This document shows positions 1 to 64,000 of a stretch of 64,000 nucleotides of DNA, in pieces. The stretch covers positions 2,441,001-2,505,000 of the forward strand of contig NZ_CP036281.1 of the NCBI RefSeq assembly GCF_007750395.1, in the 5' to 3' direction. The DNA comes from Polystyrenella longa (GTDB taxonomy: Bacteria > Planctomycetota > Planctomycetia > Planctomycetales > Planctomycetaceae). Position numbers and translations under genes: made by a program. Numbering within the stretch: position 1 is the first letter of the stretch; every line of letters starts with the position of its first letter. A model generated the notes under the pieces. The model had not been told where the DNA came from. It made no database searches and worked only from the letters and a program-made list of their open reading frames with translations.

Positions 1-1382
1 TTGACGCCCGCGAAGGGTTGATCGGTCTGCAGCATGGAACGGTGCTGCGTGTCGTAGATGGTCACGGACCAGTTGTCCTTGGCCGGCACGTTGGGCGGCA
101 GGTGCAGCTTGTAGGTTTTGGCACCGTCGAGTGGCTGGTGTTTCGAGTCCATTCCGACAATGCCGTAGTCCGACCCGACCCCCGGTTGGATTCCTGCCAT
201 GGCCGGAGTCACACACACCGCGTTGAAGTGCATCCACAGGCGGGCATCGATCCGACGGATCCCGTCTTTCAGGAAGAAGCAATCCTTGTCGGGAAAGGCC
301 ATCACCCATTCGCTGTCGGTCTCCGGATAGAAGCGGTGACCCGGATCACGTGGATAGACGGTGTTGGCACGGGCATAACCGCTGCCGATCGCCACCGCTT
401 CGGTGAGCAGTTTCTTCATGCGAGCATCGGGTCTGAAGGGCTTGCCCTTCTGGATGCCAAGGCCGGCCATCAGACCGCGGGTTTCGGGTCCGATGAATTC
501 GATCGGCTCCTTCTGGATGATCTCATTGAGTCGCTCAAAGTAGCTGAAGTCATTCGGCGGGACCGTGTTGTAGTGGACCCCCGACATGTTCTTGAACTCC
601 ATCTTCGGCGGGTTGTCCTTCCTCGCCAGCGGATAGACCTTCAGGTTGGCCTTGATGTTGTCGGCGGACCTCTTGACGTCCGCCGGGTTGGTCACGCTGC
701 CGCGCACGTAGCCCCGCATGAAGTTCCAGACCACATAGCTCGTGGATTTGACGACAAAGTAGCCTTCCGGCACATCGCCCTCGTATCCCGGAGGCAGTAC
801 CAGGTACTTGCCGCCCTTGCCCTTGTCAGGTCCGGCCGCACCCATGTCGCTGAGGTACCGCATGTCGCCGTCGTCGAGGATTCCCAACACATCGGGCGGG
901 ACCTCGATCACGGTGGGACCGTCCTTCTCCAGATCGAGAAAGCCCCATGTGTAGAGCGAGGTGTTGTTATACGTCAGGACCAGCGACTTGGAATCGCCGA
1001 GCTGTTCCCAAAGGACGATCTGGTTGGAATCGCCCATGTTCATGTCCCGGCTCCCCTGGAGGAGGCTGTAGGTGGACACGGCGGGGATCATTTCAATGTA
1101 GACCTGCACCGCGCGGGCGCGGTCCACGTAGTCGTAGAGCGCGTCCTTGGTGCCGCCGATCGGAACTCCGTCGAAATATTCGAGGGTGCCAATAGGTGTC
1201 TCCACCTTGTCCGGGGTGATGATCGACTCCGGAATATCCGTGGTCATTTTCATCTTGGGCTGTTGCGTGTCCTTCGCTACTTGAGCGACAGCCAGCTTGG
1301 TTGTGCCGCACAAAATGCATGTCATCAGAAGCACCGCGGCAAGAGGCCCTGATTTCGTTTGGAATATTCGTTTCATGTTCAT
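1..1382 (-). CDS. Secreted DUF1254/DUF1214 protein, 3' end cut by window
   Basis: The minus-strand frame is open from an ATG at 1382 to the window edge (about 460 codons), so the C-terminus is missing. The protein starts MNMKRIFQTKSG and has a typical signal peptide ending near AVAQ. A DUF1254-type N-terminal half (YVDRARAVQVYIEMIPAVS, then DGPTVIEVPPDVLGILDDG) leads into a DUF1214-type C-terminal half with KLHLPPNVPAKDNWSVTIYD. It is a paralogue of the protein at 4754-6286; both carry GPDKGKGGKYL followed by LPPG. The family is widespread, exported and of unknown biochemistry. It is the last visible gene of the TetR-led operon, and its signal-peptide DNA is nearly identical to that of the neighbouring sulfatase. 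The antisense 444-codon open frame is a shadow. Confidence 0.88.
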   Translation of the reverse strand, partial: MNMKRIFQTKSGPLAAVLLMTCILCGTTKLAVAQVAKDTQQPKMKMTTDIPESIITPDKVETPIGTLEYFDGVPIGGTKDALYDYVDRARAVQVYIEMIPAVSTYSLLQGSRDMNMGDSNQIVLWEQLGDSKSLVLTYNNTSLYTWGFLDLEKDGPTVIEVPPDVLGILDDGDMRYLSDMGAAGPDKGKGGKYLVLPPGYEGDVPEGYFVVKSTSYVVWNFMRGYVRGSVTNPADVKRSADNIKANLKVYPLARKDNPPKMEFKNMSGVHYNTVPPNDFSYFERLNEIIQKEPIEFIGPETRGLMAGLGIQKGKPFRPDARMKKLLTEAVAIGSGYARANTVYPRDPGHRFYPETDSEWVMAFPDKDCFFLKDGIRRIDARLWMHFNAVCVTPAMAGIQPGVGSDYGIVGMDSKHQPLDGAKTYKLHLPPNVPAKDNWSVTIYDTQHRSMLQTDQPFAGV

Positions 1383-1501
1383 GGTCTTTACTCTGGTATT
1401 AGTTGTTTTGACTTAGGTGTCTTTACGTGGCTGTGGCTTCCAGCCGCAGCGTTCTCCTGCCCAACTGCGGCTGGAAGCCACAGCCACGTTAGTTTCCGGT
1501 A
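1266..1501 (-). repeat. Leader cassette copy A (hairpin plus signal-peptide DNA)
   Basis: This ~236 bp stretch matches 2971-3207 closely. Read on the minus strand it contains the tail CGTTAGTTTCC region, a long palindrome, a ~40 nt spacer and the first ~38 codons of the DUF1254 gene. The coding part is almost identical between copies. The spacer between palindrome and start codon differs most. Similarity stops just after the signal-peptide cleavage region. Confidence 0.85.
1425..1489. repeat. 25-bp perfect palindrome (REP-like hairpin), copy A
   Basis: Left arm 1425-1449 and right arm 1465-1489 are exact reverse complements over 25 bp, separated by a 15-nt loop. The arms are GC-rich and there is no T-run on either side, so it is a poor intrinsic terminator. 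It lies between the sulfatase stop and the downstream DUF1254 start. Confidence 0.85.
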
Positions 1502-1537
1502 ATCCCCGGCACAGCATGCAATGCCTTTTTGACCCAG

Positions 1538-3088
1538 TTACTTCGCAAATTTTGTCATGCTGAAGGCCGGAGGATTAGGATACTTCTTCAGAGACTGCTG
1601 GTATTCGCCCACGATCTTCATATACGGTCCGAGCACCCAGGCAGAGACTGCAACCTGGTTCCATTGTTCCCGTGGATCACGGGCAATGTTGAAGATAGAA
1701 GGATAACCCATCCCCTCGGCACGATAGCCGCCCACGCCCATGAGGGACGGGTTGCCAGCAGATGAAATGAATTCCTTTGGATAAATCCGCCAATGCTTCC
1801 AGCGCACTGCAGCAACCTCGCCTTCCATGAACGTGATCAGGCTTTCGCGCGCTGACTTCTTGTTTTTGCCCAGGAAGAAATCACCCTGATCGACGCCATC
1901 AATGGCACGGTCAGTTGGTACTTTGGCCCCGATAATGTTGGCCACTGTAGGGTAAAAGTCGTGGATAGCTACCATCTCGTTGCTCTTTGCCGGTTTGATC
2001 TTAGCCGGCCATTTAATCATGCCAGGAACGCGCAGTGAACCCTCAAGTGCATCACCAACCTCTCCACGGAACGGTCCGGGTGAACTGCCCAGGAAATCGT
2101 TGTTGGACCCCTGGGTTGTAGCCGGCCCATTGTCGGAAAGCCATATGACGATGGTGTTGTCTTCAATGCCGGCCTCCTTGATGGCGTCAAGCACCTGTCC
2201 TGTACGGTAGTCAAGTTCCATCACAGCATCACCAAAAAGCCCGGCACTCGATTTCCCCTCCAAGTCGGGATGAGGCAAGGCCGGATAATGCACATGTGAC
2301 CATCCCACATAAAGAAAGAATGGTTTCTTTTCTTTTGCCTGTTCTTTGATGTACTTCACGGAGGCTTGCGCTATGTCACCTTCGATATGCCGCCTGTATT
2401 CAAGATCGTAGGGACGGACCTTTTTCAACACATCCTTTCCGGGTTCTGATTCCCAGATAGAGGCGTGCGATTTGGCAATTTCTGCTTCCGGTATACCGCT
2501 TCTACGCATACCATCCGGATACAATGTACCGTCGGTGGTTTGTAAAATCCCAACATGGTATTCATCAAAGCCCTGGTGAATGGGCAGACTTTGCTTTTCT
2601 TCACCAAGATGCCATTTACCCACAATGGCAGTGGCGTAACCTTTTGATTTGAAAAGCTCTGCCATGGTCACCTCACTATCCTGAAGTGTGCTGGGTGTAC
2701 CGGCAATAATAATACTTCCCAATCCTGCACGTTGAGAATATCTGCCTGTCAGCAAAGCCGCGCGGGTCGGTGTACAGCCCGGCTCCACAAAAAACTGAGT
2801 GAGCATGAGCCCTTCGCTTGCCAGCTGGTCGATGCGCGGCGTCGGCATGCCCCGAAGCTCGCCGCCGCTGCCGTAGCAGCCTAAGTCACCGTATCCCATG
2901 TTGTCTGACAGCATAATTACTACATTGGGCTTATCTGCCGCACCAGCGGAAGATATCAGCGCGGTTGCCTGCGTGTCCTTCGTTTCTTGAGCGACAGCCA
3001 GCTTGGTTGTGCCGCACAAAATGCATGTCATCAGAAGCACCGCGGCAAGAGGCCCTGATTTCGTTTGGAATATTCGTTTCATGTTCAT
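1538..3088 (-). CDS. Exported arylsulfatase (formylglycine type)
   Basis: Sulfatase of 516 residues. The N-terminus MNMKRIFQTKSG plus a hydrophobic stretch is a signal peptide. Sulfatase features follow in order: the metal-binding start NVVIMLSDNMGYGDLG (residues ~55-70); the modification motif C105-T-P-T-R followed by AALLTGR, where Cys would be converted to formylglycine; KWHLGE; and the second metal site IVIWLSDNGPA. I start at 3088 because an upstream in-frame start would translate the palindrome; the next gene shares this same MNMKRIF start. It hydrolyses sulfate esters outside the cytoplasm, presumably of sulfated polysaccharides; the substrate is not deducible. It sits inside the DUF1254 operon. 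Confidence 0.93.
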   Translation of the reverse strand: MNMKRIFQTKSGPLAAVLLMTCILCGTTKLAVAQETKDTQATALISSAGAADKPNVVIMLSDNMGYGDLGCYGSGGELRGMPTPRIDQLASEGLMLTQFFVEPGCTPTRAALLTGRYSQRAGLGSIIIAGTPSTLQDSEVTMAELFKSKGYATAIVGKWHLGEEKQSLPIHQGFDEYHVGILQTTDGTLYPDGMRRSGIPEAEIAKSHASIWESEPGKDVLKKVRPYDLEYRRHIEGDIAQASVKYIKEQAKEKKPFFLYVGWSHVHYPALPHPDLEGKSSAGLFGDAVMELDYRTGQVLDAIKEAGIEDNTIVIWLSDNGPATTQGSNNDFLGSSPGPFRGEVGDALEGSLRVPGMIKWPAKIKPAKSNEMVAIHDFYPTVANIIGAKVPTDRAIDGVDQGDFFLGKNKKSARESLITFMEGEVAAVRWKHWRIYPKEFISSAGNPSLMGVGGYRAEGMGYPSIFNIARDPREQWNQVAVSAWVLGPYMKIVGEYQQSLKKYPNPPAFSMTKFAK

Positions 3089-3207
3089 AGTCTTTACTCT
3101 GATATTAGATCTCTTGACTTCGTTGCCTTTCCGTGGCTGTGGCTTCCAGCCGCAGCGTTCTCCTACCCAACTGCGGCTGGAAGCCACAGCCACGTTAGTT
3201 TCCGGTA
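2971..3207 (-). repeat. Leader cassette copy B (hairpin plus signal-peptide DNA)
   Basis: Second copy of the cassette at 1266-1501, here fused to the sulfatase. It spans the palindrome, the spacer and the signal-peptide codons. The two mature proteins are unrelated, so the cassette was copied as a unit. Confidence 0.85.
3132..3194. repeat. 24-bp perfect palindrome (REP-like hairpin), copy B
   Basis: Arms 3132-3155 and 3171-3194 are exact reverse complements over 24 bp, with a 15-nt loop differing by one base from copy A. It lies 17 bp past the stop of the upstream DUF1254 gene in the direction of transcription. Confidence 0.85.
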
Positions 3208-3211
3208 TTCT

Positions 3212-4696
3212 CTATTTCACTTGCTCGATCTTGGTCATTGGGAAAGACTGGTCGAAGTAAGCTTGCTCTGGACCATAGAGCCTCAGGTAGACGAAGAAGG
3301 ACTGGCCTTTGTTGGTCTGAACCCAATTCACTTCTTTGCCCTCGGGGGCGGTCGGTCCAAAGTAAATATCCACCGATCCGTCATCGTTCTTGATCAGACC
3401 TTCGGTGCGGGATGAACGGTCCGACCGTTCGATTTCGTTGCGGATGATCAATCGGTTCTCGATGTCATAGACGGTAACCGACCAAAAGTTGGCTGCCGGA
3501 GGATTGGGCCCGACGTGGAGCTTGTAATTGTTGCCACCCATCAATGCTTTGTCGTCGGCATCGTAGTAACTGCCCAGATAGGCTGAACCTTGGCCTGCCA
3601 CTCGCGAGACCATCCCGGCCGACGTGGTGGTCGCCTCAAAACCGTAGGATGCCCGCTCGTTGAACTGCGAGTAGGTCGCCATATCGATTTTCGGATTCAT
3701 CCCGGCCATCGCGTCTTCAAAACCGGAATCCTTGCCATAGAGTGATGTTGGGAACATCTCCCTGGTTTTGTTGAAGGAGATTGCTTGCGACATGGCCATG
3801 CCAACGTCCAGACCTTGCTGCAGAATCTCTTTTTGCTGAGCAGTCGGGTTGAACGGTTTCCCTTTTTCGATGCCGAGGTCCTTGAGCCAGGCGTAGAAGA
3901 AGCGGTCGCGGTCTGCCATCGGCTCACGCTGAACATAGGTGTTCACCAGTTCCCAGAACCGCATGTCGCGTGGCTGGGTGTTCAACGCGACCTTGCCACC
4001 CGATTTGGGTTCATATTTGACGAACTTCGTTTCTGGCGGATTGTCGGCGTCCGACAATTTATAGGCCTTCACGGCTGTCCGGAGTTTCTTGGCCTCCTCG
4101 CCGGTGCCGAGCGCACGGTAGAAGTAGAGCACTCGGAAGGTGTCGGATTGGATGATTTTTCCATCGAAGTTCTTGGGGTAATTCTGTCCCGGCCCAACCA
4201 GCAACAGTTTTCCCGGCTTGCCATTGATCTCGTGGATGGGCTGCATCCAAGCGTTATCGACCACGCCGTAGATCGCACCGGGCGGCAGGTCAACGACCAC
4301 AGGCCCGGTCTTCGATAGGTCCGACATTGCGATCGTGTAAGGGGTGGTCACGTTCGCGGTCATGTACGGATAGACGCCGTCGTAACCGTCATAGAGGCCA
4401 AAGAAGATGTCGGTGTCAGACAGATCCAACCCGTTGGAGGTCTTAAAATTGCTGAGCAGGGCCGGATGCAGCGTTTCGAAATTCATCATCGGCATCGCCC
4501 AGGTCACCAGTTGAGTGGCCCGCTGCTGAAGAATCCGGCGATGCAATAGCTCCGCCGTCTTTTTGATAATGGTCTGGCCCTGAAATTCAAGTTTACCCAG
4601 ATAGGTTTCCTGAACGGTTTGAGCCGAAGCGCGCGACAGCATGGTGCAGGCTATTACTGCAACGAGAGCTACGGTGATTCGTTTTGGTTTTTTCAT
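3212..4696 (-). CDS. Secreted DUF1254/DUF1214 protein
   Basis: 494 residues with a signal peptide (MKKPKRITVALVAVIACTML, cleavage near RASAQ). The DUF1254 part includes VTTPYTIAMSDLSKTGPVVV and DLPPGAIYGVVDNAWMQPIHE. The DUF1214 part includes KLHVGPNPPAANFWSVTVYD, IDIYFGP-type strands (VDIYFGPTAPEGKEVNWVQT) and a final LRLYGPEQAYFDQSF. It is the most divergent of the three paralogues in this operon. The family is exported and often annotated only as conserved hypothetical; no catalytic residues are established. It is transcribed after 4754-6286, with a 57-bp gap. Confidence 0.92.
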   Translation of the reverse strand: MKKPKRITVALVAVIACTMLSRASAQTVQETYLGKLEFQGQTIIKKTAELLHRRILQQRATQLVTWAMPMMNFETLHPALLSNFKTSNGLDLSDTDIFFGLYDGYDGVYPYMTANVTTPYTIAMSDLSKTGPVVVDLPPGAIYGVVDNAWMQPIHEINGKPGKLLLVGPGQNYPKNFDGKIIQSDTFRVLYFYRALGTGEEAKKLRTAVKAYKLSDADNPPETKFVKYEPKSGGKVALNTQPRDMRFWELVNTYVQREPMADRDRFFYAWLKDLGIEKGKPFNPTAQQKEILQQGLDVGMAMSQAISFNKTREMFPTSLYGKDSGFEDAMAGMNPKIDMATYSQFNERASYGFEATTTSAGMVSRVAGQGSAYLGSYYDADDKALMGGNNYKLHVGPNPPAANFWSVTVYDIENRLIIRNEIERSDRSSRTEGLIKNDDGSVDIYFGPTAPEGKEVNWVQTNKGQSFFVYLRLYGPEQAYFDQSFPMTKIEQVK

Positions 4697-4753
4697 GGTT
4701 CTATTTCTTAATAGTTGGTTCTGTGTGTGTGTGTGCTTGCTGTCTTAGTTGAC

Positions 4754-6286
4754 TTACTTCAGCAACTCGAAGTCGTTGAGGACCCATGTCTTTTCGATGT
4801 AGCCTTCCATTGGGCCATAGAACCTGAAGACCACGAAGAATCCCTTGTCTGGATCTGTCTTGATCCAGTTGTTTTTGCCTTCAGGCATTTTTGGGCCGAA
4901 ATAAATGTCCACCGAACCATCGGCATTGACTTCGGGCTTACCCGTGCTGCCGACGTTGATGTTTCCTCCTGAACCGAGCAGGCTGCGGCTGATTGGGTCA
5001 TAGGCAGTCACCGCCCAGAAGCGTTTGACAGGCGGATTGGCCGGCACACGCAGTCGATAATTCTTGTCACCAAGTAAATAGGCGCCTTCTTTGTCTCTGA
5101 ACGCGGTCAAGTAAGAAGTCCCCACACCCGCCGTCGTCGAAAGTAGATTCGGTGAAACGCAAATGGCCTGATAGTGCCAAAGGGTTCGGGCGTCGATGTC
5201 GTTGTGACCGTCGTCGACGAATTTGGTATTGCGAATGAACATCTTTTCCCAATGCCGATTCGGCCAATAGTTGATCTCCGGATCGCGCGATGCGTAGACG
5301 ATTGCCCGCGACATGGCGACGCCTTGCTTGGCTGCCGTGTCGAAGATGCCTTGCATCCGCTGGTCCGGTTTGAAGGGCTTGCCCTTTTCGATCCCCAACG
5401 TCGCCAGTCGTCCCAGCAATTCTTTGTCGAACAACTCGGTCGGCTCATACTGGATGATCTCGTTCAACATCGTGAACACGGAACCATCTTCGGGAGGCAG
5501 AGTATTGGCACCCATTCCGGAGCAGTTAACGGCGGTATGTGCGCGGGGTCCCGTGGCCAAGGGGTAAACCTTGAGACGATCCTTGAACCATTTCACGGCC
5601 TGATCGCCATTGCCAACTTCGCCGAAGCCACGCATCATCGCCCAGATCCGGTAGCCCGGTGAGCGGAACACAAAATAGCTTTTCGGAGCTTCGCCTTTGA
5701 AACCTGGAGGCAGGAAGAGATACTTGCCGCCCTTGCCCTTGTCCGGTCCGGTGGGTCCGAAGTCGGTGAGGTATTTGAAAGCGGCATCGTTGGCATTGCC
5801 ATACATTCCCGGCGGGATCTCCACCACGGTGGGGCCGTCGACTTTCAAGTCGATGGAGGCGAAGGCATACACAGTGACATTGTTACCGGTCAGGTAGTTC
5901 TCAGTTGGAGTCATGAAATCGGCCATGACGCCGACGTCCGAAGCGGACTTGAACCCGAAGTCGCGAATCTGCGACTTGACGATGCTGTAGAGTGAAAGCG
6001 ACGGATAGAAATCCATATAAGCTTGGGTGGCACGCTGCCGATCCATCTCATCGTAGATTTTTTGCGTCGAAGCTTCTGTCGGAAACGAACCCCCTTCGAA
6101 CTGCAATATGCCGAAGTTGGTTTTGATCTCGGCGGGCGCCGGTTTGAAGTCCTTCGCGGTCTGTTTCGCTCCGGGGCTCTTGAAGAGGTTTTTGTTTTCT
6201 CCAGCATCGTCAGCCTGCACCGACGCTGCCATACGAACCGCCGCGAGGACGGTCAGAGCGAGGACGGTGAGTGATTTCATTTTCAT
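4754..6286 (-). CDS. Secreted DUF1254/DUF1214 protein
   Basis: 510 residues starting MKMKSLTVLALTVLAAVRMA, a signal peptide cleaved near SVQA. It has the same two-domain plan as its neighbours: DUF1254 core with DGPTVVEIPPGMYGNANDA and GPDKGKGGKYLFLPPG, then DUF1214 with RLRVPANPPVKRFWAVTAYD and VDIYFGPKMPEGKNNWIKT. It begins only 6 bp after the TetR stop codon, so the two are almost certainly cotranscribed. It is closest to the truncated protein at the window start, suggesting tandem duplication followed by insertion of other genes. Confidence 0.93.
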   Translation of the reverse strand: MKMKSLTVLALTVLAAVRMAASVQADDAGENKNLFKSPGAKQTAKDFKPAPAEIKTNFGILQFEGGSFPTEASTQKIYDEMDRQRATQAYMDFYPSLSLYSIVKSQIRDFGFKSASDVGVMADFMTPTENYLTGNNVTVYAFASIDLKVDGPTVVEIPPGMYGNANDAAFKYLTDFGPTGPDKGKGGKYLFLPPGFKGEAPKSYFVFRSPGYRIWAMMRGFGEVGNGDQAVKWFKDRLKVYPLATGPRAHTAVNCSGMGANTLPPEDGSVFTMLNEIIQYEPTELFDKELLGRLATLGIEKGKPFKPDQRMQGIFDTAAKQGVAMSRAIVYASRDPEINYWPNRHWEKMFIRNTKFVDDGHNDIDARTLWHYQAICVSPNLLSTTAGVGTSYLTAFRDKEGAYLLGDKNYRLRVPANPPVKRFWAVTAYDPISRSLLGSGGNINVGSTGKPEVNADGSVDIYFGPKMPEGKNNWIKTDPDKGFFVVFRFYGPMEGYIEKTWVLNDFELLK

Positions 6287-6292
6287 AACGTT

Positions 6293-6982
6293 CTAGCCTT
6301 CTATCTCATGAATTCTGCGACGGATTTCGAAGTCGGCCTTGAGTTGATCGCCGTACAGCGTTGAGGTCCACACTCGAAGGATTGCTTCCTGAACCGATTC
6401 CCGGTTTCCCCGCGGGCGCCGTCCAAAGTGGTGAATTAGCAAATAGGCATTCATGCGGTTGAGTGCCATGGCGACCGAACGTGCGTCAAATGGCTGGATC
6501 AGCCCCGCGTCCTGATGCTGTTCGATTCGCTGAGTCACCGCGTGGTCGAAGTCCTTAAGGAAATCAGCCCACGCTTTTTCCAACCGTTCATCCATCGGGG
6601 CAGCGTCAGAAACAGCCCTCAAAATCGGGCCCTGCTGATAGCAGACACGCACCAAGCTTTCCAACGATTGTTCGAGAAGCGGGAGCGGATCACCCTCACC
6701 CTGCAACCAAGGTGTGGCGACATCAAAAATGTCTTCTTCGATGGCGTGGAGAAGCGCCTCCATCAAGCCGTGCAAGTCCTCAAAGTACTGATAGAACGCC
6801 GACCGGCTCGTGCCGGCAAGCGACATCAACTCGGCAACCGTCAAGTCGCGGAACGGATGCGTCCAAAGAAATTTTAGCGCAGCATCGAGGATCGCCTGCC
6901 GGGTTCGTTCGGACTTCCGCAATGCAGGAGGATTCCTAGGATCGTTGCGGCTACGAATTTGTGATTGCTTTGTATCTGACAT
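6293..6982 (-). CDS. TetR/AcrR family transcriptional regulator
   Basis: 229 residues from an ATG at 6982 (MSDTKQSQIRSRNDPRN). The N-terminal TetR helix-turn-helix is clear: RQAILDAALKFLW, then DLTVAELMSLAGTSRSAFYQ and YFEDLHGLMEALLHAIE. The remaining ~150 residues form the helical ligand/dimer domain. A longer in-frame start at 7060 exists, but the extension does not look like protein and a promoter with overlapping palindrome lies across it. As the first gene of the DUF1254-sulfatase operon it probably autoregulates the whole unit in response to an unknown ligand. Confidence 0.92.
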   Translation of the reverse strand: MSDTKQSQIRSRNDPRNPPALRKSERTRQAILDAALKFLWTHPFRDLTVAELMSLAGTSRSAFYQYFEDLHGLMEALLHAIEEDIFDVATPWLQGEGDPLPLLEQSLESLVRVCYQQGPILRAVSDAAPMDERLEKAWADFLKDFDHAVTQRIEQHQDAGLIQPFDARSVAMALNRMNAYLLIHHFGRRPRGNRESVQEAILRVWTSTLYGDQLKADFEIRRRIHEIEG

Positions 6983-7019
6983 AGTGTCACATTTTAACGC
7001 TGCTATGTCAGTATTGCAA
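6977..7019 (-). promoter_or_regulatory. TetR operon promoter with overlapping operator
   Basis: On the minus strand a -35 TTGCAA (7014-7019), a 17-bp spacer and a -10 TAAAAT (6991-6996) lie just before the ATG at 6982. TGACA-TAG-TGTCA is an interrupted palindrome at 6977-6989 covering the start codon, and TGACATAG/CTATGTCA form a second inverted pair (6977-6984, 7003-7010). The predicted transcript would start almost at the ATG, giving a near-leaderless mRNA, and a bound repressor would block it. Confidence 0.55.
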
Positions 7020-7353
7020 CCGACGGTCGAATCATTCGTACGGCAGGGATTCGGCGGCACGTCGCTGACGGAGAGGTCACCGCATCGCGTTGGGTCAAGA
7101 AAGCGCTACGCCCAGCAGTTTTTGAATGCGTAAAACCGCGCGGAGGCCTGGCTCAAGAATTTGGCAATGAGGCCGGAGGCGTGAGATCCGTTACGAGCTT
7201 TTCCCGATAGTGGCGACGGGATTTGAACTTTGCAACAAACAGCCATCATACGAGTTAGGGCGAATAGCGGTCTTGGCCAGCCGACTTTGCTGATCCGTTT
7301 GAACTTGCGAAGCGGATGTCACAATATGCGGTAAAGCCTTGCCATACAAAGAG

Positions 7354-7389
7354 AAACAGCCCGCCGCAAACGAATGCGACGAGCTGTTT
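7354..7389 (-). terminator. Hairpin downstream of tRNA remnant
   Basis: AAACAGC (7354-7360) pairs with GCTGTTT (7383-7389), with a partly paired GC-rich interior. On the minus strand it lies just after the tRNA-Pro-like tail, the position expected for that tRNA's original terminator. Confidence 0.45.
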
Positions 7390-7399
7390 TGATTTCAAG

Positions 7400-7421
7400 T
7401 CGGGATGACAGGATTTGAACC
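7400..7421 (-). pseudogene. 3' tail of a tRNA (tRNA-Pro-like), truncated
   Basis: On the minus strand this reads GG-TTCAAAT-CC, a standard T-loop, then TGT, then CATCCCG as the 3' acceptor strand, then A as discriminator base. That acceptor would pair with CGGGATG, the usual 5' end of bacterial tRNA-Pro. The 5' arm of the T-stem and everything upstream are absent. Only the tail and a following hairpin remain. Confidence 0.6.
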
Positions 7422-7566
7422 AAGAGGCGTGAGTTTGACCGATTGCGGAATCAAGAGTGAAGGAAGGCAGATTTTCTCGACTAAGCTGTGATTGCCGGAA
7501 CCTCACCTAAACGAGTGGTCATCGGGAATTTGAATGGCAAAACGGCGAGGTGTTCAACTTTTGCCC

Positions 7567-7587
7567 AGGTAACACTTTAGGTAACAC
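7567..7587. repeat. Short tandem repeat AGGTAACAC x2
   Basis: AGGTAACAC occurs at 7567-7575 and 7579-7587, a 12-bp period. It resembles paired protein-binding sites and is close to tRNA-derived sequences, but its role is unknown. Confidence 0.4.
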
Positions 7588-7602
7588 CCCCCTGTATTGA
7601 AC

Positions 7603-7639
7603 AAAAAAAGGACTTACGCCTATTTGACGTAAGTCCTTT
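7603..7639 (-). terminator. Rho-independent terminator of tRNA-Leu
   Basis: Twelve-bp perfect stem (7607-7618 with 7628-7639), 9-nt loop, and on the minus strand a run of seven T directly after. It lies 11 bp past the 3' end of tRNA-Leu. Confidence 0.85.
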
Positions 7640-7647
7640 CATACCAT

Positions 7648-7734
<87 letters not shown>

Positions 7735-7940
7735 GTGGTGGTGATTATGCTTCGTAGCAAGGGGTTACGTCAAGCGTAAGGCTCCCTAATCTCCTCACGA
7801 TTTAATTTTTGCAAATCCAATCCGAAATCGCAACCTTACTTTGATTACTAGAAAGTCACTGACATCGAATCAGACAAGATGACTCAGGATTAGTTCGTGT
7901 TTCGTTCACAGTAGGTTACCATTCGATTTATCGAAGTCAG

Positions 7941-7969
7941 AAAAAAAGACTGCCCTTGAAGGACAGTCT
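7941..7969 (-). terminator. Rho-independent terminator after fabF
   Basis: On the minus strand AGACTGTCCTT pairs with AAGGGCAGTCT (one G-T pair) and is followed by seven T. It lies ~55 bp downstream of the fabF stop and ends the fatty-acid cluster transcript. Confidence 0.85.
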
Positions 7970-8022
7970 GTCTGTGTTGTTCTGATTTAAATCAAATATG
8001 GGGACTACTGGTCAGTTTCGTC

Positions 8023-9267
8023 TCAAATTCGTTTGAGGACCAGAGAGGCATTGTGTCCACCAAAACCAAAGCTGTTGCTCATGATGCAATCAATCTTCAT
8101 TTGGCGAGCTTCGTGCGGAATGTAATCAAGATCACAATCCGGATCCGGGTCGTCCAGATTGATTGTCGGTGGTGCAACTTGATTCTGTAGAGCGAAAGTG
8201 GAGACGACAAATTCAACTCCACCTGATGCTCCGAGTAAGTGACCGACCTGGCTTTTAGTGCTGGAGACTGCAAGTCCGTTCCGGGCGTACTCACCGTATA
8301 CAGATTTCACTGCATTCGTTTCAGCTTTGTCACCCAGTGGTGTACTTGTCCCGTGTGCGTTGATGTAATCAATGTCTTCAGGTGCAAGATCTGCGTCTCT
8401 TAAAGCCATCGTCATCGCATGTGCCGCTCCGCGACCCAGCGGATCAGGAGCTGTCATGTGCGATGCATCAGCTGACATACCGTATCCGACAATTTCGGCG
8501 AGGATGTTAGCTCCCCGATTCTTGGCGAATTCATACTCTTCCAAGATAACGATTCCCGCACCTTCAGAAAGCACGAAACCGTCACGGCCTGAATCGAATG
8601 GTCGAGAGGCAGCTTGAGGATTGTCGACACGATTGGAAAGCGCGTTCATCCGGGCGAAACCGCCCAGACCCATTGCAGTAACGGCCGCTTCTGCTCCACC
8701 CGTGACCATCGTATCGGCCATACCGAACTGAATTAGTCGGAAGGCATCACCAATGGCATTGTTGGCAGAGGCACACGCAGTCGCAACAGCGCTGTTTGGT
8801 CCTTTCAGGCCCCAATGGACGGAGATGTTGCCACTGCAGGCATTCACCATCATTTTGGGAATCATGAAGGGAGACAGTTTGCGCGGACCGCGATCGTACA
8901 GCGTGTTGTGTTGAGTCTCAATTTCTTGAAGACCCCCTACTCCACTACCGACGAGAACTCCGTATCGACAGGCATCCCCCTTTGTGAAATCCAATCCGGA
9001 TTGCGTGACGGCCTGATTGGCTGCCACCATTCCGAATTGCACAAAGCGGTCCAATCGACGGACCTCTTTCGCTGGAATCGACATATGCTCGGTAGGGTTG
9101 AAGTTTTTGACTTCACCACCGAAGTTGATCTTGAACTCGGATGTGTCAAATCGTTCAATGGGCCCGATCCCGCTTTTTGAGGCGCAGATCGAATCCCAGA
9201 ACTCGTTGACTTCCGTAGCCAGACTGGTAACGACTCCAGTTCCTGTTACTACAACGCGCTTCCTCAT
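8023..9267 (-). CDS. fabF: 3-oxoacyl-ACP synthase II
   Basis: 414 residues starting MRKRVVVTGTGVVTSLA, the usual KAS II start; the longer upstream frame would overlap acpP. The thiolase-fold catalytic triad is present: Cys165 in VATACASANN, His305 in NAHGTSTPLGD and His343 in KSQVGHLLGASGG. It condenses malonyl-ACP with acyl-ACP in fatty-acid elongation in the cytoplasm. It begins 4 bp after acpP, so the two are translated from one mRNA, and a strong terminator follows. Confidence 0.97.
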   Translation of the reverse strand: MRKRVVVTGTGVVTSLATEVNEFWDSICASKSGIGPIERFDTSEFKINFGGEVKNFNPTEHMSIPAKEVRRLDRFVQFGMVAANQAVTQSGLDFTKGDACRYGVLVGSGVGGLQEIETQHNTLYDRGPRKLSPFMIPKMMVNACSGNISVHWGLKGPNSAVATACASANNAIGDAFRLIQFGMADTMVTGGAEAAVTAMGLGGFARMNALSNRVDNPQAASRPFDSGRDGFVLSEGAGIVILEEYEFAKNRGANILAEIVGYGMSADASHMTAPDPLGRGAAHAMTMALRDADLAPEDIDYINAHGTSTPLGDKAETNAVKSVYGEYARNGLAVSSTKSQVGHLLGASGGVEFVVSTFALQNQVAPPTINLDDPDPDCDLDYIPHEARQMKIDCIMSNSFGFGGHNASLVLKRI

Positions 9268-9271
9268 TGCG

Positions 9272-9508
9272 CTACGACTTCTCCTCGATATAGTCGATAG
9301 CGTCACCGACGGTGCGAATTTTGTCATAGTCATCGTCGGGGATCGTGATTTCGAAGGATTCTTCGAATTCCATGACCATCTCAACGATGTCCAGTGAATC
9401 TGCTTTCAAGTCCTCAATGAAGTGGCTTTCCCGTTTAACTTCTTCTCTGGGAACGCCCAACTGCTCGCTAACAATGGTGTGGACTTTTTCTTCAATACTA
9501 TCGGACAC
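9272..9508 (-). CDS. acpP: Acyl carrier protein
   Basis: 78 residues, the normal ACP length. The phosphopantetheine attachment serine lies in [17 protein letters not shown] (DSL motif), followed by [10 protein letters not shown] choose a GTG start at 9508 because GGAGG sits 9 nt upstream and the result begins MSDSIEEKV as in other ACPs; an in-frame ATG 11 codons earlier lacks a ribosome site. It carries the growing acyl chain for FabF, FabD and PlsX, all encoded alongside. Confidence 0.95.
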
Positions 9509-9668
9509 TACCCTATTCCTCCGGTCGCCATGCATCCACATTCAGCCGATGACGGGATGACATGTTTTTTTGAATAAAATTGAGTTCGAAGCCGAAAGGT
9601 GGCTCGCTCAGAATGTGTGGTTTCTATTTTGACTTTCAACCGAATTCAATTTCTCAGAAGACTGCTTT

Positions 9669-9674
9669 ATTATA
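9669..9674 (-). promoter_or_regulatory. Candidate -10 box for acpP-fabF
   Basis: The minus strand reads TATAAT exactly, ~160 nt upstream of the acpP start. The -35 is unclear. It would give acpP-fabF its own transcript with a long leader. Confidence 0.4.
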
Positions 9675-9824
9675 CTTTGGGTGATCGTGTCTACAGGAAT
9701 TGTCCTAAGAAAGACGTTTCCTGAGAACTATTTCCAAAGTCTTTTCCACAAGTCGATAGAGAGAGAATGAAATCAGTGTGACTCTTCATACTGGAAAGAG
9801 TCCTGTGCTTAAATGTCGATTTCA

Positions 9825-9891
9825 GTTCGAATAAAAGGTCCCATGCTTCGAGTTTCGGCTTTACCTACCGACTCCACACCTTTATTCGAAC
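9825..9891. repeat. Long stem-loop between fabD and acpP
   Basis: GTTCGAATAAAAGGT (9825-9839) pairs with ACCTTTATTCGAAC (9878-9891), 14 pairs with one bulged A, around a 38-nt loop that can itself pair (GAGT/ACTC). No T-run follows on either strand, so it is not a normal terminator. Could be a structured leader, an RNA-processing site or a small repeat. Confidence 0.65.
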
Positions 9892-10060
9892 TTACCAAGG
9901 CGACCCAGCCTAATTTTCCGAAAATGTACCAACTCACGGTGAACGCTGCCACTCCATGAAGCGGCTCCAGATCGGAAATGTTCGCTTTTTATAAATTTAG
10001 CCAATTTCAGCATTTATGAAAAGGCTACCCGCTTGAATCGATGATTCTTGGGGCCGGTTT

Positions 10061-10972
10061 TTATGGCGTATCGTTTATCGTTGTGCAGGCGATTTTTCGA
10101 TTGAGACGCTTCAGAAGCCCTTTGAGAACTTTGCCTGGACCGATCTCGTAGAATTCATCAACGCCTGCATCAAGCATGCTCTGCATCGATTTCTCCCAGA
10201 GGACGGGGCTGACAACCTGTCGAACCAGGAGTTCGCGGATATCGTCCGGTTCGGTATGTGTGGCGGCGTCGACGTTGGAGACAACTGGAATCTCGGGGGA
10301 TTTGATCTCCACTCCGGCGAGCGCTTCCGAGAGCTGTAAGTCAGCTGGTTTCATCAGATCGGTATGGAAGGCACCTGCGACCGCGAGTGGAATGGCTTTG
10401 CCACCCTTCTCTGCAATCAGGTCAGCAGCGACTTCGCAAGCAGCGTTTGTTCCGGAAAGGACCGTATTGCCCGGACAGAGGAGGTTCGCAACCTGAATCT
10501 GACCATGAGCTGAAGCAGCTTCAACGACTTCTGCGATCTGTTCCGGTTTGAGCAACAGAGCGCTGACCATTCCAGACGGAGTTTTATCAGCCGCTTGCTG
10601 CATCGCCTGTCCGCGACGCTGAACGACCTTTAAACCGTCTTCGAAAGAAAGTGCACCAGCGAAGACCAGGGCGGTGTATTCACCCAGGCTGAGGCCAGCG
10701 GCCATTTCGCAGGAAAGCGCGATTTCAGGAGAGTCGGCGCGAAGCATTTCCAGTGCGGCCAGACTAGTGACAAATAGTGCGGGTTGGCTGATTACAGTCG
10801 AGTCGAGCTCTTCTGCCGGGCCTTCAAAGCAAAGTTTGGCGAGATCAAACCCGAGGATTTCGTTTGCCTGATCATACAGTTTACGGGCGGCCGGAATTTT
10901 CTCGGCCAGTTGCTTGCCCATGCCGACATGTTGGGCTCCCTGTCCAGGGAATAGAAACGCAATTTTTGCCAT
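10061..10972 (-). CDS. fabD: Malonyl CoA-ACP transacylase
   Basis: 303 residues, normal FabD length. It opens IAFLFPGQGAQHVGMGKQL, carries the nucleophile Ser94 in AAGLSLGEYTAL and the catalytic His203 in VAGAFHTDLM. It loads malonyl groups onto ACP. The gene is preceded by plsX with a 213-bp gap and followed by a 552-bp gap before acpP. Confidence 0.97.
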   Translation of the reverse strand: MAKIAFLFPGQGAQHVGMGKQLAEKIPAARKLYDQANEILGFDLAKLCFEGPAEELDSTVISQPALFVTSLAALEMLRADSPEIALSCEMAAGLSLGEYTALVFAGALSFEDGLKVVQRRGQAMQQAADKTPSGMVSALLLKPEQIAEVVEAASAHGQIQVANLLCPGNTVLSGTNAACEVAADLIAEKGGKAIPLAVAGAFHTDLMKPADLQLSEALAGVEIKSPEIPVVSNVDAATHTEPDDIRELLVRQVVSPVLWEKSMQSMLDAGVDEFYEIGPGKVLKGLLKRLNRKIACTTINDTP

Positions 10973-11185
10973 CCCGCATGACTTTCTAACTTGTGAATCG
11001 GTGTTTTACGTGGAGGGCCGATTCGAGTTTGAGTACGAGTTCCTGCACCGGTAACGTCACTTCCAGCGATATCCTGTATTTTAATCGAATTCTGTTCTAC
11101 GGGAAAAGCAGCAGGCGATCTGGATTGTCGAGCAGCAGGTAAAGGCGGACAATGCAGTAGTCGGGCCGATCTGTGGGCCTCTAAC

Positions 11186-12184
11186 CTACAAGCTGTATTT
11201 TTGCATCTCTTCAACAATGTGCTTATTCAGTTGGTGATCATTGAGAGATTTGGCCACGCCAAGAGCATTCTTAATTGATCGGGCGTCACTGGAGCCGTGG
11301 CAGATGATGCAGATACCGTCGATTCCGAGCAGAGGTGCTCCACCGGCTTCGCTGTATTGGTGTCGGGCGGCGACTTCCTGGAAGACGCGTTGCGCAATGT
11401 GGCGTTCTGTATCCAGTTGTTCCATCAAAGCACTGCCGACACTCTTGAAGAGATAGTCGACCATCCCTTCACTCACCTTCAGTACGATGTTTCCGACGAA
11501 ACCTTCGCAGATAAGAACATCTGCCTCGCCTCGGTAGAGGCCTCGGCCTTCGACGTTACCGACGTAAATATCCTTGAGGGGGCTGTTGGAAAGAAAGGTG
11601 TGCGTTTCACGGTAAAGATCGTTGCCCTTACCTTCTTCCGAACCGATATTCATCAGGCCGATGGAAGGTCCACTGACTCCCAGAATCCTCCGCGAGTATA
11701 CGGAGCCGATGACACCATATTGATAGAGGTGCTCCGGTCTGGCGGCAGGGTTTGCACCCACATCCATCAAGATCGACCGACCGCGCAGGGTGGGTAACGT
11801 CACTGCGATTCCCGGTCGTTTGATCCCTTTGAGAAAGAGTTTGCTCCATAGAGCAGCAGCGACGACGGCACCGGTATTTCCAGCACTGACGACTCCATCG
11901 ACCTCTTTCTGAGCCATCAATCGCCAGCACACGGCGATCGAGTTGTTCGGTTTTTTGCGATGTGCAATGGTCGGCTTTTCCGCCATTCCCACAACACCCT
12001 CCGCCGGAACGACCTGCATACGGTCGCCAGAGTATCCCGACTTTTCGATCAGCGAATCAATCAGGGGTTGGTCCCCGACCATCGCGATTTCGAGGTCCGA
12101 ATCGGCTTCGAGTGCGGCAATCGCTCCATCGATATTGGGTTGAGGGGCATCGTCGCCACCCATCACATCCAAAGCAATACGCAT
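11186..12184 (-). CDS. plsX: Phosphate acyltransferase PlsX
   Basis: 332 residues starting MRIALDVMGGDDAPQPNIDG, the hallmark PlsX N-terminus. Further family signatures are HRKKPNNSIAVCWRLM, VDGVVSAGNTGAVVAAAL, RPGIAVTLPT and DVGANPAARPEHLYQYG, ending with GAPLLGIDGICIICHGSSDA. It converts acyl-ACP to acyl-phosphate for phospholipid synthesis at the membrane. The start is 6 bp after the rpmF stop, the conserved rpmF-plsX pairing. Confidence 0.97.
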   Translation of the reverse strand: MRIALDVMGGDDAPQPNIDGAIAALEADSDLEIAMVGDQPLIDSLIEKSGYSGDRMQVVPAEGVVGMAEKPTIAHRKKPNNSIAVCWRLMAQKEVDGVVSAGNTGAVVAAALWSKLFLKGIKRPGIAVTLPTLRGRSILMDVGANPAARPEHLYQYGVIGSVYSRRILGVSGPSIGLMNIGSEEGKGNDLYRETHTFLSNSPLKDIYVGNVEGRGLYRGEADVLICEGFVGNIVLKVSEGMVDYLFKSVGSALMEQLDTERHIAQRVFQEVAARHQYSEAGGAPLLGIDGICIICHGSSDARSIKNALGVAKSLNDHQLNKHIVEEMQKYSL

Positions 12185-12190
12185 CTGGTA

Positions 12191-12370
12191 TTAACCCTCG
12201 GCTTCTACAAGCGTACGGCCCTGGTAATTTCCACAAGTTGGGCAGACCACATGAGAAGGTGCCGGGGTGCCGCACTGTGAGCAGTATGAAAGCTGAATGG
12301 GTTTGACCGCGTTGTGGCTACGGCGCATGCGGGATCTGCTTTTTGATTGTCTCCGCTTGGGAACAGCCAT
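12191..12370 (-). CDS. rpmF: 50S ribosomal protein L32
   Basis: 59 residues beginning MAVPKRRQSKSRSRMRRSHN, characteristic of L32. It is a zinc-binding form with two CxxC knuckles (CSQCG and CPTCG). Small basic protein of the large ribosomal subunit. It is the first gene of the rpmF-plsX-fabD-acpP-fabF series. Confidence 0.96.
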   Translation of the reverse strand: MAVPKRRQSKSRSRMRRSHNAVKPIQLSYCSQCGTPAPSHVVCPTCGNYQGRTLVEAEG

Positions 12371-12743
12371 GGCGTTGTTCGTCCTAAATCTTTGTGTTGA
12401 TTGAAAATAGAGTAATTAGCGTTCGATGAATTCACTGGGTAGACCGTCTCCGCAGGTTTTCACCGAAGCGAAGCGAGCATCCTAAGAAAATGCCGGAATA
12501 TGTGTCAAGTTTCCCCGCTCCATCGGTCCAGAGGATCCTCAGATTTACCGAGAAAATACGGATATTTGTTTCTCAAACTACTAGTCTTTCGCCTGAGGGT
12601 CTTTTTTGATTGTGTACAAAAGGACACTGTGTTCGTTGTGAGATGACGGTTCAGAGTACTTTTTCAGGCGAGGATGAGTGAAAGATATCACTCTGAATTC
12701 GTCACAGATTCCTAAAAATTAGCGAGTTTATGGCCCAGCCCCG
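12371..12743. other. Intergenic, no gene seen
   Basis: 373 bp, AT-rich in parts, presumably with the rpmF promoter. I see no RNA gene, repeat or terminator of note. Confidence 0.6.
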
Positions 12744-13532
12744 CTACTGATTTTGGCACTCTGGCCAGTAATTGGCCGAATCCCGGGGTACGAATCCGAG
12801 TTTCTCAGCCGTTTCTCGCATGTCGAAGATGCCGTTTTTGTTGTTGCTGAGAGCGTACCCGAGCACGTAGTCACGGTTCGTTTCGAGTGCTTTACGGAAG
12901 GCTTCGACGCAATCTCGCTTGCTCAGAAAGAGGGCCGACATGTGGTATTCCTGCTCTGTTCCGTCTGCAGTATGGGGATCATCAGCTTGCTCTGTCCAGC
13001 CGATCCGAAGCCCGACAAACTGTATTCTGTGGGTCAGACTGAAGTATTTCCCTAAATTCTCTCCAAACAATTTAGAGACTCCATAGAGGGAGTCCGGAGC
13101 GGGCGGATCGAACAGGCGGGCATGGTGTCGACATTTGTCCGGATCTGTCTTCATTGGACTGTCGTCCATGAAATCGCCATGTTGAGTATGGTTCGTACTG
13201 GCGAAAATGATCTTCTTCACGCCTGCTCTTCTGCATTCTTCAAAAACGTTGTAGGTCGCATCAATATTGTTTTTGAGTACTTCGTCCCAAGGGGTCGAAG
13301 GCATGATGTATCCAGCGAGGTGAATTACGGCGTCAAGACCTTCAAAAATTCCCTCGACCTGGCTGCTGTCGGACAGATCAGCAACCGTTCCCTCCAAATC
13401 CTCCGCTTTATGCGTAAAGTAATGGAATTCGACTTCATCTCGAAGACCTTCCCTCAGGGTTGTACCAATGTTCCCATTGGCCCCCGTTAAACCAACTTTC
13501 AGTTTCTTTTCGACTGATCGTTCTGCCGCCAT
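12744..13532 (-). CDS. NAD-dependent epimerase/uronate dehydrogenase-like SDR
   Basis: 262 residues with an extended-SDR Rossmann start KVGLTGANGNIGTTL (GxxGxxG), an acidic pair typical of NAD use (VADLSDSS), DAVIHLAGY, and the catalytic Tyr-Lys as YGVSKLFGE. IIFASTNHTQHG and VGLRIGWT are strongly reminiscent of bacterial uronate dehydrogenase and related sugar-acid dehydrogenases. Cytoplasmic. Monocistronic here, with a palindrome upstream. The sugar substrate is an inference; other epimerase-like activities are possible. Confidence 0.85.
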   Translation of the reverse strand: MAAERSVEKKLKVGLTGANGNIGTTLREGLRDEVEFHYFTHKAEDLEGTVADLSDSSQVEGIFEGLDAVIHLAGYIMPSTPWDEVLKNNIDATYNVFEECRRAGVKKIIFASTNHTQHGDFMDDSPMKTDPDKCRHHARLFDPPAPDSLYGVSKLFGENLGKYFSLTHRIQFVGLRIGWTEQADDPHTADGTEQEYHMSALFLSKRDCVEAFRKALETNRDYVLGYALSNNKNGIFDMRETAEKLGFVPRDSANYWPECQNQ

Positions 13533-13600
13533 TATTTTGACTCCTTTCGAGCTGATTCATCGAGTCTATCCCGACCTTATCACGGACTGGAAATTTCCTG

Positions 13601-13614
13601 TTCCCGTATGGGAA
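13601..13614. promoter_or_regulatory. Palindrome TTCCC-N4-GGGAA upstream of the SDR
   Basis: A short interrupted palindrome about 70 bp before the 13532 start, in the 345-bp gap between two divergent genes. It could be an operator. The rest of the gap shows nothing else certain. Confidence 0.3.
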
Positions 13615-13877
13615 TCAATCGGTTTGACTGGTTTTCATGTTAAACTATGAGTCTATCCTGCGTAACTGAATAGGGCTGGCAACGAATTCCACTGGAAATG
13701 TTGAGTTGCCCCGTTATGGGATAGGTGAATTACGCTTGCATTGGCACGTAAATCTGCAAATTCAGCGCCAATTTAGGGCAATAAGTCTCTCTCGTGATTA
13801 TCGTTGAATCGATTCAATTCATTACTTTCTCTGTTCCGGTCACTATCACCTCGTCTCGCTCTGAGTGAAATACCATT

Positions 13878-15860
13878 ATGCCGACCGAAAACCATCTTCT
13901 GGAAATTCAACAATACTTCCAGGCAGGGTATGGGCTGATCGCCTTGAATACCTTTGAGGAAGAACGCTGGCTAAATGGAATCAGAGAAATGGCGACGCGG
14001 GAGCAAAGGCAACTTGATGAATGGTCAGCGGTCGTCACGTTGGATTCGCGAGCATCGCTGCTGGATCAGCTTAAGTTGATGGCCTCAGGGGAACAGAACC
14101 ATCGCCTGTTACTGCTGAAGGACATTCAACCGCAATTCGAAGATCCACAAATTGTGCGCGCACTTCGCGAAGCCAGCCAGCACGGACAACGGTACGCCAA
14201 CACCATATTGTTGATGGGCCCTGATCTGCACCTTCCCGTCGAATTGGAAAAAGAGTCAATCCTGATTGAGTTGCCGCTACCCGACTACGAGACTATGCAG
14301 CAACTAGTCGAAGAAGTCCTGCTGGAGTGCGATGAGAAAATGGACGTATCGACGCTTCAAGATACCCCACTGTTCGAGCGACTTTCCCAAACAGTATTGG
14401 GGCTGACCCTCTCACAGGCACGTCGGACATTGGTACGCGGCTTACACAAAACTAATAATCAGATCAACGAAAACCTGTTTCTCTCACTGGTCGCGGATAA
14501 ACAGGAGTTGCTTCAGGGCTCGGACCTGCTTGAATACTATGACCTCACGACGGATATGGAGAGCGTCGGTGGGTTGGAAACCTTGAAGGAATGGTTAGAG
14601 CAACGTTCTTCCGCTTTCACCGAGTCAGCTCGCCGCCAAGGTATTCCCGCTCCTCGAGGGGCGTTGATCATTGGTGTTCAAGGTTGCGGTAAAAGTCTCA
14701 TTGCACGCGCTGTTGCTCATCGTTTGAAATTTCCCCTGTTGCGAATGGACATCTCTACCCTGCTCGCTTCGGAACGCGGAATTTCTGAACGTAATATGCG
14801 AATGGCGCTGCAGGCCGCTGAGACAATGGCACCTTCGGTGCTCTGGATTGACGAACTCGATAAAGGGTTCGCGGGCGCTTCGATTGATTCGAAGAACGAC
14901 TCGACTCTCTCCCGTTTGCTCGGTCGATTTTTGAATTGGATGGAAGAACAGCGAGGCAAAGTCTTCGTCGTCGCGACGGCCAATAATATTGACCAACTTC
15001 CTCCAGAGACGATACGTCGCGGTCGATTTGATGAACTCTTCTTTGTCGATCTTCCAAACTATTACGAACGTTCGGAGATCTTCAAAATTCACATGCAACG
15101 CCGCCATTGTGATCCTACTGATTTTAGTTTGCATGAACTTGTTGAGAGAACGGACGGATACAGCGGTGCCGAAATTGAACAGATTGTCGCTTCCACTTTA
15201 CTGGAATGTTACAGCACAGGCCGCGCTGTCACTCAGGAAGAGCTGATGGAAACGGCCGAGGAAGTCGTCCCCCTTTCCAAAACGATGGAAGAGAAAATCT
15301 TTGAAATGCGCGAGTGGGCGAATGGACGCTGCCGCCGCGCGACGCCGGACAGTCGGGTGCAGCAAATGCTCGATCATGAAAAGCGAAGCGGGCATCTGGC
15401 GGAAGAACCGACGATTGCCACAGCGCAGCGAGAATGGAAACGGCTCGCTCAGCAGGACAGCCTTTCGGCGGCCATCTCCGAATATGTGCGTGTGAACGAT
15501 ATGTGTACCTTCGAAGAAATCCAGACCGACTTTACCCCGTACTTCGATACTCGTGGTGAGCATGGTCTCGTGATTCGTCAGAATCCCAAAGTGATGCTAG
15601 CCGTGAAATTCAGTGAGGAACTGAACCTGGTGCTGTCACAGTTAATTACGGGGCGAAGGATTTATCTTCATCCCACCGAAGCGGAAGCATATAAACGCAA
15701 ACTGCCCCTGCCCGTCTTGAAGCAAGTTCCCGAAGATCGCCAACGAGAATTCGCCTGGCTTCCCACGCGCCTGCGGAGCGTCCCCCCCGTAACTCGAAGC
15801 CCGGCGTTAAGCCAAGTCGGTCGCATTCGCAAACCAGGAGCGGCTACCAGCGAAGCTTAA
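13878..15860 (+). CDS. Ycf46-like AAA+ ATPase
   Basis: 660 residues. An N-terminal ~200-residue region (FQAGYGLIALNTFEEERWLN) resembles that of the Ycf46 group. The AAA+ core follows: Walker A GVQGCGKS (266-273), Walker B VLWIDELDKG (321-330), sensor 1 VVATANNID, and arginine finger RRGRFDELFFVDLP (~380-393), then the helical lid ending in GYSGAEIEQIV. Beyond the core there is a ~150-residue C-terminal extension that I do not recognise. Ycf46 proteins are usually about 500 residues. It may act as a remodelling ATPase; the partner is unknown. It converges with the gene at 15891. Confidence 0.85.
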   Translation: MPTENHLLEIQQYFQAGYGLIALNTFEEERWLNGIREMATREQRQLDEWSAVVTLDSRASLLDQLKLMASGEQNHRLLLLKDIQPQFEDPQIVRALREASQHGQRYANTILLMGPDLHLPVELEKESILIELPLPDYETMQQLVEEVLLECDEKMDVSTLQDTPLFERLSQTVLGLTLSQARRTLVRGLHKTNNQINENLFLSLVADKQELLQGSDLLEYYDLTTDMESVGGLETLKEWLEQRSSAFTESARRQGIPAPRGALIIGVQGCGKSLIARAVAHRLKFPLLRMDISTLLASERGISERNMRMALQAAETMAPSVLWIDELDKGFAGASIDSKNDSTLSRLLGRFLNWMEEQRGKVFVVATANNIDQLPPETIRRGRFDELFFVDLPNYYERSEIFKIHMQRRHCDPTDFSLHELVERTDGYSGAEIEQIVASTLLECYSTGRAVTQEELMETAEEVVPLSKTMEEKIFEMREWANGRCRRATPDSRVQQMLDHEKRSGHLAEEPTIATAQREWKRLAQQDSLSAAISEYVRVNDMCTFEEIQTDFTPYFDTRGEHGLVIRQNPKVMLAVKFSEELNLVLSQLITGRRIYLHPTEAEAYKRKLPLPVLKQVPEDRQREFAWLPTRLRSVPPVTRSPALSQVGRIRKPGAATSEA

Positions 15861-15890
15861 CTGAAGAACGTGTCCGAAGAGCGACGCGGG

Positions 15891-16808
15891 CTAGTCCAAT
15901 TTGTATCCCTCGATGGGTAAAGTTCCATCTCCTGCCCATTCACCGTCGCCGGCCAATTCGCCACTTGCTTGCAGGCTGATTCCTATATCGAAAATTTTGC
16001 CTGGGGCGGCGATGGGCTCCCCATGCTGGTTTTTCAGAAAACCGATGTAGGGGACTTTCATCTCCAACTCATGCCCGTCGTCGGAGAGATTTCCTGTAAG
16101 AATCCCGTGGACGATCGGTCCGCGGTCGACCACGAATGTAAGCGTTCCATCTTCATGGTAGACCCATTCAGGATAGAACTCATACTTTCCTTTTTTGATA
16201 GTGTGATAGCCAGCGGGATAAGGGCCGTCGTTTCCTTCTTCGTATTTCCCTCGCGAGAGCGATAGAAAGTTCTGCTTCAGCTCTTCCTTGTCTTCACAGC
16301 ATTTATTCATGTACATTCCGGTGTTGAATTCACCGTTGTACCATTCAATTTCGACATTCATGTCGTATCCACCACTGGTGGGGTAAGTTCCCCCTTCGTG
16401 AAGCCAGTACCCCGTTCTGTTGTTCTGGTCCACGTCGATCGCGACGGTGATGTAATATCTACCCGCTCTCTCCTTCTTATCCCCTTTCTCGGGCCCCTTT
16501 TTCGTGCGACCGATGACACCCTGAGACTTTACATAGATGTAGAGATTGTCTGCATCGTGAGCAACTTTATATTCGAGGACATCCACGTCGACATGTTTCA
16601 GTCGTGTTCCTTTGTAATTACGTTTGTCACCATCAGTGTCGATGGGGTCATTCGCCGGGTCAGTGTACCCTTTGATGTTCTTCCAGTCATCGAATCGACC
16701 ATCCATAACAATGGTTGATCTTTCCGCGGCTATAAGCACTGTAAGAAACGACAGGAATAGGATGCTGAAGCCCACGCTGAGAGTGAAGAAGGTATGGGCA
16801 ATTTTCAT
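15891..16808 (-). CDS. Exported protein with CBM9/DOMON-like fold
   Basis: 305 residues with an N-terminal signal or anchor segment (FSILFLSFLTVLIAA). It starts with IVMDGRFDDWKNIKGYTDP, and continues YKVAHDADNLYIYVKSQG and YYITVAIDVDQNNRTGYWL, the pattern of family-9 carbohydrate-binding/DOMON beta-sandwiches. An aspartate-rich DPANDPIDTDGDK loop may bind calcium. It begins 2 bp after the M23 peptidase stop, so it is the third gene of that operon. A wall- or polysaccharide-binding role is inferred; no catalytic site is visible. Confidence 0.7.
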   Translation of the reverse strand: MKIAHTFFTLSVGFSILFLSFLTVLIAAERSTIVMDGRFDDWKNIKGYTDPANDPIDTDGDKRNYKGTRLKHVDVDVLEYKVAHDADNLYIYVKSQGVIGRTKKGPEKGDKKERAGRYYITVAIDVDQNNRTGYWLHEGGTYPTSGGYDMNVEIEWYNGEFNTGMYMNKCCEDKEELKQNFLSLSRGKYEEGNDGPYPAGYHTIKKGKYEFYPEWVYHEDGTLTFVVDRGPIVHGILTGNLSDDGHELEMKVPYIGFLKNQHGEPIAAPGKIFDIGISLQASGELAGDGEWAGDGTLPIEGYKLD

Positions 16809-16810
16809 GT

Positions 16811-18280
16811 TTATTTCCCTACGGGAATGTGTAGTCGAGTCGTCGCGGGGTATCCGTCGGTGGAAGTGCGGCGGACCGTGACGATATAATTTCCAGGTTG
16901 GTTGTATTGATGTTTTACGACGGCATATCCATCTGGATCGAAAGGTTTGCTATCGCTGGGCGACTCCGTTACGAAAACGGGTGATCCGTCTCCAAAGTCC
17001 CATTCTTCTTTTCCCCCCTGCATACGAAATGCACGAACTTTGAATGTGATTTCGTCACCCGCTTTCAGGTTCTGGCTGGGATAATAATTCGCATTGAGAC
17101 TAGGCGGATAGTGCTGCAGGTCCTTTGGATCGAGCACAATCACCGAAGTGAAATCGTAGTCGACATTGCCCTCTTCGTCCGAGACTTTGAGTGTCTCTGT
17201 GAAGTACCCTGGTTGGGGATAGACTTTGGAGAACTGAGGCGATTTTTCAGTTGTTCCATCATCGAAAATCCACTCATATAGCAGATCACCTTCAGCGCTC
17301 CATGATCGACTGCCGTCTAAAGTCGTCTCCTGGCCAGCCACAATGAAATGTCCCGGGCGCGCATTAGCGATGATGTTCAAGCCTTCGTCACGAATGCAGA
17401 TTTCCCGCATAATGGCGTAACCCGCTTGCGTACCCCATTCACCTGAAGGTTGTTTGCTTTTCATCTCGAAGTGAAGATGAGACCAGCCACCACTTGCACC
17501 TTCTTTCCCAGCGGTACCAATACGGGTTCCCATTTTGATGAAAGTTCCCGGTTGAATGGCGGGATCAATTTCTTTCAAGTGCGAGTACCGGTAATACCAA
17601 CCGCGACCGTCCAGAAGATATACAACATCGTAGCGCGGACTGGTGGGTGTTCCTTCCCGATGACCTTCCAGAACTTCCTCACCTCGCTGTACAACCAGAG
17701 CGTCCGTGGCGGCAATCACTTCAACGAGTCCTTCACTGGCACCGATATCGAGACCAGAGTGATAGTAGATTCTTTTCAGAATGGAATTCCCACCGTCGAC
17801 TGTCTCATTGTCGAACCAGGTGCGCGTGGCCAACCAATCCTGTTTGACGGGATAAATCATCGTTCCCGGCGTGACCAGAGGTGAATCAACGGGCCAGAGT
17901 CGGAAACGGGCATCTTTTTTCAAACCCCAGAAGGCCGGTGTGCCATTGCTGTTAAGTCCTTTGGTCACAGTGCAGTCGATTTTGACCGATCCCACTGGCT
18001 TGGGTAGCAGATAACATCCGCCTTTCAAGTGGACCTCTTCTCCGTCGACGAGTAATTTCAGGTCGCTACTACGCACTGCAAGCCGGATAGGATCGCGGTG
18101 TTCTTTCAGTTCGAGTAACTTCACTGTGCACTCGGAACCGTCACATAAAGGGACAGTCGCTTCCTCACCAATATTCAAATCAATAACTCGAACGAGCGGA
18201 TCGATTTTGTGCAATTCATCGGCGGAGACCGGCAAGTCGGTAGCGAATAAGATCAAACAACAAATCAACAGGCGTCGCAT
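16811..18280 (-). CDS. Exported M23-family peptidase with two PKD domains
   Basis: 489 residues from MRRLLICCLILFATDLPVSA (signal peptide); a longer frame to 18331 would only add a non-signal extension. Residues ~140-290 are a LytM/M23 domain with zinc ligands H174xxxD178 (YHSGLDIG) and H268-L-H270 (GWSHLHFEM). Two PKD-type beta-sandwiches follow, around 305-390 (EWIFDDGTTE) and 400-489 (WDFGDGSP). M23 enzymes cut peptide cross-bridges, though the domain is sometimes inactive; the classical metal ligands are present here. It lies between the BNR protein (92-bp gap) and the CBM9-like protein (2-bp gap). Confidence 0.88.
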   Translation of the reverse strand: MRRLLICCLILFATDLPVSADELHKIDPLVRVIDLNIGEEATVPLCDGSECTVKLLELKEHRDPIRLAVRSSDLKLLVDGEEVHLKGGCYLLPKPVGSVKIDCTVTKGLNSNGTPAFWGLKKDARFRLWPVDSPLVTPGTMIYPVKQDWLATRTWFDNETVDGGNSILKRIYYHSGLDIGASEGLVEVIAATDALVVQRGEEVLEGHREGTPTSPRYDVVYLLDGRGWYYRYSHLKEIDPAIQPGTFIKMGTRIGTAGKEGASGGWSHLHFEMKSKQPSGEWGTQAGYAIMREICIRDEGLNIIANARPGHFIVAGQETTLDGSRSWSAEGDLLYEWIFDDGTTEKSPQFSKVYPQPGYFTETLKVSDEEGNVDYDFTSVIVLDPKDLQHYPPSLNANYYPSQNLKAGDEITFKVRAFRMQGGKEEWDFGDGSPVFVTESPSDSKPFDPDGYAVVKHQYNQPGNYIVTVRRTSTDGYPATTRLHIPVGK

Positions 18281-18372
18281 GAAAAAGAGGCTTTCGTTTC
18301 GCTTTAAGATGTCGATTAAATATGAAGGCATAAAAAGAAAATATGGATCATCAAAAACTCCAATGGGCTGAA

Positions 18373-19533
18373 TTACTTTTCAAGTCGAGCATCCAACTCG
18401 GCTAGTTTCAGTCTGACGCTGACGATGTACGGTGCTTCGCCCGCAGTCCAGTGCCCATAAGTCGTCAGCACAAACGTTCCATCCGGCAGCAGGATGTTTC
18501 CAGGGTAGGAACAGTCTGCCCCCTTGGTGTTATCCATCAAACGAATGCGGTACTCTCCTTCGCGACCTTCGACGATATCGTCATAGGTTCCGACCCAGGC
18601 GACCCAATCCCCTTTGGTCGCACTCTCCAAGGTGGTGTCGCGGAAAGTGATGAGCAGTCGGCCATCATTGGCATAGCGTGCCTGATGCCGGTCACCCGTC
18701 AGTGCGGCTGGCAATTCGCGTGGTTCACTCCAGGTAACGCCTTCATCTTCGGAGAAGATGACATAGCTATTATGCTGTCGGCTGTTCTCACGCAACAGAA
18801 CGGCGAGTTGATTGCCATCGGGAGATCGCACAATTCCTGGTTCACACAGATGAGCCTCTGGGAGAAAGGCAATCGCTTCCGGTTGGCTCCAGGTTAGGCC
18901 GCCATCGGAAGAGAGTGATTGATAAACGTGGAATTCGATTGGTTTACTTTGTTTGCTATCTTCACGAATAAAGCGACCATCATCATGGAACAACGTCAGG
19001 TAACGACCATCTTTTAGCCGGACCAGATCGGCCATGGCGACAATGCCCCCAAAGTCACCAATCGGTTCCAGCGGGGACCAGGTCAGACCATCGTCTTCCG
19101 AGACTGCCATTCGGATGGGATATAGTCCAGAGAACATGATCAAACGTTTGACACCCTGCGGATCCACAACCCGGTATAAGGTGGGGACCTCTCTCGATGT
19201 CGCCCAGTTTTCCGGCACAGTCAAACGGTCGGACCAGGTGAGCCCACCATCTTCCGACCGTTTCATCACAATGCCTCCTTTTCCATGTCCCTTCGGATAG
19301 ACGGCGATGATCGTTTTCTTGTCTTCTAACAGCACGGTTGTCGGGTGACCGAGGTATTGTCCCTCTTCGCGGTCGACGATGATTTGTCGATCTGATTCTC
19401 CGGAGATATCGATGATAGGAATCGTGTAACCTCGGGTCACAGGTTCTGCGGCGGAAACCGACGTGTTCAAACCGGTCAAGAACAACGCTGCAACCATCCC
19501 GCAGAGCGGGAAGATAGGACGGAGATGAAGCAT
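18373..19533 (-). CDS. Exported sialidase-like BNR-repeat protein
   Basis: About 386 residues from MLHLRPIFPLCGMVAALFL, a signal peptide ending SVSAA; an ATG 9 codons earlier (19560) is also possible. Four Asp-box repeats are visible: SEDGGLTWSDR, SEDDGLTWSPL, SSDGGLTWSQP and SEDEGVTWSEP, the signature of six-bladed sialidase propellers. The C-terminal part has LLPDGTFVLTTYGHW. Substrate could be sialic acid or another exposed sugar; many planctomycete members are not true sialidases. It heads the three-gene exported operon. Confidence 0.87.
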   Translation of the reverse strand: MLHLRPIFPLCGMVAALFLTGLNTSVSAAEPVTRGYTIPIIDISGESDRQIIVDREEGQYLGHPTTVLLEDKKTIIAVYPKGHGKGGIVMKRSEDGGLTWSDRLTVPENWATSREVPTLYRVVDPQGVKRLIMFSGLYPIRMAVSEDDGLTWSPLEPIGDFGGIVAMADLVRLKDGRYLTLFHDDGRFIREDSKQSKPIEFHVYQSLSSDGGLTWSQPEAIAFLPEAHLCEPGIVRSPDGNQLAVLLRENSRQHNSYVIFSEDEGVTWSEPRELPAALTGDRHQARYANDGRLLITFRDTTLESATKGDWVAWVGTYDDIVEGREGEYRIRLMDNTKGADCSYPGNILLPDGTFVLTTYGHWTAGEAPYIVSVRLKLAELDARLEK

Positions 19534-19768
19534 GAAAAAGCTTTCTGAAGAGTGAGTCATTCAATGTGTGGAAATCAGTTGTTCACCTCCAACTTTAAAC
19601 GGTTTCGCAGGCAACAGCAACCAAACAGTTCCGATTCGGGATTTCAGATGAGATTCAAATTCGGGTCCCCGTTTGAGACCGCTTGCTCAAATGTCGGGAA
19701 CTGATTACAACGAGAGAGAATTGATTCTCCAACTTTAAGCTATCATCACACAAGGATGCTGTTTTTCG

Positions 19769-20692
19769 ATGCCCCTGGATCCCCAAGCAGAAGATTTTCT
19801 GCAGAAGTATTACAAATTGAATCTGCCTCCACTGTCTGAAATGACCGTTCAGAATCTGCGGAGTATGGTGGCCCCCGCGACGGGAGATCTCGAACCGGTC
19901 TCTCGAATCGAAAATCTGGATATTCCCGGCCCACACGGCGAGATCAGCATTCGTATCTATTATCCACAGCTATCCGAACTCGAATCGCCTCGTTCAGCTA
20001 TCGTGTATTTCCATGGTGGTGGCTGGGTCACAGGCAATCTCGATGCTTACGATCATCTCTGTTGTGCGCTCTGTAATCGATCCGAAAGTATTGTCGTCTC
20101 CGTCCATTATCGTTGCGCTCCCGAGCACCCCTTCCCCATTCCGCTGGACGATTCTTATGCAGCGACAAAATGGGTTGCCGACCACCTGACGGGTTGGGAT
20201 ATTCCAGTGGAGAAGCTGGTCGTCATGGGAGACAGCGCCGGTGGAAATCTCGCCGCCGCGACTTGCTTGAAAGCACGCGATGCAAATGAACCTCGCATTG
20301 GTTATCAGGTATTGATTTATCCCATCACCGACTACAACCTGCAGACTGTTTCATATCGAGAAAATGCAGAAGGATATATGTTGACGCGTGATTCGATGGC
20401 TTGGTTCTGGGAGCAATACGTGCCCGAGGAACTCGATCGTCACGATCCCTTAGTCTCTCCTCTGCGGACTGATGAGCTGAAGGGACTGCCTCCCGCATAC
20501 TTACTCACCTGTGAGTTTGATCCTCTGCGAGATGAAGGGATTGCCTACGGACGTAAACTGCAGGAACAAGCCGTTCCAGTTCAATTCGTCCATTGCTCCG
20601 GTATGATTCATGGATTCTTTCGCCGAGTCGATATATTTAATCTTTCACTGATAAAGGTTCAAGAAATCGCTGACGCCATTCATGAACTCTGA
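19769..20692 (+). CDS. HSL-type alpha/beta hydrolase (esterase)
   Basis: 307 residues with the hormone-sensitive-lipase group features: oxyanion motif FHGGGW (81-86), nucleophile GDSAGGN with Ser156, and a catalytic His in SGMIHGFFR near the C-terminus, with the acid in ACEFDPLRDEG-type context (TCEFDPLRDEG). No signal peptide, so cytoplasmic. It hydrolyses short-chain esters; natural substrate unknown. It precedes the ATP-grasp ligase by 51 bp on the same strand. Confidence 0.92.
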   Translation: MPLDPQAEDFLQKYYKLNLPPLSEMTVQNLRSMVAPATGDLEPVSRIENLDIPGPHGEISIRIYYPQLSELESPRSAIVYFHGGGWVTGNLDAYDHLCCALCNRSESIVVSVHYRCAPEHPFPIPLDDSYAATKWVADHLTGWDIPVEKLVVMGDSAGGNLAAATCLKARDANEPRIGYQVLIYPITDYNLQTVSYRENAEGYMLTRDSMAWFWEQYVPEELDRHDPLVSPLRTDELKGLPPAYLLTCEFDPLRDEGIAYGRKLQEQAVPVQFVHCSGMIHGFFRRVDIFNLSLIKVQEIADAIHEL

Positions 20693-20743
20693 GTTCGTCA
20701 GTTCAGACCGTTCAGCCATACTTCTCATCCTGAAAGCAAGTTG

Positions 20744-21643
20744 ATGCGCGTCGGTATTCTGAGTCATTCCGAGAGCTGGTATTACCGGGAACTGAATCGC
20801 GCCCTGACAGATCGCGGTCATCAAACGGTCTTGCTCGACTTCCATCAACTGACCGCTTCTCTATGCGAGAATGACATCTTATTTGACGGTAAATTTGATG
20901 GTAAACAGGAATCGTCGGTCAATCTGTTGGAATTGGATGCGATACTCGTTCGTTCCATGCCAGCGGGTTCACTGGAGCAAGTCATCTGGCGGATGGATTT
21001 GCTTTCGCGATTGGAAGCTCAGGGAGTTCAGGTACTGAATAAACCGAAAGGGTTGGAATGTGCCATCGATAAATACCTGACGACCGCCCGACTGCAATCG
21101 GCTGGATTGCCTGTTCCCCCTACTATTGTTTGTGAATCGACAGATCAGGCGTGTGAAGCGTTCGAAACATTGGGAGGCGATGTCGTTGTAAAACCGTTAT
21201 TCGGTTCTGAAGGACGCGGCATCATTCGAATGTCGGATCCTGACCTCGCTTGGCGAACATTTCGAACCTTGGAAGCGACTGCCTCTGTCCTGTATCTACA
21301 GAAATTCATTCAGCACGAGGGGGCCGACATCCGGGGTCTTATTCTGAATGGACACCTGGTAGGCGGAATGAAGCGATTGGCGGGGAATAATTTTCGGACG
21401 AATATCTCCGTCGATGGAACACCCACCCGCTACGAATTGACAGAACACGAAGAGCAACTTTGCCTGCAGGCGGCGGCAACGGTGGGAGTCGAGTTTGCCG
21501 GAGTCGACCTTTTATATGATTGTCAGTCGGGACAGCCCTATGTGCTGGAAGTGAACGGAGTCCCCGGTTGGCGTGCACTGGAGCAGGTGAACCAGATCAA
21601 CGTTGCTGATATCCTCGTAGAAGAGCTGGCATCGCGATCCTGA
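20744..21643 (+). CDS. RimK-type ATP-grasp ligase, MptN-like
   Basis: 299 residues from ATG at 20744 (a TTG sits one codon earlier). The ATP-grasp fold is shown by VVKPLFGSEGRGI (nucleotide-binding loop), FIQHEGADIRGLIL and the metal-binding end YVLEVNGVPGWRALEQVN. These ligases add amino acids, usually glutamate, to a carboxylate. In planctomycetes the same subfamily includes the tetrahydromethanopterin:glutamate ligase of C1 metabolism. The nearby methenyl-H4MPT cyclohydrolase (27982-28950) makes that role plausible but not proven. Confidence 0.8.
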   Translation: MRVGILSHSESWYYRELNRALTDRGHQTVLLDFHQLTASLCENDILFDGKFDGKQESSVNLLELDAILVRSMPAGSLEQVIWRMDLLSRLEAQGVQVLNKPKGLECAIDKYLTTARLQSAGLPVPPTIVCESTDQACEAFETLGGDVVVKPLFGSEGRGIIRMSDPDLAWRTFRTLEATASVLYLQKFIQHEGADIRGLILNGHLVGGMKRLAGNNFRTNISVDGTPTRYELTEHEEQLCLQAAATVGVEFAGVDLLYDCQSGQPYVLEVNGVPGWRALEQVNQINVADILVEELASRS

Positions 21644-21748
21644 GTGACTGGCTGCAGTGAGTGACAAACCGGATCCATGTCGCTTGAAACTCATATTTGT
21701 AAAGACTTATGCTTGACAGCTGCTGTTTCAAATGTGAGACTTTATTTC

Positions 21749-22591
21749 ATGAGCAAAACTGCATCCTCAAGCGAGGAACCTAAAAAGTCCTACCGCGCCC
21801 CTGCCCTGGAAAAAGGGCTCGATGTTCTGGAATTAATGGCGAATGCACCGCACGCCATGAATTTGACGGACATTGCGCGCGAGCTGGGACGCACTAAGCA
21901 GGAACTTTTCCGAATAATGGCTTCTCTGCAGAGCAGAGGCTACCTGTTACGTGATGAAGCTCAGCGATACAGAGCCAGTACAAAGATGTTCGAACTCGGT
22001 TCACGCAACTATTCGACGCAGGCGCTGGTCGCACGTTCGATGCCGCATATGGAGCGGCTGGTGGATGAACTGGGAGAATCCTGCCATCTAAATATTATCG
22101 TGCAGGACCGAATGATGGTGGTTGCGAGAGCGGAATGTCCTTCGGATGTTTCTCTGGCGGTGCGAGTGGGTGCCGCTTTTCAGTTGCACCAACGGATTTC
22201 CGGCCGAGTTGCCCTCGCCTTTATGAACGAGGAACGGCTGGCTCAGTATTGGGAGCGAGTTTGTGAACCTGCGGACGTGGTCGAAACCATCGAAATGGAA
22301 CTCAAACAAATCCGCCTTAATGGTTTTGATTTAGCCGACAGTCCCTTGCTGCGTGGCGTAAAAGATTGTGCCGTTCCTATTATTAAAGGGAACTGCCATC
22401 TCTTAGGAGTATTGTGCGTGTCTTATTTAACACGCGTGGACGAAGCCATCGATCGGGAATCGTTGCCCGAATTCCTGAAACAAACGGCCCTTTCCATCGT
22501 CGCTGAATTCAGTCCTCAACCGGAAATAATGGATGAGGACGGTATCGAATTCACGGAACTGGCCGAGTCTCTGACGAGATCAATCAAATAA
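21749..22591 (+). CDS. IclR family transcriptional regulator
   Basis: 280 residues from MSKTASSSEEPKKSYRAPAL. A winged helix is at ~20-85: LEKGLDVLELMANAPHAMNL, DIARELGRTKQELFRIMASL, RGYLLRDEAQRY. The effector domain follows with GESCHLNIIVQDRMMVVARA and DCAVPIIKGNCHLLGVLCV. A possible promoter (TTGAAA 21684-21689, TATGCT 21708-21713, 18-bp spacer) lies upstream. The next gene, a DUF1549 cytochrome, starts 6 bp after this stop, so the regulator is in one transcript with the exported redox proteins it may control. Confidence 0.92.
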   Translation: MSKTASSSEEPKKSYRAPALEKGLDVLELMANAPHAMNLTDIARELGRTKQELFRIMASLQSRGYLLRDEAQRYRASTKMFELGSRNYSTQALVARSMPHMERLVDELGESCHLNIIVQDRMMVVARAECPSDVSLAVRVGAAFQLHQRISGRVALAFMNEERLAQYWERVCEPADVVETIEMELKQIRLNGFDLADSPLLRGVKDCAVPIIKGNCHLLGVLCVSYLTRVDEAIDRESLPEFLKQTALSIVAEFSPQPEIMDEDGIEFTELAESLTRSIK

Positions 22592-22597
22592 GCATAG

Positions 22598-25117
22598 ATG
22601 AAAAATATGAAACGGATATCGTCACAATTGATCAATGAAAATAGAAGCCGCTGGTTCTTAGCCAGCCTGGCTATGATCGCTGTCTGTCTGCTCTGTTCTT
22701 CTGACGCGAAAGCTGCAGAGAAACCGACGGAAGAACAACTCCGATTCTTCGAAACGAAGATTCGTCCCTTGCTGCTAAACTCCTGTGTAGATTGCCACAG
22801 CGAAGATCTGGCCGAGTCTGATTTGCGACTCGACAATCTGGCCGGCATGCTGCATGGGGGAAAAGCAGGACCGGCTCTGATTCCGGGGAAACCAGCCAGT
22901 AGCTTGATTATCACAGCCATTGGGTATCAGGATGGCACATTACAGATGCCGCCCGATGAGAAACTGCCCAAGTCAGCCATTGCTGACCTGAAGCGGTGGG
23001 TCGAAATGGGAGCACCACACCCGGAAAGTGATCAGATTACGGACACTATAAAAAAATCGGGTGTCGATTTTGAAGCAGGCCGTCAGCATTGGGCATTTCA
23101 GCCAGTTCAAAAACCGGAAATCCCCCAGTTAACAGCAACATCAGAAGAATGGGTCAAAAACCCGATTGATGCGTTTATTCTCAAATCACTTGAAAACCAA
23201 CAGCTTCAACCGCTCGCACCTGCTGACAAACGGACTTTGATTCGTCGCGCAACGTTTGATTTAACAGGCTTGCCTCCCAAACCGGAAGAAATCGATGCTT
23301 TCCTGGCAGACGATTCGCCGGAGGCATTTTCGACTGTTGTCAACAGATTGCTCGATTCGCCTCATTACGGAGAACGCTGGGGGCGTCACTGGCTCGATGT
23401 CGCACGCTACGCCGATTCCAATGGACTTGATGAGAACGTCGCCCATGGTAACGCCTGGCGATATCGCGACTATGTGATTGAGTCGCTCAATAATGACAAA
23501 CCTTACGATCAGTTTTTGCAAGAACAACTCGCCGGAGATCTGCTGAACGCGGTAGAACCCGAGACCGACTACCATCTGAAAAACGAGCGACTGATCGCGA
23601 CAGGCTTTCTGTCTCTTGGTCCTAAAGTGCTGGCCGAAGTTGATTCGATAAAGATGGAAATGGACATCATCGACGAGCAGCTTGATACGGTTGGACGCTC
23701 CTTGATGGGTCTGACACTCGGGTGCGCTCGCTGCCACGACCATAAATTTGATCCGGTGGCTCAAGCCGACTACTATGCCATGGCTGGCATTCTGAAAAGC
23801 ACGAAGACGATGGAGAGTTTCAAGATCGTCGCCAAATGGAACGAAAACGAGATTGCATCCCCCGATCAACAAGCTCAGAAAGAAGCTCAACAGGCGAAGA
23901 TCGAAGCTAAAAAAACAGAGATCACAGGGTTAGTTGCCTCAGCAACGGAAAGCTTGAAACAACGTCTGGCACCCGATGGAAAGCTTTCTGAGAAACCCGA
24001 AACACAATTCACTGCTGAAGAACAGACTCAATTAAAAACACTCCGTGAAGAGCAGAAAAATCTGGAAGCCAACCTTCCTGTACTTCCCACCGCGATGAGC
24101 GTGAAAGAGGGCGAGGCTGAGGACATTCAGATCCATATTCGAGGATCACACCTGACCTTGGGAGATACCGTCGCACGCGGATTCCCGCAGGTCATTGAAA
24201 TTCCCGTTGAATACAAGATTCCCGACGCCCAGAGTGGTCGTCTTGAATTGGCTAACTGGCTAACCAATAAAGAGCATCCATTGATGCCAAGGGTCATGGT
24301 CAATCGCATTTGGCGCTGGCATTTCGGTGAAGGAATCGTAACGACTCCGGACAATTTTGGTTTACAAGGCTCGAAACCAACACATCCTCAATTGCTGGAT
24401 TGGTTGGCGGCGACCTTTATTGAGAAAGGGTATTCGCTGAAAGAAATGCATCGCTTAATGATGCTGTCGAGTACCTATCAGATGAGTAGCGAATATGATG
24501 AGACTACTGCGGAACGTGATCCGGGCAACGTCTACTACTGGCGATTCAACGCACGTCGACTGGAAGCGGAGTCGATTCGAGACGCTGTTCTAGCCGTCGC
24601 CGAAACATTGGATCGCGAAATGGGGGGCAATTTACTTAACGTCGATAACCGGGCCTTTGTTTTTAATCATGAGTCGAAAGAAAATGTGGACTACGATTTT
24701 GGTCGTCGTTCTATCTATCTCCCCGTGATACGTAATCACCTGCATCCCGTATTCTCACTGTTTGATTATGCCGATGCGAGTGTTTTAAATGGAGACCGTC
24801 AGACGAGTACAGTCGCCACCCAAGCGCTCTTTCTGATGAACTCACCCTTCCTGGAAGAGCAGACAACGGCGTATGCGAACTGGTTGATTGCCCAGGAATC
24901 AGAAGTTCCGGCTCGCACCAACCTGTTATACGTCAAAAGCTACGGACGACTTGCTACTACTGAAGAGCAGGAGCGGGTACAGAATTTTCTCGCCGAGTTT
25001 CCCGACGTCTGGAAGAGTGATCATCCAGATGCGGAAGAGTCAGCGGTGACGGCGGCAACCTGGCAGGCCTTGTGCCATGCCGTTCTAGCGGCGAACGAGT
25101 TTACTTACCTGCGATAA
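22598..25117 (+). CDS. PSCyt1/DUF1549/DUF1553 exported cytochrome
   Basis: 839 residues, a planctomycete-specific architecture. N-terminal hydrophobic segment (residues ~20-40) for export, then the PSCyt1 domain with a c-type heme motif C63VDCH, DUF1549 (~184-390) with a second CxxCH motif C376ARCH in the family hallmark CARCHDHKFDP, a charged coiled-coil stretch (~425-490), and DUF1553 (~555-815) starting RLELANWLTNKEHPLMPRV. Function is unknown, thought to be a periplasmic redox or polymer-degrading partner of DUF1501 proteins, one of which follows. Confidence 0.95.
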   Translation: MKNMKRISSQLINENRSRWFLASLAMIAVCLLCSSDAKAAEKPTEEQLRFFETKIRPLLLNSCVDCHSEDLAESDLRLDNLAGMLHGGKAGPALIPGKPASSLIITAIGYQDGTLQMPPDEKLPKSAIADLKRWVEMGAPHPESDQITDTIKKSGVDFEAGRQHWAFQPVQKPEIPQLTATSEEWVKNPIDAFILKSLENQQLQPLAPADKRTLIRRATFDLTGLPPKPEEIDAFLADDSPEAFSTVVNRLLDSPHYGERWGRHWLDVARYADSNGLDENVAHGNAWRYRDYVIESLNNDKPYDQFLQEQLAGDLLNAVEPETDYHLKNERLIATGFLSLGPKVLAEVDSIKMEMDIIDEQLDTVGRSLMGLTLGCARCHDHKFDPVAQADYYAMAGILKSTKTMESFKIVAKWNENEIASPDQQAQKEAQQAKIEAKKTEITGLVASATESLKQRLAPDGKLSEKPETQFTAEEQTQLKTLREEQKNLEANLPVLPTAMSVKEGEAEDIQIHIRGSHLTLGDTVARGFPQVIEIPVEYKIPDAQSGRLELANWLTNKEHPLMPRVMVNRIWRWHFGEGIVTTPDNFGLQGSKPTHPQLLDWLAATFIEKGYSLKEMHRLMMLSSTYQMSSEYDETTAERDPGNVYYWRFNARRLEAESIRDAVLAVAETLDREMGGNLLNVDNRAFVFNHESKENVDYDFGRRSIYLPVIRNHLHPVFSLFDYADASVLNGDRQTSTVATQALFLMNSPFLEEQTTAYANWLIAQESEVPARTNLLYVKSYGRLATTEEQERVQNFLAEFPDVWKSDHPDAEESAVTAATWQALCHAVLAANEFTYLR

Positions 25118-25274
25118 GCATTCCTCTTCTCTGTTAGTTGAAATTCTGTTTGTTGAGTTAGGTCTATTGCAAATCGTACAGCGAAAGAGATGAGAACCCA
25201 TCCTGTAATATCAGCTACCAATTAACCCATCAGCGGGGTTCAGGACAGCTTCTACTTGTGAAGAAATAGGGATT

Positions 25275-26726
25275 ATGAAGAAACGTGATTTCGAAGAGAT
25301 GCATGAAGTGCTCAACATGCCCGGGTCCCGTCGGCAGATGCTCAAGCAGAGTGCCGTTGGATTCGGATACCTTGCGCTGGCTTCGATGCTCAGCGGCGAA
25401 TCATTACAGGCTGCGGCTGGTCCGCGTGCATCTTCTGACAGCATGACCCACTTTCCCGCGCGGGCCAAGCGAGTCATCTTTCTGTTTATGAAGGGAGGCC
25501 CTTCCCAGGTCGATACCTTCGATTACAAACCCAAACTTCAAGCGGATACTGGCAAAGAGTTGCCGTTCGACAAACCTCGCGTGCAGTTCGCTCCGACGGG
25601 AAACTTGCTCGCATCACCCTGGAAATTCAAACAATACGGCGAATCGGGAAAACATGTCAGTGAACTTTTTCCGCACGTTGCTGAATGTGTCGATGATATC
25701 TGTTTTCTGAATTCCTGCCACGGTACAAATCCGGCTCACGGTGGCGCCGCTTTGAAATTGCATACCGGGAGCGATAACTTTGTCCGGCCCAGTATGGGGG
25801 CCTGGGTGAATTACGGACTCGGTTCGGAAAACAACAACCTTCCGGGCTTCATTACCATCTGTCCGACACTCGCTCATGGTGGCGTGAAAAACTGGAGTTC
25901 CGCATTCCTTCCGGCTGCCTGTGCGGGAACGCCCTTGGGAAATGCCAGCCTTTCTTCGGAAGAGGCGCGAGTACAATTTATCGAGAACTTAAAACTCTCC
26001 CGTAAATCGCAGCGTGTGCAGCTCGATATGATTCGCCAGATGAATCAGGATCTCCTGAATCGAACAGGTCCGGAATCGGCGCTCGAAGCACGGACGGCAT
26101 CTTTCGAGCTCGCATTTCGGATGCAGTCGGAAATGCCGGATGCGGTCGATCTGACACAAGAGTCCGCCGCGACTCACCATCTCTATGGTCTGGACGAAAC
26201 TGAAACTGCAGATTTCGGACGGCAATGCCTGATGGCACGTCGGTTTTGCGAACGAGGAGTCCGCTTTGTGCAAATCACGCATAGCAATACCCGCGTTCAG
26301 TGGGACCAGCATGGGGAACTTCGCAAGGAGCATCCTATCAACGCGAAGGAAGTTGATAAGCCAATTTCTGGGTTGCTGAAAGACCTGAAACAGCGTGGCT
26401 TGCTTGAAGATACTCTGGTCGTATGGGGGGGGGAGTTTGGTCGAACGCCCACCGTACAAGGGGGCGGCAACGATGGTCGCGACCATAACCCGGAAGGATT
26501 CACGATGTGGATGGCGGGTGGTGGTGTGAAACCGGGGATCTCTTACGGTGCCACGGACGACTACGGATTTTACGCCGTTGAAAACAAAGTTCACGTTCAC
26601 GATATGCACGCGACGCTCCTGCACTTGATGGGCCTTGATCATCTTAAGCTGACCTATCGATATGCGGGTCGCGATTTCCGATTGACCGATGTCGCCGGGA
26701 ATGTCGTGCACGATATCATTGCCTGA
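25275..26726 (+). CDS. DUF1501 exported protein (Tat leader)
   Basis: 483 residues. A twin-arginine-like leader (SRRQMLKQSAVGFGYLALAS) precedes the DUF1501 sulfatase-superfamily fold: RVIFLFMKGGPSQVDTFDYK, LNSCHGTNPAHGGA, the metal-type VVWGGEFGRTPTVQGG and GRDHNPEGFTMWMAGGGVK. DUF1501 proteins are alkaline-phosphatase-superfamily relatives normally paired with DUF1549/DUF1553 proteins, as here (157-bp gap). Substrate not known. Confidence 0.94.
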   Translation: MKKRDFEEMHEVLNMPGSRRQMLKQSAVGFGYLALASMLSGESLQAAAGPRASSDSMTHFPARAKRVIFLFMKGGPSQVDTFDYKPKLQADTGKELPFDKPRVQFAPTGNLLASPWKFKQYGESGKHVSELFPHVAECVDDICFLNSCHGTNPAHGGAALKLHTGSDNFVRPSMGAWVNYGLGSENNNLPGFITICPTLAHGGVKNWSSAFLPAACAGTPLGNASLSSEEARVQFIENLKLSRKSQRVQLDMIRQMNQDLLNRTGPESALEARTASFELAFRMQSEMPDAVDLTQESAATHHLYGLDETETADFGRQCLMARRFCERGVRFVQITHSNTRVQWDQHGELRKEHPINAKEVDKPISGLLKDLKQRGLLEDTLVVWGGEFGRTPTVQGGGNDGRDHNPEGFTMWMAGGGVKPGISYGATDDYGFYAVENKVHVHDMHATLLHLMGLDHLKLTYRYAGRDFRLTDVAGNVVHDIIA

Positions 26727-26831
26727 TTTTGCAGAAGCTTTCCTGATTCCCAAGTGTTGCCGCGACTGAACCTGCAAAACTAATGGGCAGCGCGTTCCCC
26801 AGTCGGTTTTTATCCGAAAAGAACTCCCCTC

Positions 26832-27959
26832 ATGTTCACCCCTGAATCCCGCCGCGCCGACTTTCCGTCGCTCGAAGGTCGTAGTTACTTCAATACAGCC
26901 GCTGAAGGTATTCCCCCTCTCTCTGTCCTTCACGCATTGGAGCAATATGGGCAGGACAAATTATTGGGTATGGATGGCCGCGCAAAACACGAGGCGGTTT
27001 GGGACCGAGCGAAACAGGAACTCGCAGACGCTTACGGACTGTCGACGGATGAAGTCAGCTTCTGTTCTTGCTCTTCCGAAGCATTTAACCTGGCAGCGTT
27101 AGCATTACAGCTGCAACCGGGTGATGAAGTCGTCATCAATGATCTCGATTTTCCTGCCGGTTCCACCCCCTGGTTGCAGGAGTCTTCTCCCGCGACCGTT
27201 AAAGTCTGGAAGTCACGAGACTTTGCTTTACACCCTGACGATCTGAAACCGTTGCTGTCTCCACGGACTCGATTAGTCACGACTTCGCTCGTAAGCTTCT
27301 TCAATGGATTTAAGATTGATGTCCCTGAAGTAACTCGATTGGTCCGAGCCCATTCCCCAGCCCTGTTCGCGTTGGATGTCACACAGGGATTGGGGCGTAT
27401 TCCACTGGAACTTTCCGACGTGGACCTGATTATCAGTTCAACCCACAAATGGATTCTGGCCAGTCATGGTGGCGGCTTGGTAGGAGTCCCTGCCCATCGC
27501 GCAGCGGAATGGACCGTCCCTGCCGGAGGCTGGTTCAATCTGCAAAATGCGTTCGAAGCTGATCGCTTTGAAAAAACCGTGACTAAACAAGGAGCCGCCA
27601 GCTTTTCCGTGGGGATGCCTAACTACCCTGCAATCTATGCGATTGAAGCCGGTCTATCATACATTCGGCAACAATCAATTCCGAAAATCAACGACTATTG
27701 CCAACCCTTGTACGATCATTGTTTCGCGGAGTTAAACAAACTCGACGTCGAAATGCTGACTCCCTCCGATCCGGCTAATCAAGCGGGGATCATGGCGTTC
27801 CGCCACCCCGATGCCGAACGAATTTACAAACACCTGCACGCCGAGAACATCCATTTGATGTACCACGCCGGACGTCTGCGTATCGCAATTCATGGTTACA
27901 ACAGCGAAGCCGATGTCGAACGTCTACTAGCCGGAATTCATTCCGCAGTAAAATCCTGA
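26832..27959 (+). CDS. Class V aminotransferase-fold PLP enzyme
   Basis: 375 residues. PLP-binding Lys206 in IISSTHKWILASHGGG, Asp182 in ALDVTQGLG, and early RSYFNTAAEGIPPLS. The overall sequence fits the cysteine desulfurase/isopenicillin-epimerase-like branch of class V enzymes, with no visible flexible Cys loop of NifS type. Cytoplasmic. It follows DUF1501 by 105 bp but has no obvious functional link. The specific reaction cannot be told. Confidence 0.87.
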   Translation: MFTPESRRADFPSLEGRSYFNTAAEGIPPLSVLHALEQYGQDKLLGMDGRAKHEAVWDRAKQELADAYGLSTDEVSFCSCSSEAFNLAALALQLQPGDEVVINDLDFPAGSTPWLQESSPATVKVWKSRDFALHPDDLKPLLSPRTRLVTTSLVSFFNGFKIDVPEVTRLVRAHSPALFALDVTQGLGRIPLELSDVDLIISSTHKWILASHGGGLVGVPAHRAAEWTVPAGGWFNLQNAFEADRFEKTVTKQGAASFSVGMPNYPAIYAIEAGLSYIRQQSIPKINDYCQPLYDHCFAELNKLDVEMLTPSDPANQAGIMAFRHPDAERIYKHLHAENIHLMYHAGRLRIAIHGYNSEADVERLLAGIHSAVKS

Positions 27960-27981
27960 ATGAATTTATTCGCTGTGGTTG

Positions 27982-28950
27982 TTACCAACCATAGGAAGAC
28001 TTCAGGACATCAGGGCGTAACTCTCCAAAGGTGAAGGTGCGTCCTGTGGAGAGGTTCTGGAAGGTGACTTCTGCGGGGCTGAACAGTGCGGGATCGAGCT
28101 TGTAGAAATCGCGATCGGCTTCTTCAAATAGCTTCAGGAAGGGTTCCCCGAATTTGTCTGAGGAATTCGCGGGAACTTTGGGGCCGATCTCTTCAAGCGA
28201 AGCGTCATCGCCCGTCACCCAAATTTGCACTCGCCCGCCGTAAAGAATGGCATCGTTGGTCCAGCCAATTCCCGTGAGCGGATCGGCGGCAATCGGCGGC
28301 AATGGCGCCGTTCCCATGGCGCTCTCGATCCTTCCAAGATCAAAATCGAGTTCCAGAAGTTGATGAAGCGCCGTTTCGATAGAGCGTGCGACGACTTGGA
28401 TCGATCCTGCCAGACTGGATGCGGGAGCCACGACCATCACGACATCACTCGGTTCGACGTTCGCTTTCTCAGCGATATACCGAGCCACCATTTCTGTCGG
28501 TAACTGATGGCTTTCCAGGACGCCAATGACCGTTTCGGCCTTTTCGCTGTATTTCAGTTTTTCAAACAGAGATTCGTTGGCAGCGACTGCGCGCATCGGG
28601 CCGGACCCCATGGCGAAGTAGCCATCAACATTAATGCTCCACCCGGCGTATTGGCTGAGCAAGCAGGCGGCGATGGGGTGGTCGCTGGAAACATTCACAT
28701 GAGGACACGTGATGTCGCCGATTTCTCGATGAGAAAGAAACAACTCGCCCAGGTTCGACATGCAAATGCCACCGAGCATGATGCCCGCATCAAGTCCACC
28801 CGGCACTTTGACGCCGAAATCGAGCACCCGTGCTCCGTTAACCAGTTCATGCACTTCGATCTTCAATTCGTCGGCCAGATCAATCGCCTCTTCAATGTTG
28901 AACAGGGCACGCGAATTCAGATCATAATCTTTATTAACGTCATGCGGCAT
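27982..28950 (-). CDS. mch: Methenyltetrahydromethanopterin cyclohydrolase
   Basis: 322 residues, normal Mch length. Signatures include DFGVKVPGGLDAGIMLGGIC, INVDGYFAMGSGPMRA, VVMVVAPASSLAGSIQVVAR and APLPPIAADPLTGIGWTNDA. It interconverts methenyl- and formyl-H4MPT in the archaeal-type C1 pathway that planctomycetes share with methylotrophs, used for formaldehyde oxidation. Cytoplasmic. It ends 22 bp from the convergent aminotransferase and no other H4MPT gene is adjacent, though the MptN-like ligase is 6 kb away. Confidence 0.96.
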   Translation of the reverse strand: MPHDVNKDYDLNSRALFNIEEAIDLADELKIEVHELVNGARVLDFGVKVPGGLDAGIMLGGICMSNLGELFLSHREIGDITCPHVNVSSDHPIAACLLSQYAGWSINVDGYFAMGSGPMRAVAANESLFEKLKYSEKAETVIGVLESHQLPTEMVARYIAEKANVEPSDVVMVVAPASSLAGSIQVVARSIETALHQLLELDFDLGRIESAMGTAPLPPIAADPLTGIGWTNDAILYGGRVQIWVTGDDASLEEIGPKVPANSSDKFGEPFLKLFEEADRDFYKLDPALFSPAEVTFQNLSTGRTFTFGELRPDVLKSSYGW

Positions 28951-29297
28951 GGGGAGGGAGTTCTAACCTGCGATGTGGCAGAAATGAGAGTAGGTCACGT
29001 CATCGAAGCGAATGACGATAGAAAGCAATATAAAGCTAGCTCTAAGTCGCTACTGTAGTCCGATCCAAGTTGAATATCAAAGGGGCAGCATACGAGAACT
29101 CGTACATAGCTCTCATTTCCAGATTGACCTCATATCGAACTTCAGAAACAGAGACTACTGGCCGACAGAACTTCAGAATGGGTGGTTGTTTCCCCTTGTC
29201 GAAACCGTTTAGAATACAAAATTCAATAAAATACGAAGCAACGAACACGCCTTCGGTCGAATGGACCACGGCAAATATCCGGAAAGTAGAGAAGCTA
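28951..29297. other. Divergent intergenic region
   Basis: 347 bp between divergently transcribed mch and the beta-helix gene, presumably holding both promoters. An in-frame extension of the beta-helix gene across it looks like non-coding sequence. Nothing else is evident. Confidence 0.5.
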
Positions 29298-30659
29298 ATG
29301 AGTGATGTCCGAAATTTCGGAGCGATGGGTGACGGCAAAATGGATGATACCGCTGCAATTCAGCATGCGGTTGATACAGGTGATGGTCCAGTAGAAATAC
29401 CGGCGGGGAATTATCTGATTACGAAACCGATTGTCGTTGATCTTGCCCGCGTTGGACGCCGATCCATTCATGGCCATGGTGGCGTAGCCAAGATCATCAT
29501 GGCGGGGGCTGGGCCTGCTTTTTTTCTGAAAGCATCCCATGGAAAAACAGCTGATCCCAAGACCTTTCGTCCCGAAGAATGGCAGAACGAGCGAATGCCG
29601 CAGATAGCCAATCTGGAAATCGAAGGTACACACCCAGAGGCGGAAGGAATCCGGATCGAAGAAGTGATGCAACCGACTTTAACGGGTGTCTTGATCCGTA
29701 ACGTTCATCATGGCGTGCATGTGACCAGCCGCGCTCGGAATGTCCTGATCGATGGCTGCCATATTTACCACAACACTGGGGTGGGAGTCTTCTTTGATCA
29801 CTGCAATCTTCATCAGGCGATCGTGAGTGATAGCCATATCAGTTACAACCGGTTGGGTGGAATTCGGCTTGAGGGAGGAGAGATTCGTAACTTCCATGTG
29901 ACGGGTAACGATATAGAATATAACAATAATAAAGTGTTCGGTTTGGAGGATCTTCCTTCCGCAGAGATTTATATCGACATTCAGGATGGATCAGTTCGCG
30001 AAGGGACAATCACCAGTAACACGATTCAAGCAACCCCTTCGCCCGACGGTGCCAATATCCGCATCATCGGTTCCAAAGATCAAGGCAACCTGAAATTCGG
30101 TCTCTGGACGATCAGCAGTAATCTGATCACGAGCCAGACGACGAATATTCATATCAGTTCATCGATGGGTGTGACCTTAAGCGGAAACCACTTGGGGAAT
30201 GCCGATGTACGTAGTCTGCTCGTCGAAGACTCGACACAAATCGTCGTCGGCTCGAACTGTTTTGGTTACAACGAAGAATACCGAAACACGCAAGACAGTA
30301 CCGGCATGAAGTTCGTGAACTGTGATAACTGTAATATCTCAGGTTCAATTATCCACGGTAAAACGGAATCGTTTCCAAACGTGGCCGAAAGGCGGGGACT
30401 TGTGGAGTTGGTCAATTGCCAGCGTATGAGTATTACCGGTTTGCAGGTTTTCAATGGATTGCCCGCAGGCATGTATCTCGAAGGCTGCACGGATACTTTG
30501 CTGACCGGTTGCACCGTGTTAGACACACGAGACGGTGTGAAAACGCCGAGTATCGAATGGCCCGATGCCAACAACAGCAACATGCTCACCAGTTGCCGTC
30601 TGGATGCGGCCACAAACCTGAGCCCGGAATTAAACCAACAGGCAAACGTCATCCTTTAA
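29298..30659 (+). CDS. Right-handed parallel beta-helix protein
   Basis: 453 residues from MSDVRNFGAMGDGKMDDTAA, the classic pectate-lyase-3/glycosyl-hydrolase-28-like beginning, so I reject an in-frame extension of 76 codons. Many short repeats of the type GVLIRNVHHGVHVTSRARNV, ISYNRLGGIRLEGGEIRN and ITGLQVFNGLPAGMYLEGC build the helix. No signal peptide is visible with this start. Such proteins bind or cleave polysaccharides or form phage/surface spikes. No catalytic residues can be assigned. Confidence 0.87.
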   Translation: MSDVRNFGAMGDGKMDDTAAIQHAVDTGDGPVEIPAGNYLITKPIVVDLARVGRRSIHGHGGVAKIIMAGAGPAFFLKASHGKTADPKTFRPEEWQNERMPQIANLEIEGTHPEAEGIRIEEVMQPTLTGVLIRNVHHGVHVTSRARNVLIDGCHIYHNTGVGVFFDHCNLHQAIVSDSHISYNRLGGIRLEGGEIRNFHVTGNDIEYNNNKVFGLEDLPSAEIYIDIQDGSVREGTITSNTIQATPSPDGANIRIIGSKDQGNLKFGLWTISSNLITSQTTNIHISSSMGVTLSGNHLGNADVRSLLVEDSTQIVVGSNCFGYNEEYRNTQDSTGMKFVNCDNCNISGSIIHGKTESFPNVAERRGLVELVNCQRMSITGLQVFNGLPAGMYLEGCTDTLLTGCTVLDTRDGVKTPSIEWPDANNSNMLTSCRLDAATNLSPELNQQANVIL

Positions 30660-30677
30660 CAATATCCGACTTCTCCC

Positions 30678-33497
30678 CTACTCGGTTCCGGCAGGTTCCG
30701 GAACCGTTTCAGCGGAGGGCCGTTCCACTTTCGCGGGAATTGTGCTTTCTGGATTTGCTGGGACGTTTTCCTCGGACGGGTTTGTCTGCTCACCTTTCTG
30801 CGGTAAAGAACGCAGTTCGAGTTGTTGATCGACGAGTTGATGACCGAGGCTCGATACCGTGTGATAACCTTGCAGATAATTGCGAACATTTTCAAACAAA
30901 TTTTCATGCTTTAAGGCAAGGTATCTAAAGAGTAGTCGCCGATTATGATCGTAGACGGGAAGGTCTGTTAGTTCTTCCCAAGTGACGGATTCCGCTTGGA
31001 GGATATTACGAAGGCCGGTTGTATTCTTGTAGGCATCGGTGAGAGTTGTGTAGTACTCATCGATAACCGCCTCCGCTTCGGAATTCTTCCCTTCCTTCTG
31101 AAGGCGAATCGCTTCCATCAGTTTGAACGAGAATAGGTCGAAATCGAGATCAACTTCATAGACTTCCGAGAGCTCTTTCATCATCGTATTGATCTTGGTT
31201 TGATAGTCATCCTGTGTTAGCAAAATCAGTTCGTATCGAACTTCATCGTAGTATTTGAGGCTCTCTCCGCTCTCCTGAATGTCTATGGCGGCTTTGAATT
31301 CTCCCGAGCAAAACAGTTTCCAGAATTCGGGAAACTGTGCTACCCAATCTGTCTGCTGGTCGTATTTCTTATCGTAGTTCGCTTGCCATGCTTCTATTAC
31401 TGCCGGGACTTCGGAAGAGCGTCCTGTCTCGATTAATTCTTCAATGCGAAATTGTAACAGACCCATATCGGTGAATTCTGATTCCGCAAGTTCGGCGTAG
31501 ATCTGATCTATCTGTTCTAGGTCTCTTAGACATAAGAGACAAACGAGTTTGAACAGTGATTGACTATTTTCGGGGAACTCGACTTCCAAGTCGTTCCATT
31601 GAGGGTTGTCTGAATAACGTTGCTTCCGTAATGCAAAACCGACCTCTTCGACCTCGATTGCTTTTTCATATTGTCCAGCTGCGTGAAGGGCTTGTTTATA
31701 TACATTCAAAAGTTGGTTGTTATCCGCCTGTTTCTGATAGAGATCGGAATAAATCTCTACCCGTTTCTGGAGAGATGGCGTCACCGATGCCAGCATGTAT
31801 TGAAATGTCGCAATCTCAGGGAACTCCTCGGCCCATTTCTGGATGTCTTCTGTTCCTTCAGTGAATCGGTCCAGCCGATTCATCATTTCTCCATAGGAAT
31901 CTGCCCAGAAGAACTCGTCCGGGTGTGCTTTCAACCAGCGAATCATGACGGAGCGAAATCGATCCAGTTGTTCCTGTTCTGTAAGCACCGTTGAATAAGT
32001 TTGGAGTACTAACGATAAATCTTCATCGAGAGGTTGGTCTTCCGGCGAATCCTCATCTGGTAAATAACGCTCCAGAAACCGCGTTTGGCGAGTATCAATC
32101 TGCTTTTCGCTCATGCCGTTAGTGCCGATTTCTCGTAGCAGATACGCCGCACCGAAACCTCGATCTTGAATCAGCCTCAAGCCGGTTCGCTGGTGGACTT
32201 CAGTGGGATTACTGGAAGAGACATGAATTTCGAGCGGAAATTCTTCGAAGTAAAAGTTGATGTCATCAAATTGTTTTAACTTTTCGAACATAAACACTTG
32301 CGATTCTTTGGCTGCTCGTTCGCTAAAGTCCTGGTCTTCATCCTCCGAATAAAATTCAACCACTTTCATGTAGGCCGCAGACTCGGTCGGATCAAGGATG
32401 GTGACGGTATCATCGATCAGGCGTTTGAAGAAACTGGATTCCATCGTAAAGTCATACGGTTCTCGCTTCTCGACTTCACTCAGAGGAGCTTGAAGTTGGA
32501 CAGTGTGAGCACCTTCGCTGACGGAGACTTCTGTTTGACTAAGTGGCGGAACGTGGATCAATTCTTCTCCGACCATCACTTCGATTGGTTCATTCAATCC
32601 ATTCAGCACATACACGGATCGATTGCTTTTAAGGTAAAGCGAACCCATCACAACGACACTGCCTATTAACAGCACCACTGCCGAAACAATCGCCCAGGGC
32701 TGCTGGTAGATCGGGACTGGTTTTAAAATCCGATTGGTCGGTTTGAGATGCTTTTCTGTTTTGCGCACCGCTTTAGAGAAGTCCGGGTGCCGGGAAAGTT
32801 CGGGGCTTTCCTCTTTCAATTTGGTGAAAAGCTGATGCGCTCTTTTGTGTTCTCCCTGCTGCTGATAAGCCTCCGCCAGGAGGATCCAGAGACCAGGGTC
32901 GTGATGTTCCTCGTCCTGTTCTAATTCCTCGAGGAGTTTTTCTGCCCGATCGGGTTCTCCCTCCTGAATATAGGCGACGGCCATGCCCTGGATCGCTTCT
33001 GGTTTGTGTGGGGCTAGTTCGTACGCTTTGCGAATGCTCTTCTGGGCATCTTCAGGCCGTCCCGTGATTTCGTACCACGTGGTCAGATAATAGTGAGCGT
33101 CAAAATCTCGTGGGAAGCGTTCTTTGATCACACGGGCGATTTCAGCCGCCTGATCCTGTTTACCAGCTTGATGAAAGGTCTGGTGCAGTTCGATAGCCGC
33201 TGCCAGATCGTGTGGTTTTTCCTTCATCCGAAGCATGCTCTCGGTTAAGGCAGATTCAACCGAATCCTCCCATTCACTCAGCTTCAAAGTGCGATGTTGG
33301 CCGCAATGATTACACTCGCCCAGCACTCGTTTGCGACCAAGGGGGATAATGGGAATGTAAAGCAGGCAGACACTGTGCAGCGTGTCGTAGTCAATTATTT
33401 GAGAAGGCTGACCACAGAATTCACATTTGCCTTGATATTCGTTTTTGTTTTTCTTACCGAAGTAAGTCGTTCCAACTCCGTTAATCGTAAACGGCAT
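30678..33497 (-). CDS. Membrane TPR protein with N-terminal zinc ribbon
   Basis: 939 residues. A zinc ribbon at the start (CEFCG 25-29, CNHCG 62-66), TPR-type helical repeats ~90-250, one membrane helix ~267-290 (AIVSAVVLLIGSVVVMG), then a PEGA-like strand segment (NGLNEPIEVMVGEEL) and a long helical-repeat region to ~880. The tail is Pro/Glu-rich and low complexity. The topology implies an in-facing ribbon/TPR half and an out-facing large domain. The family is not one I can name. It is convergent with the beta-helix gene. Confidence 0.82.
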   Translation of the reverse strand: MPFTINGVGTTYFGKKNKNEYQGKCEFCGQPSQIIDYDTLHSVCLLYIPIIPLGRKRVLGECNHCGQHRTLKLSEWEDSVESALTESMLRMKEKPHDLAAAIELHQTFHQAGKQDQAAEIARVIKERFPRDFDAHYYLTTWYEITGRPEDAQKSIRKAYELAPHKPEAIQGMAVAYIQEGEPDRAEKLLEELEQDEEHHDPGLWILLAEAYQQQGEHKRAHQLFTKLKEESPELSRHPDFSKAVRKTEKHLKPTNRILKPVPIYQQPWAIVSAVVLLIGSVVVMGSLYLKSNRSVYVLNGLNEPIEVMVGEELIHVPPLSQTEVSVSEGAHTVQLQAPLSEVEKREPYDFTMESSFFKRLIDDTVTILDPTESAAYMKVVEFYSEDEDQDFSERAAKESQVFMFEKLKQFDDINFYFEEFPLEIHVSSSNPTEVHQRTGLRLIQDRGFGAAYLLREIGTNGMSEKQIDTRQTRFLERYLPDEDSPEDQPLDEDLSLVLQTYSTVLTEQEQLDRFRSVMIRWLKAHPDEFFWADSYGEMMNRLDRFTEGTEDIQKWAEEFPEIATFQYMLASVTPSLQKRVEIYSDLYQKQADNNQLLNVYKQALHAAGQYEKAIEVEEVGFALRKQRYSDNPQWNDLEVEFPENSQSLFKLVCLLCLRDLEQIDQIYAELAESEFTDMGLLQFRIEELIETGRSSEVPAVIEAWQANYDKKYDQQTDWVAQFPEFWKLFCSGEFKAAIDIQESGESLKYYDEVRYELILLTQDDYQTKINTMMKELSEVYEVDLDFDLFSFKLMEAIRLQKEGKNSEAEAVIDEYYTTLTDAYKNTTGLRNILQAESVTWEELTDLPVYDHNRRLLFRYLALKHENLFENVRNYLQGYHTVSSLGHQLVDQQLELRSLPQKGEQTNPSEENVPANPESTIPAKVERPSAETVPEPAGTE

Positions 33498-33673
33498 GAT
33501 GTGCTCGCTGATGGAGGATAGAAGAAATGCAAGTATAAAATATCGTCACATTTCGTCTGTCAAATATCAAGCACAAAGCCGTCCTTCTCTCATTCAATCT
33601 ATCATCATGAGTTTCGCGATGGTTAATTATATCGAGAAGTGAACGAGAGGCAGGCAAGGAATGGAGGCAGGGA

Positions 33674-34690
33674 TTACTCTTCGCTATTTAGCGTCTCCAT
33701 AATCAATCCTGCCCGTTCGACGACCTTCTCGTGACTTTCGTAGGGAAAATAAGCAGCACGCATCACGAAACCATACGCTTCGCCTACTTTGTAATCAGGA
33801 ATGAACCATTGAAAATCCCACGCTGGATTTTTTCCGCCACCACCCGTAGGAGACTGGGCGAACCAGATTTGGTCCCGTTGTCGAAAGAGTTGAACGAAGG
33901 CCATGTCATGACTGACACCATAGTAGCCAGGTGCCATATGAACGTAGCCAGAAGGATGGTTGGCGAGCGTGATGGGGAAACCTTCATCAAAGACAATCGT
34001 ATGCGGATAGTTTGCTGGGGGATGGGTGCTCCGAACGCCGTGGCTGGGAGAGATCAAGTTGATCCACTCCGGGTCGGTGTCGTTTTCCTGGCTGTTCTGG
34101 CCCCAGAAGTTAATTCCGATTTTGGGAGGTTCATGCATATAACTGGCCCAAAATAGGCCGATGAAGTCTTGTGAAAACGTCGCTGCTTTAGGAACACATT
34201 CGAATGTATATTCAAGCGTACCATCCGCTTTCAATTCATACCGACCACAGCTTTCGAGTTTCCAATTGAAAGTAGGACCCTGGTAAAGTTCGACGGTTCG
34301 ATCGTTGATGATTCTCAATTGCATCGGATTGCGACGAGGTTCGAAGATTTCCTGCTTCACTTTGTTTGTACCGTCATGAATATGTTCGTAATTCAATCCA
34401 GCGTAGGTCGGAACAAATAGGTTGGCTTGGCGCTTTGCATGTCCCCAGTAAGCGATGCCGTTGTACCCCGGTTTGTGCTCGGGTGTAAATTGAGTTTTCC
34501 CCGGACCATTATCGACGATCACGAGAATGGTATCGCCCGCTCTAAGAATTGCCGTTCCGGTCGTTGAGACCGAGTACTCGACATTGGGATTGGTCAGGCT
34601 GGTCACCCTCGGCGCCGCCAGCGGATGAGCACCCGTCAGAAAGCAAAGGCCAATAATACCAAATAGACAGCAGCACAATCTGGATTTCAT
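33674..34690 (-). CDS. Exported protein of unknown family
   Basis: 338 residues with a signal peptide (MKSRLCCCLFGIIGLCFLTG, cleavage near PLAA). The mature part is rich in aromatic and glycine turns: GYNGIAYWGHAKRQANLFVP, ELYQGPTFNWKLESCGRYEL, FIGLFWASYMHEPPKIGINF and SPTGGGGKNPAWDFQWFIPD. This looks like a beta-sandwich of the galactose-mutarotase kind, but I cannot assign it. It is monocistronic. Confidence 0.75.
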   Translation of the reverse strand: MKSRLCCCLFGIIGLCFLTGAHPLAAPRVTSLTNPNVEYSVSTTGTAILRAGDTILVIVDNGPGKTQFTPEHKPGYNGIAYWGHAKRQANLFVPTYAGLNYEHIHDGTNKVKQEIFEPRRNPMQLRIINDRTVELYQGPTFNWKLESCGRYELKADGTLEYTFECVPKAATFSQDFIGLFWASYMHEPPKIGINFWGQNSQENDTDPEWINLISPSHGVRSTHPPANYPHTIVFDEGFPITLANHPSGYVHMAPGYYGVSHDMAFVQLFRQRDQIWFAQSPTGGGGKNPAWDFQWFIPDYKVGEAYGFVMRAAYFPYESHEKVVERAGLIMETLNSEE

Positions 34691-35023
34691 GAGTGACCGC
34701 CCTCGTGGGGTTAGGCGAAATAAGGATAGGAAGATTGTATCCTAAGACCTACATAAGATCGTGTACAGCGCATTCGGTAAGTCAGCAAGGTGTAGGAAGA
34801 GGATGGTGTTAAGAGAGAGGTACTTGCTGAAATGCCCACAGTCGACGTAGGATTACGGATGTCTGACATTTCATTTCTGAACGAATGGCAAACCGATCTA
34901 GAAACTTTCGCAGTCCTCAAATATTCGAGCGAGTTTAATCCTGCTCAGAATACTTATGCGTGATGAAAATTCTCTAGGTGGAGGTCTAAATTGAAGTGCA
35001 AACGTGAGGGTAACATTTTTTGA

Positions 35024-35354
35024 TTTGGAGAACACGAATTCCAGTTCAATAATTTGATTGATTCGTAGCATGTTCTTGAAACCGATGACGAATTTATCGT
35101 ATTGCCTGTCCCTGAACAGAAAAGTATTTTGGTGGATAATGTGTATGCGATAGCTAAAAACGGGAAGCTCAAATGAAAAATCAAGTCACGAAATCTACCG
35201 TTCGATGTCGGCCACACTTATATCTCAAAGAGTAAAGTCCTCCCGGTGAAACTCAACGGCAAAGAAGTTATCGATGCACTTAAGTTTCAATGGGGATGTT
35301 GTCCGAGTCGAATTGGACTCAGGTAAAATTCACCATATCACATATCTAAAATGA
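35024..35354 (+). pseudogene. Decayed coding sequence, two stops and a frameshift
   Basis: One plus-strand frame reads FGEHEFQFNNLIDS, a TAG stop (35066), then HVLETDDEFIVLPVPEQKSI and LVDNVYAIAKNGKLK, a TGA stop (35174), then NLPFDVGHTYISKSK and VLPVKLNGKEVIDAL. Near 35285 the coding signal shifts by one base into SFNGDVVRVELDSGKIHHIT, ending at a TGA at 35354. The pieces look like a single small soluble protein of unknown family. It sits in AT-rich DNA unlike the surroundings. Confidence 0.65.
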
Positions 35355-35462
35355 ACCTGATAACATGGAAGAGTCTCATTGAACATTTCATTATCGGAAA
35401 CCTCGAAATTGTAAATGGAGTGACATTGTCAGTTGGAAACTGTGCCAGGGTCGGGAGGGAAT

Positions 35463-36095
35463 GTGACATATGTAGGAATCTTTCACCTTTTACAAGCATA
35501 CCGGGATGTCATCAGTAGGCCATCCCATAATCTCAATCTTCGTGCATTGGAGTTCGAACAATGGAATCCATGGGGTTCCAACTACGAGGAAAGCAACACC
35601 ATGAATATTCCGTTAACTTTGGAGGATATCAAAGAGGAAATACACACTCAGTTCCAAGATAAGCCGCCAAACGGTTGGCTCCTTGGGTGGGACGAGAGTC
35701 GAGGTTTTGCTTCTCTTCACACCGCTGCAGCTCCGCATTCAATTGTCAACTGCACGTCCTTTGACTACGGATTCTGTAACTGGTTTGAATTGATAATCGA
35801 CAGTGAAATCGATGAGTGTTACTGGAAGCTTACTATAAAGCTTAGCTTTATAGTACCTGCATATGTTTATTATTGGACGCAATACGACCGTCCGGCTAGA
35901 TGCAGAGTCCTTTCCAATGCACCTTTGGGATACGAGGAGATTGAAGACAGATTACGTGTCGTTGTGGAGAACGCAGGTTTTTTCGAGATACCAATGGAAT
36001 GGTATGATTACGAAATGAAAGGTGTGGAACTTGAATTGAGTGGTACAGAGAATGTTACGTTAAGTAAATGTCTGTTCAGCGATTATGACGGGTAG
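35463..36095 (+). CDS. Hypothetical protein, orphan in AT-rich patch
   Basis: About 210 residues from a GTG at 35463, chosen because GGGAGG lies 4 nt before it; a TTG at 35433 and an ATG at 35601 are alternatives. No signal peptide or membrane helix. It is rich in Trp, Tyr and acidic residues (FELIIDSEIDECYWKLTIKL, AYVYYWTQYDRP, ETI-like acidic tail). I do not recognise a family. Size, acidity and isolation beside a decayed gene in AT-rich DNA recall orphan immunity-type proteins, but that is a guess. Confidence 0.55.
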   Translation: MTYVGIFHLLQAYRDVISRPSHNLNLRALEFEQWNPWGSNYEESNTMNIPLTLEDIKEEIHTQFQDKPPNGWLLGWDESRGFASLHTAAAPHSIVNCTSFDYGFCNWFELIIDSEIDECYWKLTIKLSFIVPAYVYYWTQYDRPARCRVLSNAPLGYEEIEDRLRVVVENAGFFEIPMEWYDYEMKGVELELSGTENVTLSKCLFSDYDG

Positions 36096-36363
36096 CAAGA
36101 AGTCGATTCTAAACTCCAACTATTCATTTATGTTCAGTTCATCAGTGGAAAAAACCGCTCAGAAACATTCAGTCCAATTCGGCTAATCTACATACAAACA
36201 CAATTCATAGAGGCCTGAATCGGAGTAGAAACTGCCGGGTAAAGGTTACTGGAAAAATTCATCGCACGGCGATATGGTGAGCACTGCTTTTTCACTAGTA
36301 AGATCCGTCACTGATGGATCTGCTTCCGAATTGATGGCTGTCTGTTTCTTGAAGGTTAAAATC

Positions 36364-37284
36364 ATGGAATTGAAACCGATTACCGATGCTCTGGCTGAAA
36401 AGATGCCCTCCGTACTTCGCTGGGGGGGAGCGGTTGCCAAACTACTGCGGCAATACAATGTCAGCGTGGAGAATAAAGAATCGGGATATGCCACCACGGA
36501 CGCGTTGACCTTAGCTGATCTTAGTGTGCAGGAACTGGTCGTCGCGGCACTACGGGATGAAGACCCGATCTTTCAAACCTGTCGACTGGAAGCAGAAGAA
36601 GTTACTGGAGACATGGGCCGTTTTTCGGAAGACGCACCCTACACAATTTGCCTCGATCCGATTGACGGCACCAAACAGTATCAGGATCGCTCCGGCAACG
36701 GTTACGCCGTCATGCTGAATCTCCGGTCGCGGGAAACGGTTCTGTATTCGCTGGTGTACATTCCAGAGACTGGCGAACATGGAATGTGGGTCGAAGCGGT
36801 GGGCGACGTGATTCGCTGTGGCTTCGATGATCCTTCTCGGCCTGCGAGGGAGGTTTTGGACAGCATGACTCCCATTGACCCATCGACGCGGCCCGATTCT
36901 CCCAGTATCTACATGATCGGTTTTCAGCAACACGATCCGGACAAAGCCCGCCAGGTGACGGAAGCGGGGCTGAAAGGGGTCATTCCCAGTGAGATGCCAG
37001 GTTGCATTTACGAACTGTTCGCACGGGGAGAATTCGGTGGTTCGTTGATTCACACACCGAATATTTACGACTTCCCTGTGTCGCTACAGATAGCTCGGAT
37101 TCTGGGTGGCGATGCTCTGTGGGCACACAATAGCGAACCGGTCAATTTCGATGAACTGTGGAACGACGAACGAGCCAGCATGCTCCGCCTTCCCGGAGTC
37201 ATCGCCTGTAGCGATAATCCGGAAACACTCAAAACACTTTGTGCCGTGGCGAAAGACTGGAATCAGAACCGCTACGAAAACTGA
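36364..37284 (+). CDS. Inositol monophosphatase-family phosphatase
   Basis: 306 residues from MELKPITDALAEKMPSVLRW; a longer start adds an unlikely 30-residue leader. The lithium-sensitive phosphatase metal sites are visible: EAEE (~76-79), and CLDPIDGTKQYQDRSGNGYA with D98-P-I-D101-G-T. The second motif region is altered (SLQIARILGGDALWAHN instead of the usual WD-x-AA). Substrate may be 3'(2'),5'-bisphosphate nucleotide or an inositol/sugar phosphate. It is convergent with the methyltransferase, 39 bp apart. Confidence 0.87.
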   Translation: MELKPITDALAEKMPSVLRWGGAVAKLLRQYNVSVENKESGYATTDALTLADLSVQELVVAALRDEDPIFQTCRLEAEEVTGDMGRFSEDAPYTICLDPIDGTKQYQDRSGNGYAVMLNLRSRETVLYSLVYIPETGEHGMWVEAVGDVIRCGFDDPSRPAREVLDSMTPIDPSTRPDSPSIYMIGFQQHDPDKARQVTEAGLKGVIPSEMPGCIYELFARGEFGGSLIHTPNIYDFPVSLQIARILGGDALWAHNSEPVNFDELWNDERASMLRLPGVIACSDNPETLKTLCAVAKDWNQNRYEN

Positions 37285-37323
37285 GTCTGTCGATAGTGAA
37301 TCTGTCGATGAAGTCCTCCCCGG

Positions 37324-38121
37324 TTACCGGCTTGTCGCCAGGTCGGGGGTGCTGTCGGAGTTCGGTGAGGTGGTTTCGTCTTCGGTGATCGCACGGATAT
37401 CGTCGCGAGTCAGTTCGACAAGAATTCCACCCATGCGGAAGAAACGGTGAATTTTGCTGAACCAGAGTTCGGCCTTCAATTGCAGTCCCGCTTTGACGCA
37501 CGCTTCCTGGAACCGTTTTCGGTTATAGGTTCGGCATTTCCAAGTCCGGCTAGTCATGGCACCTGCGAAGGTGTCCTCAGTCGTCATGATCAGGATGCTG
37601 CCCCCTGGTGCGAGGACGCGTCCCATCTCTTTCAGACCCGGAATAGGGTCGGGAAGATGTTCAATGACCCAACCACAGGTGATGCAGTCAAAGCTTTCAT
37701 CGGCAAAAGGGAGCTGCATCAGGTCTCCGGAGATGAAGTTCGGCCGCTCGTCCTTAACGCGTAAACGGGCGCGCCGCAACATTTTCTGGGAAAGATCGAA
37801 GGCGACGAAATTCGCGTCGATATCGACTTCTTTCAGCAGGTGGCCTAGGACCTGTCCTGCCCCGGAACCGACGTCCAGTAGCGATTTTCGCTGGCTGACG
37901 TCAAATTTTTTGCCACGGATCAAATGACCAATCAGAGGTTCGTGCAGGGAGATCATGCTGGCCATGGTGAGTACAGCACCAGCAGGGCCATCGTAATGTT
38001 GCTGTACGTGGTCGCGGTATTGCTCAAACGGCAAACGTCTAATGCCATTAAATTCCACTACCCGGCGTAACATTCTCTTCGACAGGGTCTTGATTCGTGA
38101 TCGGCGTCGCTTCAGTTGCAT
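37324..38121 (-). CDS. Class I SAM-dependent methyltransferase
   Basis: 265 residues. Motif I LLDVGSGAGQVLGHL (~85-99), motif post-I VAFDLSQKMLRRA, and the Met-11-type central block LPFADESFDCITCGWVIEHL followed by EMGRVLAPGGSILIMTTED. The basic N-terminus (KRRRSRIKTLSKRML) is odd. Similar to methyltransferases acting on lipids or quinones; the substrate cannot be inferred. Divergent from the YrdC-phosphatase fusion across a 515-bp gap. Confidence 0.88.
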   Translation of the reverse strand: MQLKRRRSRIKTLSKRMLRRVVEFNGIRRLPFEQYRDHVQQHYDGPAGAVLTMASMISLHEPLIGHLIRGKKFDVSQRKSLLDVGSGAGQVLGHLLKEVDIDANFVAFDLSQKMLRRARLRVKDERPNFISGDLMQLPFADESFDCITCGWVIEHLPDPIPGLKEMGRVLAPGGSILIMTTEDTFAGAMTSRTWKCRTYNRKRFQEACVKAGLQLKAELWFSKIHRFFRMGGILVELTRDDIRAITEDETTSPNSDSTPDLATSR

Positions 38122-38636
38122 TGTTCCGCGTGTATTCTTTCCATCGTCATTTGGATTCGGTCGTGGTCGTCGGTCAAGCCGTTCTTCAATACAAGAATCT
38201 TCGACAGAGGGGAGAGATTATTGACCAGTACCCGTTAATTTTCCTCAAATGACGCTCAGTTAGCAACAGAATAGTGATGACTTCTTGAATTTGATAATAA
38301 AGCTCTGCTTGAAGAGGTATATTGTGCAGAGTATAGTGGCAGCGCCGGGTTCACAACCAGAAAGCCGGATTTCTCTGCGTTCCAAGCCCTGTTCTTCTGC
38401 AGGAATTTATCTATCCTGCGTGACTCTCATATTGCAGCCTGTTGCCCTCATTTGAGTGGTATAGGTTGTTTCTGGCAGGAGTGATCGCTGCCTGAGACAA
38501 ACGCCTGAACAGGCGACACTCAGACAGGAAACGACAGAAAGTTTACTGTTTCGGTTACGATAACGTACTTCCTTTAGCAGAGTTCTATTAACCTTCCGCC
38601 CCTGCCCTTCCCGTCAGACAGTCGATAGACGCATTC
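38122..38636. other. Divergent intergenic region with cruciform
   Basis: 515 bp without a gene. The only clear structure is the nested inverted repeat at 38488-38527, about 110 bp before the start of the fusion gene. Confidence 0.55.
38488..38527. promoter_or_regulatory. Nested inverted repeat upstream of fusion gene
   Basis: Outer arms CTGCCTGAG (38488-38496) and CTCAGACAG (38519-38527) pair with one mismatch; inner CGCCTG/CAGGCG (38502-38507, 38510-38515) forms a second palindrome. Could be an operator or a structured leader. Confidence 0.4.
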
Positions 38637-39791
38637 ATGCAGCAAGTCCTGAATATCAGAAATTCGGATGACCCTCGAGATATTATCCATCTCGCGGTGC
38701 AGGCACTCGTCGATGGCGAACTGGTCGTTTTCCCCTCCGAAACCGGTTATTTGATCACCGGCTATAGTCTGCAGAAAATCGCTGCTGAGCGGCTCAAGGC
38801 TGTTTTGAACGCACATGCATGCGATCTGGAAACGCGTGGAAGTTGCTTTCTCACTTTAAAAAGTGGGACAGAACTGGCCGATTACACCGGGGTTCTGGAA
38901 GGATTTGGCCGAAAACTGAGCCGCCGCTGCTGGCCGGGTCCAGTCAGTCTTTCCCTTCCGACCCAGATCGACACAGGAACAGTCCCAACCTTGCTTTCTT
39001 CCTTTTCAAAACCGGTCAGAGAGTTGCTTGTAAATGAAAATCGCGTACAGTATCGCGTACCGGCTCACGACTCGATTCAGGATGCAATGAAATTGCTGCC
39101 TGCACCTCTGGTCACTATTCGAGAATGTTGGGGTAAATCCGCTCTCTTGACGACCGCCGCAGACGTGCAAGAATTCCTGAAAGATCAATCTGCGCTCGTG
39201 ATTGATGATGGACCGAGTCGATACGGACAAGCTGCTACGGTCGTGCATGTGGACGAATCCGAGTGGGAGTTAAGAGAGAAAGGAGTTGTCTCAGCGGCAA
39301 CTTTAAGGAGATTGGCCAGCGATATGTTTTTGTTCGTGTGTACAGGCAATACCTGTCGCAGTCCGATGGCAGAGGTTTTATTCCGCAAATATCTCGCAGA
39401 TAAGCTACAATGTCAGGATGATGAGCTTCTCGAACGAGGATTCATTGTCGAATCGGCAGGACTGTCTGCTCTGGCAGGAATGAGAGCTGCCGTGGAAGCG
39501 GTGGACGTTGTTGCTGAACAGGGTGTTGATCTTTCTGTTCATCAGAGTCAGCCTCTGACGAACCGTCTTATCGATCAGGCAGATTATATTTTTGTGATGA
39601 CTCGAGGACATCTCGATTCGTTGTTATCAGTTCGTCCTGACATTCACGACCGGGTCCGACTTCTTTCCTCTGATGGAAGCGACGTCTCCGATCCTATTGG
39701 AGCAGGACGAGCTCAATACGAAGAATGCAAAACTCAGATCGAACAATATGTTCGTGACATAGTTGATAATATTCAATTAACCGATCAATAG
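38637..39791 (+). CDS. YrdC-like domain fused to LMW phosphatase (YwlE-type)
   Basis: 384 residues. Residues ~10-215 have the YrdC/TsaC fold order (LVDGELVVFPSETGYLI, LSRRCWPGPVSLSLP, IDDGPSRYGQAATVV), but the usual KxR and SANxSG nucleotide/tRNA motifs are eroded. Residues ~229-375 are a low-molecular-weight phosphatase: C235TGNTCR241 P-loop and general acid D352 in SDPIGAG. Thr at the position before Cys240 is the feature that gives Bacillus YwlE preference for phosphoarginine. rpiB follows 10 bp later. Most likely a protein arginine- or tyrosine-phosphatase with a modified YrdC partner domain. Confidence 0.85.
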   Translation: MQQVLNIRNSDDPRDIIHLAVQALVDGELVVFPSETGYLITGYSLQKIAAERLKAVLNAHACDLETRGSCFLTLKSGTELADYTGVLEGFGRKLSRRCWPGPVSLSLPTQIDTGTVPTLLSSFSKPVRELLVNENRVQYRVPAHDSIQDAMKLLPAPLVTIRECWGKSALLTTAADVQEFLKDQSALVIDDGPSRYGQAATVVHVDESEWELREKGVVSAATLRRLASDMFLFVCTGNTCRSPMAEVLFRKYLADKLQCQDDELLERGFIVESAGLSALAGMRAAVEAVDVVAEQGVDLSVHQSQPLTNRLIDQADYIFVMTRGHLDSLLSVRPDIHDRVRLLSSDGSDVSDPIGAGRAQYEECKTQIEQYVRDIVDNIQLTDQ

Positions 39792-39801
39792 GTCTATCGT
39801 T

Positions 39802-40260
39802 ATGAAAATCGCTGTGGCCAGCGACCATCGCGGCTATGATGTCAAAGGTAAAATTCTCGATCTGCTGAAATCACTAGGCCATGAAGGCCAGGATTTTGGA
39901 CCAGATGGTGAAGAGAGCGTCGACTATCCCGATTACGCTTCTAAAGTCGCACGTGCTGTTTCCACCAAAGAGGTTGATAGAGGTATCCTGATTTGCGGAA
40001 CCGGTATGGGGATGTGTATCGTCGCCAACAAATTTACCGATGTCCGTGCCGCACCATGCCACGATGATTTAACCGCCGAGATGAGCCGCTTGCATAACGA
40101 TGCCAACGTGCTTTGTCTCTCCGCCGACTTACTGGGGGATCGCCTGGTACATCGGATGGTCGAAATCTGGCTCGAAACCAAGTTCGAGGGAGGACGACAT
40201 GCCCGCCGACTCGAAAAGATCAGAGAGTTCGAAAACGAAAACCACTGCTGTGATAGCTGA
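39802..40260 (+). CDS. rpiB: Ribose-5-phosphate isomerase B
   Basis: 152 residues. Typical start MKIAVASDHRGYDVKGKILD, active-site Cys65 in GILICGTGMGMCIVANKF, and a conserved RLHNDANVLCLSADLLGD block. It interconverts ribose- and ribulose-5-phosphate in the pentose pathway, cytoplasmic. It starts 10 bp after the fusion gene and shares its terminator, so the two form one transcript. Confidence 0.97.
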   Translation: MKIAVASDHRGYDVKGKILDLLKSLGHEGQDFGPDGEESVDYPDYASKVARAVSTKEVDRGILICGTGMGMCIVANKFTDVRAAPCHDDLTAEMSRLHNDANVLCLSADLLGDRLVHRMVEIWLETKFEGGRHARRLEKIREFENENHCCDS

Positions 40261-40292
40261 ATATCTCACTCAGCAGCGGTAACCAAAACATA

Positions 40293-40331
40293 AAACCGAA
40301 GTAGAAGAGTTTCTTCTACTTCGGTTTTTTT
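40293..40331. terminator. Strong bidirectional terminator
   Basis: A 16-bp perfect stem (40293-40308 with 40312-40327), a 3-nt loop and T-runs or A-runs on both sides. It terminates rpiB on the plus strand and can serve the convergent sulfatase on the minus strand. Confidence 0.92.
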
Positions 40332-40377
40332 ATGTCAGCTCATGTTTCCGATTAGATTTTGCTTACTGTTTGATTGC

Positions 40378-42192
40378 TCACTGTTTGATTAATTGAATCA
40401 AACGAACTTCCATGACTTCGTCTCCAGGAACGTTAAGCTCTTTTAAGGTTAACTGCCCTGCCCCTTTCTCCAGATGAATGGTACCGACGGTCATCGGTTT
40501 CCAATCTTTTACGTACGATTCGCTTCCACGGTCGTTCGTGCGGTCCTGTTCCTTCCCGACCAGCGGCGGGTCGTTCGGTTCAGTCACTTTGCCCTGGAGA
40601 TGGGAATCCTGAAAACGGACTTCGAATGAAGCCCCAACATCTTTAGCTCGGCACGCATAGTGAATTTGAACTTCGTATTCGGCGTCGTCCAACACGTCTA
40701 CATGCCAAGTGATTTTATCCCCCTCCGCGCCTGTCCAATGAGTGAAGTAGGAGCAGTTGGGAGCCCCCGCACTTCTTTGGACTTCGCCATGGGCAACTCC
40801 ATCGCGTGCAGGTAACTGTGTGATCTTCGCCCCGCCAACCGAGAACGGACGAGTATCGGATGTGGGAATTTCTCCCAGACTTGCGAGAAACTCGTTGGAC
40901 GATTTCTGCAGTTCATTGACGATATCTGGATGAGCTGAAGCCACATCGTTGCGTTGACCAGGATCCTGGAACATATCAAACAGTTGCCCCTGAGAATCTA
41001 GCCGATACTGTTGGCTACGAACGCTGACAAGGGGACCAACGATTTTTCCCCGACGTTCACGAGGAGGATGGTAGGAGATAATCTTTCGGTTAACTTCATC
41101 TTCCTTTTCTCCCAGAAGAAGTGGTGCCAGATTTTTTCCATCGATCGGATACTTGAGATCAAATGAAATTCCTGCTAGCGAGGTAATCGTGGGCAGTAGA
41201 TCAATCGCTCCTGCGATGGGTTTGATCACAGTTCCGGCGGGAATTGTCCCTTTCCAGCGAATCAGACAGGGAACTCGCACGCCTCCCTCATCGATGGTTC
41301 CCTTTTTGCCCTTCATGTCTCCATTCCAGCGCCAACCATTGGGACCGTTGTCGCTGAAATAAACGATGATCGTATCCTCGGCCAAGTTAAGTTGGTCTAA
41401 ATGAGCAAGCAGCCGACCGACATTGAAATCGATGTTTTCGCACATCGCGAGCGCGGCTCGCAGGTGCAGTTCCTCCTCCTTTTCCGGGTCACGATGATGC
41501 ATTTTTAGTTCCCGGTTTTTGACTTGGTCATAAAACTTATCGGGAACCTGCATCGGCGAGTGGGGAATGTTGAAAGGAAGATAGCAGAGAAAGGGTTTGT
41601 CGGCGGCATATTGTGTTGAGATGAAATCGATGGCGTGATTCGTCAAGTCGTCAGTCAGGTAACCTTCGCCGAGAGTAAGTTGATTATTATGGTCCAGTAG
41701 CGGACTGAAATAATGGCCCCAGTGCCCCGCTGTAAAACCGAAATACTCTTCAAATCCCCGCGCGTTCGGATGGTAGGGAAACTGCGTCCCGTTATGCCAT
41801 TTGCCAAATGCTCCCGTCGCATAACCTGCTGTCTGAAAAACGTCGGCAATCGTCAGTTCATTCGGGTTCATACGCTCTTCGCCCGTACTGACACCACGAA
41901 CACCCGTGCGCGCGTAATATCGCCCCGTCATGAACTCGGCTCGCGTCGGTGCGCAGACAGGACATACAAAGAAGTGATCAAACTGGGCTCCTTCGTTTGC
42001 TAATGAGTCGATGTGGGGCGTTGATAGGTTTGTATTACCGTGAAGACTTAAGTCTCCCCACCCCTGATCATCCGCGAGAAGAATAACCACGTTTGGCAGA
42101 TTTTCCTGCGGGGCTGCCCACAGAATGGCTGGAGAAATAAATACAGTCAACATGCCCAGCACGAGCAAAACAGTCTTTAAGCAGAGACGCAT
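40378..42192 (-). CDS. Exported sulfatase with C-terminal beta-sandwich
   Basis: 604 residues with a signal peptide (LKTVLLVLGMLTVFISPAIL, cleavage after LWA). Sulfatase landmarks: NVVILLADDQGWGDLSLHG, the formylglycine site C80APTR followed by EFMTGRYYARTG, GKWHNG, and VYFSDNGPNGWRWNGD. After ~460 residues a second domain follows (YFTHWTGAEGDKITWHVDVL, VQIHYACRAKDVGASFEVRF), a beta-sandwich like that in carbohydrate-binding modules. It removes sulfate from polysaccharide in the periplasm or outside. Monocistronic. Confidence 0.94.
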   Translation of the reverse strand: MRLCLKTVLLVLGMLTVFISPAILWAAPQENLPNVVILLADDQGWGDLSLHGNTNLSTPHIDSLANEGAQFDHFFVCPVCAPTRAEFMTGRYYARTGVRGVSTGEERMNPNELTIADVFQTAGYATGAFGKWHNGTQFPYHPNARGFEEYFGFTAGHWGHYFSPLLDHNNQLTLGEGYLTDDLTNHAIDFISTQYAADKPFLCYLPFNIPHSPMQVPDKFYDQVKNRELKMHHRDPEKEEELHLRAALAMCENIDFNVGRLLAHLDQLNLAEDTIIVYFSDNGPNGWRWNGDMKGKKGTIDEGGVRVPCLIRWKGTIPAGTVIKPIAGAIDLLPTITSLAGISFDLKYPIDGKNLAPLLLGEKEDEVNRKIISYHPPRERRGKIVGPLVSVRSQQYRLDSQGQLFDMFQDPGQRNDVASAHPDIVNELQKSSNEFLASLGEIPTSDTRPFSVGGAKITQLPARDGVAHGEVQRSAGAPNCSYFTHWTGAEGDKITWHVDVLDDAEYEVQIHYACRAKDVGASFEVRFQDSHLQGKVTEPNDPPLVGKEQDRTNDRGSESYVKDWKPMTVGTIHLEKGAGQLTLKELNVPGDEVMEVRLIQLIKQ

Positions 42193-42287
42193 GTTTCTAT
42201 TTCCTGTTTGGTAGCAATGGGCTCTTTACTTATTCCTGATGAGAGTTTTACATTTCATCAGGAGAATATCTGCAATACACCTCGCGT

Positions 42288-42782
42288 TTACTTCTCTAGC
42301 ATTGCAGGTATCCAGAAGTTTTTTAAGCGAGCTTTGGTATTATGTGAAAGGTCTGACCAAGATTTGATATCAATCTTAAGCTGCGCGACTGTTGATGTTT
42401 TTGCTTCGCGCCAACCTCCCGTAAAAGTACTCAAAAAATCCTCGATAATTGGGTTGTGACCAATCAATAACACGCGGTCATGTTTATCGAGTTGCTGATT
42501 GAGGACGTCGACATACGAGATCACTGAAGAGAAATAAAGGTCAGGGTTCACTTCCAGAGGTCCGTTCCAATCCATCGCTTTAATTACTTTTTCTGCGGTC
42601 CTTCTCGCCCGTTTCGCATTCGAGCAGACAATCATGTCAGGCTCCAGCCCTTCGTTGACCAAGTGCTTGCCCATTAATGTCGCTTCCCGTTTCCCCCGGG
42701 AATTCAAAGGACGCTCGATGTCTTGGTCGGCCGGGTTGTCCCAACTCGATTTTGAGTGTCGCATTAAAAGTAACGTTTTCAT
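42288..42782 (-). CDS. sixA: Phosphohistidine phosphatase SixA-like
   Basis: 164 residues from MKTLLLMRHSKSSWDNPADQ; an upstream in-frame extension has no homologous look. The histidine phosphatase catalytic RHS start, the conserved ERPLNSRGKREATLMGKHL and the later VLLIGHNPIIEDFLSTFTG (second His) are present. SixA removes phosphate from His-containing phosphotransfer proteins. Cytoplasmic, upstream of a sulfatase by 95 bp. Confidence 0.88.
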   Translation of the reverse strand: MKTLLLMRHSKSSWDNPADQDIERPLNSRGKREATLMGKHLVNEGLEPDMIVCSNAKRARRTAEKVIKAMDWNGPLEVNPDLYFSSVISYVDVLNQQLDKHDRVLLIGHNPIIEDFLSTFTGGWREAKTSTVAQLKIDIKSWSDLSHNTKARLKNFWIPAMLEK

Positions 42783-43477
42783 ACCGGACCGGTTTCTCGA
42801 AGAGGCGAAAAGAGAGGGAGGACGTGTATCGATGAAAATCGACGCTCGCCGGAATATCGCAAGATCAAGGCTGATTGAAGGATTCAGAATCAACCACTAA
42901 ATTCAATAGCTGTTGGGAATGCCTTTAGGCTACGATAATTGTGGAGTAGAGGCTTCTGGCTTGCAACTCACAGGGCGTGGTCAACCGTTCTGACGCCTCA
43001 ATAGTCCATGCGATTTCAGATACGATCAAGAGCGAAAGTTGGGTTGAAATCGGGTGACTTTTCGGCATTTTCTTGTTTTTTTATGGTCATTTTTCTCTGG
43101 AATGGCCGTTTCTGGAGTCTGGGCGCCGCCTCGCAATGTGGTATGATAAAATAAGAGTGCGTTGATGCATTATGCGTCGTCGCGCTCAATTCGGAGTTGT
43201 TGCGAGTTAATGGAGTTCACTCGCGTGTCATGTTTTCACTGACGAACAGCTTTGAATTCCCATGCCTCTTTCCTCACGTTCCCACCTTTGATGCGTATCT
43301 TCCGTATATATTATTATGGAAGTATGTCTATAAACTTGAGTTACTCACCGAATTCAATTTAAGAGTGCTCTCCCGGTTACGTCCAGGAGCTGAACTTCCA
43401 CAGCGGGTTTCGTCAGTAATGACACTTAAAATTTGACTAACACTCATCTTCACACTATTGCACTTTGGAGAAACCGA
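42783..43477. other. Intergenic, promoter region only
   Basis: About 695 bp with no gene. A possible TATGAT -10 (43142-43147) lies ~330 bp before the Gfo/Idh/MocA gene. T-rich patch near 43066-43082. Nothing else stands out. Confidence 0.55.
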
Positions 43478-44824
43478 ATGTTTCAAAATACAAATCGCCG
43501 TGACTTCATGAAACAGGGAGCCGCCCTGAGTACCGCCCTTTGGGTTGGCAATCAAACTGCTTACGCTGCCCCTAAGTCACCGCTCGAAAAAATCAACTTT
43601 GCCTGTATTGGTGTTGCTGGAAAAGGAAATAGCGATTCCTCCTCAGCTGCTCAAGCAGGAAACGTCGTTGCGATTTGTGACATTGACGATTTGTTTCTGA
43701 AGAAAAAAGCAGCCGACCGTTCTTTCCGTCGTGCAGAACGGTTCAATGATTACCGCGAAATGCTGACCAGTATGGAAAAAGATATCGACGCGGTTACTGT
43801 CAGTACACCTGACCATAGCCACGCTGCTGCCAGTCTGATGGCGATGAAACTGGGCAAAGGTTGTTTCTGCCAGAAACCTCTGACCTGGTCGATCAAAGAA
43901 GCTCGAATGATGCGGGAAATGTCTGAAGAAAAAGGCGTTGCCACTCAGATGGGTAACCAGGGAACTTCGAATACTGGTCTGCGTGAAGCGGTCGAAATTG
44001 TTCGGGCTGGTGATATCGGCGATGTCACTGAAGTTCACGTTTGGACGAACCGACCAGTCTGGCCGAGTGGAATTTCCCGTCCAGAAGGAGAAGAAACTCC
44101 TCCCGCCAACGTCAATTGGGATCTCTTCCTTGGACCTGCTGCTCAGCGTCCTTACAGCGATGGTTACCACCCGTTCAAATGGCGTGGATGGGTCGATTTC
44201 GGTACGGGTGCTCTGGGAGACATGGCTTGTCATACTGCCAACATGCCTATTATGGCACTGAACCTGTTCGATCCGATTTCCGTTGAACTGATGACCGAAG
44301 ATGGCATCTTCGAAGGCGAAACCTACCCCAACAAATCGATCATCAAGTTCGAATTCCCCGCGACTGATGAACGTGGGGCAGTGACTTTCTTCTGGTACGA
44401 TGGTGGTAACCTGCCCGGCGGCGAAATCGCCGAAGCTATTAAAGGTCTACCCGCCAACAACAGTGGTTGTATCCTTAAAGGGAGCGAAGGATATCTGTAT
44501 TCACCGAACGATTACGGTTCAGAATTCTTCCTGTTGCCCCAGGACAAATATGCTGACTACAAAAAACCGGAACCGACTCTTCCTCGTTCGCCCGGTCACT
44601 TCGACGAGTACGCTATTGCCCTTTCCGGCGGACCCGCTGCTATGTCGAACTTCGGCTACGCTGGCCGTTTGACCGAAACCATTCTTCTCGGCAACCTGGC
44701 ACTCCACGCTGGCCCAGGTAACAAAGTGGAATGGGACGCAGAAAACCTGAAAGCGACCAACAATGAATCGCTGGATCAATGGGTGATGCGTGAATACGCT
44801 GACGAGTGGAAAACCTGGATGTAA
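43478..44824 (+). CDS. Gfo/Idh/MocA oxidoreductase with Tat leader
   Basis: 448 residues from ATG 43478, with GGAG ~8 nt upstream. A Tat leader [19 protein letters not shown] precedes the Rossmann fold: [25 protein letters not shown] and the variant Glu-Lys-Pro motif as CFCQKPLTW. It has a long C-terminal half ([11 protein letters not shown]-type strands: [16 protein letters not shown]). Exported planctomycete members of this family are numerous and their substrates are unsettled; a sugar is probable. A strong terminator follows. Confidence 0.92.
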
Positions 44825-44862
44825 TCTACGATTTAATTACTCGGTAGTGATCTAAGATTAAT

Positions 44863-44899
44863 ACAGCGATCGGAGCTTCTGTTCCGATCGCTGTTTTTT
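44863..44899 (+). terminator. Rho-independent terminator after oxidoreductase
   Basis: 12-bp perfect stem (44863-44874 with 44883-44894), 8-nt loop, then six T on the plus strand. It lies 38 bp after the stop at 44824. Confidence 0.9.
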
Positions 44900-44927
44900 G
44901 TTCGTGTTTGTCGTCGATACGAAATCT

Positions 44928-46199
44928 TCAGATGCGTAAGGTAAGGTGCCGTTCACGAATCTCACGGACGATGTCTCGAAACGAGAATTCATTTGCCAGC
45001 AGATTCAATTCGCTCGCCAGATGGAAAAGCCAAGCTACGAGCCCGGTCTGCGGATGGAAGTATAGTTCGTGCAGGGCCTTGTATGTTTTGTTTCCCACGC
45101 GGCACGAAAATTCAGTAGCCGGCAATTGGAAATAAGTGTGGATCTGAAAGTTCTCCGCACCGCACAGCATGTACTCCACTGCTCTGCGTCCACTGTTGAT
45201 GTTGCCTGTGGCTGAATGTGGCAACAAATTCGACCCGAGCGAACTGTTTCGAAATTGAGTGAGCACTCGTAAATTACGATCACTCAAATCAGGACCACCG
45301 TAGGCGATTCCACGCGTTCCTTCAAATTCTCGCTGTGGGTCGAAGAGTCGATTCCCATACACATAAAAATCAGGCGATTCGTTTGACGAATGAATTGCTG
45401 AGAGAAGTTCCACTTGGAAATCATCATCGAATAGTGTGTTGAACAGTTTCATTCCAATTCGAATTCCTGCACTGTCAGGTTCCAGGCTGTTTAGGATCAA
45501 ACCGGGGACTTGGTTAAGCCAATGCAAAATCGGTTCTCGTACTTCGCTTAAACTGTCCCCTGCCAGTGTGGGGCTGAAATCTTTTTCCAGGGGCGTCGGG
45601 TTCGCGGGACCATTATAGGAGCGTTGCCAGGCTGCGTGCAGGTGCCTTGTCGTGTATTTGTATTCGTCGATATTCCATGCTTCATTGATTGTGGCCGGAA
45701 GGTGATATTTGCATGAGGGGATAATTAAGCAACCGGAGTCTGCGGCGATTTCATTAGCTTCTTGAATCAACTGCAGATAATCTCCAAACGATTTGTGCCA
45801 TCCGCGCCCTTTCCAACTGGTCGTCCATCCTGGCTCTCCTTGTTTGCCTGGGATTCGTTCTACGACCATTCTAGTATCCGGTGAGGACCATGCCTGCATT
45901 GATTGCTGGCCCGTCTGGTTTTGTGCGATGACCGTTTTCAGGACGACAAAACCGAGACCTGCGTCGACGTCGTCGCGGACCTGACGACTTGTCATCGAAA
46001 GTTGCCCAGACGCCTTTCCGAAAGGAGACCGAATTGTCATTCCAGCGTATTTTGCAGAGAGATCAATTCCCCATTCGTCACGAATGAATTCTTCAAAGGA
46101 GGCTGGCAACGTTTGAGAGGCGAATTCGCGATACACCTGTTCGAGACGTCGAGAGACGTTGGTAGGAATTTGAGGGTTTTGCGGAAGTTCGACTGGCAT
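44928..46199 (-). CDS. Divergent dihydroorotate dehydrogenase-like TIM barrel
   Basis: 423 residues, no signal peptide. Near the N-terminus IRSPFGKASGQLSMTSRQVR is followed by FVVLKTV, and the C-terminal end has YGGPDLSDRNLRVLTQFR and SATGNINSGRRAVEYMLCGA, which mirrors the DHODH phosphate-binding loop (GGIxSGxDAxxxLxAG). The substrate-loop Cys/Ser and the NxK motif of PyrD are not clear. It may be a flavoprotein with another substrate, or a lost PyrD; the usual PyrD is 310-370 residues. Confidence 0.6.
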   Translation of the reverse strand: MPVELPQNPQIPTNVSRRLEQVYREFASQTLPASFEEFIRDEWGIDLSAKYAGMTIRSPFGKASGQLSMTSRQVRDDVDAGLGFVVLKTVIAQNQTGQQSMQAWSSPDTRMVVERIPGKQGEPGWTTSWKGRGWHKSFGDYLQLIQEANEIAADSGCLIIPSCKYHLPATINEAWNIDEYKYTTRHLHAAWQRSYNGPANPTPLEKDFSPTLAGDSLSEVREPILHWLNQVPGLILNSLEPDSAGIRIGMKLFNTLFDDDFQVELLSAIHSSNESPDFYVYGNRLFDPQREFEGTRGIAYGGPDLSDRNLRVLTQFRNSSLGSNLLPHSATGNINSGRRAVEYMLCGAENFQIHTYFQLPATEFSCRVGNKTYKALHELYFHPQTGLVAWLFHLASELNLLANEFSFRDIVREIRERHLTLRI

Positions 46200-46785
46200 G
46201 ATCAGTTTAATTCTTCTGTCTCGATACTTGATTGGGATTTGTGAAAAAACTTTTCCTGTTTCTGGTCGAATACCGACCCAAAGAATGATCCGAATGGAGT
46301 GCGTTTCCGTTGAAATCTTTAGCGATTAACTGGCCTTCCGGTTCATGGTAATGATTGGCATTTATTGGATCGACTTTGATTGCTTTTGAACAGAAACTCG
46401 ATCCATAATATTTTAAGGAGATCAGGGCAGCATTATTTCGCTTGAGAGAAGTGGAAATGATGTGCGAGCTGTTTTAGAGGACGGGTTGTCGGCGATTTTC
46501 CTCCAAATAAGCAAGAAAGCACCATTTCATCTAACCCGGTCCCTGATCAGTGTTGCTACAATCCTCGCATAAGTGGGCTGGCCAGACAGGATGTGAAATT
46601 TCGTCTAAAATCAGGGTTAATTAATTTTTTTGAAATATTGAACATTTTTTAACGAAAACCGTGCCAGCGAAAAGTCCCTCTTACAAACTGCATGCATTTC
46701 CGGATACCATAGGGAACGGAATACCACGTTTTTTTCTGTCAACTTCAGCAACTCTTGTTGAACTATTTTTCCGAGGTTTCGACCT
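46200..46785. other. Intergenic, no gene seen
   Basis: 586 bp between divergent genes. It becomes strongly AT-rich around 46615-46670, presumably the promoter of the YHS-like gene. I find no RNA gene, repeat or inverted repeat of note. Confidence 0.55.
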
Positions 46786-48201
46786 ATGTCTATCTACACG
46801 GCACGCTCTTATACAGCTATTTTCAGATCGTTATTACTGATCTTGCCAATCATGATGCTGAATGCTCCCCTTTCAGCGCAATCACCCAATTTGGCAAGTG
46901 TGGAACCCCAGGGAGTGGGGTTAGTGAAATTCACAGCGGACCCTGACTGGACTCAACTTCCTACTTTCTTTAATGAGCAGGAGTTTTATATTTCACTTAT
47001 AAAGGGTAAGCGGAATAAATTCCCGACAGAGTATCAGCTAAAAATCAAAGTGCCAGGTCTTGTATTGATCGCAACGCCTCTGAACGAGCCTCCGAATTTA
47101 GAAGGCTACGATGAGGAAGAAACTGAAGGTATGACGTTCGTAGCTCCTTCAGAATTTGTAAAGAAAGGATGGGAGCCCGTTGGTGTCGCAATGCAAAAAG
47201 GTTTACCACAGATCCTGATGAGAAAAAATTTCGAAATCAAAGGTGATATCAATTTTATGGTTCAGAAGAATCTGGGACCGTTCCTATTTCTACCGACTAA
47301 ACCAGAATACGCTCAAACAATCAGCTCTTTGGACGTGGTTGCTCTCGACAATCTGGTGAATTCGACAACGGAAGTCACCGTGACAGACGCTTCATCAACA
47401 TTTCCAGATGGCTTATCGCCAGGGGAAAATGTGCCTGTAGAAATGAAGCCGAATACTTCAGAACAAACAGAAGCACAACCGGGTTCCCCTAGTGCTGGAC
47501 AACCAGGAGGACTTGTTGGAACCATCTTAGGTATTGCAAAGGCACTGTCCGGAAATGGTCCAGTTGCGACGCCACAAGAGGCTTCACCGGTAAACAACAA
47601 GCCACAAACAGGCGACAATAAAGCGATGTTCATTAAGAATGTATCACTCGAAAAGATCAAATGTCCTGTTGAGCGAGAGGAAGTCGATCGCGAGTTGCAT
47701 ACAGACTATCGAGGAGGAGTCGTCTTCTTCAGCAATGCGGAATCGCTCGAAATGTTTAAAAAAGAAACTGATCAGAATTCAGCTCCGGCCAATTATCAAA
47801 TATTCCTGACAGGTCAGGCAACGCAAAAACGTTGTCCATTATCGAATAACGATTTCGATGAAGAGTATTCGATGAATGTCGGATACGGAAAAGAGGTTTA
47901 TTTCCATTCGCAATCTGATCTGAGTCGTCTCGAAAAAACAGAAGCCTCATACAAATTGCTGAAGATGTTTGGAAACACTCCTTTTGAGCGGGCATTTGAG
48001 GTAGCCATTCCTGAACCTCCTTCTGCAGAATCTCCATCTCCGGAGACTATCTCTTCAGCAACCGTTGCTGGTAATGAAGAGCCTCAATCTGTTTCCAACC
48101 CTCAAAATAAAACTACCTCTACAAAGAGTGTTCCCGAAAAGAGGAAACTCTCGAAAGGAGCATTGCGTCGCCTTGAACGCAGTGAAAATCGCCAGGACTG
48201 A
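46786..48201 (+). CDS. Exported protein with two YHS-like cysteine modules
   Basis: 471 residues with a signal peptide (TAIFRSLLLILPIMMLNAPL, cleavage after LSA). The middle is a low-complexity linker rich in Pro, Glu, Ser and Gly. Then two YHS-like modules follow: KCPVEREEVDRELHTDYRGG with VVFFSNAESLEMFKKE, and RCPLSNNDFDEEYSMNVGYG with KEVYFHSQSDLSRLE. YHS modules bind metal, often copper, through their cysteines. The C-terminus is again disordered and basic. Envelope location inferred. Confidence 0.75.
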   Translation: MSIYTARSYTAIFRSLLLILPIMMLNAPLSAQSPNLASVEPQGVGLVKFTADPDWTQLPTFFNEQEFYISLIKGKRNKFPTEYQLKIKVPGLVLIATPLNEPPNLEGYDEEETEGMTFVAPSEFVKKGWEPVGVAMQKGLPQILMRKNFEIKGDINFMVQKNLGPFLFLPTKPEYAQTISSLDVVALDNLVNSTTEVTVTDASSTFPDGLSPGENVPVEMKPNTSEQTEAQPGSPSAGQPGGLVGTILGIAKALSGNGPVATPQEASPVNNKPQTGDNKAMFIKNVSLEKIKCPVEREEVDRELHTDYRGGVVFFSNAESLEMFKKETDQNSAPANYQIFLTGQATQKRCPLSNNDFDEEYSMNVGYGKEVYFHSQSDLSRLEKTEASYKLLKMFGNTPFERAFEVAIPEPPSAESPSPETISSATVAGNEEPQSVSNPQNKTTSTKSVPEKRKLSKGALRRLERSENRQD

Positions 48202-48399
48202 ATCGAAACTGTGCCAACTTGATTCATTTTCCGTATTGTCATCTTGGTTGTCGACTTGGCTGATCTTTGGGTGAAAACCAAAACATTGTATTTACGCGTC
48301 CAACAAAGTCGACGATTTATTGTCCTTGCGACGGGTTTAAAACCCTCGCCTTCAGGAGAAACCTTTAGGTTTTACAGTTCTGTTGATTAGGATTGAAGG
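48202..48399. other. Intergenic with the IS left end
   Basis: Begins after the YHS gene stop. From about 48333 it holds the left subterminal hairpin of the insertion element. Confidence 0.5.
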
Positions 48400-48899
48400 A
48401 TGGAAAACTATCGCACGAGTTCTCACAGTCGTTATGACATCAAATACCATTTTGTGTAGGTGACGAAATATCGTAACCCAATTCTCACCAGTGCGGTAGC
48501 TGTCCGTCTGCGTGACTTGGTGCGAGAGGTTTGTCGGTCGCATGACGTTGCGATTCTTGAGGGGGCGGTTTCGAAAGATCACGTTCATGTTCTGTTGTCT
48601 TGTCCTCCCAATTTGTCGCCCAGCAAAATTATGCAGTACTTAAAAGGGAAAAGTTCACGAAAACTGACGATGGAGTTCAAACACATTCAAAAACAATATT
48701 GGGGCCGCCACCTTTGGGCCCGAGGTTACTTAGTCGCGTCGAGTGGAAATGTAACTGATGAAGCGATTATGGCATATATCCGTGGACAGGATGACACTGA
48801 ACCGAGTGATGGTGGTGACAACTTCCGTGTTCCTTCATCGTGAGCGAAGGACTTCAGTCCGTAGCTCACGAATCTTCAAACCCACCGGCTTCGGCCGGT
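48333..48899 (+). mobile_element. IS200/IS605-type element, disabled
   Basis: Left subterminal hairpin GGGTTT-A-AAACCC (48333-48345), broken transposase 48400-48843, then right-end hairpins GTGAGC...GCTCAC enclosing GGACT-tc-AGTCC (48840-48869) and ACCGGC-ttcg-GCCGGT (48884-48899). IS200/IS605 elements carry such hairpins rather than terminal inverted repeats and create no target duplication. Exact ends cannot be fixed from one copy. Confidence 0.75.
48400..48843 (+). pseudogene. tnpA: IS200/IS605 Y1 transposase with amber codon
   Basis: ATG at 48400 with AGGA 7 nt upstream opens MENYRTSSHSRYDIKYHFV, then TAG at codon 20 where the family has Trp (usual HFVWVTKYR), then VTKYRNPILTSAVAVRLRDL to the end. 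The rest is intact: HUH motif in KDHVHVLLSCPP and the catalytic-Tyr helix NVTDEAIMAYIRGQ. One base change (TGG to TAG) therefore inactivates a copy that looks otherwise recent. Downstream starts could give a truncated 127-residue product lacking the N-terminal strand. Confidence 0.88.
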
Positions 48900-49181
48900 A
48901 AGTGTTTAGTGCATTTATGCATGTTATCGCCGACTTTTTTTCGCTTTTACTGTGGGCTGAATGGAGAAAGAAACAATGTTCAGCTATGAACTTGAAATTG
49001 TCTGAATTTGAGGTCCTGTTGCTCTATAGCTCCCCAGTTCGGATGGGAAACACTATACTCCTCTCTGACGGACTTGAGAGAGATCATGTAAGTAACGAAG
49101 AAAGCACTTCGCCCTTTTTGCACTCAGGAAAGTCGCAGAATTCATTAGCCATTTCGCTTTTCTCCGATTGGATAGCTGGTC
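48900..49181. other. Intergenic, no gene seen
   Basis: Between the IS right end and the TPR glycosyltransferase. A 95-codon open frame here is Ser/Leu-rich and ends overlapping the next start; I do not consider it real. Confidence 0.5.
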
Positions 49182-50945
49182 ATGGATGAGAACCAGAATA
49201 CGCTGCAGTCTGCTTTGGAATTACATCAGGAAGGCTCTCTTGATCAAGCCGAACCCGCCTATCGCAAACTGCTGGCTGTGGATCCGAACAATATGCAGGT
49301 TCGATTTCTACTCGGCACATGTCTGTTGCAACTGAATCGATATGACGAGTCGATCTCAATTTTAGAGCCTCTCACTGAACAACCCTCCGCAGGACCCGAC
49401 GTCTTCAATAACCTCGGTATCGCTTACCGCGCGACAGGGAATCTGGAAGCCGCCGTATCTACTTTTCAGCAGGCGATCAAAAGTAATCCTGAATATAGTC
49501 AAGCGTATTTCAACCTGGGCGAATTACTTGAAACGGGAAATGCTCTCAAAGAGGCGGCCCAATGTTACCGAAAGGCATTGGAGTTGACGCCTACGGATCA
49601 TCAGGCTGGTGCTGCGTTCGCTCGTGTGCTGACACGAATGAAGAATTGGGCCGATGCCGAGAATATCTATAGACAGATTCTCTCGGCCGATCCGCAGAAT
49701 GAAGAGTATCTGGTACAACTTGCCTTTGTTCTCGCCAGTTCAAAACGGGTCGAAGAAGCTCTGGAGATCTATCAGGACATTCTGTCACGTAAACCGGATT
49801 TCGCAGAGATCATGGGCAGCGTCTGTTATCTGTATGAAAAGTTGGGACAATTTTCCGAAGCACGTCGCTATGCGAAGCAAGCTCTGGATATAAAACCGGA
49901 CTACGCGGAAGGTTGGAATAATCTCGGATCCGTTGCTCTGGCCGAGCACCAGCCAGATGAAGCGATTCAGAATTTTAAAAAAGCAGCCGAGCTGGTTCCG
50001 GAATTATCAATTGCTCACTATAACGTGGCGACAACTCAGTTATTGCAAGAGAAGTATGAGGCTGGCTGGACGGGTTACGAGTATCGATTGAATTTAACAC
50101 CAACCCGGTTTCCTCAGTATGCCGAAGGCAATTGGCGAGGAGAAGCGATAACCGGGAAAAGGCTGGTGATCATTGCTGATCAGGGGTTCGGCGATACGAT
50201 ACAATTTAGTCGCTTCCTCAAGCGGGCTAAAGAAATGTCACAAGCGGACATCACTTTTCTTTGCCACGAGCCTTTGGTCTCACTTCTGGCTCCTTCCTTG
50301 AAAGAGGTTGGACCAGTAGTAGCGACGATCGATAATGAACCCTCGTTCGACTATCAACTTCCCCTCTGCTCACTTCCCGGATTGCTGGGTATCCATCAAC
50401 CAGACAAAATCTCACAGAGCGGTTATGTCGAATTACCTGGGTCAGCCTCTGTTGAAGTGACGACGCTTGTGCGGGAACTTGATACGGGGCTTAAAAAAGT
50501 TGGGCTTGTGTGGCGCGGTAACCCGGAACAAGACCGGGACCAGCTTCGTTCCTGCCCTCTGGAAAAACTTAAACCTCTGTTCAATTTGAGCGGGATTCAG
50601 TGGGTGAACCTGCAGATTGATGAACAATCACGAACAGATCTTGAAAGCCTGCAGTCCCCAGCTCGGTTTCTGCACGCCGGTCATCTGGTTAATGATTTCC
50701 GGGATACGGGCTGGTTATTAAAGCAGCTGGATCTGGTGCTATCGGTCGATACGGCAGTCGCTCATCTTGCCGGTGCACTCGGCTTACCTGTTTGGACGAT
50801 GCTCTGCCATACTCCCGACTGGCGCTGGCGTCTGACTGGCGAGGAATCAACATGGTATCCACAGATGCGATTGATTCGTCAACCTGCCTGGAGCGATTGG
50901 GATTCTGTCATTGCTCAAATCGCGCAAGAGCTTCCAACGGCGTGA
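49182..50945 (+). CDS. TPR protein with glycosyltransferase-like C-terminus
   Basis: 587 residues. Residues ~5-300 are TPR repeats (NLGIAYRATGNLEAAVSTFQ, FNLGELLETGNALKEAAQCY, NNLGSVALAEHQPDEAIQNF). The C-terminal ~270 residues resemble a GT-B (family 9/41-like) glycosyltransferase: IIADQGFGDTIQFSRFLKR, KKVGLVWRGNPEQDRDQLRS, and the donor-site DLVLSVDTAVAHLAGALGLP. Two-domain proteins like this are common in planctomycetes and probably transfer sugars to proteins. Cytoplasmic. Confidence 0.9.
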   Translation: MDENQNTLQSALELHQEGSLDQAEPAYRKLLAVDPNNMQVRFLLGTCLLQLNRYDESISILEPLTEQPSAGPDVFNNLGIAYRATGNLEAAVSTFQQAIKSNPEYSQAYFNLGELLETGNALKEAAQCYRKALELTPTDHQAGAAFARVLTRMKNWADAENIYRQILSADPQNEEYLVQLAFVLASSKRVEEALEIYQDILSRKPDFAEIMGSVCYLYEKLGQFSEARRYAKQALDIKPDYAEGWNNLGSVALAEHQPDEAIQNFKKAAELVPELSIAHYNVATTQLLQEKYEAGWTGYEYRLNLTPTRFPQYAEGNWRGEAITGKRLVIIADQGFGDTIQFSRFLKRAKEMSQADITFLCHEPLVSLLAPSLKEVGPVVATIDNEPSFDYQLPLCSLPGLLGIHQPDKISQSGYVELPGSASVEVTTLVRELDTGLKKVGLVWRGNPEQDRDQLRSCPLEKLKPLFNLSGIQWVNLQIDEQSRTDLESLQSPARFLHAGHLVNDFRDTGWLLKQLDLVLSVDTAVAHLAGALGLPVWTMLCHTPDWRWRLTGEESTWYPQMRLIRQPAWSDWDSVIAQIAQELPTA

Positions 50946-51063
50946 TTCATTTGGAATTAATAAGCTGCTGGACGACGAGAACCTATCTTAAACCCGGTTG
51001 AGGGGTTGTCCAGAAATATCAAATGGGGCACGACTCGACTAGCCAGAGTGGATCCGGGCGCTT

Positions 51064-52509
51064 TTAGAACAGTTCCGCAATCGGGGCGCCATTTTCCACG
51101 ATGAAATTAGGGCGTCCACTTCCATCGATATAATGTTCGTGAAGCGGCACACCCATGTGTTTGTAAATCGTCGCGGCGAGGTCTCCCGGAGTGACGGGAC
51201 GCTCAAGTATGTTTCCCCCGTCTTGTTCTGTGGCTCCGATGACCTGTCCATGATTGAGGCCACCCCCCGCCATGACCATCGACATACAATTCTGCCAGTG
51301 ATTTCGACCGTCTTGGCTTCCCTGTGTTCCCATGTTGGGAGTTCGGCCGAATTCGCCCATACCGATCACAAGCACATCATCCAGTTTGCCTCGTTCTTCG
51401 AGGTCGCTCACCAGAGTCGTAAACAGACGGTCGAACAAGGGCAGCAAAGGTTTCAATCCTTTGGAGATACCCCCGTAAACGCCTCCCGGAATGCCATGGT
51501 TGTCCCAGGTTCCCGAGGCGCTGTGATAGCTGAGGTCGAGAGTCACGAAACTAGTCCCTGCCTCGACCAGCCGACGCGCAAGTAATGTTTGCTGGCACCA
51601 GAGGTGGTCGCCGTAGCGTTCCCGCATATCTGCTGTCTCCTGTTCCAGATCGAAGGCGGCTTGGGCCTTCTGTCCGATGAGGAGATCAACTGCCTGTTGT
51701 CGATAGGTATCAAGAGAGGCCATCGAACCGGATTGGTCAATCTCTTTTCGAAGTCTATCGAATCCTGAAACGAGTTCCTGTCGATTTCGGATTCGCTCAT
51801 GAGACAATTGACCGGGCAACGCGAATCGGTTTCCGCTACTCTTATTCCCGGTATCGTTACCCAGCAGGTCATAAATAGGGAGTCGGGCAGCATCGTTCGC
51901 GATAAAGGGATCGTGTTTTTTGCCCGCATCTCCAGCAAATGCTATGTGTGAATGGTTCTTCATAAACGCGACGTAAGGTGGCATCGATGCGTCGTTCGAT
52001 CCACGGAACTTGGAGCAGAGAGACGCGATCGAGGGGAACCGGTCCCCTTTTCGATTCGATCGAGGCGCAGCGCCAGCGAATCCGGTCTGCATTACCATGT
52101 TGGGTTCATGATTGCTGTGGCGGCAGTCCACAGATCGAATGATCGTGATCTTGTCCTGCATGGCCGCTTGCAGTGGAAAATGTTCGCAAATGTGAACACA
52201 GGGTACCTTCGTCGCCACAGGGGAAAATGGTCCCCGATTGTTGTCAGGACGATCCGGTTTCATATCCCAGGTGTCGATGTGGCTGGCACCACCAGTCATC
52301 CAAAGCAGGATGACGCTTTTCCCGTTGGCAATGTACTCACCAGATTTTGCGGCTTCGGCTTTACGCTGCATCAGCCCGGGGAGCGATAATCCTGCTAGAC
52401 CCGCCATACTCGCTTTAAGCATGTTGCGTCGACTCTTCAGTACCAACCCTTCCGGAGTAGTCGGCTGAAATGAGTTAAATGCATGTTGATGCGAATGGCC
52501 TGCGAACAT
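51064..52509 (-). CDS. DUF1501 exported protein (Tat leader)
   Basis: 481 residues from MFAGHSHQHAFNSFQPTTPE, with AAGG ~8 nt upstream; a TTG 11 codons earlier is less likely. A Tat motif SRRNMLKASMAGLAGLSLPG is followed by SVILLWMTGGASHIDTWDMK, RSVDCRHSNHEPNMVMQTGF, VIGMGEFGRTPNMGTQG and GRNHWQNCMSMVMAGGGLN. Alkaline-phosphatase-superfamily-like. Unlike the copy at 25275 it has no DUF1549 partner next door. Substrate unknown. Confidence 0.93.
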   Translation of the reverse strand: MFAGHSHQHAFNSFQPTTPEGLVLKSRRNMLKASMAGLAGLSLPGLMQRKAEAAKSGEYIANGKSVILLWMTGGASHIDTWDMKPDRPDNNRGPFSPVATKVPCVHICEHFPLQAAMQDKITIIRSVDCRHSNHEPNMVMQTGFAGAAPRSNRKGDRFPSIASLCSKFRGSNDASMPPYVAFMKNHSHIAFAGDAGKKHDPFIANDAARLPIYDLLGNDTGNKSSGNRFALPGQLSHERIRNRQELVSGFDRLRKEIDQSGSMASLDTYRQQAVDLLIGQKAQAAFDLEQETADMRERYGDHLWCQQTLLARRLVEAGTSFVTLDLSYHSASGTWDNHGIPGGVYGGISKGLKPLLPLFDRLFTTLVSDLEERGKLDDVLVIGMGEFGRTPNMGTQGSQDGRNHWQNCMSMVMAGGGLNHGQVIGATEQDGGNILERPVTPGDLAATIYKHMGVPLHEHYIDGSGRPNFIVENGAPIAELF

Positions 52510-52815
52510 TGAGGGTACCTTGTCATTGCTGAGCGACGGCAAAGTGAAAGTGAGTGAGTCTAAAGTGTATTCATATCCTAATGGGAGACAACGATTTCGA
52601 CAACATATTAATGCCTCTTTATCTGTTCCTGAGACTGATTAGAGGGGGTTTAAACGATCAAAGCGACTCGTTCAAAATCGGAGAAGAAATTGTCTCTCCA
52701 GAAATGATCTCAATAATCGCTGTTCTTAGTTGATACTGAGTCTCAATTTCACTAGTCTAGGGCTGTGGCCTCAAATTGTTTGTAATGCCCTGCCTCTTTA
52801 GAAGACTGATTAATC
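52510..52815. other. Divergent intergenic region
   Basis: 306 bp between DUF1501 and DUF4198, presumably with both promoters. No other structure noticed. Confidence 0.5.
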
Positions 52816-53520
52816 ATGATGAAATTGCGACGATTGTTTCTCGCCGGTGTTGTTGGACTGGTTCTTCTCCCTCAATTAGCTCAGGCCCATTTCCTCTGGT
52901 TGCTTCCTCTGGCGACCGAAGAAACAGGGATTCAAGTTCACCTTTATTTTGGTGAGTTGGCTGAAGCGGACGACCCTGCACTTCTGGAAAATGTTATGGC
53001 GGCCAAAGTCTGGCAAATGGCTCCCGGTGGTAAGAAGGTTGACCTCTCTACTGCGAAAGGTGAAGAGTCGATCATTGCGATTCCCACTATCAAAACTGGT
53101 CCTACAGTCGTTGCCGCTTCACATAATTACGGTGTCTTGGAACGGGGTGACAGCTCTTTCGTACTGCAATACTACGCGAAATCTTACAACGATGCGAAAC
53201 CCGCTGACTGGGGAACCATCAACGCTGCCTCCGCTTTAAAACTCGATATTACTCCGAAACAACTCGGCGGAGACGAGATTCAGTTGCAGGTGAAATGGGA
53301 CGGCAAACCTCTCGCTGATGCGGAATTAAAAATCGAGGACGATAAAGGCGATGTTGAGCTGGAAGGGAAAACAGATGCCGATGGAAACTTCGTATTTACA
53401 GCTCCTAAGGGCCACTTGTTTTCGATCCGTGCAAAACATGTCAATGAAGTCGCAGGTGAGCAGGATGGCAAGGCCTACTCCGATACTCGCTCTTACAGTA
53501 CTCTTGCTCTTCAACTGTAG
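52816..53520 (+). CDS. Exported DUF4198 protein
   Basis: 234 residues. Signal peptide LRRLFLAGVVGLVLLPQLAQ, cleaved before AHFLWLLP; His directly after cleavage is usual in this group and can bind metal. Continues with IQVHLYFGELAEADDPALLE and ends in an Ig-like beta domain (KWDGKPLADAELKIEDDKGD). Family members are often linked to nickel/cobalt or other metal uptake systems but the role here is unknown. An ATG one codon later is equally good as start. A terminator follows. Confidence 0.85.
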   Translation: MMKLRRLFLAGVVGLVLLPQLAQAHFLWLLPLATEETGIQVHLYFGELAEADDPALLENVMAAKVWQMAPGGKKVDLSTAKGEESIIAIPTIKTGPTVVAASHNYGVLERGDSSFVLQYYAKSYNDAKPADWGTINAASALKLDITPKQLGGDEIQLQVKWDGKPLADAELKIEDDKGDVELEGKTDADGNFVFTAPKGHLFSIRAKHVNEVAGEQDGKAYSDTRSYSTLALQL

Positions 53521-53580
53521 GCAGTATTCGTTACTCGCCTAATAGAAAAGCAATAATCGAAACACAACTTCCCTTGGTTG

Positions 53581-53617
53581 AAGGCGCCTTTCATTTTGAG
53601 AGGTGCCTTCTTTTTTT
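53581..53617 (+). terminator. Rho-independent terminator after DUF4198
   Basis: AAGGCGCCT (53581-53589) pairs with AGGTGCCTT (53601-53609, one G-T), 11-nt loop, then seven T. Confidence 0.88.
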
Positions 53618-53830
53618 ATCCTGATTTTCTGGCACACCGCATCGCACCCAGATAACAAAGCTGCGGCGTCCCGATACCACCTGCTGAGACGATCGGTAGT
53701 TGACTTTCCCGGAAAGGCCCATTAAACCAGAGGTACATATCAAACTTTCTTTATCTGATCTGCGTTCCTGCAGAGATGTGCCTGATTGACCAACTTGTTC
53801 GCTTTGCATCGACTTGGAAGTTGCCTTCAT

Positions 53831-56800
53831 ATGAGACCTAACCGCACAGACTCTGCTTCCAGACGACTTCTTTCCTCTCCGTTCTCCCTCTTCGCTCTAA
53901 AAGCCAAACTCGCGGTTTGGTTGACTGCCACACTCTGTTCCGGTGGGTATATCCTGGCTCAAGGCTATCCTGCCGAAGAAGCTGCGGGGAAAATGTGGGT
54001 AACGGACGGATTTGAAGTTCAACTGGTCGCATCGGAACCGCAAGTGCGACAACCTGTGTCGATCGATTTTGATAACAAAGGTCGGCTGTGGGTCATGGAG
54101 TATCTGCAATATCCCAATCCGGCTGGATTGGAACGAGTGAAAGTCGATCGGTATTCACGCACAACGTACGACCGGGTGCCCGAACCCCCTCCTCACGGTC
54201 CACGCGGGGCCGACCGGCTGACGATTCTCGAAGACAAAGACGGCGACGGAATATGTGAATCGGCGAAAGACTTTGTTGACGGTTTGAATCTGGCGACCGG
54301 ATTTACGTTTGGGAATGGGGGCGTTTATGTTCTGCAGACCCCTTACCTGCTCTTCTACCCCGATCGCAACCAGGATGATGTTCCTGATTCCGACCCGGAA
54401 GTCCTGCTGAGTGGGTTTGGAATGGAAGATACGAGCTCTCTGGCGAACTCACTCATGTTTGGGCCGGATGGTTGGTTGTACGGAACACAGGGAACCAACA
54501 TTCAGGCCAACATTCGAGGTGTCCAGTTTGAGCAGGGAGTGTGGCGATATCACCATGCTCGCGATCAGTTTGAACTCTTCTGTGAAGGAGGAGGGAATTC
54601 CTGGGGACTCGATTTTGATGCGGCAGGAAATCTATTTTACAGCACCAATCATGGTGGTTACGTCATGCATCATGGTGTCCAGGGGGCCTACCTGGAGAAA
54701 GCGTTTGCCAAACATGGCGAACTGCACAATCCCTTTGCTTTCGGATATTTCAAACATGTTCCTCATGAAAACTTTCAGGGAGGCCATGTCACCGTGGGAG
54801 GATTGGTCTATCAAGCGGATGCCTTTCCCGCAAAGTATCGTGGTAAATACTTCGGTGCCGATACGCTGGGGCATGGTGTTTATTTCAATGATGTAATAAC
54901 GGATGGCGCGACATTTAAGACCGCGTTTGCGGATAAACTCGTGCTGGCTAACGACACCTGGTGTGCCCCGAGTGATATGACGATGGGCCCCGATGGAACG
55001 TTGTACTTCTGCGACTGGCACGACCAACGTACGGCGCATCCTGACCCGGACGCCGACTGGGATAAGTCGAATGGGCGCATCTACCGCATCAGCCCAGTGG
55101 GGATGAAATCGACCGAGCACCAGAATCCCGCTGAACAATCCAGTGCGGAACTCATCGAGTGGTTGAAAAGCGATAACAGCTGGATGGTTCGCCGTGCGAG
55201 GTTGGAGCTGGCCTCGAGGAAAGATCAAACAGTTGAACCGACATTACTGAGTTGGCTGAAGGAGCCTACCCCGGAGAAATCGACACTGGCGAGAGAAGCA
55301 CTCTGGACCTTGTACAGCATGGATGCGTGGCCACGAATTACGGAAACGGACCCGGAATTGATCAACCGCCTGTTAACTCATTCTGATCCTGTGATTCGGA
55401 CTTGGACGGTGCGGTTTGTCGGGGATCAATATCATTTGGCGAAAACAGAACCGGAAGCGATTACGGCAAGCAAATACTTGCCACAGTTGATATTGCTCGC
55501 TGAGCAGGAAATGGATCCTGTCGTCGTTAGTCAACTGGCCTGTACTGCCAAACGTATTCCCGCAGAGCCCGGTCTTCAGCTTGCGTCTCGTATTGCCAGT
55601 CGAATGAATATCTTGACGGATGCTTACATACCGCTGCTCGTTTGGTGGGCTGTCGAAGAGCATGCGATGGAGGCCCCCGAACTGGCTCTGCAACTCTTCG
55701 CGAGCCCGAAAGCGTGGGAGAATGAATTTGTGCGGACGATTCTGATTGGCCGATTGATGCGTCGGTTCGCGGGTGAAGGAAGTAGTCAAAGTCTCCATGT
55801 CGCCGCTCATCTGTTTAACACGGCACCCGATGCTAAATCGCAACAGCAGTTGTTGGCGGAACTCAACAGCGGTTTGAAGATGCTGGGTAAAGAACAGATT
55901 TCCGGGTTGCCGCTGACAGGTTTCTTTAATCAAGTTGCTGTTGTTAAACAGGAAGAGGCCGAGGCGGTCGCGGTCAAATTGGAATCGCAAGCGACAGAGC
56001 TGTCTCAAACCTTGCAGCGCATTTGGGAGGCGGATCGACGCAACCCCCTGCTGCTGGAAATTCTCATTCGATTAAGTAGCGACGAAGCCTTGCAACAGGC
56101 GCTGCAGTTGGCCACTAATCAATCTTTATCCGTCGAAGATCGAATTGCCGCCTTAACCGTACTGGAGCAAGTTGGTGATGAACGCGTGACAGCACCCTTA
56201 CTAAACCTGATTCAGTCGGGAGAACCTGAACCAGTCGCTTTAAAAATGCTGGACGTATTAGCACGTCACTATAGCGAGGAGGTTGGGGATAAGCTTCTCA
56301 CGCTATATCAGGAGGGCGACCCGAACTTGAAACCGAGCGTGCTTACCATCTTGATTGCCCATCCGGAGACAACGCTTTCCCTGTTGCGATTGGTTGATCA
56401 ACAAGAATTGCCTGATTCCCTCCTCACAACGGAGCAATTAAGGCAGCTCGCTTTGCACAACATGAGCGATATCGATGACCTGGTTCGCAAACATTGGGGA
56501 AGTATTCAGGCGGGAACAGCGGAAGAGAAGCTGGCCGAGATTCGTCGAATCATGAACGATCTTCGCGCTGCCGAGGGGAATCCCGAACAGGGGAAAACAA
56601 TATACAAAAAGATCTGTGCGAACTGCCATAAGCTGTTCGGTGAAGGCAACGTAGTTGGACCCGATCTGACTCGGGCAAACCGGCATGATCAGCTCTTTCT
56701 GCTGACGAGCATCATTGATCCCAGTGTGCAGATTCGTAAAGAATACTTGCGATACGTTCTGGTGACGACGGGAGGTCGGTTGGCCGTCGGTTTATTAGTC

Positions 56801-56992
56801 GAGGAAACCGATTCTCAAATCACCTTGCTCGACGAGAAAAATCAGAAAATTGTTATTCCAGCCGAGGAAGTCGATGAATTGACCGCATCAAATATCTCCT
56901 TGATGCCTGAAAACCTGCTGAAACCTCTCAGTCCTCAGGAGCTTCGCGACCTGTACGCCTACCTGCAAAGTAAACCGGAGCCGCAACCATGA
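53831..56992 (+). CDS. PVC-type heme-binding CxxCH protein (membrane-bound dehydrogenase-like)
   Basis: About 1053 residues from ATG 53831 (a TTG at 53786 would add 15). An N-terminal hydrophobic stretch exports it. A large propeller-like domain carries VSIDFDNKGRLWVMEYLQYP, LTILEDKDGDGICESAKDF, SNGRIYRISP. The middle (~450-880) is HEAT-type helical repeat. The C-terminus carries a c-type heme motif C929ANCH, with GPDLTRANRHDQLFLL after it. This architecture is almost exclusive to the PVC superphylum. Function unproven. It overlaps the deacetylase start by 4 bp. Confidence 0.95.
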   Translation: MRPNRTDSASRRLLSSPFSLFALKAKLAVWLTATLCSGGYILAQGYPAEEAAGKMWVTDGFEVQLVASEPQVRQPVSIDFDNKGRLWVMEYLQYPNPAGLERVKVDRYSRTTYDRVPEPPPHGPRGADRLTILEDKDGDGICESAKDFVDGLNLATGFTFGNGGVYVLQTPYLLFYPDRNQDDVPDSDPEVLLSGFGMEDTSSLANSLMFGPDGWLYGTQGTNIQANIRGVQFEQGVWRYHHARDQFELFCEGGGNSWGLDFDAAGNLFYSTNHGGYVMHHGVQGAYLEKAFAKHGELHNPFAFGYFKHVPHENFQGGHVTVGGLVYQADAFPAKYRGKYFGADTLGHGVYFNDVITDGATFKTAFADKLVLANDTWCAPSDMTMGPDGTLYFCDWHDQRTAHPDPDADWDKSNGRIYRISPVGMKSTEHQNPAEQSSAELIEWLKSDNSWMVRRARLELASRKDQTVEPTLLSWLKEPTPEKSTLAREALWTLYSMDAWPRITETDPELINRLLTHSDPVIRTWTVRFVGDQYHLAKTEPEAITASKYLPQLILLAEQEMDPVVVSQLACTAKRIPAEPGLQLASRIASRMNILTDAYIPLLVWWAVEEHAMEAPELALQLFASPKAWENEFVRTILIGRLMRRFAGEGSSQSLHVAAHLFNTAPDAKSQQQLLAELNSGLKMLGKEQISGLPLTGFFNQVAVVKQEEAEAVAVKLESQATELSQTLQRIWEADRRNPLLLEILIRLSSDEALQQALQLATNQSLSVEDRIAALTVLEQVGDERVTAPLLNLIQSGEPEPVALKMLDVLARHYSEEVGDKLLTLYQEGDPNLKPSVLTILIAHPETTLSLLRLVDQQELPDSLLTTEQLRQLALHNMSDIDDLVRKHWGSIQAGTAEEKLAEIRRIMNDLRAAEGNPEQGKTIYKKICANCHKLFGEGNVVGPDLTRANRHDQLFLLTSIIDPSVQIRKEYLRYVLVTTGGRLAVGLLVEETDSQITLLDEKNQKIVIPAEEVDELTASNISLMPENLLKPLSPQELRDLYAYLQSKPEPQP

Positions 56993-57996
56993 ATTCTCCC
57001 CTGTCCCGTCGCCTGTTTCTGGAGCAAAGTGGCTTAGCGCTGATGGTGGCAGGCGGTTTGTCGGCATTTTCTCGACCGCTAGCTGCCGCAGAATCTCCCG
57101 CGAAAAAAGCACAGATTGCCATTACGCTCGATCTTGAAATGAGCCGGATGTATCCGACTCGCGACGAGATGGAGTGGGATTTTCAGAAAGGCAACCTGAA
57201 CGACGAAACCAAAGCCTATTCGTTGAAGGCGGCGCAAATCGCCAGTGAGTCAGGCGGATTAATTCACTATTTCTGTGTAGGTCGCGTGCTGGAACAGGAG
57301 AATATCGATTGGCTGAAAGAAATTCACGAACTCGGTCACCCGATTGGAAATCACACTTACGATCATGTGTATGTTCTGGCCAAAAAACCGGAAGAGACGC
57401 AGTTCCGATTCCAACGATCTCCCTGGTTGATCGAAGGCATGACGACCGAGCAGATTATTCGCACGAACATCCGCAAAACGACTTTGGCAATGGAGCAGCG
57501 ATTGGGATTCAAACCGAACGGCTTTCGAACTCCGGGTGGCTTTTATACGGGGTTGGAAGGTCGGGAAGACATCCAGCAGATGTTACTGGATGAAGGATTT
57601 TCCTGGGTGAGCAGCAAGTATCCCAGTACCAAGAGTTATAACCCCGCTGACATGCCGAAGCAGGATATCTTCGACGAATTGATCGCCACACAGGAAGCGG
57701 CACAACCGTTTGTTTATCCGACAGGTCTCATTGAAATTCCAATGAGTCCCACGGGGGATGTCGGAGCCTTTCGTAGCGGTTTCTGGAACCGCGACGCCTT
57801 CCTTGAGTACGTCGAACTCGCCGTCAATTGGGCGATAGAGAATCAGGCCGTATTCGATTTTCTGGCCCATCCGTCGATCATGTATGTCGAGGACCCGAAC
57901 TTTGAAACGATCAAGCTGATTTGTGATCTGGTAAATAATTCAAATGGAAAAGCGGAGATCGTGTCGTTGTCGACCATTGCAGAGCGGGTGCAGTAA
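56989..57996 (+). CDS. Exported polysaccharide deacetylase (NodB fold)
   Basis: 335 residues with a Tat-like leader (LSRRLFLEQSGLALMVAGGL). NodB motifs: first-block acid as ITLDLEM, metal His pair in GNHTYDHVY, motif 3 FRTPGGFY, and HPSIMYV near the end. Removes N- or O-acetyl groups from polysaccharide. Its ATG overlaps the stop of the heme protein (ATGA), so the two are translationally coupled. Confidence 0.9.
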   Translation: MNSPLSRRLFLEQSGLALMVAGGLSAFSRPLAAAESPAKKAQIAITLDLEMSRMYPTRDEMEWDFQKGNLNDETKAYSLKAAQIASESGGLIHYFCVGRVLEQENIDWLKEIHELGHPIGNHTYDHVYVLAKKPEETQFRFQRSPWLIEGMTTEQIIRTNIRKTTLAMEQRLGFKPNGFRTPGGFYTGLEGREDIQQMLLDEGFSWVSSKYPSTKSYNPADMPKQDIFDELIATQEAAQPFVYPTGLIEIPMSPTGDVGAFRSGFWNRDAFLEYVELAVNWAIENQAVFDFLAHPSIMYVEDPNFETIKLICDLVNNSNGKAEIVSLSTIAERVQ

Positions 57997-58324
57997 CTGT
58001 TAATCCTGCTTTAAAAAATGCCCCGCTAAAAATACGACCAGGGAGTCACAAAGGGCATTCCCTGCGCGTCTCCCTGATCGATCACATCCAACTCAACTCT
58101 GTAACAACTCAACTCAACTGGGTGTTACCGACTCTGGATATAGAACCCCTGCTCCATTCGCGTTGTGCATGGGGCACTTTGCAAATGAAACAGGGGCCTC
58201 CTCAGCTGTTTGGATTGTCTTCCTCAATGCCCCAAGTATTGCGGAAAGCGATGGATACATCCAATGCATTTATGTACTATATTCTATGCGTCTTGTGCAT
58301 GATGAATTGGAAAGAGATAACTCG
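57997..58324. other. Intergenic before LysR gene
   Basis: 328 bp. It contains a weak inverted repeat CAGGGAG/CTCCCTG (58039-58045, 58070-58076) without a T-run and short ACTCAAC tandem bases near 58086-58115. No gene. Confidence 0.5.
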
Positions 58325-59212
58325 ATGGAAATTGATCAGTTAAGGTATTTTCTGAAAGTCGCTGAGCGGGGAAGTTTTACTCGTGCGGCGGAAGAATTGC
58401 TGGTTTCACAGCCCGCGCTCAGTCGCTCCATTCAAAAACTGGAAGAAGAACTGGGGCAGCCTGTCTTTGAACGGAAGACCCGCTCCGTCTCGCTCACGGA
58501 GGCGGGGACGCTCTTACAATCCCGCGCTCAGCAGATGTTGCAGATCATGGAAGATACGAAGGCTGAAATCTGTGACGACGGAAATTCGGGCCGTATTCGT
58601 CTGGGAGTCATTCCGACGATCGCCCCCTTCTTGTTGCCCGACTTACTACAGAAGTTTGCGACGGAATATCCCAAATCGATGCTGACAGTTCAGGAAGAAA
58701 CGACCGAGAAACTGCTCAAGAGTTGTCAGCAGGGAGAAATCGATCTGGGGATTCTCGCGCTGCCTGTGCCCGCCAAGTATCTGGAGATCGAAGAACTGTT
58801 CGAAGAGGAACTCTTCCTCGTTCTGCCTCCCGATCATCCATTGGTTGATAAAAAACAAATCAAATTAAGCGATGTAGAACCGTATCCTTTCGTGCTGTTG
58901 GACGAAGCTCACTGCCTTTCGGATAACATCATGTCGTTTTGTCGCCAGAAATCGATTCACCCCGTCGCGTTGGAACGAACGAGTCAACTGGCGACCGTAC
59001 AGGAACTGGTCGCGCTTCGTCACGGCGTTTCGATGGTGCCGGCGATGGCTCGTGTATTAGACAAGACCGACCGCCGGGTTTATCGATCGCTGACCGGTAG
59101 CAAACCGACTCGCAAGATTGCCGTCGTCTGGAACCCGTACCGATTCCAGAGTCGGTTGATTCAGGTTTTTCGCGAACATCTGAAACAGTACGCCAAAAAG
59201 GGAGCCAAATAG
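58325..59212 (+). CDS. LysR family transcriptional regulator
   Basis: 295 residues from [20 protein letters not shown]; the 54-codon upstream extension is not protein-like. Winged helix-turn-helix at ~1-60 ([40 protein letters not shown]), then a LysR substrate-binding domain ([19 protein letters not shown]). It resembles OxyR/CynR-type members. The next gene, an exported hydrolase, starts 67 bp downstream on the same strand and could be its target. Confidence 0.93.
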
Positions 59213-59279
59213 AAACCAGAGGGGGTACAATCGAGGTCCGTTTTCTACTGTTTTGCCGTTAGTGAAAAGGAAATCTGAG

Positions 59280-60371
59280 ATGACGTCTCACCGAAGTATC
59301 TATTTTTGCCTGCTCCTCCTCACTTTGGTTTCTCCTTCTTTCGCTGAAGAGAAATCATCGGACGTACGCACTTATCAGAATAAGTTGACGTTGCTCGAAA
59401 ATCCGGAACCTCTGCTGAACGACTATCCCGAGTTCATCGCGCCCGTGAAAGAGTTAAACCGGTACCAAGCACCTCTGCTGGTGAATGATCCAGGAGCTGA
59501 TCTCAGTGTGCGTGCCTGGCGGTTCTCTTATAACGCTCGCGGTATCATCGAAGTTCCCAACAACATTCGTTTGGATCAAACGGCAGTCATCATGGTGCAC
59601 CCCTGGGGGATTGATGACGGTCAGGGTTGGACCACTCCCGAACCTGCTGGCGTAGCCGATTTCTGTACACCCGAAAAAAATCATCTCGCCGCCCGGCATA
59701 CTCGAGAAGTGATTAATCCCTTCCTGAAACGAATGCGGGGCAAAGCGGGATTCATCATGTATAGCATTATTGGTGACGTCGATCCTCTTCGGAAAAAGAT
59801 GTACCGAACGTTTGATGAAAACCCGACGAAAGAAGAACGGGAAGTCGCCCGGGCCGCCGTTCTGAAAAAGCTGGCGGAATTCAAATATGAAGGGGAGCTA
59901 ATTCCTCAAGAGATTACTCTGTCCTCAGAGACACCCGTGATTGATTACTTCAAACAATTCCCCGGTATCGATTCCGGTCCCCGGTATAACGGTGCAGGTT
60001 TCTGGGAACTACCCGTCCCGGTGACGAGCGATGTCACCGTCGAGCATGACGATGTCTTGATCTTTGACCGCGAAGGTTACAAACCGCTGAAGGAATTCCT
60101 CAAAGCGAATGGTATCCGGCACATTCTGCTGACCGGTTACGCCACGGATATGTGCTTTTGCAAAACGACCGCCGGTTACGAAAATCTGTCGCGAGATTTC
60201 AATGTCTTCCTGGTAGGTGATGCCAGTCTGGCCACCTTCCCCGCCAACGATACTCCCCGGCATGCCACTAATGCCCACATTTCTTATGCAGCCCTCAATC
60301 AACTCGTAACGCAGGTCTCCTGGATCAAAGAGATCGACAGCGGCGTTGAACCGAAGGTGAGCCAGAAGTAA
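59280..60371 (+). CDS. Exported isochorismatase-like cysteine hydrolase
   Basis: 363 residues from MTSHRSIYFCLLLLTLVSPS (signal peptide, cleavage near SFAEE). Cysteine-hydrolase fold of isochorismatase type: VIMVHPWGIDDGQGW, VEHDDVLIFDREGYKPLKEF, and the nucleophile region LLTGYATDMCFCKTTAGY followed by FLVGDASLATFP. Export is unusual, since most relatives are cytoplasmic amidases. Substrate unknown. Confidence 0.85.
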   Translation: MTSHRSIYFCLLLLTLVSPSFAEEKSSDVRTYQNKLTLLENPEPLLNDYPEFIAPVKELNRYQAPLLVNDPGADLSVRAWRFSYNARGIIEVPNNIRLDQTAVIMVHPWGIDDGQGWTTPEPAGVADFCTPEKNHLAARHTREVINPFLKRMRGKAGFIMYSIIGDVDPLRKKMYRTFDENPTKEEREVARAAVLKKLAEFKYEGELIPQEITLSSETPVIDYFKQFPGIDSGPRYNGAGFWELPVPVTSDVTVEHDDVLIFDREGYKPLKEFLKANGIRHILLTGYATDMCFCKTTAGYENLSRDFNVFLVGDASLATFPANDTPRHATNAHISYAALNQLVTQVSWIKEIDSGVEPKVSQK

Positions 60372-60398
60372 AGCTGGTCGTTACGAATAAAGTACAGA

Positions 60399-60473
60399 GG
60401 GTGGTCCAGACAATCGCGCCAGCGTTGTCTGGGTTGCGCAGCAACACTAATCGCTGATCATTCAGTAAACTCA
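60399..60473 (+). repeat. Structured repeat element, plus copy
   Basis: A ~75-bp unit with two hairpins: CCAGACAA pairs TTGTCTGG around T-CGC-gcca-GCG, then GTTGC-gca-GCAAC. It is the inverted partner of 60490-60567. Covarying stems support real structure. Confidence 0.7.
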
Positions 60474-60489
60474 AAACGCTCCCTCGACC

Positions 60490-60567
60490 AACTCATATGA
60501 GATTACGTTCAGCGCTTAGGTGTGCCTTCGGCACCCAGACAACACTACGTGATTGTCTGGGCCACCC
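60490..60567 (-). repeat. Structured repeat element, minus copy
   Basis: Reverse complement reads the same plan: CCAGACAA/TTGTCTGG around T-CAC-gta-GTG, then GTGCC-gaa-GGCAC. Pair positions change but stay complementary relative to the plus copy. The pair lies between the hydrolase stop and the SDR stop. Confidence 0.7.
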
Positions 60568-60581
60568 GATTAGCCATTTGC

Positions 60582-61331
60582 TTACAACAGTGCGCCACCG
60601 TCGACGACGTGCAATTGGCCTGTTGTTAAGGTCGTACCGATGGCCAGATGCAGGACGGCGTCGGCGATGTCGGAAGGTTTGGCCGGGCGTGGAATGGGGT
60701 AATTCGCGGCAAGGCCTTGCAGGGCATCTTCGGTCATGACAGAGCGGAGCCAGCGGCTTTCAATGGGACCGGGGCAGACGGCGTTGACCCTAATCTCGGG
60801 AGCCAAGGTCAGGGCCATCGATTTCGTAAGAGTGTTGAGTGCCCCTTTACTCGCACAATACGCTATGCTGGAACCTCGACCGCAGATACCGGCGATGGAA
60901 CTGACATTCACAATCGCCCCCTGCTCCGACTGTTTGAGCAATGGTGCCGCCGCTTTCATACAGAAGAAAGGTCCCTTAAGGTTGACTGCCAGGATCGAGT
61001 CCCAGACATCTTCTGTTAACGCCTCGAGATCCTTATGTTCAATGAATTCCGTCTTCGCCGCGTTGTTCACTAACACGTCGAGCCGCCCGCACTCTTTTTC
61101 AATCCGGGCGATCATCTCTTTAACGGCCTGTTCGTCGCTGACATCGGCCTGCATGACCCACGCTTTTTGTCCTGCCTCCTCGACAAGCTTCTGCGTTTCG
61201 GACGCTTCCGTTTCGCTCCGCGAGTAATTGATGATGACATCAAACCCGACCTCCGCAAATTGAACGGCACAGGCACGCCCGACGCCCGTAGCGGCTCCGG
61301 TAATGAGGACGGTTGGATTGGTGGGATTCAT
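60582..61331 (-). CDS. SDR family oxidoreductase (FabG-like)
   Basis: 249 residues, classical SDR length. TGAATGVGRACA (TGxxxGxG), DVLVNNAAKTEF, the catalytic Ser in NVSSIAG and the Tyr-Lys in YCASKGALNTL, ending with HVVDGGALL. Uses NAD(P)H on a ketone or alcohol; 3-oxoacyl-ACP reductase is one possibility, but it is 50 kb from the fatty-acid cluster. Monocistronic. Confidence 0.9.
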   Translation of the reverse strand: MNPTNPTVLITGAATGVGRACAVQFAEVGFDVIINYSRSETEASETQKLVEEAGQKAWVMQADVSDEQAVKEMIARIEKECGRLDVLVNNAAKTEFIEHKDLEALTEDVWDSILAVNLKGPFFCMKAAAPLLKQSEQGAIVNVSSIAGICGRGSSIAYCASKGALNTLTKSMALTLAPEIRVNAVCPGPIESRWLRSVMTEDALQGLAANYPIPRPAKPSDIADAVLHLAIGTTLTTGQLHVVDGGALL

Positions 61332-61393
61332 AGTGGATTTAATCTTAAAAGTGTGATTACAATGCGGGGGACAATTATGAAGGTGTGAGGGTT

Positions 61394-62188
61394 ATGAAAA
61401 TTCGAAAAGCTAGGTCGATCTCAAAAGCATTTGATATTGCGTCATATATTCTTTCTAAATGGCACTATACGTCACCATATTTCTGGTTTCGCGGAGTCAA
61501 TAACAGGAATCTTAAGTTAGTTCCTGGTGCTTACTGGCGAAAGAAGTATGACGAGTATGCACCCTTGGTTTCGTTTGCTCAAGAATCAAGCTCATTTAAA
61601 TCTGATTATTCAGACGTAAAGAGTTGGGATTTTTACTACTTTGCTCAACATAATGGGATACCGACACGTCTATTAGACTGGACTGAAAGTTTTTCCTCAG
61701 CTCTTTTTTTTGCGTTAGAGACGCCGAAAAGTAACGCCGTTCCATGCGTTTGGATCATGGATCCCTGTTCGTATAACGAAGCAATAATGAATTGGTATGG
61801 GATTTTTGCCCCGGAGAACTACGAAGAAGCTGATATTTGGTTGCCTCATTTAGTTAAGGGCCCGCAAGCATTAGTAAAGCAAGACCTTGACGGGTGGGTT
61901 TATAACAATCTCCATCCGGTTGCGATCTATCCTAAGAGGTCCAATCCGCGTATATCGAACCAGCAAGGTTATTTCACTGTTCATGGTAGCGATCGACGTA
62001 GTCTGGATGAGATTCTCTCTTCTCTTGGTCATTCATCTGGCGACGTCTTCGCAAGAATTGATTTAGAGGGAATTGATCGAAAAAAAGCACTTGAGCAACT
62101 TTCGCTGTTGGGAGTTCGTAGAAGTGCAATTTTCCCTGATATAACTAATTTAGTCGCCCAGCTGAAAGAGTATTACGAGTGGAAGTGA
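61394..62188 (+). CDS. FRG-domain protein
   Basis: 264 residues from ATG 61394 (a GTG three codons earlier is also possible). The FRG domain is complete: FWFRGVNNRNLKLVPGAYWR at the start and the family core YFAQHNGIPTRLLDWTESFS followed by SALFFALETPK. The C-terminus (DVFARIDLEGIDRKKALEQL, GVRRSAIFPDITNLVAQL) is also typical. The DNA is clearly AT-richer than its flanks. FRG proteins are widespread in bacteria and phages with no settled role. Suggests horizontal transfer. Confidence 0.88.
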   Translation: MKIRKARSISKAFDIASYILSKWHYTSPYFWFRGVNNRNLKLVPGAYWRKKYDEYAPLVSFAQESSSFKSDYSDVKSWDFYYFAQHNGIPTRLLDWTESFSSALFFALETPKSNAVPCVWIMDPCSYNEAIMNWYGIFAPENYEEADIWLPHLVKGPQALVKQDLDGWVYNNLHPVAIYPKRSNPRISNQQGYFTVHGSDRRSLDEILSSLGHSSGDVFARIDLEGIDRKKALEQLSLLGVRRSAIFPDITNLVAQLKEYYEWK

Positions 62189-62331
62189 CGAAAACGAATA
62201 GTCAAATGTTATCCATGCATAGTAGAACTGCTCACTTGCCCCTGCCCCCCTTTCCGGGTTATCCTCTCTAATATCAGTGGTTTTCGAATTTAAATACTTT
62301 CACACCTGAATTTTCACCCGGGAGATTGCTC

Positions 62332-62991
62332 ATGCGGAGATTGGTTGGTTTTGGTTGTCTGGCGTTGGTTGTGGCCTGTTCGGTTAGCTCCGTGATGGCG
62401 GGCGAGGCGGTTTCGCTGTTTGATGGAGAGACCCTCAAGGGGTGGACTCAGAAAAATGGCACGGCGACCTACCGGGTTGAAGAGGGGACCATCGTTGGTA
62501 AAACAAATGAAGGGAGCCCGAATTCGTTTCTCTGCAGCGATAAACTCTACGGCGATTTCGAACTCGAATTTGACGTTAAAGTAGCTGACGAACTGAACTC
62601 GGGTGTGCAGATTCGGTCACAAACTAAAGATGGCACCAACGAAGGCCGGGTGAATGGTCCTCAGGTTGAAATTGAAGCGAGCGGTGCTAACGGAGCCGAA
62701 GCGGGTTACATTTATGGGGAATCGACTGGCCGTGGCTGGTTGACTCCGGAAGATAAACTGATCCCACACAAACACTTCAAAGATGGCGAGTGGAACCATT
62801 ACAAAGTCGTGGCCAAAGGGCCACGCATTCAAACTTGGATTAACGGCCACATGGTCGCTGACTTGACCGACGAAGCGATTTACGAATCGCACCCCAAAGG
62901 ATTCCTCGGTTTGCAGGTCCATGGTATCGGCAAAGGTAAAGGACCTTACGAGGTCTCCTGGAAAAACATCACCATCAAAGAACTTGACTAA
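62332..62991 (+). CDS. Exported DUF1080 (3-keto-disaccharide hydrolase-like) protein
   Basis: 219 residues from ATG 62332 with GGGAG ~8 nt upstream; a TTG 2 codons earlier is possible. Signal peptide RRLVGFGCLALVVACSVSSV. DUF1080 landmarks SLFDGETLKGWTQKNGTATY, LYGDFELEFDVKVADELNSG, GWLTPEDKLIPHKHFKDGEW and FLGLQVHG. Family is a concanavalin-like beta-sandwich acting on disaccharide derivatives. Strong terminator follows. Confidence 0.93.
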   Translation: MRRLVGFGCLALVVACSVSSVMAGEAVSLFDGETLKGWTQKNGTATYRVEEGTIVGKTNEGSPNSFLCSDKLYGDFELEFDVKVADELNSGVQIRSQTKDGTNEGRVNGPQVEIEASGANGAEAGYIYGESTGRGWLTPEDKLIPHKHFKDGEWNHYKVVAKGPRIQTWINGHMVADLTDEAIYESHPKGFLGLQVHGIGKGKGPYEVSWKNITIKELD

Positions 62992-63022
62992 TATTGTTGA
63001 TGTCGCTTTGACTGAAAAACGA

Positions 63023-63057
63023 AAAGAGCTCAGGTACAATACCTGGGCTCTTTTTTT
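63023..63057 (+). terminator. Rho-independent terminator after DUF1080
   Basis: 13-bp stem with one G-T pair (63023-63035 with 63041-63053), 5-nt loop, then seven T. Confidence 0.9.
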
Positions 63058-63087
63058 ATCGCGATGGATTTTAATGATGGAACTGAT

Positions 63088-64000
63088 ATGAGTCTGCCTG
63101 ATACTCCTCTGCCCAATTCACCCGTATTGAAAACCACAGAACTGCATACGGATATCCTCGTTGCTGGAGGTGGACCAGCGGGTGTCTGCGCGGCGCTGGC
63201 TGCGGCACGTACCGGGGCGAAGGTCATACTTTGTCAGGACAGACCAGTTCTGGGGGGCAATGCTTCCAGTGAGATTCGGATGCATATCGTGGGCGCGAAT
63301 GGAACGGGAGGATCGGAGCGAGGGGAAGAGCTGGTCACCGAGGCGCGCGAGGGAGGCATCATCGAAGAGATTCGTTTGGAAAATTCCGTGCGCAATCCAC
63401 AGCGATCCTCTTCCATGTTTGATTTGATTCTGTATGACAAATGCCGCACGGAACCCAATCTCAAATTGATGCTGAACACCACCATTGTCGCCGCCGATGT
63501 TGAAGACGGAAAAATCGTCGCCGCACGAGGAGTACGCCACAGCACCGAGGACGAGTTCATTATCCGGGCAAATACGTATATCGATTGCACGGGAGATGGC
63601 CGATTAGGTGTCGAGGCAGGAGCCCCGTTTATGGAAGGGCGTGAAGACAAGGCGGCGTACGGAGAGAAACTGGCTCAACAAACGGCCGACAACCTGCGGC
63701 TCGGTTCGACAATTTTGATTCAGGCTCGTAAGCATGATCGACCGATGCCTTATCAGACGCCCAGTTGGGTGCGGTCCTTCTCGAAGGAAGAGTTGAAGCT
63801 TCGTCTGTACGCAACTCCGGGTGATGAGGAGCCGACGCATGAGTATGGGTACTGGTGGGCAGAATGGGGAGGAACGCACGACACCATTCGTGACAACGAA
63901 GTGATCCGCGATGAACTGCTGGCCGTCACTCTGGGAATCTGGGATCACATTAAGAATGGGCCCCCGGAAACGAGAACGGGAACGGAACCGGGGAGCGACC
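63088..64000 (+). CDS. FAD-dependent oxidoreductase, cut by window end
   Basis: The frame is open from ATG 63088 (an earlier in-frame ATG at 63064 is possible) to the window edge, 304 codons seen. Dinucleotide-binding [20 protein letters not shown] and [19 protein letters not shown] mark the FAD-dependent oxidoreductase family (PF12831-like), with [20 protein letters not shown] typical of the second FAD contact. These enzymes are abundant in planctomycetes near sugar metabolism genes. The C-terminus is missing. Confidence 0.9.

Follow-up and report, generated by a model that had tools for sequence, protein, structure and literature searches.

A single gene of the planctomycete Polystyrenella longa encodes a protein which is probably a YwlE-type protein-arginine phosphatase with a pseudo-YrdC domain as its N-terminal half, descended from a bifunctional ancestor, with a second Sua5 having taken over the synthesis of tRNA t6A. 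The gene is located in the window, i.e., the whole stretch of 64,000 nucleotides that was analysed. In the proposed history, the YrdC half of the ancestral fusion would have made threonylcarbamoyl-AMP (TC-AMP) for t6A of tRNA, and the C-terminal half would have dephosphorylated protein arginine. A second, complete Sua5 would have taken over the t6A step in the family of the window protein, after which the YrdC half would have lost its KxR...SxN tetrad, with the fold being retained under purifying selection. This direction, from an intact to a decayed YrdC half, is the one we infer. The present protein would strip phosphate from arginines marked by McsB and would thus spare the marked proteins from ClpC.

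Arginine phosphorylation as a degradation mark has been studied chiefly in Gram-positive bacteria. The kinase McsB is present in 371 out of 392 and the candidate fused phosphatase in at least 107 out of 159 Planctomycetota genomes. The fusion suggests that, far beyond Bacillus, a coupling may exist between the arginine mark and the t6A modification of tRNA. Each part of the fusion belongs to a known family. Searches of open-licence literature did not turn up the short form of the fusion, its spread through the phylum or the reciprocal decay of the two halves. In these searches, arginine phosphorylation or McsB in planctomycetes led to a single paper, which has the terms only in its references and in a taxon abbreviation, and no listed title or abstract opening described a Sua5/YrdC-phosphatase fusion or a link between t6A and an arginine phosphatase. 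Database annotation of such fusions probably exists.

The fused gene and its two halves

The fused gene is followed by rpiB after an intergenic gap of 10 bp (Table 1). Within one frame, Pfam Sua5_yciO_yrdC matches residues 23-212 (46.2 bits, cut-off 25.1) and Pfam LMWPc matches residues 231-374 (103.6 bits, cut-off 23.2). The product of 39802-40260 is matched by LacAB_rpiB of Pfam with 188.7 bits and reaches the rpiB equivalog level of TIGR01120 (171.3 bits, cut-off 138.65). The reading of this locus in the earlier note, a YrdC domain fused to a YwlE-type domain with rpiB next to it, is therefore borne out by one 384 aa frame with two Pfam domains and rpiB 10 bp downstream. Due to the T-tailed hairpin behind rpiB, which is readable as a terminator on the minus strand too, the fusion gene and rpiB look like a two-gene unit; the consensus scan that gave this hairpin returned 7 sites compared to 2.5 on average in shuffled sequences. 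A misreading of two separate genes as one is ruled out by the single open frame in 104 loci. A recent fusion limited to the P. longa genome is ruled out as well, as no fewer than 107 of the 159 Planctomycetota genomes carry the fusion.

Table 1. Positions of the fused gene, its parts and its downstream neighbours (numbering of the window).
Feature	Position	Strand	Basis
Fused YrdC (apparent pseudo-enzyme) / LMW-PTP (YwlE-like) protein	38637..39791	+	ORF, 384 aa, ATG start
YrdC-fold half, residues 1-228	38637..39320	+	Pfam; fold comparison
Place of lost KxR motif, residues 57-67, low-confidence model loop	38805..38837	+	Alignment, model
Place of lost SxN motif, residues 162-164, R-E-C here	39120..39128	+	Alignment, model
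LMW-PTP / YwlE-like half, residues 229-384	39321..39791	+	Pfam, sequence and fold match
P-loop CTGNTCRS, residues 235-242, Thr239 at selectivity position	39339..39362	+	Sequence
Asp352-Pro353, general-acid DP pair	39690..39695	+	Aligned with DP of YwlE
rpiB, ribose-5-phosphate isomerase B	39802..40260	+	ORF, 152 aa; Pfam, NCBIfam
Terminator-like hairpin 3' of rpiB, 17 pairs, loop 3, T tail	40292..40328	+	Consensus scan

The AlphaFold model of the fused protein, based on 62 aligned sequences, has a mean pLDDT of 94.8 and a pTM of 0.91. For the C-terminal half, a sequence search of solved structures gave YwlE of Geobacillus and Bacillus as best matches, and residues 229-384 of the model superimpose on YwlE 4kk4, one of the best fold matches, with a Z of 24.7 and an rmsd of 1.6 over 146 aligned residues. 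The LMW-PTP fold is combined with a C(X)4CR(S/T) P-loop, Thr at P-loop position 5 and the general-acid aspartate of the DP pair, which is invariant across the 62 aligned sequences. The P-loop CTGNTCRS is identical in all 34 aligned sequences of the family of the window protein. In these respects, namely fold, CTGNTCRS-type P-loop, Thr, DP acid and an McsB-bearing host, the protein resembles YwlE of B. subtilis and Geobacillus and PtpB of S. aureus. In contrast to them, the phosphatase of the window is the C-terminal half of a fusion, shares 33-34% identity with YwlE by structural alignment, and its activity on phosphoarginine is a prediction.

The N-terminal half has the YrdC fold according to Pfam, the AlphaFold model and fold comparison, in which residues 1-228 match Sua5 of P. 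abyssi (6f89_B) with a Z of 25.2 and an rmsd of 2.3 over 209 aligned residues. The fold is thus shared with TsaC/Sua5 (YwlC) over the whole half (Z about 25). In PMC9654439, the KxR...SxN tetrad is given as the catalytic signature of TsaC/Sua5. This tetrad is absent from the window protein in the alignment, the TC-AMP synthase model TIGR00057 scores 55.9 bits, well under its cut-off of 123.2, and no Pfam match to the Sua5_C domain was obtained in the fused protein. The two lowest internal pLDDT blocks of the model, residues 61-70 (pLDDT 62) and 161-170 (pLDDT 79), coincide with the lost active-site segments, whereas the model of an intact relative is confident at both. A complete Sua5 with Sua5_C is encoded elsewhere in the genome (C1, 4.155 Mb; TIGR00057 201.2 bits, cut-off 123.2). 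The YrdC half had earlier been treated as an equivalent of YwlC; with the tetrad gone in this genome and a complete Sua5 elsewhere, this part of the claim is unsupported or incomplete.

The loss is a property of the family. In 38 out of 41 genomes of the family, the match extends across both halves; the other three have a long frame matching the C-terminal half (G357), a 214 aa frame (G339) and a weak piece only (G393). In the family alignment of 34 sequences, which comprises the window protein and 33 loci (the match at locus L181 showed one stop), neither KxR nor SxN was found at the aligned places in any sequence; L013 and L014 carry KLR a few residues before the aligned KxR place. The PTET.Y and WPGP stretches of the YrdC half are mostly kept. 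Compared to a same-genus relative, the YrdC half has a dN of 0.202 and a dS of 1.348 (dN/dS about 0.15) and the phosphatase half a dN of 0.106 and a dS of 1.418 (dN/dS about 0.07), these ratios being rough because dS is near saturation. For the closer pair L013 and L014, dN/dS is about 0.1 in both halves. The mean top-residue frequency in the 34 sequences amounts to 0.46 in the YrdC half versus 0.63 in the phosphatase half. The YrdC half is thus under purifying selection with its fold retained, despite the loss of the tetrad, and it seems to be a pseudo-enzyme which has lost its active site. Since the tetrad was lost and the fold was kept under purifying selection, the pseudo-YrdC half would now most likely dock, regulate or stabilise the phosphatase.

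Arginine-phosphorylation partners in the genome

The genome of P. longa consists of one contig of 6.13 Mb and is 99.95% complete. Its sole PF00217 match is an McsB, which exceeds the cut-off of the protein arginine kinase model NF002194 (470.9, cut-off 385) and matches B. subtilis McsB 6tv6 with 316 bits; the Bacillus-type McsB model NF053707 gives 405.7 on the same gene, below its own cut-off of 500. Directly upstream of mcsB and on the same strand, a gene is situated whose product contains CxxC pairs and a UVR motif; it is referred to as McsA-like due to its score of 117.2 bits with NF053706, under the cut-off of 210. A ClpC-type unfoldase is identified by a UVR motif and by a double Clp N domain that has solved ClpC N domains among its relatives; no ClpC model in NCBIfam was over its cut-off on this protein. 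McsB, the adjoining McsA-like gene and the ClpC-type protein are thus common to P. longa and the known McsA-McsB-ClpC quality control system, but the ClpC-type gene is located far from mcsAB on C1 (274 kb versus 5,896 kb). A further Clp_N protein, ClpB by sequence, is encoded beside a dnaK-like frame, both being named from sequence.

A search of the genome for McsB, McsA and ClpC had been proposed as a check, with the absence of a kinase counting against arginine phosphorylation, and all three partners turned up, McsA in the form of the McsA-like gene. The proposal of arginine-phosphorylation signalling in this planctomycete gains from these partners; the Thr of the P-loop, on which it had been founded, is suggestive and not strict. 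B. subtilis has mcsB and clpC. PF00217 and PF02861 gave no match in the B. subtilis control genome, in which a missing stretch is suspected, and thus all absences of McsB given below are to be taken as soft.

Apart from the fused protein, one LMWPc protein occurs in the genome, and this is ArsC-like (arsC_pI258 136.8 bits, under the cut-off of 174.3). The fused protein is therefore the one candidate for an arginine phosphatase found in this genome. A role as arsenate reductase was considered for the C-terminal half as well, but the ArsC-like gene (L005) fits it better. This ArsC-like gene comes after a frame which reads as an ArsR-type regulator.

The fusion and its YrdC half across Planctomycetota

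With the fused protein as query, matches were obtained in 134 out of 159 Planctomycetota genomes. At 104 loci, a frame of 300 aa or more contains both domains, and three further genes are cut by contig ends (G065, G073, and G134; counted here, omitted from the decay table). The fusion thus occurs in no fewer than 107 of the 159 genomes, spread over 58 family-level groups. This number is a lower bound, as long frames whose phosphatase match is weak remained uncounted in G022, G047, G104, G120, G038, and G112. The flank was sufficient at 101 loci, and at 66 of these rpiB is situated next to the fusion on the same strand. The residues of the tetrad are present at the aligned columns of the 104 fusions in 84 (K), 77 (R), 90 (S), and 87 (N) cases. 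A pseudo-YrdC throughout the phylum, which was considered too, is overturned by this alignment: most of the planctomycete relatives examined keep KxR...SxN, in contrast to the family of the window protein.

The fused protein occurs in 2 of 8 genomes without McsB versus 105 of 151 with McsB (p 0.015; some genomes are incomplete). Due to the nearly universal presence of McsB in the phylum, this co-occurrence has little power. Furthermore, the five genomes of f46 that were examined contain McsB and lack the fused protein; an LMWPc protein occurs in two of them and no match was found in the other three. Thus some planctomycetes with McsB do without this fused phosphatase.

The state of the YrdC half follows the presence of a second Sua5. 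To count as a standalone Sua5, a frame of less than 600 aa other than the fused gene had to match PF01300 with 100 bits or more, frames of at least 740 aa being taken as HypF-like by their size. The search covered 120 of the 159 genomes, i.e., the 107 with and 13 without the fused gene. Of the 19 fusions accompanied by a standalone Sua5, 17 have lost SxN, versus 1 of 85 fusions without one (Fisher p 2e-16, with kinship ignored; L056, which carries SAN, was scored as intact). Restricted to genomes that are at least 90% complete, the counts are 16 of 17 versus 1 of 55. Among the SxN-keeping fusions without a second Sua5, 66 out of 83 contain a strict KxR, and in the others the spacing of K and R differs. 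Exceptions are given by G149, a decayed case in which the search gave no second Sua5 (about 320 contigs, completeness 90%), by G031 with a second Sua5 and an intact fusion, and by G115, in which Lys is lost and SVN is kept.

The decayed fusions are distributed over nine family codes, eight of which have a second Sua5. On the tree of the phosphatase half, the decay state needs 9 changes, at least 5 of which are forced by starred branches. Inside f31, f34, and f48, the fusion is decayed wherever a member has a second Sua5 and intact wherever it has none. When the comparison is restricted to supported branches, 4 to 5 independent pairs are available, of which about three agree and none disagree; with so few pairs, a sign test cannot reach significance. 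The set of fusions is a source of pseudo-YrdC domains for study.

In 87 of the 107 genomes with the fused gene, the PF01300 search found no standalone Sua5, and there the tetrad is mostly kept. Other PF01300 matches in these genomes are HypF-size frames or reach at most 35 bits. Nine of the 87 genomes reach a completeness of 97% or more, and two consist of one contig each (G127 and G152). A strict KxR and SxN are present in G152 and G121, whereas G127, which contains no further PF01300 match, has its K and R spaced one residue wider. The t6A modification is called universal in PMC9654439, and therefore the fused YrdC is most likely the TC-AMP synthase of these organisms, from which it would follow that the ancestral protein was bifunctional. 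In many related bacteria, such a bifunctional fusion would tie two cell processes into one protein, both halves of which are apparently intact there.

Relatives outside the phylum and competing explanations

Beyond Planctomycetota, the range given here is a lower bound from a scan of named genomes. At least six loci of Candidatus Omnitrophota carry the short fusion with rpiB next to it (L190, L198, L200, L201, L202, and L206; L198 belongs to Ca. Aceula, assigned to Omnitrophota). At the Aerophobetes locus L248, the fusion lies at a contig edge and no rpiB match was obtained. Among the matches listed, McsB is present in 5 of the 6 Omnitrophota genomes with the fusion and in the Aerophobetes genome.

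Among the matches listed from Clostridia and Bacilli, most loci have separate genes, with sua5 preceding ptp and, in many cases, rpiB coming third. The order sua5-ptp-rpiB was seen at L216, L231, L250, L261, and L262, and at L227 with a gap after sua5. The claim that the locus of P. longa mirrors a Firmicutes cluster is supported by this order, as the fusion followed by rpiB corresponds to the separate sua5, ptp, and rpiB genes of Clostridia. The adjacency of ywlC, ywlE, and ywlF claimed for Bacillus fared less uniformly: two Bacilli loci have a gap between sua5 and the ywlE-like gene (L230 about 0.85 kb, L249 1.6 kb), whereas the genes are adjacent in several Clostridia. Apart from the separate genes and these gaps, the clusters of the ywlC, ywlE, ywlF type differ from the window by some longer Sua5-PTP frames of 513-536 aa, composed of a full Sua5 and a PTP, in Clostridia (L218, L221, L241, and L256).

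The P-loop of the phosphatase is degraded in eight of these loci (L210, L211, L215, L218, L221, L223, L241, and L244), most of which are of the Lachnospiraceae type. Seven of the eight have lost the Cys or the Arg of the P-loop, and L244 keeps both and departs from the signature. Considering all 19 Clostridia and Bacilli loci with a neighbouring or fused phosphatase among the matches listed, McsB occurs in 10 of 11 genomes with a C(X)4CRS P-loop versus 1 of 8 with a degraded one (p 0.001, with kinship ignored), the exceptions being L216 and L210. Six further loci have a Sua5 without a phosphatase match, five of them without McsB and one (L208) with McsB. Hence the phosphatase half tends to decay in the absence of McsB, and the YrdC half tends to decay in the presence of a second Sua5. 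This reciprocal pattern is the best evidence in the analysis that the phosphatase serves an arginine-phosphate system. Since each half decays where another protein does its job or where its partner is absent, the fusions represent a natural experiment by which the functions of the halves become testable.

It is quite conceivable that the halves were joined merely by a fusion of co-transcribed neighbours and never cooperated, the dead YrdC domain being kept for folding or solubility of the phosphatase. The separate sua5, ptp, and rpiB genes standing side by side in Clostridia and the longer Sua5-PTP frames there agree with such an origin, as does the independent decay of the halves, of YrdC in planctomycetes and of the phosphatase in Clostridia, mostly without McsB. 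However, such a union is less easily reconciled with a fusion spanning 58 family-level groups and with the purifying selection on the dead half, which has conserved residues in the 34 family sequences. Moreover, in family f14 the phosphatase is present without YrdC, so it can probably fold alone.

An action of the phosphatase half on phosphotyrosine or another phosphate ester, with arginine phosphorylation as a bystander in this organism, appears unlikely. The fold discriminates little, as Wzb and other tyrosine-specific LMW-PTPs are within about one Z unit of YwlE, and the best partial matches of NCBIfam to the C-terminal half are Wzb-type models, far under their cut-offs. According to PMC8001253, Thr at the selectivity position of the P-loop directs YwlE and S. 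aureus PtpB to phosphoarginine, and Ile at this position directs to phosphotyrosine. Among the 104 fusions, the position is occupied by T (76), S (13), L (6), I (5), R (3), and M (1). The 15 fusions with L, I, R, or M, none of which is from a genome lacking an McsB match, indicate that this position does not track McsB strictly and speak for this alternative; the Thr to which the earlier note had attached the phosphoarginine preference is indeed present in the window protein, but it is no strict marker. On the other hand, Thr is found in 34 of 34 family members including the window protein, the fused protein is the sole non-ArsC LMW-PTP found in the genome of P. longa, which has McsB, and the integrity of the P-loop tracks McsB in Clostridia and Bacilli.

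In B. subtilis, where TsaD carries a phosphorylation at Arg282, McsB and YwlE determine how stable this protein is, as reported in PMC7546277 and also in PMC8670212. Together with the neighbouring or fused position of sua5 and the phosphatase in Planctomycetota, Omnitrophota, and Clostridia, this makes it tempting to speculate that the YrdC half, active or dead, brings the phosphatase to TsaD or TsaBDE, so that the t6A enzyme would be shielded from marking by McsB and degradation by ClpCP. If true, such targeting would account for the persistent linkage of sua5 and ywlE-like genes across distant phyla. The dead YrdC half is, however, much less conserved than the phosphatase (0.46 versus 0.63), and we regard this explanation as distinctly unlikely. 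Slightly less probable again is its narrower form, in which the YrdC half carries the phosphatase to TsaD or TsaBDE, sparing this machinery from McsB-ClpCP degradation, and, in the family of the window protein, the dead half is kept purely as a targeting or ligand-sensing domain.

Compared to these, it is highly improbable that the YrdC half has remained a synthase of TC-AMP or of a related carbamoyl-adenylate via a rearranged active site, as might be suspected from the kept fold, the open frame, the purifying selection and the mostly retained PTET.Y and WPGP stretches, since an aligned KxR or SxN is missing in the 34 family members (except for the slightly earlier KLR of L013 and L014), the active-site segments are the lowest internal pLDDT blocks, unlike in the intact relative, and the genome encodes a complete Sua5 above the TIGR00057 cut-off.

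P-loop variants of the planctomycete fusions

Asp replaces the second P-loop Cys, a residue linked to redox control in LMW-PTPs, in 4 out of the 104 aligned planctomycete YrdC/LMW-PTP fusions (C.GNTDRS; loci L063, L078, L079, and L090), all of which originate from family f62. Arg is situated at the selectivity position of the phosphatase (C..NRCRS) in three fusions of family f31 (L068, L073, and L081) and in none of the other fusions among the 104.

Families and genomes without a counted fusion

Genomes G022, G047, G104, and G120 of family f27 as well as G038 and G112 carry divergent frames, approximately 380-412 aa long, that match the phosphatase only weakly and are excluded from the fusion count. 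In case of G022 and G047, a YrdC match is present as well. The frames of all six genomes are probably strongly diverged fusions.

For the family f46 genomes G049, G070, G088, G106, and G122, McsB and a short standalone Sua5 were observed, the fused YrdC/LMW-PTP protein was not found, and only two of the five have an LMWPc match. Members of family f14 possess a CTGNTCRS phosphatase lacking YrdC, to which a DUF4202 domain is fused C-terminally instead; judged by sequence, the same arrangement is present in loci L119 and L156.

Coordinates of the family f14 phosphatase
Feature	Coordinates	Domain match
f14 phosphatase-DUF4202 protein	L120:2012-3103	DUF4202, 195.4 bits

In the B. subtilis control genome of the profile searches, PF01300 (Sua5/YrdC) was matched and PF00217 (McsB) and PF02861 (Clp N) gave no match; the mcsB-clpC stretch may be absent from this genome.

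Degraded phosphatases beside Sua5 in Clostridia

The P-loop is degraded in LMW-PTP-like proteins adjoining or fused to Sua5 at eight clostridial loci (L210, L211, L215, L218, L221, L223, L241, and L244), and most of the respective genomes lack an McsB match. These proteins are apparent pseudo-phosphatases retained beside Sua5. The P-loop Cys or Arg is lost in seven of the eight; in case of L244, both residues are present and the signature is otherwise not matched.
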